Shown: piece after piece, positions 1 to 36,183 of the stretch | Layout: each line of letters opens with the position of its first letter | Position numbering within the stretch: position 1 is the stretch's first letter | DNA from: Candidatus Omnitrophota bacterium | Lineage (GTDB): Bacteria; Omnitrophota; Gorgyraeia; Gygaellales; Profunditerraquicolaceae | DNA length: 36,183 nucleotides | Direction of reading: 5' to 3' | Assembly: GCA_011620275.1 (NCBI GenBank) | Contig: WOZK01000034.1 | Coordinates: forward strand, 1-36,183 | Notes under the pieces: generated by a model | Seen by the model: only the letters and a program-made list of their open reading frames with translations | What the model was told of the DNA's origin: nothing | The model's database searches: none | Position numbers and translations under genes: made by a program

Positions 1-67
1 ATTCTTTAAATTTGCCTTGTAGAAGTTTTACCGGAAAATTTTGGGGAAACTCCACAAATATTGTTGC

Positions 68-96
68 TTGACCCAGGATTTTTTGTGTGATAAAAT
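68..96 (+). promoter_or_regulatory. sigma70-type promoter P1 upstream of rpmH
   Basis: TTGACC at 68-73 is separated by 17 bases from TAAAAT at 91-96. Spacing and sequence fit a vegetative sigma-70 promoter reading toward rpmH. It is the upstream member of a tandem pair; both members share the string GCTTGAC. No start site was mapped. Confidence 0.6.
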
Positions 97-123
97 CTTT
101 TTCTACACGCCAAACTTTAATGC

Positions 124-151
124 TTGACTGAAGTTAGAGTTCTGATATAAT
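124..151 (+). promoter_or_regulatory. sigma70-type promoter P2 (extended -10) for rpmH-yidD-yidC
   Basis: TTGACT at 124-129, a 16-base spacer and TATAAT at 146-151, preceded by TGA, which gives an extended -10. This is the stronger of two tandem promoters and should start transcription near 158, leaving a leader of about 90 bases before rpmH. Confidence 0.75.
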
Positions 152-168
152 CAATCATTATTTTATGC

Positions 169-213
169 TTCGACGGCGCTAAAGCCGCGCCTTTTAGGCT
201 CTGGCGCATCGAA
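169..213 (+). promoter_or_regulatory. leader hairpin before rpmH, shares motif with gltX leader
   Basis: An 11-pair stem with one mismatch (GCGCTAAAGCC against GGCTCTGGCGC) lies inside a TTCGA/TCGAA closing stem. The 14-base string CGACGGCGCTAAAG (171-184) and the following TCGAATTG with T-rich flank recur before gltX at 31788-31820. It sits in the transcribed leader, so an RNA role is possible. Function is unknown. Confidence 0.5.
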
Positions 214-250
214 TTGGTTTTTCCTCAACCCGTCCAAAAATGGAGCGACA

Positions 251-388
251 ATGAAGAAACATTTAACGACGCCATCTAAACGCGTAGGTAAAAGGAAGCA
301 CGGTTTCAAGAAACGGATGTCTACAAAAGGCGGCAGAAAAACGTTAGCTCGTCGTCGGCAAAAAGGAAGAAAAAGGTTGTCTATTTAA
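251..388 (+). CDS. rpmH: 50S ribosomal protein L34
   Basis: This 45-residue, strongly basic protein has the L34 core [20 protein letters not shown] and ends GRKRLS, matching the usual family length of 44-46. It is a structural protein of the large ribosomal subunit. The start is the only ATG that keeps the short conserved N-terminus. Two tandem promoters and a hairpin leader precede it. Its TAA stop shares its last A with the ATG of yidD (TAATG), so translation is probably coupled. In most bacteria rnpA (RNase P protein) sits between rpmH and yidD; here there is no room for it. Confidence 0.95.
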
Positions 389-603
389 TGACCCGGAAAA
401 TCTGTCTGAGCATTGTAGATATCTATCAAATGTATATCAGAGGATTTTTTCCGACATGCTGCCGTTTTACACCTACTTGTTCGGAATATGCCAGGCTGGC
501 GTTTATACGTTACGGTTTATTCACCGGCGGCCTGAAAACCCTGTTTCGCATATTAAAATGTCAACCATTTAATCCGGCTTCCGGATACGACCCCTTAAAA
601 TAA
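388..603 (+). CDS. yidD: membrane protein insertion efficiency factor YidD
   Basis: This 71-residue protein has the YidD hallmark of an N-terminal amphipathic segment (YQMYIRGFFP), the cysteine cluster CCRFTPTCSEYA and the C-terminal GYDPL. Members associate with the inner face of the cytoplasmic membrane and help YidC insert membrane proteins. The start overlaps the rpmH stop, and yidC begins 3 bases after its stop, so the three genes form a tight operon. Length is typical of the family. Identification rests on the cysteine motif and on the gene order. Confidence 0.93.
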   Translation: MTRKICLSIVDIYQMYIRGFFPTCCRFTPTCSEYARLAFIRYGLFTGGLKTLFRILKCQPFNPASGYDPLK

Positions 604-605
604 CT

Positions 606-2129
606 ATGGAAAAAAGGCTGATTTCTGCAGTAGTCATTTCTACCTTGATTTTAATCATTTGGTCCGGCGCAACAAAAAGGTACTATCATATTGAAAATAA
701 AGTAGTTGCATCAAAAAACACCGCAATGCAGTCTCCCAGGCCAACGATAAACACCCCACGGCCGGAAATTAATATTAATGAGTTGATCGCTTTTAATAAT
801 GACAACTTCACCGCCTATTTTATTGAAAAAGACGCGGCGATCTGGGAAATTGTTTTTAAAAAATATAAAGACTCCGGAATGAATTTAAAACACGCTTTCT
901 TACTGGAAGACAATGGTTTAACATTTAAAAAATCGTCGGTCAACTTGAATTCCATTGCTTTTACTGCTACCGATAAAGAGAAGAGAATAGATAAGGTATT
1001 TAATTTTAATCCTAAGAATTATGCGTTAAATGTTAAAATAACTGTTGAAAACATATCTCCTAATCCCATAGAATTTCGTATCCCATTAATATTAGGGGAG
1101 TTTACGTTTAGTAATGATAACCAAGGGCGGTTTGATAAACTTACTATTTCCAGTCAGGATAAAGTTAAACATCTGAATCTACGCAAACCAGCCACTTTTC
1201 AAGATATAAGCTTTATTTCTTATGGGGATCGATATTTTACTGTAATATTAGGTGTTCCAGCGCGGCTACTTAAAGCCCAAGTTAATCCTGTAGGACAGAA
1301 CAGCACAGAAATTGCGCTTTTAGACGAAAAAATAACGCTTTTACCGAGACAAAAAGAAGTTCTTCAATATAACGCATATATAGGCCCGCAGGATCTTAAG
1401 ACGATAACTTCAGTAAATAAACAATGGTCTGCGGTAATAAATTTCGGCATGTTTGATTTTATAGCACAGCTGTTATTGCAAATGTTGGAATTTTTCTATC
1501 ATATAGGCCATAATTGGGGGGGAGCTATCATCCTGCTCAGTGTGGCTATTTATCTTATTTTGTTCCCTTTATCGATCAAGCAGTTAAGATCAATGAAGCA
1601 GATGCAGGAATTACAGCCTAAAATAGAAGAACTACGTAAAACATATAAAGATAATCCCCAACGTTTGAATAAAGAAATAATGGAGCTATACCGCAGGCAT
1701 AAGATTAATCCTTTGGGCGGTTGTCTGCCGGTTTTGTTGCAAATACCAGTGTTTTTTGCTTTATATCAGGTTTTAATTCGCTCCGTAGCACTTAAAGGAG
1801 CAAAATTCTTCTGGATTCAAGATCTTTCTCTGCCGGATAAAATAATCTCGTTACCAGGGACATTTCCTTTAATCGGTAATTCAATTAATATATTACCCAT
1901 TTTGATGTCGGTAAGTATGTTTTTTCAGCAGAAATTATCCTCTGCAACGCAGATGAGCTCTTCTTCCGAACAACAAAAAATGATGCTTATTCTTTTTCCT
2001 ATAATTTTTGTGTTCATCTTTTATAATATGCCTGCGGGCTTAGTTTTGTATTGGTTGGTTAATAATATTTTGATGTTAGTGCAACAGGTTAGAATGAACC
2101 GTATCAAAAAGACCGGAACCGTATCATAA
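606..2129 (+). CDS. yidC: membrane protein insertase YidC (long, diderm type)
   Basis: The 507-residue protein has an N-terminal signal-anchor helix (about residues 5-21), a large periplasmic P1 domain of beta-rich sequence (about 40-270) and the conserved Oxa1/YidC/Alb3 domain (about 285-500) with several membrane helices. The latter includes GGAIILLSV, the cytoplasmic hairpin KQMQELQPKIEELRK and the block NPLGGCLPVLLQIPVFFALY. YidC inserts and folds inner-membrane proteins with or without SecYEG. The P1 domain indicates a diderm cell. The last codons lie inside a cluster of short AACYGTATMA repeats that continues up to the next gene, so its C-terminal tail is partly repeat-encoded. Confidence 0.95.
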   Translation: MEKRLISAVVISTLILIIWSGATKRYYHIENKVVASKNTAMQSPRPTINTPRPEININELIAFNNDNFTAYFIEKDAAIWEIVFKKYKDSGMNLKHAFLLEDNGLTFKKSSVNLNSIAFTATDKEKRIDKVFNFNPKNYALNVKITVENISPNPIEFRIPLILGEFTFSNDNQGRFDKLTISSQDKVKHLNLRKPATFQDISFISYGDRYFTVILGVPARLLKAQVNPVGQNSTEIALLDEKITLLPRQKEVLQYNAYIGPQDLKTITSVNKQWSAVINFGMFDFIAQLLLQMLEFFYHIGHNWGGAIILLSVAIYLILFPLSIKQLRSMKQMQELQPKIEELRKTYKDNPQRLNKEIMELYRRHKINPLGGCLPVLLQIPVFFALYQVLIRSVALKGAKFFWIQDLSLPDKIISLPGTFPLIGNSINILPILMSVSMFFQQKLSSATQMSSSSEQQKMMLILFPIIFVFIFYNMPAGLVLYWLVNNILMLVQQVRMNRIKKTGTVS

Positions 2130-2169
2130 CCGTATCAAAAAACAAGGGGACAACTGTATAACTGTATCA
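2097..2169 (+). repeat. cluster of five AACYGTATMA decamers
   Basis: Near-identical decamers start at 2097, 2117, 2128, 2152 and 2160: three AACCGTATCA, one AACTGTATAA and one AACTGTATCA. The last two form a period-8 tandem. The array spans the yidC stop codon and ends in the ATG of the next gene. The only purine-rich Shine-Dalgarno candidate (AAGGGGA, 2144-2150) lies about 18 bases before that ATG, with the tandem pair in between. Confidence 0.7.
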
Positions 2170-2366
2170 TGGAAGACTCTAAGGATATTGAAAGTTATGA
2201 ATTTGAAGGAAATAGTTTTGAAGACGCTATTCAGCAAGCCTTGACAAAATTAAAAATTCCTAAAGAAAAGCTGAGTGTGGAAATCCTGACTGAAGGAGCT
2301 AAGGGATTATTTGGTATGCCAGGGGTCAAACCGGCACGTATTAGAGTTAGTATAAAGAAAAGTTAG
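2169..2366 (+). CDS. stand-alone Jag N-terminal domain protein (KhpB-like)
   Basis: This 65-residue protein matches the Jag_N domain found at the start of Jag/KhpB: YEFEGNSFEDAIQQALTKL, then the GAKGLFGMPGVKPARIRV block. Full-length Jag/KhpB proteins add KH and R3H RNA-binding domains and are usually over 200 residues; both are absent here and no continuation is visible before parA. Its place directly after yidC is the standard jag position. The domain alone cannot be assumed to bind RNA as KhpB does. The start is chosen because it is the only ATG before the domain, although Shine-Dalgarno spacing is poor. Confidence 0.8.
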   Translation: MEDSKDIESYEFEGNSFEDAIQQALTKLKIPKEKLSVEILTEGAKGLFGMPGVKPARIRVSIKKS

Positions 2367-2370
2367 CGCA

Positions 2371-2386
2371 TGTTCCGCGTGGAACA
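2371..2386. promoter_or_regulatory. parS-like ParB binding site
   Basis: TGTTCCGCGTGGAACA is a 16-base near-palindrome with perfect TGTTCC/GGAACA arms. It differs at one position from the well-known parS form TGTTCCACGTGGAACA. It lies 9 bases before the parA start codon, and parB is in the same cluster, which is where parS sites are commonly found. ParB would load here and clamp neighbouring DNA for origin segregation. It overlaps the parA translation-initiation region, so ParB binding could also affect parA expression. Confidence 0.88.
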
Positions 2387-2395
2387 GGACAAGAT

Positions 2396-3205
2396 ATGGG
2401 AAGAATAATTGCAGTATGTAATCAAAAAGGGGGTACTGGTAAAACTACCACTGCTATAAATATAGCGACTTACCTGGCTTTGGCAGGGAAACGGGTTCTT
2501 TTACTTGATTTGGATCCACAGGCGAATGCCACAAGCGGTTTAGGAATAAATAAGCACGATATTAAAAGGAGCACTTATCATATTTTGCTGGAAGAAATCG
2601 GTTTAGCAGAAGTCGTTATGCCTACCCTGGTGAAAAATTTAACTCTTGCTCCAGCAAATGTGGATTTGACCGGTGCCGAGGTGGAATTGGTTGGGGCACT
2701 GGGTAGAGAGTATCGGCTGAAGAATATCCTCGCACATGAAAAAGAAAAATACGACTTTGTGATAATTGATTCTCCGCCGTCATTAGGTTTATTGACAATT
2801 AATGGGTTGTGTGCGGCTAATACGGTTTTAATACCGGTGCAATGTGAATATTATGCCTTGGAAGGTTTAACTCAATTAATGAATACGGTAAGCTTGGTTC
2901 GCAAACATCTGAATCCGGCATTAGAGATAGAAGGGGTATTGATGACCATGGCCGATTTCCGTACCAATCTTACAAAAGAGGTCATAGAAGAAGCCCGGAA
3001 ATTTTTTAAAGACAAAGTATTCAATTCGGTTATTCCCCGCAATGTACGGCTTACAGAGGCACCCAGCTATGGTAAACCGATTGCAGTTTATGATAAGGAT
3101 TCCATAGGAGCTGCCAAATATGAGGAGTTAACACAAGAGATCTTACAGGGGGATATCGTCAAACCTGTTGCCGGCAACAAGGAGAATGGGGTTCTCTTGG
3201 AGTAA
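2396..3205 (+). CDS. parA: chromosome partitioning ATPase ParA (Soj)
   Basis: The 269-residue protein opens with the deviant Walker A motif KGGTGKTTTAINIA (about residues 10-23). It also has the Walker A' segment LLLDLDPQANATSGLG and a Walker B-like DFVIIDSPPSLG. These identify the ParA/Soj/MinD family; the size and the adjoining parB identify it as chromosomal ParA. It binds DNA non-specifically as an ATP dimer and is stimulated by ParB at parS to separate origins. The start lies just after the parS site with AGGA as ribosome binding site. Confidence 0.95.
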   Translation: MGRIIAVCNQKGGTGKTTTAINIATYLALAGKRVLLLDLDPQANATSGLGINKHDIKRSTYHILLEEIGLAEVVMPTLVKNLTLAPANVDLTGAEVELVGALGREYRLKNILAHEKEKYDFVIIDSPPSLGLLTINGLCAANTVLIPVQCEYYALEGLTQLMNTVSLVRKHLNPALEIEGVLMTMADFRTNLTKEVIEEARKFFKDKVFNSVIPRNVRLTEAPSYGKPIAVYDKDSIGAAKYEELTQEILQGDIVKPVAGNKENGVLLE

Positions 3206-3284
3206 TGTTTTGTCTGTATTTTTGTAGGCAGTGAAGTCTAAAGTTACATAGTAGAAGCACAGGATGCAACATCAGGGAGGTTTA

Positions 3285-4190
3285 ATGGAAAAAAGGGCTT
3301 TAGGCAAAGGGATCGGGGCTTTAATTCCACCTGCACCAGTTATTCCTTTCAGTAGCGATTCAACGGTTACCTCTGCGAGGAGTACTATAGGCAACAGCGT
3401 TACTTATTTGCCGATGTCATCTATTAAACCTAATCCTTTACAACCCCGCGATACTTTTGATTCGCAAAGCCTGGAAGAGCTTACTCAGTCCATAAAAGAA
3501 AAAGGCATACTACAGCCGGTATTAGTCCGCCAACAGGGAGATGTTTATGAGCTTATAGCCGGAGAACGGCGCTATAGAGCAGCTAACCTATTGAATCTCA
3601 AAGAGATACCTGTTATTGTGCGAAATGTTGATGACCGGGATTCTTTGGAATTGGCATTGATTGAAAACATACAAAGGGAAAATCTTAATGTTATTGAAGA
3701 GGCGCGGGCATATCAATATCTGGTAGAGAAGTTTTCGGTAACTCAAGAAGAATTGAGCGATGTGCTCGGCAAGGCCCGGGCTACTGTAGCTAACATATTG
3801 CGGTTATTGAAGTTACCGCAAGAAATCCAAGAGGAGATTAAAAAAGGGCGCATATCTTATGCCCACGGAAGAGCGCTTTTAGAGGTGCAGGATATAAATC
3901 AACAGCGCAAGTTGGTGCAGGACATTATAAGTAAAGGCCTGTCCGTTCGAGAACTGGAGACGCTGTTGAAAAGCGGCCGCTCTTCACTGGGGCCTATAAA
4001 GAAGAGGCATTTAAAGCCGGCTGTGGGAGACACCATGGTGTCCGTGCTGGAGGAAGAACTTCAGCACATACTCGCCACCAAGGTTAGGATAGTGAAGAAA
4101 AAGAAACGGGGTTCGATAATCATCGAATTCTATTCATCTGAAGATATGAAACGACTCAGCGATAAAATCAAACAGGCATTCTCATCATAA
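3285..4190 (+). CDS. parB: chromosome partitioning protein ParB (Spo0J)
   Basis: From the ATG at 3285 (GGGAGG four bases upstream) the protein has 301 residues and begins with the family signature KRALGKGIGALIP. The CTP-binding motif GERRYRAA is at 93-100 and ENIQRENLN at 128-136. A helix-turn-helix around 150-175 should read parS, and the C-terminal 40 residues form the dimerisation domain. An earlier in-frame ATG at 3264 lacks a ribosome site. The gene starts AT-rich like its upstream neighbours, but its last third is clearly GC-rich, so base composition changes inside the gene. Confidence 0.94.
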   Translation: MEKRALGKGIGALIPPAPVIPFSSDSTVTSARSTIGNSVTYLPMSSIKPNPLQPRDTFDSQSLEELTQSIKEKGILQPVLVRQQGDVYELIAGERRYRAANLLNLKEIPVIVRNVDDRDSLELALIENIQRENLNVIEEARAYQYLVEKFSVTQEELSDVLGKARATVANILRLLKLPQEIQEEIKKGRISYAHGRALLEVQDINQQRKLVQDIISKGLSVRELETLLKSGRSSLGPIKKRHLKPAVGDTMVSVLEEELQHILATKVRIVKKKKRGSIIIEFYSSEDMKRLSDKIKQAFSS

Positions 4191-4212
4191 GTCCCCGGAA
4201 GGAGAGACAGTT

Positions 4213-4719
4213 ATGGACAACCAGGCGATATTGATCTTGATAAAACCGGACGGATTGAAAAAGTCGCTGACGGGAAACATTCTTACCCGGCTTTCCGAGA
4301 CCAAGCTGGAGATTGTCGCCGCCAAGATGGTCAGAGTATCGAGGGAACTAGCCGCGGCTCATTATCAGCATTTGAAAGACAAGCCGTTTTTCCCGGAGCT
4401 TATAAGCTATTTGCAGGGGGAACTGCATAACCGCCGTAAAGTAATGGCCCTTGTTTACTGGGGACCGGATGCCATCACCAAATGTCGGCAGCTCGCCGGA
4501 GCGACCAACCCTGAAGAAGCGGATCCTACTACGATCCGCGGGTCTTACGGCCGGATCACCACCAAAGGGCTTTACGAAAACGTGGTGCATGTGTCCTCGA
4601 GCCCGGAAGAAGCGGAGCGCGAGATAAAACTTTGGTTCCGGCCGGAGGAGATAATAGTCGAGCTTTACCCGGCCAGGGAGAGTGTAGAGAAAGAGAAGAG
4701 AATACGTGTCTGGATTTAA
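4213..4719 (+). CDS. ndk: nucleoside-diphosphate kinase
   Basis: The 168-residue protein begins ILILIKPDGLKK and carries the active-site region NVVHVSSSPEEAEREI, with the phosphohistidine in NVVH. This matches the family pattern N-x-x-H-G-S-D-S-x-x-S-A except that SDS is less strictly kept. NDK moves the gamma phosphate from NTPs to NDPs through a phospho-His intermediate. It is longer than the usual 130-155 residues, with extra sequence in the middle and a longer C-terminus. A clear GGAGAGAC ribosome site precedes the ATG. Confidence 0.9.
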   Translation: MDNQAILILIKPDGLKKSLTGNILTRLSETKLEIVAAKMVRVSRELAAAHYQHLKDKPFFPELISYLQGELHNRRKVMALVYWGPDAITKCRQLAGATNPEEADPTTIRGSYGRITTKGLYENVVHVSSSPEEAEREIKLWFRPEEIIVELYPARESVEKEKRIRVWI

Positions 4720-4779
4720 AATCAAGGCGCGAAAATCTTCGGCTTTCATCAGTAGATTATACCTTATCGAAAAAGAAAA

Positions 4780-4797
4780 CCCGGGTTTATTCCCGGG
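4780..4797 (+). terminator. weak intergenic hairpin after ndk
   Basis: CCCGGG at 4780-4785 and again at 4792-4797 can pair across a six-base loop. No T-run longer than three follows, so it is a poor intrinsic terminator. It is the only stem-loop I see between ndk and yicC. Confidence 0.3.
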
Positions 4798-4854
4798 CAG
4801 TTTCACCATGCCGCATCCCACTCCGTCTATGGAGAGCGAGAGGAGAGTTGAGTT

Positions 4855-5682
4855 ATGATCAGCAGTATGACCGGTTTCGCCAGTAATGAATCCCCGCTGG
4901 AACCCTGCGGCAGGATTTGCGTGGAGTTGCGCAGCATCAATCATAAGTTCCGCGAAGTATCCTTGCACCTGCCGGAAGGTTTTCTTTCCCTGGAGGAGCG
5001 CATCAAGAAGGAGATCGAATCCAAGGTGAAACGCGGCAGGATCACCTGCGTGATTTCGATAACCGGCGGCGCGGCCAACAAGATTTTCATAAACCGGAAA
5101 CTGTTGAAGAATTATCTCGCGGAGCTTCACCATATCAGGAATGAATTCAGGATCAGCGATAATATTCGCATGGTCGAATTGATCAATCTTCCAGGGATCC
5201 TTTCTCTGGAAGAAAGCACATTGTCCAAGAACAAGATATGGCCCAGCCTGAAGCATCTCCTCTTCAAATCGGTGCAGGACTTGCTGAAGACAAGGCAGCG
5301 CGAAGGCAGGGCCATAGCCGGTTACCTGAAGTTGCGCGCTAAAAAGCTGGAGCGTTTTCTCAAAAACGTGAAATCCCGTTACTCCGAAAGCGTCAAGGCC
5401 AAGCTGGCCGTCTTGCGTAACGACGACGAGAAAGCGTCTTTCCTGAAAGACGCCGATATCAGCGAGGAGATGGAGAGGCTGGCTTTTCATATCAAGAACC
5501 TCACGAGGAAACTTTCGGCCAGCGGCGCGGTAGGGAAAGAAGTGGATTTCATCGCCCAGGAGATGCAGAGAGAGACCAATACCATGGGCGCGAAATCGAG
5601 CGACACGCGTGTTTCGGCGCTCGTCGTGCAGATGAAAAGTCAGATAGAGAAGATACGCGAACAGGCGCAGAATATAGAATAG
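4855..5682 (+). CDS. yicC: YicC family endoribonuclease
   Basis: The 275-residue protein starts MISSMTGFAS, close to the YicC signature MIRSMTGFG, and has the C-terminal DUF1732 motif TNTMGAKSSD near residue 240. It then ends in a helical stretch with IEKIREQAQNIE. YicC proteins are reported as metal-dependent endoribonucleases acting on RNA in the cytoplasm. In many bacteria yicC is directly followed by gmk and rpoZ, as here. The ribosome site is GAGAGGAGAG. Codon use is GC-rich, in contrast to parA. Confidence 0.92.
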   Translation: MISSMTGFASNESPLEPCGRICVELRSINHKFREVSLHLPEGFLSLEERIKKEIESKVKRGRITCVISITGGAANKIFINRKLLKNYLAELHHIRNEFRISDNIRMVELINLPGILSLEESTLSKNKIWPSLKHLLFKSVQDLLKTRQREGRAIAGYLKLRAKKLERFLKNVKSRYSESVKAKLAVLRNDDEKASFLKDADISEEMERLAFHIKNLTRKLSASGAVGKEVDFIAQEMQRETNTMGAKSSDTRVSALVVQMKSQIEKIREQAQNIE

Positions 5683-5694
5683 CCCGGGAAACAG

Positions 5695-6336
5695 GTGAAA
5701 GCGGCCCTCGACAGACAAAAGAAAGGCAAAGACGGGTTTATTTTTATAATCTCCGGTCCTTCAGGGTCGGGGAAAACGACCCTTGCCCGGTTGCTGCTGA
5801 AGCAGAGAAATGCCTTTCGCGGCAGGCTGGTAAAATCCGTGTCTCTGACCACACGCAGGCCGCGTTCGGCGGAAAAACCCGGCAGAGACTATTTCTTTGT
5901 CGGCAAAGAAGAATTTTTGCGGCTGCGCAGGGATAAAAAAATTCTTGAATGGACAAAATATTTGGAGTATTATTACGGAACGCCTAAAGAGTTCGTAGAG
6001 AGCTGTTTAGACAAGGGTAAGTATCTTTTGATGTGCCTGGATCACAAAGGCGCGATGCGGGTGAAGAAGGTGTATCCGCGCCGCAGCGTGAGCGTTTTTC
6101 TCCGGCCGCCTTCCCTGCAGGTGTTGGAGCGAAGGATCCGCGGCCGCTGTAGCAGCACCTCTGAAGAAGAGATAAAGAAGAGGATGCTAAAAGCGAGGCG
6201 GGAAATGCGGCTGTGCGGAAGGTACGACCATTGCGTGGTGAACGGAGATTTAAAACACGCGTTAAAAGATTTAAAAAAGATCATCAGCAGCAGCGTAACG
6301 CGTAAAAGGAAAGGTTTAACGAATGGAATATCTTGA
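5695..6336 (+). CDS. gmk: guanylate kinase
   Basis: The 213-residue protein has the P-loop ISGPSGSGKTTLARLL (about residues 18-33) and the GMP-binding region SVSLTTRRPRSAEKPGRDYFFV, both diagnostic of guanylate kinase. It converts GMP and ATP to GDP and ADP. Translation appears to start at GTG 5695, 12 bases after the yicC stop; no ATG precedes the P-loop in frame and the ribosome site is weak. The 3' end overlaps rpoZ by 14 bases, consistent with a co-translated yicC-gmk-rpoZ-coaC operon. Confidence 0.93.
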   Translation: MKAALDRQKKGKDGFIFIISGPSGSGKTTLARLLLKQRNAFRGRLVKSVSLTTRRPRSAEKPGRDYFFVGKEEFLRLRRDKKILEWTKYLEYYYGTPKEFVESCLDKGKYLLMCLDHKGAMRVKKVYPRRSVSVFLRPPSLQVLERRIRGRCSSTSEEEIKKRMLKARREMRLCGRYDHCVVNGDLKHALKDLKKIISSSVTRKRKGLTNGIS

Positions 6337-6535
6337 TGTGCAGAGTATGGTTGCGAAAACAGAAAATTCGATATATAAGCTTGTTGTGTTGGCTTCCAAA
6401 AGGGCCCTTGAAATCTCCGAGGGCCAGCCGAAACTGGTACAAGTCACTTCAGCCAATCTGAAGCCTTCCATCATAGCCCTGGCCGAGATTTCCGCCGGCA
6501 AAATACAGGTAGCGACGGACAAAAATGGCGGGTAG
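6323..6535 (+). CDS. rpoZ: RNA polymerase omega subunit
   Basis: This 70-residue protein resembles RpoZ in size, in the segment YKLVVLASKRALEISEG (compare the family pattern R..L...A.KRA..L..G) and in its position between gmk and coaBC. Omega binds the beta-prime C-terminus and assists polymerase assembly. It overlaps gmk by 14 bases and coaC by 11 bases. The otherwise common pattern near the N-terminus is partly degenerate, but context makes the assignment firm. Confidence 0.88.
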   Translation: MEYLDVQSMVAKTENSIYKLVVLASKRALEISEGQPKLVQVTSANLKPSIIALAEISAGKIQVATDKNGG

Positions 6536-7076
6536 GAAGAACGTCATTCTTGGGATAACTGCCGGCGCGGCAATCTATAAGGCATGCGAGATCGTGCGCA
6601 GGCTGAAAGAAGCCGGTTTCAACGTTATCCCGGTGCTTACCGAAGAGGCCGCCGGATTGATCAATCCGCTGTTATTCCGGGCGTTAAGCGGGAATAAGGT
6701 ATATTATAAACTTTTCGACGGGGGAGAAGCTTGGGAGATCGAGCACGTTTCCCTCGCGGACAAAGCCGACATAATACTCGTGGCGCCGGCGACCGCCAAT
6801 CTGCTCGGGAAGATAGCCGCCGGGATTTGCGACGATCTGTTGAGTTGCGTTATCGCCGCCAGCAGGGCGCCGGTTTTTTTCTGTCCGGCGATGAACGAGA
6901 ACATGTATTTGAACAGGATCACGCAGGGGAACATCGCCAGGCTGAAGGAATGCGGGTATAAATTCATCGGGCCCAAAAAAGGAATGCTCGCCTGCGGGAA
7001 AAAAGGGACCGGCTGCCTTGAGGACGTAGAGGTTATCGTCGGAAAGGTCAAGGCCTGTCTGTTGTCCAGCCGCTAA
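6525..7076 (+). CDS. coaC: phosphopantothenoylcysteine decarboxylase, CoaC domain only
   Basis: The 183-residue flavoprotein has the FMN-binding start VILGITAGAAIYKACEIVRRL, the catalytic-His segment EHVSLADKAD, the conserved PAMNENMY and the active-site cysteine loop GMLACGKKGTG. It decarboxylates 4'-phosphopantothenoylcysteine in CoA synthesis. Most bacteria carry a bifunctional CoaBC of about 400 residues. Here the frame stops after the CoaC half and tRNA genes follow, so the CoaB ligase domain is missing from this locus. It may be encoded elsewhere. Confidence 0.9.
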   Translation: MAGRKNVILGITAGAAIYKACEIVRRLKEAGFNVIPVLTEEAAGLINPLLFRALSGNKVYYKLFDGGEAWEIEHVSLADKADIILVAPATANLLGKIAAGICDDLLSCVIAASRAPVFFCPAMNENMYLNRITQGNIARLKECGYKFIGPKKGMLACGKKGTGCLEDVEVIVGKVKACLLSSR

Positions 7077-7096
7077 GACGGCGCCCGGAAGATTGC

Positions 7097-7171
7097 GGCG
7101 GCATAGCCAAGTGGTAAGGCAGTGGTCTGCAAAACCACTATTCAGCGGTTCGAATCCGCTTGCCGCCTCCA
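7097..7171 (+). tRNA. tRNA-Cys (GCA), CCA encoded
   Basis: Acceptor arms GGCGGCA and TGCCGCC pair fully, the anticodon loop CTGCAAA gives GCA, the T-arm GCGG-TTCGAAT-CCGC is intact, and U73 is followed by an encoded CCA. All are typical of tRNA-Cys. Confidence 0.97.
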
Positions 7172-7190
7172 AATTTAACAAATGTACCGG

Positions 7191-7274
7191 GCCGGGGTGG
7201 CGAAATTGGCATACGCACGGGACTTAAAATCCCGCGACCGCAAGGTCTTAAGGGTTCAACTCCCTTCCTCGGCA
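7191..7274 (+). tRNA. tRNA-Leu (TAA), CCA not encoded
   Basis: Acceptor GCCGGGG pairs with CCTCGGC with one G-T pair. The anticodon loop CTTAAAA gives TAA, and the long variable arm GACC-GCAA-GGTC marks a class II tRNA. A73 is followed by GTA, so CCA must be added after transcription, unlike the flanking tRNA-Cys and tRNA-Val genes. Confidence 0.96.
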
Positions 7275-7288
7275 GTAGTACGCTGTTA

Positions 7289-7459
7289 AAAAACGGCTCA
7301 ATTTAGTGGTTTTATCGTCGAGAAGATGCGTTGAATCAACATGAAATCAAAGATAATCAACGTATTGAAATACGCACAACGTTTCCAATGACAATGTGTT
7401 ACAATAAGATGGTCTTTGAACAGTAAGCGCAAAGAAATAAATTTTAACAAAGTACTGTA
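7289..7459 (+). repeat. 171-bp direct repeat, copy 1
   Basis: This stretch is repeated at 7769-7939, exactly 480 bases downstream, with 4 differences, all between positions 126 and 145 of the unit. It starts 14 bases after tRNA-Leu. It holds a small hairpin (CGTAT-TGAA-ATACG) and a 16-codon open frame starting ATGAAATCAAAG that is conserved in both copies. I do not recognise the element. Confidence 0.95.
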
Positions 7460-7561
7460 AGATTCTTAATTAGCGCACGGAGCAAGCGAGAGCCGAAAAT
7501 CGAGATTTGATTCGATGGAAGTTTTCGATTATCAGATCCACGGTAGAAAACAAATTCAGTC

Positions 7562-7638
7562 GGGCTCATAGCTCAGTTGGTTAGAGCGTCACGTTGACAT
7601 CGTGAAGGTCAGGGGTTCGAGTCCCTTTGGGCCCACCA
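7562..7638 (+). tRNA. tRNA-Val (GAC), CCA encoded
   Basis: Acceptor GGGCTCA pairs with TGGGCCC with one T-G pair. The anticodon stem TCACG/CGTGA encloses loop TTGACAT, giving GAC. The T-arm GGGG-TTCGAGT-CCCT is intact and A73 plus CCA are encoded. It lies between the two 171-bp repeats. Confidence 0.97.
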
Positions 7639-7639
7639 T

Positions 7640-7696
7640 TTAATCGGAGCGCAGAAATCCCCGGTTTTTAAAACCGGATTTACTTTGGCCAATTGG
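7640..7696 (+). repeat. dispersed repeat, copy A
   Basis: TTAATC, four bases, then CGCAGAAATCCCCGG (7650-7664) recurs at the same spacing at 19699-19723. After it come a CCGG-type hairpin (CCGGTTTT/AAAACCGG here) and a tail ending ATTGG, both also seen in the other copy. It starts one base after tRNA-Val. Confidence 0.6.
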
Positions 7697-7768
7697 AATA
7701 ACCCCCTGCCTTAAAGGAGAGGCAGGTGTTTACTCGTGGGAAGTATTCACAGCACTTTGTTGCGCGCC
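7697..7768 (+). other. intergenic stretch after tRNA-Val with a 7-bp hairpin
   Basis: CCTGCCT (7705-7711) pairs with AGGCAGG (7720-7726) and is followed by only TGTTT, so it could be a weak terminator of the tRNA transcript. The string AAGTATTCAC at 7741-7750 is the start of the unit tandemly repeated at 7937-8033. No gene is seen. Confidence 0.4.
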
Positions 7769-7939
7769 AAAAACGGCTCAATTTAGTGGTTTTATCGTCG
7801 AGAAGATGCGTTGAATCAACATGAAATCAAAGATAATCAACGTATTGAAATACGCACAACGTTTCCAATGACAATGTGTTACAATAAGATGGTTTTTGGA
7901 AAGTAAGCACAAAGAAATAAATTTTAACAAAGTACTGTA
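7769..7939 (+). repeat. 171-bp direct repeat, copy 2
   Basis: This is the second copy of 7289-7459, with 4 differences in 171. It runs directly into the 40-42-bp hairpin repeats upstream of thrS, so the intergenic region is built almost wholly from repeats. Confidence 0.95.
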
Positions 7940-8033
7940 TTCACCTGTGTGTTATACCTTGGCCTATCGGAAGGCCAAGTATTCACCTGTGTTATACTTT
8001 GGCCTATCGGAAGGCCAAGTATTCACCTGTGTG
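7937..8033 (+). repeat. tandem hairpin repeat, 2.4 units of 40-42 bp
   Basis: Units start at 7937, 7979 and 8019 (the last partial) with GTATTCACCTGTGT. Each full unit contains the hairpin TTGGCCT-ATCGGA-AGGCCAA, so two identical-loop stem-loops lie in tandem in the thrS leader. The units differ by a GT deletion and one C/T change. The open thrS frame runs through the repeats, but they do not look coding. Confidence 0.85.
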
Positions 8034-8122
8034 AAAATGCGGGGAAGATTATCCTGCAAAGTACCGGAAAAAACGAAAGAATTTTCCAAGTTTCTACGAC
8101 GCAGGGCTATTCAGGAAAGAAA

Positions 8123-8145
8123 CCACGGATTTTATTCCGTGGAGG
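8123..8145 (+). promoter_or_regulatory. hairpin overlapping the thrS ribosome binding site
   Basis: CCACGGA (8123-8129) pairs with TCCGTGG (8136-8142) over a TTTTAT loop. The last GG of the 3' arm are the first bases of the Shine-Dalgarno GGAGG (8141-8145), which lies 8 bases before ATG 8154. The stem would partly hide the ribosome site. Confidence 0.55.
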
Positions 8146-8153
8146 ATTCATTT

Positions 8154-9881
<1,728 letters not shown>

Positions 9882-9975
9882 GTCTGCGCGAGTGCGCGGA
9901 ATCAAACATTCAGCGTGGTTGTCGGGCGCGGCATGAAACCGGCGCGCAACGGCCGCGGGAAGGAGGGATGGTAAG

Positions 9976-10482
9976 ATAAAAAAGTCCATCAGAATCAACG
10001 ATAAAATAAGATCTTCGCAAGTTCGTCTGATAGGCCCGGAAGGGAATCAGCTCGGGATAGTGTCGATACAAAAAGCCTTGGAACTGGCCGCTCAAAGCGA
10101 GCTGGATCTGGTAGAGGTCGCTTCAGGCGCCGTTCCTCCGGTCTGCCGCATCTTAGATTTCAGCAAATTCAAATACGACCAGGAGAAGAAGGAACGGGAG
10201 GCGAAAAAACACCAGAAGATGGTCCGTCTCAAGGAGATTCGTCTCAAGCCGAACATAGACCAGCACGATTACAAGACCAAGCTGAAGCAGGTTTTGGATT
10301 TCCTGAAAGACAAAAACAAAGTCAGGATCAATCTTTTTTTCCGCGGCAGGCAGATGGAACACATAGATATCGGCAGGAAACTGCTTGAGAAGTTCGTAGT
10401 GGATACTCAGAACGACGGCACAGTGGAGAAAGGCGCTGCCATGGAAGGCAGGATTATTTCTATGGTGATTGCCCCGAAATAG
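9976..10482 (+). CDS. infC: translation initiation factor IF-3, probable AUA start
   Basis: The conserved IF-3 N-terminus (IRINDKIRSSQVRLI) begins three codons after ATA 9976. Between the in-frame stop at 9934 and GTG 10060 there is no ATG, GTG or TTG, and starting at 10060 would delete the N-terminal region conserved in the family. ATA has GGAGGG (9962-9967) at normal spacing. Rare AUU/AUC/AUA starts are a known feature of infC, used for autoregulation because IF-3 rejects them. From there the protein has 168 residues, a normal length, with N-domain, lysine-rich linker and C-domain (RINLFFRGRQMEH). IF-3 binds the 30S subunit and checks start codons. Confidence 0.92.
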   Translation: MKKSIRINDKIRSSQVRLIGPEGNQLGIVSIQKALELAAQSELDLVEVASGAVPPVCRILDFSKFKYDQEKKEREAKKHQKMVRLKEIRLKPNIDQHDYKTKLKQVLDFLKDKNKVRINLFFRGRQMEHIDIGRKLLEKFVVDTQNDGTVEKGAAMEGRIISMVIAPK

Positions 10483-10577
10483 ACCGGGTAACAAGGGCAG
10501 CACCGGCAAGGACGGTACAGCAAAAGGCCTTTTTGTCTTTTGTCCGGGAAGTAAATATGATGAGGAGAGAAAGAGAA

Positions 10578-10778
10578 ATGCCAAAATTAAAGACTAAAAA
10601 GGGCGTGGCCAAAAGGTTTAAGGTTACCGCCAAGGGTAAGGTTAAATACGCCCCGTGCAACAAGAGCCATCTTTTGACCAACAAGAAGAGGTCCAGGGTC
10701 CGAAAACTCAGAGAGTCCGACACCGTAAGCCTGGGAAAGCACGAGAAGTATCTGAAAAGGCTGCTACCTTACGCATAG
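10578..10778 (+). CDS. rpmI: 50S ribosomal protein L35
   Basis: The 66-residue basic protein MPKLKTKKGVAKRFKVTAKG..NKSHLLTNKKRSRVRKLR is a clear L35. The start at 10578 is chosen because MPKLKT is the invariant beginning; AGGAGAGA lies upstream. The 95-base gap after infC contains a short palindromic CAAAAGGCCTTTTTG element. In many bacteria this gap holds the L20-responsive leader, but I cannot show that structure here. Confidence 0.95.
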   Translation: MPKLKTKKGVAKRFKVTAKGKVKYAPCNKSHLLTNKKRSRVRKLRESDTVSLGKHEKYLKRLLPYA

Positions 10779-10844
10779 AGGACGGCAGAATACGTTTTTT
10801 TCGGCGTCGCACCCGGGATGTTAGTAAAAAGAGAGAGGTTAGTC

Positions 10845-11192
10845 ATGGCAAAAGTGAAACACAGCGTTGCTACAAGAAGAAGAAAAAAGAGAGTATTAAA
10901 ACAGGCGGAAGGATATTGGGGAGACCGCAGCAAGCAGTTCCAACAGGCCCGCCGCGCGGTGATGCACGCGCTGGTTTATGAATACCGCGACAGGAAAAAC
11001 CGCAAACGCGATTTCCGAAGGCTCTGGATCAGCAGGCTTAACGCCGCCTGCCGTTCCTGCGGCATGAAATACAGCGAATTCATAAACGGCCTGAAAAAAG
11101 CGCAGGTGGGACTGGACAGAAAAGTCCTTTCAGACCTGGCAATACGCGATCCCAAGGCCTTTGAGGAACTGATAAAAATCGCCAAAGCATAA
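10845..11192 (+). CDS. rplT: 50S ribosomal protein L20
   Basis: The 115-residue protein begins MAKVKHSVATRRRKK and contains QAEGYWGDRS and ALVYEYRDRKNRKRDFRRLWI, which define L20, an early assembly protein binding 23S rRNA. L20 often represses the infC-rpmI-rplT operon. The start at 10845 (GAGAGG upstream) is preferred over an in-frame ATG 27 bases earlier because MAKVKH is the family start. Next comes a potassium-transport cassette rather than pheS. Confidence 0.96.
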   Translation: MAKVKHSVATRRRKKRVLKQAEGYWGDRSKQFQQARRAVMHALVYEYRDRKNRKRDFRRLWISRLNAACRSCGMKYSEFINGLKKAQVGLDRKVLSDLAIRDPKAFEELIKIAKA

Positions 11193-11225
11193 GTATCCGT
11201 TTTCGGTCCACTACCGGGATAGAAA

Positions 11226-11870
11226 ATGTACGTAATCATAGTAGGTTGCGGCAGGGTAGGCGCGGAGTTGGCCAGGCTTCTTTCGGGAGAAGGACACAAT
11301 GTCGTCATCATCGACAAGAACAAGTCCGCCTTTTCCCGGCTGGGAGACGCCTTCAACGGACTTACACTTTCCGGCAACGGCTTCAACCAGGCTTTGCTTA
11401 AGCAGGCCGGGATCGAAAAAGCCGACGCCTTCTGTTCCGTGACCAACGGCGATAATACCAATTTGATCGCCGCGCAGGTGGCCAAACGCATTTTTAACGT
11501 TCCAAAAGTCCTCGCCAGGATTTACGACCCGCAGCGCGCGCACATCTACACCGCGCTGGGGATGGATATCATCAGCGGCACCGTGCTTTTTGCGGCGATG
11601 CTCCGCGACAAAATAATAGAAAGTCGATTCTCCAGTTATTTGATAGAGACAAAAGAACTCGGCGTGCTCGAACTGGAGGCCAAGAACGGTCTTGCCGGAA
11701 AGACGATAAAGGAGATAAACATCCCCGGCGAGTTTATGGTCGTGGCTCTGCGCAATCTTGAAGGCGTGGTTATCCCAGAGCCGTCTTTGGTGCTGAATGA
11801 GACCGATACGCTTACAGGGGTGGTAAAAGTCGCCAGCCTTAAGAGCGTCAAGGAGAAATTCGGGCTTTAG
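11226..11870 (+). CDS. TrkA-type potassium uptake regulator, subunit 1
   Basis: The 214-residue protein has an N-terminal RCK Rossmann domain, with nucleotide-binding GCGRVG near residues 8-13 and an acidic strand end (VVIIDKN), and a C-terminal TrkA-C domain (about 135-214). Such single-RCK proteins form rings on TrkH or KtrB and gate potassium flux in response to nucleotides. It is followed 20 bases later by a second, diverged copy of the same architecture. E. coli TrkA fuses two such units in one chain; here they are separate genes. Confidence 0.9.
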   Translation: MYVIIVGCGRVGAELARLLSGEGHNVVIIDKNKSAFSRLGDAFNGLTLSGNGFNQALLKQAGIEKADAFCSVTNGDNTNLIAAQVAKRIFNVPKVLARIYDPQRAHIYTALGMDIISGTVLFAAMLRDKIIESRFSSYLIETKELGVLELEAKNGLAGKTIKEINIPGEFMVVALRNLEGVVIPEPSLVLNETDTLTGVVKVASLKSVKEKFGL

Positions 11871-11890
11871 TCTTTTTTTCGGAGAAAGGT

Positions 11891-12553
11891 ATGTATATCC
11901 TTATAGTTGGCGCCGGAAAAGTAGGATATTTCCTCGCCAGGAGGCTTTCCGAAAGCGGGCATACCGTTTCCATCGTGGATAGCGACCGGGATATTTGCGA
12001 GGAAACGGCTCGGAGCCTGGAAGTGCTGGCGATCAACGGCGACGGCTGCGACCAGGAAATACTGTCGGAAGCGGGGATATCCCGCGCCGACGTCGTGGCC
12101 GCGGTCACCGGTGACGATGAAGATAACCTCATCATCTGCCAGTTGGCCAAAGAACGTTTCGGAGTGAACCGCACCGTCGGCCGGGTCAACGATCCGGACA
12201 ACGAATCCACTTTTTTCAAGCTGGGCGTTGACGTCCCGGTGGACGCGACGAAAATAATAGCCAAGATTATCGAAGAAGAGGTCTCCTTTTCCGATTTCGT
12301 GAACCTGATGAGCTTCAAGCGCGGCAAGCTCGCCCTTGTGCGCGTCGACCTGCCGGGCGATTCTCCCGTCATCAATAAACAGGTCAGCCAGCTTCAACTG
12401 CCCGCCGATTCCGTCCTGGTTTCCATATTGAGAAAAGAAGAAGTTATCGTCCCCAGAGGGACCACCGTTCTGCAGTCGGGGGACGACGTTATCGCTATCA
12501 CCGCGATAGGGAACGAACCTCAGCTATTGAGGCTCCTTGCCGGTAAACTCTGA
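11891..12553 (+). CDS. TrkA-type potassium uptake regulator, subunit 2
   Basis: The 220-residue protein has the same two-domain plan as its neighbour: Rossmann motif GAGKVG, acidic strand end VSIVDSD, then a TrkA-C domain from about 140. Sequence identity to subunit 1 is modest, so the pair is an old duplication that may form a hetero-ring equivalent to fused TrkA. GGAGAAAGG precedes its ATG. It is followed by a small membrane peptide and trkH. Confidence 0.9.
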   Translation: MYILIVGAGKVGYFLARRLSESGHTVSIVDSDRDICEETARSLEVLAINGDGCDQEILSEAGISRADVVAAVTGDDEDNLIICQLAKERFGVNRTVGRVNDPDNESTFFKLGVDVPVDATKIIAKIIEEEVSFSDFVNLMSFKRGKLALVRVDLPGDSPVINKQVSQLQLPADSVLVSILRKEEVIVPRGTTVLQSGDDVIAITAIGNEPQLLRLLAGKL

Positions 12554-12574
12554 GAACGGGAGGGTTTCGTTCAT

Positions 12575-12697
12575 ATGGAAAGTAAGAATAAAATCTGGAA
12601 CAGGATGATGGGTATCGTTTGGGAGGTTTCCTACGCCCTCGCCCTTATGCTGGCCGCGGCGGTTATCTGCGTGATCGTTCTGCTGGTGAAGATATGA
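12575..12697 (+). CDS. 40-residue single-helix membrane peptide before trkH
   Basis: ATG 12575, with GGGAGGG at 12558-12564, opens a 40-codon frame. The polar start (MESKNKIWNRMM) is followed by one hydrophobic helix of about 22 residues ending VIVLLVKI. Its stop overlaps the trkH start as ATGA (12694-12697), a usual sign of translational coupling. It is not a known family to me. Position suggests a small accessory subunit of the Trk channel, by analogy with small peptides of other potassium pumps, but that is inference. Confidence 0.65.
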   Translation: MESKNKIWNRMMGIVWEVSYALALMLAAAVICVIVLLVKI

Positions 12698-14256
12698 TAC
12701 TGCGTCCGCGAGCCGAAGATATTGCGGTTATCGGATATTATCTCTCCAGGATAATACTCGGGCTCGGCCTGACCATGCTGCTGCCGTTGGGATGCGCGTT
12801 CCTTTGCGGGGAACGCGGCCCCTTCCTCGATTTTCTCATAACGGTCGAGATAACTTTCGTTTCCGGCCTGCTTATGATGCAGGTCTGCCGCGCCGTATAC
12901 GAATCGGGAAAGAAAAAAGCTTCGGCATACGAAAAAAGCATCGATTCCATAGATCCGAACTGGATGCACGGAATGATCATGGTGGCCCTGTCTTGGCTGG
13001 CGGCGATGATCCTGGGCGCGATTCCTTTATGGCTGAGCGGACACTGGAATTCTTTTCTCGACGCCTGTTTCGATAGCATGTCCGGTTTCGCGACCACCGG
13101 ATTATCTCTGGCGCAAGACCTGGATCATCTTTCCCTCACGCATAATCTCTGGCGGCATTTCACAATGTTCATCGGCGGGCAGGGAATAGTAGTCGTCGCC
13201 CTGTCTTTCTTCGTGAAAGGGTTTTCCGGCGCTTTTCGCATGTATGTCGGGGAAGCCCGCGACGAAAGGATCCTGCCGAACGTGATCAATACCGTGCGGT
13301 TCATCTGGGAAGTCAGCTTCACTTATCTTGCACTGGGCACCGCCGCGCTCTGGGCCGTTGGGATGAAAAACGGAATGGAACCCGGACGCGCATTGTTTCA
13401 CGGGGCCTGCATTTTCATGGCCGCCTTCGACACCGGAGGCTTCGCTCCCCAGAGCCAGAACATGCTGTATTACCATAATTACGGCATGGAGATAATCACC
13501 GCGGTTTTGATGGTTCTGGGCGCGGTCAACTTTAGGCTGCATTATCACTTGTGGACCGGTAACCGCCGCGAACTGCTGCGCAATATCGAGATGAGGGTAT
13601 TGTTCGTGAGTATCCTGGTGACTTTTATCGTCACCGCGGTCGGGCTCAAGACCGGAGGGTCGTCTTATGCCTCCGGAGGATTCCCTGTCCTGTTCAGAAA
13701 AGGTTTTTATCAGCTTCTATCCGGTCATACAGGCACCGGGTTCATGACCGTTTACGCCGAGCAGGTCGGCAAGGAATGGAGCGATCTCGCCCTGGTTGGA
13801 ATGATCTGTGCCATGGCCCTGGGCGGCGCCGTTTCTTCCACCACCGGCGGTATCAAGATGCTGCGTATCGGCATAATCGCCGAGGCGTTCGTCCAGGATA
13901 TAAAGAAGGTGATCTTTCCTTCCAGGGCGATGGTCGAGCAGAAGTTCCATCATATCAAAGAGGTTTTTCTGGAAGACAAGACCGTGCGGGCCGCCCTGAT
14001 GGTCACCCTGGCATATATTATTCTTTACGGAATCGGGGCGCTGGCCGGCATGCTTTGCGGGTTTGGGTTTATCCCGTCGCTGTTCGAATCGACCTCGGCG
14101 GCGGCTAACGTCGGGCTTTCCTGCGGAATAACATCCGTCGGAATGCCGGCGGCGCTCAAGGTAGTTTATATTTTCCAGATGTGGGCCGGGAGGCTGGAGT
14201 TCATTGCCGTTTTTACCCTGGCCGGTTTTCTTCTGGCGGCGATAAAGGGGAAATGA
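12694..14256 (+). CDS. trkH: TrkH/KtrB family potassium channel subunit
   Basis: The 520-residue membrane protein has four repeated M1-P-M2 units with the selectivity-filter glycines visible: GFATTGLS (about residue 131), FDTGGFAP (about 245), HTGTGFMT (about 344) and NVGLSCG (about 471). This set defines the SKT/TrkH superfamily that conducts potassium through the inner membrane. The start ATG 12694 overlaps the stop of the small membrane peptide. An in-frame ATG at 12619 lies inside that peptide gene and adds only a non-hydrophobic Arg/Gly-rich stretch, so it is rejected. The two upstream TrkA-like proteins should gate it. Confidence 0.93.
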   Translation: MILRPRAEDIAVIGYYLSRIILGLGLTMLLPLGCAFLCGERGPFLDFLITVEITFVSGLLMMQVCRAVYESGKKKASAYEKSIDSIDPNWMHGMIMVALSWLAAMILGAIPLWLSGHWNSFLDACFDSMSGFATTGLSLAQDLDHLSLTHNLWRHFTMFIGGQGIVVVALSFFVKGFSGAFRMYVGEARDERILPNVINTVRFIWEVSFTYLALGTAALWAVGMKNGMEPGRALFHGACIFMAAFDTGGFAPQSQNMLYYHNYGMEIITAVLMVLGAVNFRLHYHLWTGNRRELLRNIEMRVLFVSILVTFIVTAVGLKTGGSSYASGGFPVLFRKGFYQLLSGHTGTGFMTVYAEQVGKEWSDLALVGMICAMALGGAVSSTTGGIKMLRIGIIAEAFVQDIKKVIFPSRAMVEQKFHHIKEVFLEDKTVRAALMVTLAYIILYGIGALAGMLCGFGFIPSLFESTSAAANVGLSCGITSVGMPAALKVVYIFQMWAGRLEFIAVFTLAGFLLAAIKGK

Positions 14257-14257
14257 C

Positions 14258-14767
14258 GTGCGGATTATGTTGAGAACTCTGACGGTATTTTTTCTTTTTT
14301 CGGCCGCACTTGCCGTGTCTTGCCGGGGTGCCTGTGCCGGTCCGGAGACGGTGTCTTCTTCCGCCCTGTTTACCGATCCCGGGCTTTATGACGGGCGCAC
14401 AATATCGTTTGAGGGAGAGGTTATCGGTGATATAATGAAACAGGGCCGTTACGCCTGGATTAACATCAATGACGGCCGCTCCGCCATAGGCGTCTTTACC
14501 GCCGCAGAGAATGTCGCCGGTCTGTCCGCTGGCGGCTATAAAAGACAGGGAGATATAGTAAGAGTCAGCGGAGAATTCCACCGTGCGTGCCATAGACACG
14601 GCGGAGACATGGATATTCACGCCGGCAGCGTTACCGTGATAATTAAGAGCGCGGCCAGGGAAGAATTAATCTGCCCTGCCGCGAAGAAAATGGCTGTTTT
14701 GTTAGCGGGGGCAATATGTCTGTTATTGATATCGATGCTTTACGGAAGACTGCGGAAGAAGAGATAA
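14258..14767 (+). CDS. exported OB-fold-like membrane protein of unknown function
   Basis: About 169 residues starting at GTG 14258 or ATG 14267. The N-terminal signal helix (LRTLTVFFLFSAALAVS) is followed by an OB-like beta domain, with YDGRTISFEGEVIGD, YAWININDG and GDIVRVSGEF. A C-terminal membrane helix (MAVLLAGAICLLLISML) ends in a basic tail, so the middle part should face the periplasm. The arrangement recalls proteins that follow the YDGK-V-V-E-G-E-V-G pattern of exported OB-fold domains. The gene begins one base after trkH stops and its 3' end overlaps pheS by 52 bases. Function is not known; a role linked to Trk is only suggested by position. Confidence 0.75.
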   Translation: MRIMLRTLTVFFLFSAALAVSCRGACAGPETVSSSALFTDPGLYDGRTISFEGEVIGDIMKQGRYAWININDGRSAIGVFTAAENVAGLSAGGYKRQGDIVRVSGEFHRACHRHGGDMDIHAGSVTVIIKSAAREELICPAAKKMAVLLAGAICLLLISMLYGRLRKKR

Positions 14768-15768
14768 CCGCCGTCTCTTCCGGACAGGCGTTGGAAGAAC
14801 TGCGTAATAAATACCTGGGCAGGAAGGGGGTTCTCGCCGGGCTTACTGCGGAGATCCCTTCTATTGCGCCGGAAGAACGCGCGGCTTTCGGCAAAAAGGT
14901 CAACGCCCTGAAAGGAGTCCTGCTCGCCGCGTTCGAGCGGAAGCAGGCTTCCGGGACCGCTTTCTGTCCCTCAGGGGGAGCCGTGGCGGGAGTTGACATC
15001 AGCATGCCCGGCGTTGGACAGCCCGCGGGGAGCATTCATCTGATCACCCAGGTGGCGGAGGAAGTTACCGGTCTCTTCGCCAGGATGGGGTTTTCTGTGG
15101 AGGAAGGCCCGGAGATAGAAAACGAATTCAATAATTTCAGCGGGCTGAATATCCCGCTGGAACACCCTTCGCGCGACAATTTCGACACATTCTATCTCAA
15201 GTCTCCCGGCGGCGGCATCCTGGAAGAGAAAGACGGCAAGCTTCTTCTGAGAAGCCATACCTCTCCGATGCAAATAAGGGTAATGCGTTCCCGCAGGCCG
15301 CCGGTGGCGGTCGTAGTGCCCGGCAGAGTCTATCGCCCGGACGCCGTGGACGCCAGCCACTCCTTCATGTTCAATCAGATCGAAGGCTTCCTGGTGGACA
15401 GGGACGTGAATTTTTCGCACCTTAAGGGAGTTCTGGAATCTTTCGCACGCGGCATATTCGGGGAAGATATCAGGATGCGTTTCCGCCCCCACTTCTTTCC
15501 GTTCACCGAGCCGTCTGTAGAACTGGACGTTTCCTGCATTATATGCAAGGGCAAAGGATGCCCGCTTTGCGGCAGGAAGGGTTGGCTGGAGATCCTCGGG
15601 GCGGGGATGATACACCCCAACGTTTTCAGGAATGTAGGCTACGAACCCTCCAAATACAGCGGGTTCGCTTTCGGCATGGGAGTGGACCGGATAGCCTTGC
15701 TAAAATACGGCATAGATGATATAAGATTGTTGTTCCAGAACGACGTCAGGTTCCTGAAACAATTTTAA
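14716..15768 (+). CDS. pheS: phenylalanyl-tRNA synthetase alpha subunit
   Basis: The 350-residue protein has the N-terminal coiled-coil region (LRNKYLGRKG), class II motif 1 region FSVEEGPEIENEFNNF, RSHTSPMQIRVM, motif 2 HSFMFNQIEGFLVD, the zinc-type knuckle CIICKGKGCPLCGRKGWLEILG and motif 3 FGMGVDRIALLKYGIDDIR. It carries the aminoacylation site of the alpha2-beta2 enzyme. The start ATG 14716 lies within the end of the preceding membrane-protein gene. pheT follows after 9 bases. Confidence 0.96.
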   Translation: MSVIDIDALRKTAEEEITAVSSGQALEELRNKYLGRKGVLAGLTAEIPSIAPEERAAFGKKVNALKGVLLAAFERKQASGTAFCPSGGAVAGVDISMPGVGQPAGSIHLITQVAEEVTGLFARMGFSVEEGPEIENEFNNFSGLNIPLEHPSRDNFDTFYLKSPGGGILEEKDGKLLLRSHTSPMQIRVMRSRRPPVAVVVPGRVYRPDAVDASHSFMFNQIEGFLVDRDVNFSHLKGVLESFARGIFGEDIRMRFRPHFFPFTEPSVELDVSCIICKGKGCPLCGRKGWLEILGAGMIHPNVFRNVGYEPSKYSGFAFGMGVDRIALLKYGIDDIRLLFQNDVRFLKQF

Positions 15769-15777
15769 AGGGGAGAT

Positions 15778-17817
15778 ATGAAATTCAGTTATAACTGGAT
15801 GAAAGATTTCGTCGAGATAACAGTGGACGCGGAGACCCTGGCGCATAAACTCACCATGGCCGGGCATGAGATCGGTTCCGTTATTCAGCAGGACGGAGAT
15901 TTCATATTCGACGCCGAGATCACTTCCAACCGAGCCGACTGTTTTTGCATGACCGGCATGGCAAGAGAGGCTTCCGCGATCCTCGGTAAAAAATTCAAGG
16001 CCCCCGCCGGATTCTTCAAGAGCGTTCCCGGGAAGAACAGGGTTGCCGGGGTTTCCGTTTCCCTGGAGAGCGTCCGGGACTGCCCTCTGTATACCGCTAC
16101 GGTCATAAGAGGCGTAAAGGTCGGACCTTCGCCGGAATGGCTGCGCAGGAGGCTGGAGAGTGTCGGCTGCAGGAGTATAAATAATATAGTGGACATAACC
16201 AATTACGCTCTTTTTGAATGGGGCGCGCCTTTGCACGCCTTTGATATGGACAAGATAGCCGGAGGCCGGATAATCGTTCGCCGGGCCGGACAGGGAGAGC
16301 GCCTGACCACCATAGACGGGAAAACCCATCTTTTGACGCCCAAAGTACTGGTTATCGCCGACAGCAGTAAGCCGATGGCCGCGGCCGGAATCATGGGCGC
16401 GGAAACGAGCGAGGTTTCTTCGGGCACAATCAACGTTTTGCTGGAAGGCGCGATTTTCGACCCAGTGCTGGTAAGAAAAGGCTGCCGTTTGATGGCCGCA
16501 CAGACAGAAGCGTCCTACCGTTTCGAAAGAGGGGTGGACGCCGAAAGGGTCAAATTATCGGTGGAGCGCGCGTTGATGCTTATTGTTTCTCTTTGCGGCG
16601 GGAAAGCGCAGGTTTTTATCCGTAAGGGCTCCAGGGCCGCCGGACGCAAGCAGCTTGAATTTTCCGTTACCGGGGCCGAGAAACTTTTGAATATCAAGCT
16701 GGCCAAAGGAAAGGCTTATCGTATTCTCTCCGGCCTGGGATTTAAAGTGAAGGAATCCTCCTCATCCACGCTCAAAGTGGAAGTCCCTCTTTTCAGGAAA
16801 GACGTCGGACAGCAGGCCGACCTGGAGGAGGAGATCGCGCGCATATACGGATACGACAGGATAGTCCCTACGCTTCCTTTCGTCTCGGCCGATCCGTCGG
16901 GGTTGTCCTCCTGGCAGTGCGTTTCCGGGATTAAAAGACTTATCGCCGGACAGGGATTCCACGAAACCGTAACCTACGGTCTTGTGGAGAAGACTTCGCT
17001 GGATGTAATTTCGGAGAAACCGGGCGAGGCGATAGAGGTTTTAAATCCTTTGAGCCGCGAACAGGAGGTTCTGCGCACCTCGGTCATGCCGGGACTGCTG
17101 CGCTGCCTGGCGTATAACATTAATCAAAAACAGGAAGACCTGCGGTTTTTTGAGGTCGCGGACATTTATTACAGGGCTCCTTCTTCCGGGCACAGGGAAG
17201 AAAAAGTGCTCGCTCTGGCGGTCTGCGGCACGCGCAGGTATTTTAACGGCAGGGCGTTCTGCGAGGAAGAATTCGGACCCCTGCACATAAAGGGGGCGCT
17301 GGAGGAACTCTTTTCTTGGGCGGGAGTACAGGATTATTCTTTCAGGCAGCATTCCGTAGGCGGTAATATCACCGTACACGCGGGAGACGAAAAGCTGGGA
17401 GAAATCATTATTCTGGATAAGAAGCAGTCCGCGGCATTCGACATAAAAAACCGGAGCGCGGCGGCCGCCGAGATAAAGCTGGAGCCGGTTATGCGTTCGC
17501 GTCTGGCTCGGCGCAAGAGTTTTCGCAAAATGGCTCTTTTTCCCGCGGTGACCCGCGATATCAGCCTGTTGTTGAGAGAAGAGATACCGCTGCGGGATGT
17601 CTTCGAGCTCGCAGGGCGGGCGGGCGGCGGATTGTTGAAAGAACTGAAGTTGTCCGATGTTTATAAAGGGGAGCAGATATCCTCCGGTTATAAAGGATTG
17701 ACGATATCCTGCGTTTACCGCTCGGAAGAGAAAACGCTGACCGAAGCGGAGGTCGCGCCCGCGCATGCGGCCGTCGTGCAGGCCCTTTCCGGCCACCCCG
17801 GTATTTCTCTGCGTTGA
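15778..17817 (+). CDS. pheT: phenylalanyl-tRNA synthetase beta subunit, short form without EMAP domain
   Basis: The 679-residue protein has the PheT start MKFSYNWMKDFVEI, the B3/B4 editing domain (NNIVDITNYALFEWG, HAFDMDKI), B5 (DLEEEIARIYGYDRI) and the C-terminal ferredoxin-fold anticodon domain from about 585 (FPAVTRDISLLL). Usual bacterial PheT has about 790-800 residues. Here the EMAP/OB tRNA-binding insert expected near residue 40 is missing: the chain passes straight from GSVIQQDGDF to DAEITSNRADCF. Editing and catalytic partner functions should remain. Confidence 0.94.
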   Translation: MKFSYNWMKDFVEITVDAETLAHKLTMAGHEIGSVIQQDGDFIFDAEITSNRADCFCMTGMAREASAILGKKFKAPAGFFKSVPGKNRVAGVSVSLESVRDCPLYTATVIRGVKVGPSPEWLRRRLESVGCRSINNIVDITNYALFEWGAPLHAFDMDKIAGGRIIVRRAGQGERLTTIDGKTHLLTPKVLVIADSSKPMAAAGIMGAETSEVSSGTINVLLEGAIFDPVLVRKGCRLMAAQTEASYRFERGVDAERVKLSVERALMLIVSLCGGKAQVFIRKGSRAAGRKQLEFSVTGAEKLLNIKLAKGKAYRILSGLGFKVKESSSSTLKVEVPLFRKDVGQQADLEEEIARIYGYDRIVPTLPFVSADPSGLSSWQCVSGIKRLIAGQGFHETVTYGLVEKTSLDVISEKPGEAIEVLNPLSREQEVLRTSVMPGLLRCLAYNINQKQEDLRFFEVADIYYRAPSSGHREEKVLALAVCGTRRYFNGRAFCEEEFGPLHIKGALEELFSWAGVQDYSFRQHSVGGNITVHAGDEKLGEIIILDKKQSAAFDIKNRSAAAAEIKLEPVMRSRLARRKSFRKMALFPAVTRDISLLLREEIPLRDVFELAGRAGGGLLKELKLSDVYKGEQISSGYKGLTISCVYRSEEKTLTEAEVAPAHAAVVQALSGHPGISLR

Positions 17818-17844
17818 AAACAGGAAGAGTTCCCCCTGCGGGAA

Positions 17845-17873
17845 TTGACAACGGCAGGATGCCGTGGTATACT
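17845..17873 (+). promoter_or_regulatory. strong sigma70 promoter of the putative 6S RNA
   Basis: A consensus TTGACA (17845-17850), exactly 17 bases, then TATACT (17868-17873). Initiation is expected at about G17881. This is among the best promoters in the window and it precedes a structured non-coding stretch rather than a start codon. Confidence 0.85.
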
Positions 17874-17880
17874 TATTTTT

Positions 17881-18051
17881 GCAGCGTTAGATTCCCTGCC
17901 GTGCTCGTTAGGATGAATGATGTTTGGTGAACCAACACCGAGAACACGGGAGCCTTACTCTTTCGGCGTCTTGGCGCCGGAAGGATCGCTTCCAAACTGG
18001 GAAATGGGTTCAACCCGTCATTTGTCCAACGGCACAGGGCGGGGTTTTTTT
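17881..18051 (+). ncRNA. ssrS: probable 6S RNA (ssrS)
   Basis: The region has the 6S layout. A closing stem joins the two ends (CCCTGCC-GTGC near the 5' end with GCAC-ggGCGGGG at the 3' end), and a run of seven T at 18045-18051 gives termination. In the middle, a long rod ends in a 9-pair hairpin CTTTCGGCG-TCTTGG-CGCCGGAAG. The length is about 171 bases. The region between stem and rod is loosely paired, as expected for the bulge that mimics an open promoter and binds the housekeeping RNA polymerase. A 6S gene next to rarA is an arrangement I recall from other phyla. The rarA frame could extend through it, but the conserved protein begins downstream. Confidence 0.7.
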
Positions 18052-18073
18052 ATGCTTTTTTCGGACCGGAAAT

Positions 18074-19414
18074 ATGTCTTCCCAAGATAAAAAGAAAATC
18101 CCCGATGATGTAAAACATTCTGCCGCCGGCGGTGAAATCTGCCCGGACGTTCCGCTGGCTGTGCGTATGCGTCCCCGCGACCTGGAAGAATACGCCGGCC
18201 AGTCGCACCTGCTCGGCAAAGGAAAGCTCCTGCGCAGGGCGATCGAAGCCGACAAATTGACATCCCTGATCCTTTTCGGCCCGCCCGGGACGGGTAAAAC
18301 CTCCCTCGCCTGGTGCATTTCCAGGATCACCAAGGCGCGCTACGTCGCCCTGAACGCCACCACTTCCAACGTCGAGCAGATGCGTAAGGAGATCGCGGCG
18401 GCAAGAGCGGCAAAGGCGTCCGGCGGAAGGACAATCCTTTTCATCGACGAGATACACCGTTTCAACAAGGCGCAGCAGGATGTGCTGCTGCCGGACGTGG
18501 AGGAACGCAACGTGGTGCTGATCGGCGCCACCGTGCAGAACCCGTTTTTCTCTCTCGTCTCCCCGATCCTTTCCCGTTCGCTGGTCTGCGAGTTGAAGAG
18601 TTTGAGCGTAGAGGATATAAAGGAGATAATCGGACGCGCGATTTCCGACAAAGAAAGGGGCTTGGGAGCGCTTAATGTGCATGCCGCTGCGGAAGCGGTG
18701 GAATTCCTGGCGCGCTCCTGCGAGGGGGACGCCAGGCGCGCCCTCAGCGCTTTGGAGATCGGAGTTTTGACTACGCCGCCTTCCCCGGACGGCACCATAA
18801 AGTTCGATCTGGCCGCCGCCTCCGAATCCATACAAAAGAAGGCCGTGCTTTACGACCGGGACGGCGACGGGCATTACGATACCGCTTCGGCTTTTATCAA
18901 GTCCATGCGCGGTTCCGATCCGGACGCCGCGCTTTACTGGATGGCCAAGATGCTTTATGCCGGCGAGGACCCGCGTTTCATTGCGCGCAGGATTTGCATC
19001 TGCGCTGCCGAGGACGTCGGCAACGCCGATCCGCTGGCGTCGGTGCTGGCCGCGTCAGCCTTGCAGATATCGGAATTCGTGGGGATGCCGGAAGCGCGCA
19101 TCCCTCTGGCACAGGCCGCGGTGTATATCGCCTGCGCGCCGAAGTCCAACGCCGCCTATCTGGCCCTGGAGAAGGCCTATGCCGAAGTTGAGAACGAAAC
19201 TGTTCAGGAGGTCCCCGATCATCTTAAAGACGCCTCTTACAAAGCCGCCGCTTCCCTGGGCAGGGGAAAAGATTACAAATACAGCCATGATTATCCCGGC
19301 CATTTCGTTCAACAGGATTACACCCTCCGCAAAGTGCGTTTTTACGAACCCACCGATATCGGCCACGAGGCTAGGATAAAACAGCGACTGGATAAAATTC
19401 GTTCGGGGAAATGA
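18074..19414 (+). CDS. rarA: replication-associated recombination protein A (RarA/MgsA AAA+ ATPase)
   Basis: From ATG 18074 the protein has 446 residues, the usual RarA length. It shows PLAVRMRPRDLEEYAGQSHLLG, Walker A GPPGTGKT (69-76), Walker B ILFIDEIHRFNKAQQD, the sensor 1 region GATVQNPFFSL and the C-terminal tetramerisation domain (DHLKDASYKAAASLGRGKDYKYSHDYPGHFVQQDY). RarA acts at stalled replication forks and resembles clamp-loader subunits. Upstream frame extension to 17924 runs through the putative 6S RNA and is rejected. Confidence 0.95.
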   Translation: MSSQDKKKIPDDVKHSAAGGEICPDVPLAVRMRPRDLEEYAGQSHLLGKGKLLRRAIEADKLTSLILFGPPGTGKTSLAWCISRITKARYVALNATTSNVEQMRKEIAAARAAKASGGRTILFIDEIHRFNKAQQDVLLPDVEERNVVLIGATVQNPFFSLVSPILSRSLVCELKSLSVEDIKEIIGRAISDKERGLGALNVHAAAEAVEFLARSCEGDARRALSALEIGVLTTPPSPDGTIKFDLAAASESIQKKAVLYDRDGDGHYDTASAFIKSMRGSDPDAALYWMAKMLYAGEDPRFIARRICICAAEDVGNADPLASVLAASALQISEFVGMPEARIPLAQAAVYIACAPKSNAAYLALEKAYAEVENETVQEVPDHLKDASYKAAASLGRGKDYKYSHDYPGHFVQQDYTLRKVRFYEPTDIGHEARIKQRLDKIRSGK

Positions 19415-19493
19415 TGCGCGCCGAGGACGAAAGACGCTTTTTCGAGCCCCTTTTTTCTTCGCTCCGCCTTCCCTAATGCTTCTTGTTTTATAG

Positions 19494-19522
19494 TTGATTT
19501 CCGTCTGCCGCGATGGTAAGAT
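19494..19522 (+). promoter_or_regulatory. sigma70-type promoter upstream of the YHS gene
   Basis: TTGATT (19494-19499), 17 bases, TAAGAT (19517-19522). It points toward the YHS-domain gene 266 bases away and leaves a long structured leader. Confidence 0.5.
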
Positions 19523-19698
19523 GTAAAAGAAAAAATTATCTTTTGACGGCTCCTGGCCGCCGTTTAACCCGGGCGTGCTGAAATGGCCGTTTTTCATTCG
19601 ATATTATTTCTGAAGCGGATCAGCAGTCGGTTATCGCGCGTCTGAAAAGCGCGGATTTTCCTGCGGCAGTGGAGTTCTGTAACTATAGATAGAGCGGC

Positions 19699-19750
19699 TT
19701 AATCAAGACGCAGAAATCCCCGGGATTTTACCGGTAGTTTGTCATATTGG
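19699..19750 (+). repeat. dispersed repeat, copy B
   Basis: TTAATC-N4-CGCAGAAATCCCCGG is shared with 7640-7664, followed by a short CCGG/CCGG stem and a tail ending ATTGG, as in copy A. It lies 38 bases before the start codon of the YHS-domain gene. Confidence 0.6.
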
Positions 19751-19788
19751 GTTATTCGACAAAGAAGCTCCGGAACAGGAGGTGTCTT

Positions 19789-20088
19789 ATGGGAATTTTG
19801 GTGATTTTGACCGTATCCGCGATGGCGCTAATTCTGTTCGTTTTCGCCAGGAAGGCCAGCAACGGCTGTTGTTGCGGCTGGGAGGACAATGGTAAGAATC
19901 CTGCGGGGAAACAGAGGGATCCTGTTTGCGGGAAAGAGGTGGATCCCGATAAAGCGGCGGCAAAGATAAGTATATCCGGCAGGGCCTTTTTCTTCTGTTC
20001 GCTTGAATGTAAAGAAGAATTCGGCAGGGACAGCGGTAAATATCTGGATAACGGCGGTAAGGACAAACAATGCGGCTGTTGTGATTAA
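19789..20088 (+). CDS. membrane-anchored YHS-domain metal-binding protein
   Basis: From ATG 19789 (AGGAGG six bases upstream) the protein has 99 residues: an N-terminal membrane helix (ILVILTVSAMALILFVFA), a Cys cluster NGCCCGW, a YHS domain (DPVCGKEVDPDKA..ISISGRAFFFCSLECKEEF) and a terminal CGCCD. YHS domains occur in copper ATPases and metal-trafficking proteins and bind metal through their cysteines. The three cysteine groups suggest binding of a soft metal such as copper. An upstream in-frame start at 19747 has no ribosome site. A small lipoprotein follows 14 bases later. Confidence 0.85.
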   Translation: MGILVILTVSAMALILFVFARKASNGCCCGWEDNGKNPAGKQRDPVCGKEVDPDKAAAKISISGRAFFFCSLECKEEFGRDSGKYLDNGGKDKQCGCCD

Positions 20089-20102
20089 TTCGGGGGGGCA
20101 GG

Positions 20103-20255
20103 ATGATCTTTAAAAAGATGTTCATCGCGGTCTTTTTACTGGAGTTCACCACGATCGTGGGATGCGAAACCGTAAAAGGGGCGGGCGAAGGCGCCAAGAA
20201 AGACTGGCAGAACGCCCAAGAATTGGATGCCAAGATGAGGCAGGAGCTTTGGTAA
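20103..20255 (+). CDS. small entericidin-like lipoprotein
   Basis: A 50-residue protein: a basic start MIFKKM, a hydrophobic signal helix (FIAVFLLEFTTI), lipobox IVGC with the modified cysteine at residue 21, then a short helical tail GAGEGAKKDWQNAQELD. Such tails resemble entericidin A/B family lipoproteins. Processing by signal peptidase II would leave about 30 residues anchored in the membrane. It is preceded by GGGGGGCAGG and followed 4 bases later by the MetV-like gene. The exact role is unknown. Confidence 0.7.
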   Translation: MIFKKMFIAVFLLEFTTIVGCETVKGAGEGAKKDWQNAQELDAKMRQELW

Positions 20256-20259
20256 AGCA

Positions 20260-20934
20260 ATGATTTTCACAGAACAAAAACCGCGGGAAGAGATTCTCAG
20301 TTTTTTAAAAGGGCGCGGTCCGGTTTTTATCGTGGGATGCGCGGAGTGCGCTACCGCCTGCCATACCGGCGGAGAAGAAGAGGTGCGGCAGATGAAGGGG
20401 ATACTTGAGGAGCAAGGTATCCCGGTGAGCGGGCTCTGCGTTCCGGAATCTCCGTGCGTGGCCGCAAACGTCAAAAATGCCCTCGCCGGTTTCGCGGAAG
20501 AATTGAAGCGCAGCGGCGCGGTGCTGGTAATGGCCTGTGGAATGGGGACGCAGACTGTTAAGGAGAACCTTCGCGTGAATGCCGTGGTCGTTCCCTGCTG
20601 CAACAGTATGTTCCCGGCTTCGGTAGACGCAAAGGGCGGATTCAGGCAGAACTGCGTGTTGTGCGGCGACTGTCTGTTGGAGGCAAGCGGCGCGGTCTGT
20701 CCTTTATCGCTTTGTCCCAAGGGTATGCTGAACGGCCCATGCGGCGGGATGACCGGAGGCAAATGCGAGGTCGATCCGGAAAAAGATTGCGTCTGGAGTT
20801 TGATATACGCTGAATTGAAGAAAAAAGGCAACCTTAGATTTCTGAATGAGATACGTAAACCGCGCGACTATTCGCTCGGTTTCGCCTCTTTAAAGGCGGG
20901 TAAAGGTGTTGACCATCCGGCCGGATTACATTAA
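20260..20934 (+). CDS. metV: MetV-like methylenetetrahydrofolate reductase C-terminal domain protein
   Basis: The 224-residue cysteine-rich protein ends with the MTHFR_C signature CPKGMLNGPCGGMTGGKCEV..DCVWSLIYAEL and has further Cys sets at VGCAECATACHTGG and NCVLCGDC. In acetogens MetV partners MetF in a methylene-THF reductase and carries metal or Fe-S centres. No metF is seen nearby, but a 5-formyl-THF cyclo-ligase follows directly, so the pair belongs to one-carbon folate metabolism. Whether a complete reductase exists cannot be told from this window. Confidence 0.85.
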   Translation: MIFTEQKPREEILSFLKGRGPVFIVGCAECATACHTGGEEEVRQMKGILEEQGIPVSGLCVPESPCVAANVKNALAGFAEELKRSGAVLVMACGMGTQTVKENLRVNAVVVPCCNSMFPASVDAKGGFRQNCVLCGDCLLEASGAVCPLSLCPKGMLNGPCGGMTGGKCEVDPEKDCVWSLIYAELKKKGNLRFLNEIRKPRDYSLGFASLKAGKGVDHPAGLH

Positions 20935-20946
20935 AATAATAATATT

Positions 20947-21516
20947 ATGAAAGAGTTGCGGAAGGATAATATAGAGTTTTTAAAAAGCAAGCTTCGCAGA
21001 AGGATTTTATCCCTTCTGAAAGCCCAGAGAGAAGAGATCCGTTGCAGGAAAAGCCAACAAATAAAGGAGGAGCTTTTTCGCAGTTTGTTGTTTAGAAAGG
21101 CAAGAACGGTAATGTGTTATGTGTCTTTTGGCGGGGAAGTCAGAACGCAGGAATTGATAAAGGAAGCAAGACAACTCGGGAAAATCGTTGCCGTGCCGGT
21201 TTGCGGCTGCAACAGGAGAATGAAACCTTGTGTTTTCCCGGAAGACGGGAAACTCAAGAAAGGCCTTTACGGCATCGGCGAGCCCGTGGATAGGAAGTTT
21301 ATCGGATGTGATGATATAGACTTGATAATCGTACCCGGAGTGGCTTTTGACAAAGCCGGAAACCGCCTCGGCAGAGGCAAAGGGTATTACGATAACTTCT
21401 TGAAAAGACTTCCTTCAACGGTTCCTTCCGTGGGCCTGGCCTATGATTTCCAGGTCGTTCCGATAATCCCTTCCGCAGAACACGATACCGCTCTGACAAA
21501 AGTAATCTTTGCCTGA
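20947..21516 (+). CDS. fau: 5-formyltetrahydrofolate cyclo-ligase
   Basis: The 189-residue protein has the family features: an N-terminal basic region (LRRRILSLLKAQREEI), VMCYVSFGGEVRT, DLIIVPGVAFDKAGNRLGRGKGYYDNFL with the ATP-binding GRGKGYYD loop, and a C-terminal hydrophobic stretch. It converts 5-formyl-THF to methenyl-THF using ATP. It follows the MetV-like gene by 12 bases and precedes rny. In gamma-proteobacteria this gene (ygfA) adjoins 6S RNA; here the putative 6S RNA lies 2.9 kb upstream with five genes between. Confidence 0.93.
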   Translation: MKELRKDNIEFLKSKLRRRILSLLKAQREEIRCRKSQQIKEELFRSLLFRKARTVMCYVSFGGEVRTQELIKEARQLGKIVAVPVCGCNRRMKPCVFPEDGKLKKGLYGIGEPVDRKFIGCDDIDLIIVPGVAFDKAGNRLGRGKGYYDNFLKRLPSTVPSVGLAYDFQVVPIIPSAEHDTALTKVIFA

Positions 21517-21598
21517 AAGCTGTGTCCGGAGTAGTTACAGGCGGACGTGTTCAGCCGACATTTCACAATAACTTCGTTTTTTCGGGAAGGGGGAAACC

Positions 21599-23152
21599 AT
21601 GTTGTTAGCATTATTGATGCCCGTCACTGCAGCGGTAGCGCTGCTTTGCGGCTATTTATTGCGCCGTTATATCGCGGAAAGGAAAGTGAAAGATGCAGAG
21701 GCCCAGGTCAAGGCCATTATAGAACAGGCTAAAAAAGAAGCGCAGGACAAGCGCAGGGAAGCAGAGCTGGAATCCAAGGACTTGCTTTATCGCATGCGCC
21801 AGGATTTTGACAAGCAGACCCAGGAGCGCAGGCAGGAATTGATCTCTCTGGAGAAAAGGCTCTCCCAGAAAGAGGAAAATATCGACCGCCGCCTGGATCT
21901 GCTGGAGAAAAAAGAGAAAGAAATAGAGACCCGCCATGAAAATGTGCGGAAACAGGAGGATTCTCTGAAAGCCAGGGACGCCCACCTGGTGTCTTTGATA
22001 AACGAGGAAAAGGACAGGCTGCAGAAGATCGCTTCTCTTTCCGCCGATGAGGCCAAGCAGATACTCCTGACCAGGCTCAACGATGAATTAAGTTCAGAGA
22101 AAGCGCAGTTGATAAAGAAGCAGGAAGAGGAGATGAAGGAATCTTCCGCCAAGAAGGCCCAGGAGATATTGAGTCTTTCCATACAGCGCTGCGCGGTAGA
22201 GCATACGGTCGAATCCACTGTCAGCGTGGTCACCCTGCCCAGTGACGAAATGAAGGGGAGAGTCATCGGCAGGGAAGGCCGCAACATCAGGGCGTTCGAG
22301 ATGGCTACGGGCGTGGATGTGATCATAGACGATACCCCTGAAGCGGTGACCATCTCCTGCTTCGACACAGTGCGCAGGGAGATAGCTCGTTTGAGCCTGG
22401 AAAAGCTTATCAGCGACGGCCGCATCCATCCCGGCAGGATAGAAGAGATTGTGGAGAAGACCAAGAAGGAGATGGAGGCAAAAATCAAGGAGGAAGGGGA
22501 AAAGGTCTCTTTCGAGTCCGGGGTGGAGAACCTTCATCCGGAATTGATAAAACTGCTCGGCCGCCTGAAATACCGCACCAGCTTTGGACAAAACGCGCTT
22601 CAGCATTCTAAAGAGGTTTCTTATCTTCTCGGCGTTATGGCCTCCGAGCTCGGCCTTGATTTCAAACTTGCCAGAAGAATAGGGTTGCTGCACGACATCG
22701 GCAAGGCCATCGATCATCAGGTCGAAGGTACACACGCCACGATAGGCGCCGAGCTCGCCAGGAAATACGGTGAATCGCCGGAGACGGTTGGGGCGATAGA
22801 GGCGCACCACGAGGAGGCGGAGCAGCGCAGTTTCTACGCGGTGCTTACCGTGGCCGCGGACGCAATCAGCGCCGCGCGTCCGGGCGCGCGCAGGGAGACG
22901 CTCGAGACATACATCAAGCGTCTGGACAAACTGGAATCGATAGCCAACCTTTTCAAGGGAGTGGAAAAATCGTTTGCCATTCAAGCGGGCAGGGAAATCC
23001 GGGTAGTCGTCCAACCGGAGAAAATATCCGATGCGGAGGCCGTTAACATGGCGCGCGAGATACGTAAGAAAATAGAAGAGGGCATGGAATATCCCGGTCA
23101 GATCAAGGTAACCGTGATCCGCGAGACCAGGGCCATAGAGTACGCGAAATAA
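21599..23152 (+). CDS. rny: ribonuclease Y
   Basis: The 517-residue protein has an N-terminal membrane anchor ([20 protein letters not shown]), a long charged coiled coil (about 25-195), a KH domain with [11 protein letters not shown] (about 222-232) and an HD phosphohydrolase domain with [11 protein letters not shown] and AHHEEAE. RNase Y starts mRNA decay at the membrane. Length and order match B. subtilis RNase Y (520 residues). GGGAAGGGGG precedes the ATG, and ymdB follows after a single base, the classic rny-ymdB pair. Confidence 0.96.
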
Positions 23153-23153
23153 A

Positions 23154-23933
23154 ATGAAGATACTTTTCATAGGAGACATAGTCGGCAGCCCCGGGAGGAA
23201 CGGTTTCCGCAAGGCACTGCCCGGGATAAAGCAGGAATTCGGGGTGGATTTCGTGATCGCCAACGCCGAGAATTCCGCCGGCGGTTCCGGGATAACCGAG
23301 AAGACGGCGGAGGACCTGTTTTCCGCCGGCGCCGATGCGCTCACTTCAGGAGACCACATCTGGAAGAAAAGCGAGATAATTCCGCTTATAGATAGAGAGA
23401 GGCGTATTTTGAGGCCGGCGAACGCGGCGGTCCAGGCCCCGGGCCGCGGAGCAGAGGTTTTCGAACTCTCCGGCGGCAGGCGAGTGGGGGTGTTGAACCT
23501 GCAGGGAAGGGTTTTTATGGAACCGTCCGAATGTCCGTTTAAAGCCGCGCAGGATGCGTTGCAAGAACTTTCCTCCCGCGCTAAAATAATAATCGTGGAT
23601 ATGCACGCGGAAGCGACTTCGGAAAAAGTGGCTATGGGCTGGTTTCTGGACGGCAAGGTTTCAGCCGTTCTCGGCACGCATACGCACGTCCAGACCGCCG
23701 ATGAGCGCATCCTTCCCCGCGGCACGGCTTATATTACCGACGTAGGGATGTGCGGGCCGCACGATTCGGTCATCGGCAGAAAGATAGAACACGTTCTGCA
23801 CAGATTCGTCACCGGGATGCCGGTGCGCTTCGAGGTTGCCGAAGAGAACGTCAGGGTTCAGGGAGTAGTGGTGGAGATAGACGAGGAAAGCGGCAGGGCC
23901 GCGGCGATCACGCGTGTCAACGCGGCCGCTTGA
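23154..23933 (+). CDS. ymdB: YmdB family metallophosphoesterase
   Basis: The 259-residue protein begins MKILFIGDIVGSPGR and contains IANAENSAGGSGIT, LTSGDHIWKK, VDMHAEATSEK and GTHTHVQTADERILP, which supply the two-metal site of the TIGR00282 family. Members act as phosphodiesterases on 2',3'-cyclic nucleotides (and cAMP in reports) and in B. subtilis influence colony development together with rny. Gene order and length are typical. Confidence 0.95.
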   Translation: MKILFIGDIVGSPGRNGFRKALPGIKQEFGVDFVIANAENSAGGSGITEKTAEDLFSAGADALTSGDHIWKKSEIIPLIDRERRILRPANAAVQAPGRGAEVFELSGGRRVGVLNLQGRVFMEPSECPFKAAQDALQELSSRAKIIIVDMHAEATSEKVAMGWFLDGKVSAVLGTHTHVQTADERILPRGTAYITDVGMCGPHDSVIGRKIEHVLHRFVTGMPVRFEVAEENVRVQGVVVEIDEESGRAAAITRVNAAA

Positions 23934-23945
23934 CGAAGGGGATAA

Positions 23946-25772
23946 ATGAGGAGATCTTTTATACCGGTATATATCTTGGCGGCGGCCGCGTTAACGGCTT
24001 CTCTTTTTTTCTGCCGGCCGTCTTCTGCGCAGGAAGAGAAAAAAGAAACGCCGGCTCGGATCGAATTTTCTCTCGATGTTTCCGGGCAGACTTCGCCGCG
24101 CCCGAAAATATTCGCGCCTTCGATAGACCTCAGCGGAAGGGGCGGCGGATTTGATCCTTCACGTCCGCAGTCTGCAGCCGGAGACGAGCCGTTCAGGAGA
24201 TGGAGCGAAGAGATCGGGTTCCCCGGTTATTACCGCCTGCAGTTCGACCTCTGGGAGACTGCCCAGTTGAAGGACAATAGCGAAGCGCTGGAGAAGCAAA
24301 CGGCTTATTATCGCGGCATCATCGACAAAATATGTTCTTCCGGCGGAACGGTGATCATGACTTTTTTCGGCACCCCCGCCGGGATGGGGAAAGTGCTGGA
24401 TAAAAGAAGCCAGCTGCTGGATCCGCAGGAATTCAGGAAGCTGGTCAAGAAATACATCAGGGAATTCAGGAACGACAAGGTCTGGTTTGAGGTCTGGAGC
24501 GCCCCCGACCTTGACGATTTCTTTCTCGGAAGCACTCAGGATTATCTGTTGCTTTACCGCAGCGTGGCCGAGGCGGTGAAGGAGGTCGAAAACGAGGATA
24601 AGGTGCAGATATATCTCGGCGGTCCCGGAACCAGCTGGTGGTACCAGAATCCCGAGGGCAACACCGTGGCGGCTCCGGAGAAAAGCCTGATCTATGAGTT
24701 GATCCGGTATTGTTCGCGATACGGCCTGCCGCTGGATTTCATCACCTGGCATGCCTATTCCACCGACCCTTTCGCCGAGCAGTATAATACCGCATACAAT
24801 AAACTACCGGTGGAATTGATCCGGGAATGGCTTTCTTATTTCAACCTCAGCAAGGACACGCCGTTGATCATAGATGAGTGGAATTACGACAACGGCCTGA
24901 ACCTGCCGCAGGAGCGTTCGGAAAGAGGCAATATTGCCGCCAGTTACATCCCGGCCCGGCTGAAGGGAATGCAGACCTGCGGGGTGGACGGGCAGATTTA
25001 TTACTGCCTCGAGGATTTTCATTCCAACAAAAAGCATGTCACCCGCAATATCGGAGCCTTCTGGTTCGATTCGCGGGGTAACCAGTATAAAGGCGGTCCG
25101 AAGGCGGCTTACAGCGTCTTTCGTATGCTCCAGTCGCTCGGGGACAATTTTTATCAGCTCTCTCCTTCGGCCGCCGGCAAAGGGGATGTCGGCATGCTGG
25201 CCGGCAGGAACGGTCAGAGGGTGAATGTGCTGGTTTATAATTACGTGAATCCCGAGGCAGCCAGGGATATGCTTTCCAGAAGCGTGGGATTGCTTAACAC
25301 CGCAGAGAGAAAGATTCTTTTGCGCATGATAAAAGACGGCACTTACGGACGCCTGCTTTCCGGGCAGACGGACGTGCAGTCGCTCTGGGGGGTCACGAAG
25401 AGATTGCGGTCGCTGTTCGCCGACGCGGTCGCGCGCAACGATGAGATTGAAAAGAAAAAATCGTCCGTCCAGCCGTTCAGGATCACGCTGAAAAACATCA
25501 AAGGGGATTATCTGGCGCGTAAATACGTGGTGGATTTTTCTTGCGTTAAGGATTGCGTTTTTTCTCCGGTCCAGGAAAGAACGGTTTCCTGTTCCGGGAC
25601 ATTGGAAGAGACGGCGGAACTGCCGGCATATTCCGTGATGTTGTTCTCTTTCGAGCCGAAACCCGAGGAACCGCCCGCTGCTCCCGCGGCTGCGCAGGAT
25701 GAACAACCCAAGCCGGCGGACTCCCCGGCTGTCCCGGCGGAGCAGTCCGCCCAGAAGAAGGATGTTCCTTAG
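23946..25772 (+). CDS. secreted GH39-like protein lacking the catalytic acid/base
   Basis: The 608-residue protein has a signal peptide (about 1-28, ending SSAQ) and a (beta/alpha)8 glycosidase-like domain with GH39 landmarks: FFGTPAGM, VWFEVWSAPDLDDF (about 180-193), FITWHAYS and LIIDEWNY with a possible nucleophile Glu311. GH39 enzymes carry Asn-Glu-Pro at the acid/base position; here residues 185-187 read Ser-Ala-Pro, so the acid/base Glu is gone. The C-terminus is a Pro/Ala-rich tail of about 35 residues, possibly a wall or matrix linker. It may be a carbohydrate-binding pseudoenzyme. Its 3' end overlaps the xseA start. Confidence 0.75.
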   Translation: MRRSFIPVYILAAAALTASLFFCRPSSAQEEKKETPARIEFSLDVSGQTSPRPKIFAPSIDLSGRGGGFDPSRPQSAAGDEPFRRWSEEIGFPGYYRLQFDLWETAQLKDNSEALEKQTAYYRGIIDKICSSGGTVIMTFFGTPAGMGKVLDKRSQLLDPQEFRKLVKKYIREFRNDKVWFEVWSAPDLDDFFLGSTQDYLLLYRSVAEAVKEVENEDKVQIYLGGPGTSWWYQNPEGNTVAAPEKSLIYELIRYCSRYGLPLDFITWHAYSTDPFAEQYNTAYNKLPVELIREWLSYFNLSKDTPLIIDEWNYDNGLNLPQERSERGNIAASYIPARLKGMQTCGVDGQIYYCLEDFHSNKKHVTRNIGAFWFDSRGNQYKGGPKAAYSVFRMLQSLGDNFYQLSPSAAGKGDVGMLAGRNGQRVNVLVYNYVNPEAARDMLSRSVGLLNTAERKILLRMIKDGTYGRLLSGQTDVQSLWGVTKRLRSLFADAVARNDEIEKKKSSVQPFRITLKNIKGDYLARKYVVDFSCVKDCVFSPVQERTVSCSGTLEETAELPAYSVMLFSFEPKPEEPPAAPAAAQDEQPKPADSPAVPAEQSAQKKDVP

Positions 25773-27123
25773 ACGGATGAAGAACATTCCGGAAGACGAA
25801 GAAGATTTTTTTACCGGGCGCCCGGAAAAGGGCCGGAAGATTTTTACTGTTTCGGAGATAAACCGTCGGATAAAGGAATTGATGGAGGCGGGGTTCCCGG
25901 AGGTGTGGGTGGAAGGGGAGGTTTCCGGGGCGACGAGAATAGCTACGGGCACCGTATTTTTTAATTTAAAAGACGCCTCCGGCCTGTTGAAATGCGTCAT
26001 TTTTCCGCAGACGGCGCGCGACATAAAGTTCGAGTTGAAAGACGGCGACAAGCTGATTTGCCGCGGAGGCGTCAGCGTTTATGAGAGGGACGGCCGCTAT
26101 CAGCTTTACGTGCGCAGTCTGGAGCCAAAAGGGCTCGGTAGCCTGCAGTTGGCCCTGGAGCAGTTGAAAAAGAAACTGGAGAAGGAAGGGCTTTTTGCAT
26201 CGGAGCATAAGCGGAAGATTCCTTATCTGCCGTCGCGCATCGGCGTCATCACTTCCGCAACCGGCGCCGCCTTTAAAGATATCTTGAAAGTGGCGGCCGG
26301 GCGTTTCAGCGGGGTGCACATGATTTTGTATCCGGTTAAGGTGCAAGGAGAAGGAGCTGCCGGAGAGATCGCCTCCGCAGTCAGGGAATTCAATGTTTAC
26401 AACGCGCGCGCGCGAAAAAATGAACGCATAGAGGTTTTAATTGTCGGGCGCGGCGGCGGCAGTATCGAAGATCTCTGGGCTTTCAACGAAGAGCCGGTGG
26501 CGAGAGCGGTTTATGATTCGGAGATCCCGGTGATCTCGGCCGTGGGACACGAGAGAGACTGGACCCTTTGCGATCTGACGGCGGACCTGCGGGCGCCGAC
26601 TCCTTCGGCGGCCGCGGAACTGGTAGTTCCGGACAAAGAGGAACTGAGACAGAAACTTTCCCGGCTTACAGCTTCTCTGCAGGCGGGATTGAAGGATTTT
26701 ACGCGTTTATCGAGGGAAGATTTGGATGCCCTGGTACACCGCATGCAGATGAGCGCGGCGCATTACCTGGAGATCGGCGCAAGCCGCATGGACTCCGCCG
26801 CCAAGAAGCTGCGGCTGTTGAATCCGAAGACGAGGCTTGAGCAGTTCCTTCGGAGAGTTTCCGAACTGTCCGGCAGGGCTTCAACGGCCTGGACGCATTT
26901 ATTGCAGTTCAAGAACGAGGTTTTGAGGTCGGCCGCCGCCAATCTTAACGGATTGAGCCCTTTAAAAGTCCTTACCAGGGGATACAGCATCACTTTCTCC
27001 GCCGCGGGCGGGGTGGTTAGAAGCGCGAGGGAGGTTGCCGCCGGAGAGGGCATAAGGATAAAATTGCACGACGGCGAAATAACCGGTCAGGTAACGGAGG
27101 TGCGCGGAAATGGCGGAGATTAA
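25762..27123 (+). CDS. xseA: exodeoxyribonuclease VII large subunit
   Basis: About 453 residues from ATG 25762; ATG 25777 is an alternative start, and ATG 25699 lies deep in the preceding gene. It has the N-terminal OB domain (IFTVSEINRRIKELME, VWVEGEVSG, GTVFFNLKD), the catalytic-domain block PYLPSRIGVITSATGAAFKDIL, LIVGRGGGSIEDLWAFNEEPVARAVYDSEIPVISAVGHE (only partly quoted) and a coiled-coil region. With XseB it degrades single-stranded DNA in repair. It overlaps xseB by 14 bases. Confidence 0.93.
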   Translation: MFLRRMKNIPEDEEDFFTGRPEKGRKIFTVSEINRRIKELMEAGFPEVWVEGEVSGATRIATGTVFFNLKDASGLLKCVIFPQTARDIKFELKDGDKLICRGGVSVYERDGRYQLYVRSLEPKGLGSLQLALEQLKKKLEKEGLFASEHKRKIPYLPSRIGVITSATGAAFKDILKVAAGRFSGVHMILYPVKVQGEGAAGEIASAVREFNVYNARARKNERIEVLIVGRGGGSIEDLWAFNEEPVARAVYDSEIPVISAVGHERDWTLCDLTADLRAPTPSAAAELVVPDKEELRQKLSRLTASLQAGLKDFTRLSREDLDALVHRMQMSAAHYLEIGASRMDSAAKKLRLLNPKTRLEQFLRRVSELSGRASTAWTHLLQFKNEVLRSAAANLNGLSPLKVLTRGYSITFSAAGGVVRSAREVAAGEGIRIKLHDGEITGQVTEVRGNGGD

Positions 27124-27343
27124 GTTTGAAGAGGCGTTGAAAAAACTGGAAAAGATAGTCGAAGACCTGGAAAAGGGCGAATTGACCTTGGACGAGGCGC
27201 TTAAGAAATATCAGGAAGGGATAGAATTATCGCGCGCCTGTTCTTCGCGCCTGGAAAGCGCGCGCAAGAAGATAGAAGTCCTCTCGAAGAACAAGAAAGG
27301 CGATTTCGACCTTAAACCCTTTGAGGACGGGAAGGACGAATAG
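27110..27343 (+). CDS. xseB: exodeoxyribonuclease VII small subunit
   Basis: The 77-residue protein has the XseB pattern FEEALKKLEKIVEDLEKGELTLDEAL..YQEGIEL, a two-helix protein that wraps the coiled coil of XseA. It overlaps xseA by 14 bases and is followed by dxs after 5 bases, the common xseA-xseB-dxs order. Confidence 0.95.
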   Translation: MAEIKFEEALKKLEKIVEDLEKGELTLDEALKKYQEGIELSRACSSRLESARKKIEVLSKNKKGDFDLKPFEDGKDE

Positions 27344-27348
27344 GAATA

Positions 27349-29220
27349 ATGCTGCTGGAATATGTCAATTCTCCCGCCGACCTGCGCGGGCTGCCCCTCG
27401 ATAAGTTGCCGGAACTTGCCGATGAAATACGTCGCCGTATACTGGATGTGGTCTCCGTAAACGGCGGACATCTGGCTTCCAGCCTCGGGGCAGTGGAACT
27501 CGCGATCGCCCTTCACTACTGCCTCGACACCCCGCGGGACAAGATCGTCTGGGATGTCGGCCACCAGACCTACGCCCATAAAATCATAACCGGCAGAAAT
27601 GCCGAATTCGCCGGGCTGCGTAAATACGGCGGCCTGAGCGGCTTTCCCTGCAAAGAGGAATCGGAATACGATCTTTTTACCACCGGACACAGCTCGACAG
27701 CGGTATCCCTGGCCCTCGGCCTCGCCTGCGCCGGGGATCTCGAAGGAGGAGAAAAGAAATTCAAGACTGCCGCGGTGATCGGCGACGGTTCTTTGAGCGG
27801 CGGACTCTGTTTCGAGGGGTTAAATAACGCTGGCCACCTAAAAAAAGACTTGTTGGTGGTGTTGAATACCAATGAAATGAGCATCGCTCCCAACGTGGGG
27901 TCGGTGAGCACTTATATCAACAAGATAATATCTCTGCCGGTTTACAACCGTTTTCGCAGCTCGCTGGAGTCTTTTCTCAATTCCCGCGTGCCGCGCGGCA
28001 AGAGACTGCTCAAACTGGTCAACAAATTCGAGGAAGGGCTAAAAGGCCTTTTTATCCCCGGCGTTTTCTTCGAGGAGCTGGGTTTCAGGTATTTCGGCCC
28101 CTTCGACGGCAACAATCTCGCCCAGTTGATCCCGGCGATGAAGAAGATGCTCGCATTCAAGGAGCCTTTGTTTATGCACGTGATTACTAAGAAAGGGAAG
28201 GGGTTTCTTCCGGCGGAGAAGGACCCGGTGCGTTTCCACAGCACGGGTCCGTTCGATCTGCCCGCCGGTGAGAAACAGGAGCCGGCGCCTCTTTCGGCAG
28301 CTACCTATACTTCAATTTTCGGGCGAAAGATAGTCGATCTTGCCGCGCGGGATAAGAGGCTTACGGCGATAACCGCGGCGATGGCCGAGGGCACCGGTTT
28401 GGACGCCTTCCGGGATAAATATCCGCAAAGGTTCTTCGATGTCGGGATAGCCGAGGAGCACGCTGTTTGTTTCGCCGCCGGCCTTGCCAGGCAAGGGTTG
28501 ATTCCGGTGGCGGCGATATACTCCACTTTTTTGCAGAGGGCGTATGACCAGATAATAGAGTGCGTGGCTTTACAGGGACTGCACGTGATCTTCGCTCTTG
28601 ACCGGGCGGGGCTTGTCGGCGGCGACGGACCTACGCATCAGGGGATTTTCGACATAAGTTTTCTGCGCCACATCCCTAATATGACGATAATGGCCCCTGC
28701 GGACGCGCACGACCTGGAGATGATGCTGGAGTTTTCTCTGTCGTTGAAAGGACCGGTTTCATTGAGGTATCCCAAGACCTCCTCTTGCTTATTGCGCCGC
28801 AGGCTGACGGGCGGCATGGCCGTTCCGGTGAAGCTCGCCGGGGCGGAAGTCTTGAGAGAAGGGAATGATTTCACTATATTCGCCCTGGGCGGCGCCGTGT
28901 CGGCCGCGGAGGAAGCCGCGGCCATACTGGAAGAAAAAGGTTTGTCCGGCAACGTGGTCAACGCCAGGTTCGTAAAACCCTTAGACCACGGCTTGATAAA
29001 AGAAATCGCGGCGCGGGGGAAGCCGGTGTTTACGGTGGAGGAGGGGATCGTCGAGGGTGGATTCGGCTCGGCGGTGGAAGAAGTCCTAGGCGCGTCGGTG
29101 ATCAAGCTCGGAGTGCCGGAGGAATTCCCTCCCTGCGCCAAGAGGCGGGAATTATTGGAACGTTACGGTCTGAATGCTGCTGGGATCGCCGGCAGAGTAG
29201 CCGTGGAAGCGAGGAAATAG
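27349..29220 (+). CDS. dxs: 1-deoxy-D-xylulose-5-phosphate synthase
   Basis: The 623-residue protein has the thiamine-diphosphate motif GDGSLSGGLCFEGLNN, the substrate-site segment GHQTYAHKIITGR, the transketolase-type pyrimidine domain (FFDVGIAEEHAVCFAAGLA) and the DRAGLVGGDGPTHQG loop, then the C-terminal transketolase domain. It condenses pyruvate and glyceraldehyde-3-phosphate as the first step of MEP isoprenoid synthesis. Length is typical. It lies directly after xseB and 2 bases before the ferredoxin gene of the kor operon, suggesting one long transcript. Confidence 0.96.
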   Translation: MLLEYVNSPADLRGLPLDKLPELADEIRRRILDVVSVNGGHLASSLGAVELAIALHYCLDTPRDKIVWDVGHQTYAHKIITGRNAEFAGLRKYGGLSGFPCKEESEYDLFTTGHSSTAVSLALGLACAGDLEGGEKKFKTAAVIGDGSLSGGLCFEGLNNAGHLKKDLLVVLNTNEMSIAPNVGSVSTYINKIISLPVYNRFRSSLESFLNSRVPRGKRLLKLVNKFEEGLKGLFIPGVFFEELGFRYFGPFDGNNLAQLIPAMKKMLAFKEPLFMHVITKKGKGFLPAEKDPVRFHSTGPFDLPAGEKQEPAPLSAATYTSIFGRKIVDLAARDKRLTAITAAMAEGTGLDAFRDKYPQRFFDVGIAEEHAVCFAAGLARQGLIPVAAIYSTFLQRAYDQIIECVALQGLHVIFALDRAGLVGGDGPTHQGIFDISFLRHIPNMTIMAPADAHDLEMMLEFSLSLKGPVSLRYPKTSSCLLRRRLTGGMAVPVKLAGAEVLREGNDFTIFALGGAVSAAEEAAAILEEKGLSGNVVNARFVKPLDHGLIKEIAARGKPVFTVEEGIVEGGFGSAVEEVLGASVIKLGVPEEFPPCAKRRELLERYGLNAAGIAGRVAVEARK

Positions 29221-29222
29221 GG

Positions 29223-29429
29223 ATGGCTAAACCGGTCATAGACGCGGAGAAGTGCAAAGGTTGCGGGTTGTGCATTAATTTTTGCCATAAGGGGCTGTTG
29301 AAGAAAACCGGGAAGCTGAACGCGCTGGGCGCCGTGTATGTGGAGTTTGACGAAGATAAGAATACCTGCGGCGGATGCTGTTTCTGCGCCCTGGTCTGTC
29401 CGGAATGCTGTATAGAGGTGCAAAAGTGA
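29223..29429 (+). CDS. korD: 2-oxoacid:ferredoxin oxidoreductase delta subunit (2x[4Fe-4S])
   Basis: The 68-residue ferredoxin-like protein has two cysteine sets, CKGCGLCINFC and CGGCCFCALVCP, each of the C-x2-C-x2-C-x3-C type for a [4Fe-4S] cluster. An extra Cys pair occurs in the second set and at PECC. It passes electrons from the KorAB core to ferredoxin. Its TGA overlaps the GTG start of korA (GTGA), so the two are translationally coupled. Confidence 0.92.
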   Translation: MAKPVIDAEKCKGCGLCINFCHKGLLKKTGKLNALGAVYVEFDEDKNTCGGCCFCALVCPECCIEVQK

Positions 29430-30493
29430 ACAAGGAAAAGAAAATTCTACTGAGCGGAAATGAAGCGATCGCTGAGGGCTCCATACAGGCAGGCTGCCGT
29501 TTCTACGCCGGGTATCCGATCACCCCGCAGAATGAACTGACCGCTTACATGGCCAGGCGTATGCCGGAGGCCGGAGGCGTTTTCATCCAGGCGGAATCGG
29601 AGATCGCGGCTATCAACATGGTACTGGGCGCGGCCGCAAGCGGGATCAGGGCGATGACTTCCTCTTCCAGCCCGGGAATAAGCCTGAAGCAGGAAGGGAT
29701 ATCTTATCTGGCCGGCGCGGAACTCCCGGCGGTGATCGTGAACATGATGCGCGGCGGGCCCGGGCTGGGCAATATCATGTCTTCGCAATCGGATTATTTC
29801 CAGGCGACCAAAGGCGGAGGTCACGGCGATTATCATTGTCTGGTGCTGGCGCCTTCCCGCGTGCAGGAGTCCTTCGATGCCATGTTTTCCGCTTTTTCTT
29901 TGGCCGAAAAATACCGCGTTCCGTCAATTATCTTGGGAGACGGAATGCTCGGCCAAGTTATGGAACCTTTCAGCGTGCGCGACCCTGCCGCGTTCGCCGG
30001 GGAAAAGACGGTGAAAGTTCCTAAACCGTGGGCGTTGACAGGATGCGCCGGCAGGGGACCGAATGTGGTTAAATCCTTTTATCTCCGGGACGGGGACCTC
30101 GAAGATTTTAATCTGCGTCTGCAAAAGAAATATGCCGTGATACTGAAAAAAGAGGCGCGTTACGAAGGCACAATGCTTAAAGACGCCGACCTGGTGCTGG
30201 TTGCTTACGGGACCATGGCCAGGATATGTTCGGCGGTGGTGCGCCGCCTGCGCAAAGAAGGGAAGAAAGCCGGATTGATCAGGCCGGTGACGCTCTGGCC
30301 TTTTCCGGTACAGGCCTTTTTGCCGAAAGCGTCTCCGGCGCGCACATTCCTGGTGGTGGAGATGTCCTACGGACAGATGCTGGAGGACGTGAAGCTGGCG
30401 CTCAACGGAAGGGCACAAGTAAGTTTTATCGGTAGAGCGGGCGGAGGCTTTCCGTTGGAAGAGGTGATAGCCGCGGAGGCGCGCAAACTATGA
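29426..30493 (+). CDS. korA: 2-oxoacid:ferredoxin oxidoreductase alpha subunit
   Basis: From GTG 29426 the protein has 355 residues and begins KKILLSGNEAIAEGSIQAG, with FYAGYPITPQNELTAYMA and MTSSSSPGISLKQEGISYLAGAELP (partial), which define the pyrimidine-domain alpha chain of the KorA/VorB type. The enzyme oxidatively decarboxylates a 2-oxoacid (2-oxoglutarate or branched-chain) to acyl-CoA, reducing ferredoxin. The earlier start at 29375 lies within korD and adds no conserved sequence. The order D-A-B-C is typical of korDABC; substrate cannot be fixed from sequence alone. Confidence 0.92.
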   Translation: MNKEKKILLSGNEAIAEGSIQAGCRFYAGYPITPQNELTAYMARRMPEAGGVFIQAESEIAAINMVLGAAASGIRAMTSSSSPGISLKQEGISYLAGAELPAVIVNMMRGGPGLGNIMSSQSDYFQATKGGGHGDYHCLVLAPSRVQESFDAMFSAFSLAEKYRVPSIILGDGMLGQVMEPFSVRDPAAFAGEKTVKVPKPWALTGCAGRGPNVVKSFYLRDGDLEDFNLRLQKKYAVILKKEARYEGTMLKDADLVLVAYGTMARICSAVVRRLRKEGKKAGLIRPVTLWPFPVQAFLPKASPARTFLVVEMSYGQMLEDVKLALNGRAQVSFIGRAGGGFPLEEVIAAEARKL

Positions 30494-31218
30494 AAAAGAT
30501 ATTCTCCCGCCCGGAATCTTTACGCGACGCAGCGACCCACTACTGCCCGGGTTGCGGACACGGCATAGCGCACCGTCTGGTGGCGGAAGTGATAGACCTT
30601 CTGGGAGTCAGAGAAAAAGTCATTGCCGTGGCGCCGGTAGGGTGTGCCGTGGTGGCCTACGATTACTGGGATTTCGACTGTTGCGAGGCGGCGCACGGCA
30701 GGGCGCTGGCGGTTGCCACCGGGATTAAACGTTGCCGCCCCGACAGGGTCGTCTTCACTTATCAGGGAGACGGAGACCTTGCTGCCATCGGCACCAACGA
30801 GACCATACACGCCGCCAACCGCGGGGAGAACCTGACGGTCGTATTCGTGAACAACGCCATCTATGGTATGACCGGAGGACAGATGGCTCCGACCACTCTG
30901 ATAGGCCAGGTAACCAGCACTACTCCCGGCGGCAGACAAGCGGAACTTCAGGGCTACCCGCTTAAAATATCCGAAATGCTGGCAATGCTTCCCGGCGTGA
31001 AATACGTGGAGCGCCGCGGGCTATTCTGCCCCCAGGAGATAATCAAAGCCAAGGCGGCTCTGCATTTGGCGTTCGACAACCAGATTAGAGGCGGGGGTTT
31101 TTCGCTGGTGGAACTGCTTTCGCCGTGTCCGACTTACTGGGGGATGTCTCCGGCGGCCGCGATGGACTGGATAAGGGATACAATGGTGAAAGAATTCCCG
31201 TTAGGCAGGATAAAGTAA
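30490..31218 (+). CDS. korB: 2-oxoacid:ferredoxin oxidoreductase beta subunit
   Basis: The 242-residue protein has YCPGCGHGIAHRL, APVGCAVVAYDYWDFD, AHGRALAVATGIK and the thiamine-diphosphate/Mg motif GDGDLAAIG..ANRGENLTVVFVNNAIYGMTGGQMAPTT (gapped). It supplies the TPP-binding half of the catalytic core. It overlaps korA by 4 bases (ATGA) and shares an A with korC (TAATG). Confidence 0.95.
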   Translation: MKKIFSRPESLRDAATHYCPGCGHGIAHRLVAEVIDLLGVREKVIAVAPVGCAVVAYDYWDFDCCEAAHGRALAVATGIKRCRPDRVVFTYQGDGDLAAIGTNETIHAANRGENLTVVFVNNAIYGMTGGQMAPTTLIGQVTSTTPGGRQAELQGYPLKISEMLAMLPGVKYVERRGLFCPQEIIKAKAALHLAFDNQIRGGGFSLVELLSPCPTYWGMSPAAAMDWIRDTMVKEFPLGRIK

Positions 31219-31769
31219 TGGTTAAATCCGCTAATATATTGGGGCAGGAAGAGAAAATAATCGCCGCCGGTTCCGGGGGGCAGGGGATAATGCTTCTGGG
31301 AAAGCTGTTGGCCGAGGCCGGCATGCGCGCCGGTCTCCGGGTGACGTGGCTGCCTTCTTATGGAGCCGAAGTCCGCGGCGGCACCGCCAATTGCATGGTG
31401 GTGATTTCCAAGTCGGAACCGGGATCTCCTTACGTGGAAAAAGCCGATACTCTGATCGTGATGAACCAGCCTTCTCTTGGAAGATTCCTCCCGCGGCTCA
31501 GGCAAGGAGGGTTGTTGTTGTATAATTCCTCGCTGGCACAGGCTTCGGTTAAAACCGCCCTTGACGTTCGCGGGTATCCTTTCACAGAGACTGCGGCCGC
31601 GGCCGCCGGTTCCCTGAAGGCCGCCAATATGGTGGCGCTCGGCGCCTATATCGCGGTCAAAAAGATGTTTCCCGCGGAAAAGATACTTGAGATAATTCAA
31701 GAGCAGAAACGTGAATTGCTGGAGATGAACAGGAAAGCGCTGCTTGCCGGCATCGCCCTGGTAAAATAG
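31218..31769 (+). CDS. korC: 2-oxoacid:ferredoxin oxidoreductase gamma subunit
   Basis: From ATG 31218 the protein has 183 residues and begins KIIAAGSGGQGIMLLGKLLAEAG. This and the segment PSYGAEVRGGTANCMVVISK are the hallmarks of the gamma chain that contacts CoA. A longer frame begins at 31125 inside korB and is not used. It ends the korDABC operon; a hairpin leader and gltX follow. Confidence 0.94.
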   Translation: MVKSANILGQEEKIIAAGSGGQGIMLLGKLLAEAGMRAGLRVTWLPSYGAEVRGGTANCMVVISKSEPGSPYVEKADTLIVMNQPSLGRFLPRLRQGGLLLYNSSLAQASVKTALDVRGYPFTETAAAAAGSLKAANMVALGAYIAVKKMFPAEKILEIIQEQKRELLEMNRKALLAGIALVK

Positions 31770-31787
31770 CCGGTAAGCCCGGTTTAT

Positions 31788-31820
31788 CGACGGCGCTAAA
31801 GTGGTACGTCGAATTGATTT
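31788..31820 (+). promoter_or_regulatory. leader hairpin before gltX, shares motif with rpmH leader
   Basis: TCGACG (31787-31792) pairs with CGTCGA across a 14-base loop holding GCGCTAAAG. CGACGGCGCTAAAG and TCGAATTG with T-rich flank are identical to the rpmH leader at 171-220, though the intervening bases differ. It lies 22 bases before gltX. Confidence 0.5.
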
Positions 31821-31842
31821 AGGTAAAGAAAGGAAAAAGAAG

Positions 31843-33177
31843 ATGGTCAGAGTGAGGTTCGCGCCCAGTCCCACCGGGTTTTTGCATATTGGAGGTTCGC
31901 GCACGGCGTTGTTTAACTGGCTTTACGCGCGCGCCAAGGGAGGGAAATTCATCCTGCGCATAGAGGATACCGACGTTAAGCGCTCCAGACCGGAGTATCT
32001 CGAAGAGATACTTGACAGCCTTTCCTGGATGGGCTTCGACTGGGATGAAATATACTATCAGAGTAAACGGTTTGACATATACCGCGAAATCGCCGAGCGG
32101 CTCCTTCAGGAAGGCAAAGCTTACCGGGCTTCCCCGTCCGGGACGGACGCCGAGGGAGAAGAGGACGGAACGGAGATAGAAAAAAAGCAGGACGCCATAA
32201 TCTTCAAGGTCGCGCAACAGAAGGTCGTTTTCAATGATCTGATCCACGGAGAGATTTCCTTCGACACCGGAGTGATCAAAGACCAAGTGCTCATCAAGTC
32301 CGACGGCACCCCGACTTACAACTTTGCCTGCGTGGTGGACGACGCAGCGATGAACATCAACCACGTTATCCGGGGAGATGATCACATCTCTAACACGCCG
32401 AAACAGATATTGCTTTACCAGGCGCTGAATTTTTCAGTACCGGAATACGCTCACCTGCCGTTGATTCTCGGCTCCGACGGCGGCCGCCTCTCCAAACGCA
32501 CCGGAGCCACCGCCATCAGCGATTACCGCCGCATGGGATACCTGGCGGAGGCGCTGGTGAACTACCTTCTTTTGCTGGGCTGGTCGCCCGGAGGGAACCA
32601 GGAGATCATCGGCATAAGGGACGCGATCAAGAAGTTCGATATCAAAAACGCCAACAAGACCGCGGCCACTTTCGATATGGACAAACTGAACTGGATAAAC
32701 AGCCAGTACATTAAGATCGCCGATACGCTGGACCTGTCAGCGGCGCTGGAACCGTTCCTTAAAGAACAGGGGCTCGATGTTTCTAAATTCAGCAAAGATT
32801 ACCTGCTTTCCGTGGTCAAACTCTTCCAGGGCAGACTGGGCACTCTTAAGGATTTCCCCGCGTGGGCTGATTTCTTCTTCAAGGACGACTTTGTCGTTGA
32901 TCCTCAGGCGAAGGAGAAATATTTGACCAGGGATTTCTCCCGCGAGTTCAAGTTGTTCGTGGACCGCCTGCAGGCGCTTGAACCGTTCGACATCGTAACC
33001 ATCGAGCAATGCTTTCGCGGCCTGCTAGTGGAACTGGGCCTGCAGTCGAGAGAACTGATACACCCGGTCAGGGTGGCGCTCACCGGCAAGACCATCGGCC
33101 CCGGCCTGTTCGAGGTCATCTATTACCTTGGCAAAGAACGCGTCGGACGCAGGCTGACGGCCTGGGTGAAGCAATAA
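31843..33177 (+). CDS. gltX: glutamyl-tRNA synthetase, shortened
   Basis: From ATG 31843 (AAGGA eight bases upstream) the protein has 444 residues. It has the class I signature HIGG (residues 15-18), LRIEDTD, FNDLIHGEISF, YNFACVVDDAAMNINHVIRGDDH and the KMSKS equivalent RLSKR in SDGGRLSKRTGAT. It is shorter than the usual 465-490 residues: after AYRA (about residue 96) the Cys-containing connective segment of the family is replaced by a short acidic linker. It charges tRNA-Glu, and in many lineages also tRNA-Gln. A GTG at 31801 within the hairpin leader is rejected as start. Confidence 0.93.
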   Translation: MVRVRFAPSPTGFLHIGGSRTALFNWLYARAKGGKFILRIEDTDVKRSRPEYLEEILDSLSWMGFDWDEIYYQSKRFDIYREIAERLLQEGKAYRASPSGTDAEGEEDGTEIEKKQDAIIFKVAQQKVVFNDLIHGEISFDTGVIKDQVLIKSDGTPTYNFACVVDDAAMNINHVIRGDDHISNTPKQILLYQALNFSVPEYAHLPLILGSDGGRLSKRTGATAISDYRRMGYLAEALVNYLLLLGWSPGGNQEIIGIRDAIKKFDIKNANKTAATFDMDKLNWINSQYIKIADTLDLSAALEPFLKEQGLDVSKFSKDYLLSVVKLFQGRLGTLKDFPAWADFFFKDDFVVDPQAKEKYLTRDFSREFKLFVDRLQALEPFDIVTIEQCFRGLLVELGLQSRELIHPVRVALTGKTIGPGLFEVIYYLGKERVGRRLTAWVKQ

Positions 33178-33270
33178 CAGAAGGTTTTTCTTGCGTGGGC
33201 TGCGTAAAATTACGCTTGTCACAGCCGGGGCCCTGTAATAAAATAAAAAGCCTTGAATTGCCAGGGCTCT

Positions 33271-33290
33271 GCTTCGACTTCGCTCAGGAT
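33271..33290 (-). repeat. short CTTCGAC..GCTCAGGAT motif
   Basis: GCTTCGACTTCGCTCAGGAT is, on the other strand, ATCCTGAGC plus GAAGTCGAAGC. Both halves reappear in the forward direction at 33563-33571 (ATCCTGAGC) and 33625-33632 (GTCGAAGG) just before the GIY-YIG gene. A shorter relative, GCTTCGACAATCTCAGCAT followed by six T, occurs at 33351-33369 and could act as a weak terminator after gltX. Confidence 0.5.
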
Positions 33291-33394
33291 TTTCTATATA
33301 AAAGTTTTATAAGTAAGTGTTCCAATTGGTTTATTTATGAGCTTATGCTTCGACAATCTCAGCATTTTTTCTACTAAAAGATTTATATGATTAT

Positions 33395-33466
33395 TGCCCT
33401 GTCGTCTAATCGGTAGGACTTCAGATTCTGGATCTGACTATCATGGTTCGAGTCCATGCGGGGCAG
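33395..33466 (+). tRNA. tRNA-Gln (CTG), CCA not encoded
   Basis: The acceptor begins with T1-A72 as usual for tRNA-Gln (TGCCCTG with CGGGGCA). The anticodon stem TCAGA/TCTGA encloses TTCTGGA, giving CTG, the T-arm CATGG-TTCGAGT-CCATG is perfect, and the discriminator is G73. No CCA is encoded. Its last six bases, GGGCAG, are the start of a 110-bp repeat. Confidence 0.95.
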
Positions 33467-33570
33467 TGATTCGACGCGCCCTCATTTCATTCGGGCTTGC
33501 TCATCATCTGTGGGCGAGTTACTTTGAGATGAGGGCGTTGTTATTTAGGGGTGTGCAGAATCATCCTGAG
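33461..33570 (+). repeat. 110-bp hairpin repeat, copy 1 (overlaps tRNA-Gln 3' end)
   Basis: Repeated at 35956-36065 with two differences. It contains a 12-pair stem (CGCCCTCATTTC with GAGATGAGGGCG, one G-T pair) enclosing a loop of about 37 bases. It starts within the tRNA-Gln acceptor and ends at ATCCTGAG. Confidence 0.93.
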
Positions 33571-33639
33571 CAAGTGGTGGTGCGCAAGAGAGTCCGCAAG
33601 GGCGAACGCGTAGAACCGGAGTGCGTCGAAGGACAAAAA

Positions 33640-33918
33640 ATGTGGTTTGTTTATATGTTATTGTGCAAGGATGAAGCAATTTATACCGGTATCACCGATG
33701 ATATAGATAGACGCGTAAAAGAACATATTCAAGGGAAAGGCGGGCATTTTACGGGGTATAATCGTCCAAAAGAGATCCTATATAAAGAAACATTTAAGAA
33801 TCGCTTTGAAGCGGAACAACGTGAACGACAAATTAAGGGATGGACTCGCGCAAAGAAGAAAGCCTTGATAATGGGGAATAAAAGCGAGCTGATAAGTTTG
33901 AGTAAGTCTCGAGATTAG
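33640..33918 (+). CDS. GIY-YIG endonuclease domain protein (YhbQ/UPF0213 type)
   Basis: From ATG 33640 the protein has 92 residues: WFVYMLLC (the GIY position, here VYM), IYTGITDDIDRRVKEH (the YIG position plus catalytic Arg24/25 and His29), then EAEQRERQIKGW with the metal-binding Glu. This is a single-domain GIY-YIG nuclease of the small YhbQ-like group. The Shine-Dalgarno AAGGA (33629-33633) lies inside the motif GTCGAAGGA. The frame open upstream to 33394 runs through tRNA-Gln and the 110-bp repeat and is not coding. The cellular role of the group is poorly known. Confidence 0.85.
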   Translation: MWFVYMLLCKDEAIYTGITDDIDRRVKEHIQGKGGHFTGYNRPKEILYKETFKNRFEAEQRERQIKGWTRAKKKALIMGNKSELISLSKSRD

Positions 33919-33973
33919 GCGTTCTTCATAGTAAAGCTAATATCGCCCAAGAAATTTGTAAAAAGGGGGCAAA

Positions 33974-34387
33974 ATGTTTGAATGGTTAGAAGTAAATTTT
34001 CAGGGGATAGGTGTTCTTTTTTCTATTGGTGCTATAACATGGGCGGCTGTGCATTATATTAATTTACAGAGCAAGGAAGTAAAACAAAAAAGATTTGAGA
34101 CTTATCATCTTTTAATAAGAAATTTTTTTGAACCCCTCCCTAATCAGGAAAAACCATTGTTAGACAGACAAATTGCAATAGTATTTGAAATGAGAAATTT
34201 CCCTGAATATTATGAAATATCTTTACGCATGTTGGAAGGACTTCTTCCAGAATGGGATAAAAAACAAGAATGGTTAAGATTAGCGGCAGAAACGAAGAGC
34301 ACAATAAAATACATCGAGGACAAACAGAAATTCTTACAGTCTTTTCGGATTTATAGGGGAAATTGGCGATTGAGTAAAATAGACTAA
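33974..34387 (+). CDS. membrane-anchored protein of unknown function
   Basis: A 137-residue protein with AGGGGG eight bases before ATG. One N-terminal helix (IGVLFSIGAITWAAVHYI, about 11-28) is followed by a charged, mostly helical cytoplasmic part (KQKRFETYHLLIRNFFE..). I recognise no family; single-helix proteins of this shape are common in AT-rich accessory regions. Composition is strongly AT-rich (16 G+C in the 60 bases 34141-34200), unlike gltX. No partner is evident. Confidence 0.7.
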   Translation: MFEWLEVNFQGIGVLFSIGAITWAAVHYINLQSKEVKQKRFETYHLLIRNFFEPLPNQEKPLLDRQIAIVFEMRNFPEYYEISLRMLEGLLPEWDKKQEWLRLAAETKSTIKYIEDKQKFLQSFRIYRGNWRLSKID

Positions 34388-34622
34388 ATGAGCGTAAATA
34401 TATTGTGAGGCGCATAAATGATGTCTGTTTTCATAATAAGCCAGTTGCAGATTTCGTCCAATGGGGGCAGTTTTCTTCCGCCAGCGGCGGAAGAAAACGG
34501 AGCAATTGAGCATTCGACATTTGAACAATGGAGGAGAGCGCGCTTGCGATCTAATCTCGATTTTCTACTCGTTAAGACATTTCTCGCGCAAGGATTTTCG
34601 TCTTTTATTTTAGCCAATCTCC
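34388..34622 (+). other. non-coding stretch with a 13-bp perfect inverted repeat
   Basis: GTTTTCTTCCGCC (34470-34482) and GGCGGAAGAAAAC (34486-34498) form a perfect hairpin with a three-base loop AGC and A/T-rich ends, able to terminate in either direction. A 92-codon frame crosses this region but includes the hairpin and the next promoter, so I do not call a gene. Confidence 0.6.
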
Positions 34623-34650
34623 TTGACAATTATATAAAACGTGTTATATT
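34623..34650 (+). promoter_or_regulatory. strong sigma70 promoter of the nucleotidyltransferase-HEPN pair
   Basis: Consensus TTGACA (34623-34628), 16 bases, TATATT (34645-34650). Transcription would start near 34657, inside the palindromic operator that follows. Confidence 0.8.
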
Positions 34651-34653
34651 TAT

Positions 34654-34682
34654 TGTAAGGTTAACCTTACATATGTTAGGTT
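34654..34682. promoter_or_regulatory. palindromic operator with three half-sites
   Basis: TGTAAGGTTAACCTTACA (34654-34671) is an 18-base perfect palindrome. Its right half, together with a third half-site GTTAGGTT, forms a second dyad, AACCTTACATATGTTAGGTT (34663-34682), with one mismatched pair. The half-sites cover the expected transcription start and end 6 bases before the ATG. The winged-helix domain of the first gene product is the likely binder (autorepression). Confidence 0.8.
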
Positions 34683-34688
34683 TATATT

Positions 34689-35318
34689 ATGGTTAAAATA
34701 TTTCAAATTGAAGAAATCGTTGATTCTCTTTCCAAGGTGGCTATCTTGCGGCTTCTTACTGTCCGAAAGAACTTTAAAGCCACAGGCCGCCAGATTGCTA
34801 AGCTGGTAGGTTATTCGGCCCCTTCCACACATGATTCACTAAAGAGCCTGCATGAACGCAACATCTTAAAATTAGATATTATTGGTAAACAGCATATTTA
34901 TACTTTAAATGAAGACGATCGAATTGTTCAAAAAATTATTCGTCCGATGTTTGCCGCAGAAAGTAACATTAAAAATGAAATCCGCGACTTTCTTTTAATA
35001 GAACTCAAACGGACTAAGAGTAAAACAAGAATTGTATCTTTAATCCTTTATGGAAGCGTGCAAACCGAGACAGCTAAAAAGGGAAGCGATATTGATGTTG
35101 CGGTGGTAGTGTCTAGGGCCGCGGATATTCAACCAGTTAAAAATGTTTTCCTTTCCGAAATAGCCTCCAGATTTAAGGCATATTTTGGCGTTCAGATAGA
35201 TCCATATATAAAGTCCGCTGCAGAATTTAAGGAACGGCTTAAAAAGAACCAGCCGCCAGTTTCAACCTTAATGAAATCTTATTCCGTTTTATATGGGAAA
35301 GAACCATTGGAGATTTAA
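34689..35318 (+). CDS. MntA-like minimal nucleotidyltransferase with N-terminal winged helix (antitoxin)
   Basis: The 209-residue protein has two parts. Residues about 8-85 look like a winged helix-turn-helix (FKATGRQIAKLVGYSAPSTHDSLKSL as recognition region, gapped). Residues about 100-205 carry a minimal nucleotidyltransferase fold with the exact GS-x10-DxD motif: Gly122-Ser123 and Asp134/Asp136. MntA-type antitoxins AMPylate their HEPN toxin. Fusion to a DNA-binding domain allows the antitoxin to repress its own operon, and the palindrome just upstream fits this. The HEPN partner follows 2 bases later. Known MntA proteins are often smaller and lack the wHTH. Confidence 0.85.
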   Translation: MVKIFQIEEIVDSLSKVAILRLLTVRKNFKATGRQIAKLVGYSAPSTHDSLKSLHERNILKLDIIGKQHIYTLNEDDRIVQKIIRPMFAAESNIKNEIRDFLLIELKRTKSKTRIVSLILYGSVQTETAKKGSDIDVAVVVSRAADIQPVKNVFLSEIASRFKAYFGVQIDPYIKSAAEFKERLKKNQPPVSTLMKSYSVLYGKEPLEI

Positions 35319-35320
35319 AT

Positions 35321-35731
35321 ATGACTGCTCGCGAGATAAAAATAAGGCAAGAGGGTAGGGCGGCAGCTTCCGAATATTTAAAGAAGGCCACTGATAATTA
35401 TGAGCAGATGTTAGCCGCATTTAATGCTTCAAACTGGAATGCGGCAGCAACCTTGGCTATTCAATGTGCGATTTCATCCGCAGATGCGATTTGCGTCTAT
35501 GGAAAGGGCGTGCGTTCGATTTCGCAAGACCACTTTGATGTTTGCGACCTGGTAGCTGGATTGCCGCTTGACGGCGCCGAGGAGAAATCAAGGCAGTTAC
35601 GCAAAATCATCGCCCGCAAAAATCTCGTCCAATACGAATGCCGTAGTATCAATAAATCAGATGCGGATGAGATGGTCAAAGTTACCACAAGAATTTATCA
35701 ATGGGTAAGGGAGATAATCGGGAAGATTTGA
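35321..35731 (+). CDS. HEPN-domain protein, HepT-like toxin partner
   Basis: The 136-residue all-helical protein (EYLKKATDNYEQMLAAFNASNWNAA.., then AIQCAISSADAICVY) fits the HEPN fold and its pairing with the upstream nucleotidyltransferase, 2 bases away. HepT RNases use an Arg-x4-6-His motif followed by Tyr. Here the matching segment reads RKNLVQYE (Arg99 to Glu106) with Gln104 where His is expected and Tyr105 kept. The catalytic histidine may therefore be missing, or the family may be a non-nuclease variant. The Tyr could still be an AMPylation target. Confidence 0.82.
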   Translation: MTAREIKIRQEGRAAASEYLKKATDNYEQMLAAFNASNWNAAATLAIQCAISSADAICVYGKGVRSISQDHFDVCDLVAGLPLDGAEEKSRQLRKIIARKNLVQYECRSINKSDADEMVKVTTRIYQWVREIIGKI

Positions 35732-35748
35732 AACGAGAGGAAAGAATT

Positions 35749-35926
35749 ATGAAGAATGAGTCCTTAACTGGTTTTGCTGGAAACTTCGTTAGGGGGAATC
35801 GCAAAACGTAAAAAGGAAGACAGCGGAAAAGACAAAGCTGAAAGTTTATTTTTTAGGGATGGATATGATAAGCTTTCAAACATCCCTTCCAAAGCGTATA
35901 ATTTGATAACTAATTGGCAACATTGA
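35749..35926 (+). pseudogene. possible frameshifted small gene or gene remnant
   Basis: ATG 35749, with a good GAGAGGAAAG site, starts a frame that stops after 20 codons. The +1 frame stays open from 35768 to TGA 35926 and reads like protein (LGGIAKRKKEDSGKDKA..SNIPSKAYNLITNWQ). Joining the two by a single indel near 35770-35800 would give a product of about 58 residues. I do not recognise it. It may be a decayed third gene of the toxin-antitoxin operon. Confidence 0.4.
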
Positions 35927-35955
35927 TGTTGTGGAACTCGGCTGGTGTCAACATC

Positions 35956-36065
35956 GGGCAGTGATTCGACGCGCCCTCATTTCATTCGGGCTTGCTCATC
36001 ATCTGTGGGCGAGTTACTTTGAGATGAGGGCGTTGTTATTTAGGGGTGCGCAGAATCATCCCGAG
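35956..36065 (+). repeat. 110-bp hairpin repeat, copy 2
   Basis: Two differences from 33461-33570 in 110 bases. It starts with the same GGGCAG that ends tRNA-Gln. Upstream bases resemble the tRNA T-arm only weakly (14 of 22), and a GATGTTG/CAACATC inverted repeat precedes it. After it, to 36183, I see only AT-rich sequence without a gene. Confidence 0.93.
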
Positions 36066-36183
36066 AGACTGTTTTAAAACTCCACAAAAATAAAATTATT
36101 AACAACTAATTTTACAGCACACTAGTGCATTGTCAAATTAGTTCTTAATATTATTGTGGTTTCATGGTAAAATCTTCTCAGAA

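Follow-up and report, generated by a model that had tools for sequence, protein, structure and literature searches.

Class-specific hairpin repeats beside stand-alone GIY-YIG nuclease genes: a REP-like organisation

A GIY-YIG gene among hairpin repeats

The window, that is, the whole stretch of 36,183 nucleotides that was analysed, carries a gene for a stand-alone GIY-YIG nuclease between a tRNA-Gln gene and a 137-aa open reading frame (Table 1). The encoded protein is intact and consists of one domain with the catalytic residues present, and Y5, G17, R25, H29 and E62 are invariant among 35 relatives. Its relatives of known structure are the UPF0213 proteins 1zg2 and 1ywl and, weakly, SLX1. 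Only the GIY-YIG domain (PF01541) was found in the enzyme, which is not an IS200/IS605-like Y1 HUH transposase.

Table 1. Features at the GIY-YIG locus of the window
Feature	Position	Strand	Basis or remark
Third repeat element, ATCCTGAGCGAAGTCGAAGC	33271..33290	-	Motif scan; stretch absent in the sister species
Second repeat element, ATGCTGAGATTGTCGAAGCAT, perfect 5-bp outer stem	33345..33365	-	Motif scan; overlooked in the original prediction
tRNA-Gln(CTG), immediately upstream	33394..33467	+	
110-bp direct repeat, copy 1: covers the tRNA 3' end and a strong hairpin (33475-33545), last part is half-site ATCCTGAG	33461..33570	+	
Gene-proximal repeat element, ATCCTGAGC - 53-nt insert - GTCGAAGGA	33563..33633	+	Motif scan
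AAGGA inside the repeat, possible Shine-Dalgarno; spacing to the ATG (33640) 6 nt	33629..33633	+	
Gene for the stand-alone GIY-YIG nuclease (class A, UPF0213/Slx1-like, 92 aa)	33640..33918	+	PF01541 E=2.9e-17
110-bp direct repeat, copy 2, 98% identical, ends ATCATCCCGAG	35956..36065	+	

Within 370 bp of the gene lie three hairpin copies that share a CTGAG...TCGAAG core and have a covarying outer stem. The original prediction had placed ATCCTGAGC and GTCGAAGG in forward and inverted orientation around the gene; the positions are correct, but the second half of the inverted element ends in C rather than G. There are only two exact copies of ATCCTGAGC in the window, at 33563-33571 (+) and 33282-33290 (-), and GTCGAAGG (33625-33632, +) recurs there as four further single copies that are unpaired with the first half. 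In the sister species, one diverged hairpin, ATGCTTCGGCGCGCTCGGCAT, stands at the position of the second element. The 71-nt gene-proximal element of the window folds no better than its shuffles.

A genome-wide count, which the original prediction had proposed as a check, returned 9 copies of CTGAGCN{2,30}GTCGAAG against 3 of a reversed control in the genome to which the window belongs (1.476 Mb at 92.5% completeness). The motif exceeds its control, yet this genome is not repeat-rich and has only about a dozen repeats; the nine copies include relatives of one compound element, two of which share the same core. The repeat triplet at one gene is nonetheless far from chance, with a Poisson probability of about 1e-7 if some 12 hairpins genome-wide are assumed. 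Compound palindromes of some 60 bp, similar to one another and built around CCTGAGCAGTTC(G/A)ACAGGCTCA...GTCGAAGGAT, occur at four dispersed places in the genome, two on one contig and one on each of two others.

The two 110-bp direct repeats begin at the tRNA-Gln 3' end and flank 2.4 kb, the second lying near the window end with the variant terminus that had been read from the sequence beforehand. The 71-nt hairpin in this repeat (33475-33545) is very stable (z = -4.7), and an Rfam search of the window locus and its sister locus returned the tRNA only. Further along, positions 34689-35731 encode a nucleotidyltransferase (with an N-terminal region) and then a HEPN protein. The two resemble a toxin-antitoxin pair of the MntA/HepT type, the match to the MntA model falling below the cut-off. 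A perfect 13-bp hairpin, GTTTTCTTCCGCC-AGC-GGCGGAAGAAAAC (34470-34498), lies in the gap that follows the 137-aa reading frame.

Repeats and class A genes across phyla

Relatives of the gene were found by a protein search blind to DNA motifs, which gave 68 from many phyla. GIY-YIG genes of all kinds were then taken from 40 class A genomes and sorted by simple signatures after the catalytic Glu (class A, ERQIKGW-type; class B, KWKRxWK), with an extra class B sample from 200 Pseudomonadota genomes. Hairpins of class A were scanned as the CTGAG...TCGAAG core with a stem of at least 3 bp, and CGTC REPs as a GTC-tagged stem with a CC tail; such strict definitions miss variants and leave about one third of class A and one half of class B genes without a strict match.

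A class A hairpin lies within 250 bp of the gene in 65 of 101 relatives from many phyla, so that the suggested occurrence of such repeats beside small GIY-YIG genes in many genomes is borne out more widely than claimed. Hairpin density reaches 3-5.5 per kb in the first 100 bp to either side of the genes, compared to 0.02-0.11 per kb beyond 500 bp; in the set of 68 relatives the values were about 3 and 0.00-0.10 per kb. Equal motif density near GIY-YIG genes and elsewhere had been named as the outcome contrary to the prediction, and the densities are not equal (about 3-5 per kb close to the genes against 0.02-0.11 per kb beyond 500 bp). UvrC loci show 0.05 per kb. In 49 class A genomes the strict pattern CTGAGCN{2,3}GTCGAAG has 1112 copies, against 12 for the reversed control; near class A genes it is 213-fold denser than the genome average, and still 26-fold denser when all copies are taken to be intergenic and the intergenic share is assumed to be 12%. 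When elements were chosen by core alone, the first three outer stem positions paired in 90, 84 and 64% of cases, compared to 63, 39 and 37% after shuffling. As several pair types occur and complementarity exceeds the shuffled level, the class A elements are hairpins under pairing constraint.

The original prediction also held that the window gene takes its ribosome site from the repeat. The AAGGA and its spacing are as described at this gene, but the arrangement is not a general property: TCGAAGG[AG] precedes the start by 3-12 nt in no more than 13 of the 91 class A genes compared, which rules out ribosome-site borrowing as a rule. A repeat-derived ribosome site at the window gene, not conserved among its relatives, is plausible from the sequence.

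These data bear on a regulatory explanation, in which the upstream hairpin would act within the 5'UTR, masking or providing the ribosome site, and the protein would bind or cleave it in autoregulation, other copies being chance or by-products. It would agree with the AAGGA in the window repeat and with the nearest upstream element, which at 47 of 56 class A loci has the + orientation seen in the window. However, hairpins are also dense just downstream of the gene, they are dispersed genome-wide, and few stand at ribosome-site distance, which makes this explanation very unlikely.

Each class of nuclease has its own repeat

When 8-mers were counted in the flanks without a preset motif, the top words differed by GIY-YIG class. 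Those of class A were CCTTCGAC and ATCCTGAG, and those of class B were GGAATCCA and GTCATTCC, the words of the published CGTC/dRS3 REP. A third pairing, with words of the CTGTCATTGCGAGG/GAAGCAATC type, was found for class B2 (n=7); in this small sample, five genes carry the repeat family GTCATTGCGAGG...GAAGCAATC.

The hairpin of the gene's own class occurs within 250 bp at 65 of 101 class A and 28 of 52 class B genes, compared to a class B hairpin at 1 of 101 class A genes and a class A hairpin at 1 of 52 class B genes (Fisher 9e-22, on counts not corrected for phylogeny). At class B loci with two flanking hairpins, both share the same stem in 10 of 12 cases, where the permutation mean was 2.65 and none of 5000 permutations was as high. 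At two loci of Neisseria gonorrhoeae, the class B gene is surrounded, over 2.6 kb, by dRS3 arrays of 11 and 16 copies.

The repeats could instead be moved in trans by a RAYT/IS200-type or other transposase, with the GIY-YIG gene as a hitchhiker. The architecture matches that of REP/RAYT systems, and transposases occur in many bacterial genomes. Yet such movement does not account for the pairing of every GIY-YIG branch with a repeat of its own, and this explanation is considered very unlikely. CGTC REPs, moreover, are not associated with transposase genes (PMC3733652).

Presence and absence at matching sites

Whole units of gene and repeats are present or absent at corresponding sites in related replicons. 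In the gap between fnrL and a response regulator gene on Sphingobium plasmids, three sequenced copies have CGTCACCCCGGGCTTGACCCGGGGTCCCGC-gene-GCGGGACCCCGGGTCAAGCCCGGGGTGACG, one of them with a shortened right end, and among other plasmids one has only CGTCACCCCGGGTCAAGCCCGGGGTGACG, one a diverged solo hairpin and two no such repeat. What separates the occupied from the solo form is a segment with an 8-bp duplication, ACCCCGGG, at its two ends. This cleanest occupied/solo site belongs to class B, not class A, and the direction of change, gain or loss, is unpolarised. For class A, two Methylobacterium plasmids have the unit at different sites: that of Methylobacterium bullatum carries the gene after polA, and on that of Methylobacterium aquaticum the polA site is without gene and repeat, its class A gene being located elsewhere. 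Both genes are flanked on either side by class A repeats, which in M. aquaticum have matched inner sequence. In the sister species of the window genome, gltX and tRNA-Gln are conserved and the repeat and GIY-YIG gene are missing (about 105 bp compared to 1137 bp). Plasmid searches for an empty site found none for class A in Sphingomonas parapaucimobilis and none for class B in Rhizobium CIAT894.

At one locus shared by two Bacteroidota (L023 and L027), the repeat-gene unit has a dS of 0.13, compared to 0.87-1.80 in its neighbours, including values of 1.80 and 0.94, and L023 has extra repeat units on both sides. In three Chloroflexi, it is at the edge of the repeat that homologous sequence upstream of the gene sets in. 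No drop in dS was found in the Chloroflexi and Sphingomonas comparisons, and on three Sphingomonas chromosomes the repeats are vertically conserved with no sign of mobility.

Direct repeats of at least 14 bp occur in the 300-bp flanks of 58 of 197 GIY-YIG genes and in 1 of 197 control windows, and several of them are partial tRNA genes, as at L186 (42 bp), L145 (35 bp) and L055 (26 bp). A tRNA gene lies within 300 bp of 31 of 101 class A genes compared to 0 of 52 class B genes. Nine loci, and one more in the sister species, have the GIY-YIG gene next to or inside a tRNA gene with a partial tRNA copy of 17-60 bp on the other side, which looks as if the 3' (or 5') part of the tRNA were a target duplication. 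At L055 and L067 a class A repeat is immediately adjacent to the end of the tRNA that is duplicated.

Such observations can be set against a housekeeping role, in which a Slx1-like resolvase of the host would trim REP cruciforms or hairpins and adjacency would reflect sites kept intact or tolerated, with no spreading. The nearest characterised relatives by sequence, UPF0213 proteins and the structure-specific SLX1 nucleases, would suit that role, and RAYT genes, too, are as a rule domesticated single-copy genes. The presence or absence of the whole unit between close relatives, the partial tRNA duplications and the low-dS island point to movement instead, and housekeeping alone is considered unlikely.

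Co-occurrence at the genome level

The possibility that genomes with the motif lack the protein, which would count against a partnership, had two different outcomes. Across 200 Pseudomonadota genomes the two are associated: the class A motif occurs in 9 of 12 genomes with a class A gene compared to 13 of 188 without (p=8e-8), at least 5 copies are found in 6 of 12 compared to 2 of 188, and none of the 34 genomes with class B only has at least 5 copies. In the window's phylum there is no association, the motif being present in 152 of 341 genomes with any GIY-YIG match and in 16 of 43 without (p=0.42). Some genomes of this phylum have 16-17 repeat copies with no detected gene; taken over all genomes surveyed, such cases with no class A gene detected span 16-39 copies. 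Incompleteness of metagenome-assembled genomes and REPs that persist once the gene is lost could account for some of this null result, which remains evidence against strict dependence.

The same null result, together with the tRNA neighbours of class A genes, would fit a mere passenger association, in which repeats and GIY-YIG genes both gather in tolerant intergenic places, such as regions downstream of tRNA genes, and have no functional link. It is largely contradicted by class specificity, with own and foreign motifs distributed so unequally, and it also conflicts with a density 26-fold above the intergenic upper bound and with the stem shared by both sides of class B genes in 10 of 12 cases. 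We consider it quite improbable.

A proposed two-part system

The preferred reading, to which we give a probability of about 0.62, is a two-part system of hairpin-forming, REP-like repeats and a stand-alone Slx1-like GIY-YIG nuclease, the gene being flanked by repeats of its own subfamily and the spread being driven by repair. Flanking, subfamily specificity, repeat dispersal, covarying stems and presence or absence of the unit at matching sites are established by the comparisons above. As for mechanism, the nuclease would recognise its cognate hairpin, in cruciform or single-stranded form, and could cut in or beside it. Through repair of the break, other hairpins or tRNA genes might then become targets that receive a copied or moved repeat, alone or together with the gene. 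Spread would be homing-like, and the repeats would be both target and non-autonomous passengers of the nuclease. A GIY-YIG enzyme is not expected to perform strand transfer as RAYT transposases do.

A broader proposal is more tentative and falls somewhat short of an even chance. Stand-alone GIY-YIG genes as a whole could be a superfamily of minimal single-gene mobile elements. Each branch would target, and be bounded by, its own hairpin (CTGAG/TCGAAG, CGTC/dRS3 or GTCATTGCGAGG) or tRNA genes; the spread would come from repair induced by the nuclease and not from strand transfer, and the superfamily would supply the missing enzyme of CGTC REPs.

Comparison with known systems

The suggestion that a small GIY-YIG nuclease has its own repeat family in the manner of REP/RAYT systems is supported as far as organisation is concerned, by cross-phylum clustering and subfamily-specific pairing. 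In both cases the repeats are short, palindromic and mostly intergenic, the enzyme gene is flanked by them and usually present in one or few copies, and the repeat variant matches the enzyme clade. Dispersed non-autonomous copies are likewise common to both, albeit weakly so in the window's own genome. The enzyme, however, is a GIY-YIG protein (PF01541), in contrast to the Y1 HUH tyrosine transposase of RAYT, and the class A core CTGAG...TCGAAG has no conserved GTAG end among the elements listed. With an unrelated enzyme and no GTAG tag, the GIY-YIG/repeat system does not belong to REP/RAYT.

Alphaproteobacterial class A loci contain CCTGAGG...CCTCGAAGG palindromes, which may resemble the rhizobial RIME1 mosaic elements. 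We know of no enzyme assigned to RIME elements.

The GIY-YIG homing endonucleases I-TevI and I-BmoI share the catalytic domain and the proposed spread by target cleavage and repair. The window enzyme differs from them in being a single domain on the 90-aa scale, with no intron and no extra DNA-binding module, and in being flanked by hairpins.

Slx1-like bacterial GIY-YIG proteins (UPF0213), the family of the window gene, have been described (Dunin-Horkawicz 2006, PMC1564403), with no mention of flanking palindromes in that paper. The GIY-YIG/TrmH-type fusion reported there was also seen here in sphingomonads, where GIY-YIG is fused to an RNA methyltransferase through a linker of repeat-like peptide (RLRSGRTEE, AERSRST). 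Chloroflexi GIY-YIG reading frames have repeat-like C-terminal tails too (SSFDRLRTSG). No earlier report of GIY-YIG genes with REP-like repeats, or of the repeat sequence as such, was found in an open-licence literature library, and the partnership of a nuclease with mobile genome repeats looks previously undescribed.

CGTC-tagged REPs, to which Neisseria dRS3 belongs, are described as repeats that 'apparently lack a dedicated transposase' (Di Nocera 2013, PMC3733652). Exactly these repeats flank class B genes, including dRS3 in N. gonorrhoeae, whereas the class A repeat of the window is without the CGTC tag. The way in which dRS3 and other CGTC REPs spread is explicitly an open question (PMC3733652), for which the class-specific GIY-YIG partner is a named candidate enzyme. 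If the proposal is true, two or more unrelated nucleases accompanied the origin of REP-type repeats, and the UPF0213 proteins, widespread but uncharacterised, would gain a role.

What the first reader, a model, noticed from the sequence alone, without database searches (positions are those of the whole stretch)
33461..36065. Accessory segment bracketed by a 110-bp repeat that begins in the tRNA-Gln acceptor
Two copies of a hairpin-bearing 110-bp sequence (2 differences) lie 2,495 bp apart. Both begin with GGGCAG, the last six bases of tRNA-Gln. Between them are AT-rich genes: a GIY-YIG protein, a membrane protein, a nucleotidyltransferase-HEPN pair and a broken gene. This looks like direct repeats left by insertion at a tRNA end, yet there is no integrase. 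Either the GIY-YIG protein or an outside recombinase moves the segment, or the 110-bp sequence is itself a mobile hairpin element.
Basis: partly seen in the sequence, partly recalled or inferred. Interest (0 to 1): 0.75.

Follow-up and report, generated by a model that had tools for sequence, protein, structure and literature searches.

The report
GIY-YIG selfish element beside tRNA-Gln
The repeated 110 bases are the hairpin leader of a small nuclease gene of a kind that, across an uncultured bacterial phylum, keeps settling in or beside tRNA genes while leaving or supplying an intact tRNA copy; a second, gene-less copy of the leader lies 2.5 kb away.

Summary
The repeat is real: 33461-33570 and 35956-36065, two differences, both starting with the last six bases of tRNA-Gln, and only these two copies in the genome. 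The segment between them is not one mobile unit. In the only same-genus relative, the nucleotidyltransferase-HEPN pair already sits beside tRNA-Gln at 88.5% identity, and both hairpin copies are absent at both homologous sites. The hairpin is the leader of the GIY-YIG gene at 33640-33918; related GIY-YIG genes at tRNA-Gln in other genomes start with the same module at the same tRNA end. More broadly, 40 of 133 surveyed Omnitrophota GIY-YIG genes lie within 200 bp after or 60 bp before an intact tRNA, and no tRNA within 200 bp is on the opposite strand. At least 17 carry a duplicated, usually palindrome-broken 5' piece of the same tRNA; 16 of 21 upstream ORFs end inside the intact tRNA; the nuclease tree tracks tRNA identity; gyrA-tRNA-Glu shows filled, decayed and empty sites. 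Best reading: free-standing homing-type GIY-YIG elements that target tRNA genes and keep the tRNA whole. Copy 2 is most likely a solo leader inserted at a GGGCAG look-alike. Cleavage and movement are inferred, not shown.

The parts
33394..33467 (+). tRNA-Gln(CTG), intact; the element begins at its 3' end
   Evidence: ARAGORN, Rfam tRNA 57 bits. Empty relatives L004, L005, L235 and L237 read GGGGCAGCCA + TTGTTGACAAC or a close variant here
33461..33570 (+). 110-bp repeat, copy 1: six tRNA bases + hairpin module TGATTCGACGCG...GAATCA (33467-33563, 6-bp terminal inverted repeat) + first 7 bases of the next palindrome
   Evidence: the repeat finder, fold; related module at the same tRNA-Gln position in L096, L137, L139
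33564..33633 (+). REP-like palindrome TCCTGAGC...GTCGAAGGA directly before the GIY-YIG start codon
   Evidence: sequence; same type before GIY-YIG ORFs in L096, L137, L139, L101 and others
33640..33918 (+). GIY-YIG nuclease gene, 92 aa, UPF0213-like, conserved Y-x-Y, Y-T-G, R and E positions present
   Evidence: PF01541 2.9e-17; PDB 1zg2/1ywl relatives; alignment; 98% supported clade with the tRNA-Gln elements L137 and L139
33974..34387 (+). 137-aa ORF with an N-terminal hydrophobic stretch, no known family, absent from the sister locus
34456..34470 (+). possible duplicated tRNA-Gln 3' end (GTCCAATGGGGGCAG, 12/15 with the tRNA), followed by a palindrome 34471-34497; suggestive only
   Evidence: 12/15 match reached in 3 of 1000 shuffles of the region; not outstanding in a general tRNA-Gln similarity scan
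34604..35734 (+). conserved with the sister species: nucleotidyltransferase (34689-35318) and HEPN (35321-35731); older resident, not recent cargo
   Evidence: 88.5% DNA identity to L004 5215-6346, also next to tRNA-Gln; families
35956..36065 (+). 110-bp repeat, copy 2: solo hairpin module at a GGGCAG site, no GIY-YIG gene in the remaining 118 bp
   Evidence: sister homology (77%) ends at window 35958 and the empty site in L004 reads CGGGACAGC|TTTAAACCTCC

Best explanation
The unit at tRNA-Gln is a member of a widespread set of free-standing GIY-YIG elements that use tRNA genes as insertion sites. The 110-bp sequence is the hairpin leader of this element: it starts at the end of tRNA-Gln and runs into a REP-like palindrome just before the GIY-YIG start codon. 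Inferred mechanism: the nuclease cuts a particular tRNA gene or its end, break repair copies the element in, and the tRNA survives because the join falls at its 3' end (this case) or because an intact tRNA copy is present while the target is left as palindrome-broken halves (as at tRNA-Glu, Arg, Asn, fMet). Copy 2 is most likely a solo, non-autonomous copy of the leader that landed at a GGGCAG look-alike 2.5 kb downstream. The nucleotidyltransferase-HEPN pair was there before. Shown: anatomy, tRNA association, duplications, filled and empty sites, inheritance of target type. Inferred: cleavage, mobility, how copy 2 arose.
For: Within 200 bp of 133 Omnitrophota GIY-YIG genes there are 49 tRNA genes on the same strand and 0 on the other, 0.93 per kb against 0.03-0.06 per kb further out. 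At least 17 loci with the tRNA downstream have a duplicated 5' piece of the same tRNA before the ORF, 14-50 bp, scoring above all shuffles, usually interrupted by a palindrome. gyrA-tRNA-Glu in 30 relatives: 19 empty, 5 filled, 4 decayed, 2 other (sister decayed). Direct repeats of the tRNA 3' end bracket GIY-YIG genes in L123 (21 bp), L162 (42 of 42 bp tested) and L203 (13 bp), 0 of 200 shuffles each. tRNA identity follows the GIY-YIG tree: 19 changes against a shuffle mean of 33.5, minimum 28 of 2000. Window GIY-YIG groups with the tRNA-Gln elements L137/L139 at 98%, which share the leader start. Hairpins precede these ORFs: 19% with z below -4 against 0.8% of control windows. Empty sites for both hairpin copies in the sister.
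Against: No mobility, cleavage or excision was observed. In the window itself there is no clear broken tRNA-Gln copy; the remnant at 34456 is only suggestive. The leader has just two copies in this genome, so its own mobility rests on one presumed solo insertion whose empty site is matched over a short stretch at a contig end of the sister. Copy 2 also lies 118 bp from a contig end. 93 of 133 GIY-YIG genes are not beside an intact tRNA.
Confidence: 0.62

Rival explanations
1. Integrase-type genomic island: 33461-36065 integrated at the tRNA-Gln 3' end and the 110-bp copies are attL/attR; the integrase was lost or acts in trans.
For: Direct repeats begin at a tRNA 3' end and bracket accessory genes.
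Against: The sister carries the MNT-HEPN pair at this place without either repeat. 104 of 110 repeat bases lie outside the tRNA, and a related sequence is the leader of GIY-YIG genes elsewhere. No integrase family found on the proteins tested.
Confidence: 0.07
2. Copy 2 arose by recombination, not transposition: a break at the tRNA end was repaired by copying the tRNA end plus leader into the GGGCAG microhomology downstream, as phage SegB triggers segmental amplification at tRNA genes.
For: Copies start exactly at shared GGGCAG and are 98% identical; tRNA 3' ends are duplicated beside other GIY-YIG genes; SegB precedent (PMC13096335).
Against: The copied piece ends 7 bases into the second palindrome, at what looks like a module boundary, and the sister shows a simple empty site there.
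Confidence: 0.22
3. The 110-bp hairpin is an ordinary RNA structure (tRNA terminator, or a hairpin that holds back translation of the nuclease, as for T4 SegB) that was duplicated by chance.
For: Strong hairpin between tRNA and ORF; hairpins regulate free-standing phage GIY-YIG genes (PMC2988022).
Against: Copy 2 is not before a GIY-YIG gene; the module starts at the tRNA end and shares sequence across families. A regulatory role may coexist with mobility.
Confidence: 0.04
4. Assembly artefact of a draft metagenome-assembled genome near a contig end.
For: Copy 2 ends 118 bp before the contig end; the sister contig contains NN joins.
Against: The copies differ at two positions, lie in different unique contexts, and sister homology runs up to the start of copy 2. 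The general tRNA pattern recurs in about 40 loci, including L210 in a 1.55-Mb single contig.
Confidence: 0.05

Closest known systems
Phage T4/T6 SegB, free-standing GIY-YIG homing endonuclease between tRNA genes (PMC2988022, PMC13096335)
   Same: Small free-standing GIY-YIG gene among tRNA genes; SegB cleaves inside tRNA genes, is enriched near tRNAs across phages and has an RNA hairpin before its start codon
   Different: Bacterial chromosomes, mostly 80-120 aa UPF0213-like proteins, target type that follows the nuclease lineage, palindrome-broken tRNA halves, ORFs ending inside the tRNA
Mobile endonuclease ORFs that replace part of their target gene in fungal mitochondria (Allomyces atp6, Glomus atp6/atp9/cox2/nad3; PMC3630166)
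   Same: The endonuclease element inserts into a gene and brings or leaves a duplicate of a gene part so that the gene stays functional; one is GIY-YIG
   Different: Targets are protein genes in mitochondria; here tRNA genes in bacteria, with palindromes in the dead copy
REP sequences and their RAYT transposases; REPINs (PMC3116915, PMC2817692)
   Same: Short palindromes next to a nuclease-type gene, some dispersed without it
   Different: Partner is a GIY-YIG nuclease, not a RAYT tyrosine transposase; REP-like motif is CCTGAGC...GTCGAAGG
Integrase elements at tRNA 3' ends
   Same: tRNA 3' end as insertion point, direct repeats
   Different: No integrase found; repeat is mostly non-tRNA; the enclosed pair predates the repeats

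Membership tests
Free-standing homing endonuclease element (SegB-like) | Endonuclease of a known homing fold outside introns and inteins | tested here: met
   GIY-YIG domain PF01541; no group I intron called at the window or at the tRNA-Glu/Arg elements scanned
Free-standing homing endonuclease element (SegB-like) | Occupied and empty alleles of the same target site | tested here: met
   gyrA-tRNA-Glu 19 empty / 5 filled / 4 decayed; tRNA-Gln filled against ancestral sequence in L004, L235, L237, L005
Free-standing homing endonuclease element (SegB-like) | Target specificity goes with the nuclease lineage | tested here: met
   19 isotype changes against a shuffle minimum of 28
Free-standing homing endonuclease element (SegB-like) | Cleaves the empty allele and is inherited above the neutral rate | not testable with these tools
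   needs protein and crosses or mixed populations
Target-replacing mobile endonuclease ORF (fungal mitochondria) | Inserted element accompanied by a duplicate part of the target gene keeping the gene intact | tested here: met
   Met for the tRNA-downstream class; for the window itself only a suggestive remnant
Integrase-type genomic island | Integrase or other site-specific recombinase inside the segment | tested here: not met
   proteins of the segment tested
Integrase-type genomic island | Segment between the repeats absent as a unit from an empty site | tested here: not met
   MNT-HEPN present, repeats absent in the sister
REP/RAYT | RAYT (Y1) tyrosine transposase partner | tested here: not met
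   partner is GIY-YIG
REP/RAYT | Palindromes dispersed in the host genome | tested here: inconclusive
   REP-like motif 7 copies against 0 in the reversed control; the 110-bp unit itself only 2
Type VII toxin-antitoxin HepT-MntA (enclosed pair) | HEPN toxin with MntA-type nucleotidyltransferase | tested here: inconclusive
   HEPN 22.7 bits at cut-off 22; MntA model 30 bits, below its cut-off of 60

The most novel reading that the evidence does not exclude
A previously unrecognised class of chromosomal selfish elements in Omnitrophota, also seen in Margulisbacteria, Saganbacteria and Patescibacteria: lineages of UPF0213-type GIY-YIG nucleases that each home to one type of tRNA gene, come with or rebuild a complete tRNA while leaving the target as palindrome-broken halves, overlap their coding sequence with the tRNA, and mobilise palindromic leaders as non-autonomous hairpin elements.
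Probability: 0.5. Interest if true: 0.85.

Novelty: new variant of a known kind. Interest (0 to 1): 0.7.

Why it matters
Small stand-alone GIY-YIG proteins (UPF0213 type) turned up in nearly every genome searched here, and the family libraries gave no specific function for this one. A tight, orientation-fixed, identity-specific link to tRNA genes, with duplicated tRNA halves and empty sites, gives them a testable role as tRNA-homing selfish genes, a bacterial counterpart of phage SegB and of mitochondrial gene-replacing endonuclease ORFs. It would also explain tRNA fragments, hairpins inside tRNA remnants, and ORFs overlapping tRNAs in these genomes, and it predicts cut sites that can be assayed directly.

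Tried and rejected
Plasmids and viral contigs: no match to the leader. Integrase island: rejected on the sister locus. Group I intron as the explanation of the GIY-YIG insertions: Rfam finds none at the window or at the tRNA-Glu/Arg elements; introns do occur in L210 and L116. tRNA-Gln remnant before copy 2: not significant. Relation of the 137-aa ORF at 33974 to the L004 ORF after HEPN: none. Horizontal transfer of the window GIY-YIG gene was considered (69% identity to L137 of another family) but is not claimed, since housekeeping genes give similar or mixed values. Literature searches for bacterial GIY-YIG with palindromes and tRNA found no description of this pattern, mainly phage, mitochondrial and genome-editing papers; only open-licence papers were searchable.
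Full report
THE OBSERVATION. The 110-bp direct repeat is present at the stated coordinates with two differences. Copy 1 begins with the last bases of tRNA-Gln (33394-33467); copy 2 begins with the same GGGCAG. The hairpin is far more stable than shuffles. The unit occurs twice in the 1.48-Mb draft genome and is not found in 195 relatives except for a weak 34-bp match.

THE SEGMENT IS NOT ONE UNIT. The only same-genus relative found (UBA5776, L004 = G001) has gltX, tRNA-Gln and, about 80 bp on, the same nucleotidyltransferase-HEPN pair at 88.5% DNA identity. Neither hairpin copy is there. After tRNA-Gln it has CCATTGTTGACAACTATCC..., shared exactly or nearly so with distant relatives L235, L237 and L005, so that state is probably ancestral. 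At the place of copy 2 the homology stops at window 35958, and the sister reads CGGGACAGC|TTTAAACCTCC where the window reads CGGGCAG|[hairpin]|TTTTAAAACTCC. The MNT-HEPN pair is therefore older than the brackets.

WHAT THE HAIRPIN IS. In three other genomes (L096, L139 at tRNA-Gln CTG; L137 at tRNA-Gln TTG) a GIY-YIG gene follows the tRNA with the same layout: TGRTTCGAC... module starting at the tRNA end, then a TCCYGAGC...TCGARGGA palindrome, then ATG (alignment). The window nuclease groups with L137 and L139 at 98% support. The 110-bp sequence is thus the leader module of a GIY-YIG element, plus the first seven bases of the next palindrome. Copy 2 is that module alone.

THE WIDER PATTERN. 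A survey of PF01541 in 117 relatives, with 133 loci read, shows that GIY-YIG genes sit by tRNA genes: within 200 bp 49 tRNAs on the same strand and 0 on the other, roughly 15-30 times the density further out. By a simple distance rule 21 loci have the tRNA just after the gene, 19 just before, 93 neither. In the first class at least 17 loci carry a duplicated 5' piece of the same tRNA (14-50 bp) before the ORF, usually broken by a palindrome such as TCCCGC...GCGGGATCCCGC...GCGGGA or CCTGCCTGCCGGCAGGCAGG; L131, L183 and L221 also have a broken 3' piece after the intact tRNA. In 16 of 21 the GIY-YIG reading frame ends inside or past the start of the intact tRNA. In the second class, to which the window belongs, L123, L162 and L203 have the tRNA 3' end repeated after the ORF (21 bp, 42 of the 42 bp tested, 13 bp; 0 of 200 shuffles each). 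The window may have such a remnant at 34456-34470 (12/15; 3 of 1000 shuffles), but a broader scan does not single it out, so it is not claimed.

EMPTY AND FILLED SITES. Downstream of gyrA, 19 of 30 relatives have tRNA-Glu 5-25 bp after the stop codon; five have the orphan tRNA piece, palindrome, GIY-YIG gene and intact tRNA-Glu, including this genome (L256/L086); three have short versions without the gene; the sister has the same insertion with a GIY-YIG gene carrying an internal deletion; two have other inserts. This is what a mobile, dispensable element leaves.

TARGET TYPE IS INHERITED. On a tree of the GIY-YIG domains the tRNA identity changes 19 times; 2000 shuffles gave a mean of 33.5 and a minimum of 28. 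All ten tRNA-Glu elements form one group, as do the fMet pair and the Arg set with one Pro neighbour. The tree has few columns and many open forks.

HAIRPINS. Windows just upstream of these ORFs fold unusually well (19% with z below -4 against 0.8% of control windows). The REP-like motif CCTGAGC...GTCGAAGG occurs 7 times in the genome against 0 for its reversed control.

BREADTH. In 30 genomes of other groups, tRNA-linked GIY-YIG genes appear in Margulisbacteria (L299, L322), Saganbacteria (L306, with the same CCTGCCTGCCGGCAGGCAGG palindrome in a tRNA-Leu piece) and Patescibacteria (L307, inside a tRNA cluster). None of the other loci read had a tRNA within 1 kb. The sample is small.

MECHANISM AND RANK. 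The closest working parallels are phage SegB (GIY-YIG, between tRNA genes, cleaves in tRNA genes; PMC2988022, PMC13096335) and mitochondrial endonuclease ORFs that replace part of their target gene (PMC3630166). It works like these; cleavage and biased inheritance are untested. How copy 2 arose, by a mobile hairpin or by repair copying at the GGGCAG match, is open; the first is preferred because the copied piece matches a module and the sister shows a simple empty site. Filed as a new variant of free-standing homing elements.

Noticed in passing
L210:2196-2405; L116:1131-1375; L224 downstream of the GIY-YIG gene: Group I introns in tRNA genes: Rfam hits of 80.7 and 74.9 bits in L210 (tRNA-fMet) and L116 (tRNA-Asn); by eye L224 also has an interrupted tRNA-fMet. 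All lie in genes that carry GIY-YIG elements too.
   Followed up: partly
L204:1949-1988 and 2626-2665; also L162, L164: tRNA-Arg(UCU) split in the anticodon region by about 640-680 bp holding, in L204, a 151-aa ORF; no Rfam intron call at that place.
   Followed up: partly
L269, L261, L280 after gyrA: Short versions of the tRNA-Glu element without the nuclease gene: tRNA 5' piece with palindrome, then intact tRNA-Glu.
   Followed up: partly
L086, L130, L131, L183, L221, L225 (Glu); L167, L181, L219 (Arg); L218 (Tyr): Protein-coding frames that end inside an intact tRNA gene on the same strand, using tRNA bases as stop codon; tRNA processing would cut the mRNA.
   Followed up: partly
L086:1801-2022: tRNA-Glu 3' end plus about 40 bp of flank is directly repeated some 170 bp downstream in this genome, around a hairpin-rich insert without a gene; the nearest parallel to the window's 110-bp repeat.
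   Followed up: partly
L004:4476-5140: The sister's tRNA-Gln locus has its own, unrelated GIY-YIG insertion upstream: broken tRNA-Gln 5' part with palindrome, GIY-YIG ORF, then full tRNA-Gln (contains NN, so the assembly needs checking).
   Followed up: partly
window 17890-18049: 6S RNA (RF00013, 51 bits).
   Followed up: no
L182, L192, L193, L213, L215: GIY-YIG ORFs without a tRNA are preceded by another palindrome family, GTCATTGCGAG...CGAAGCAATCTC, suggesting a second palindrome partner type.
   Followed up: no
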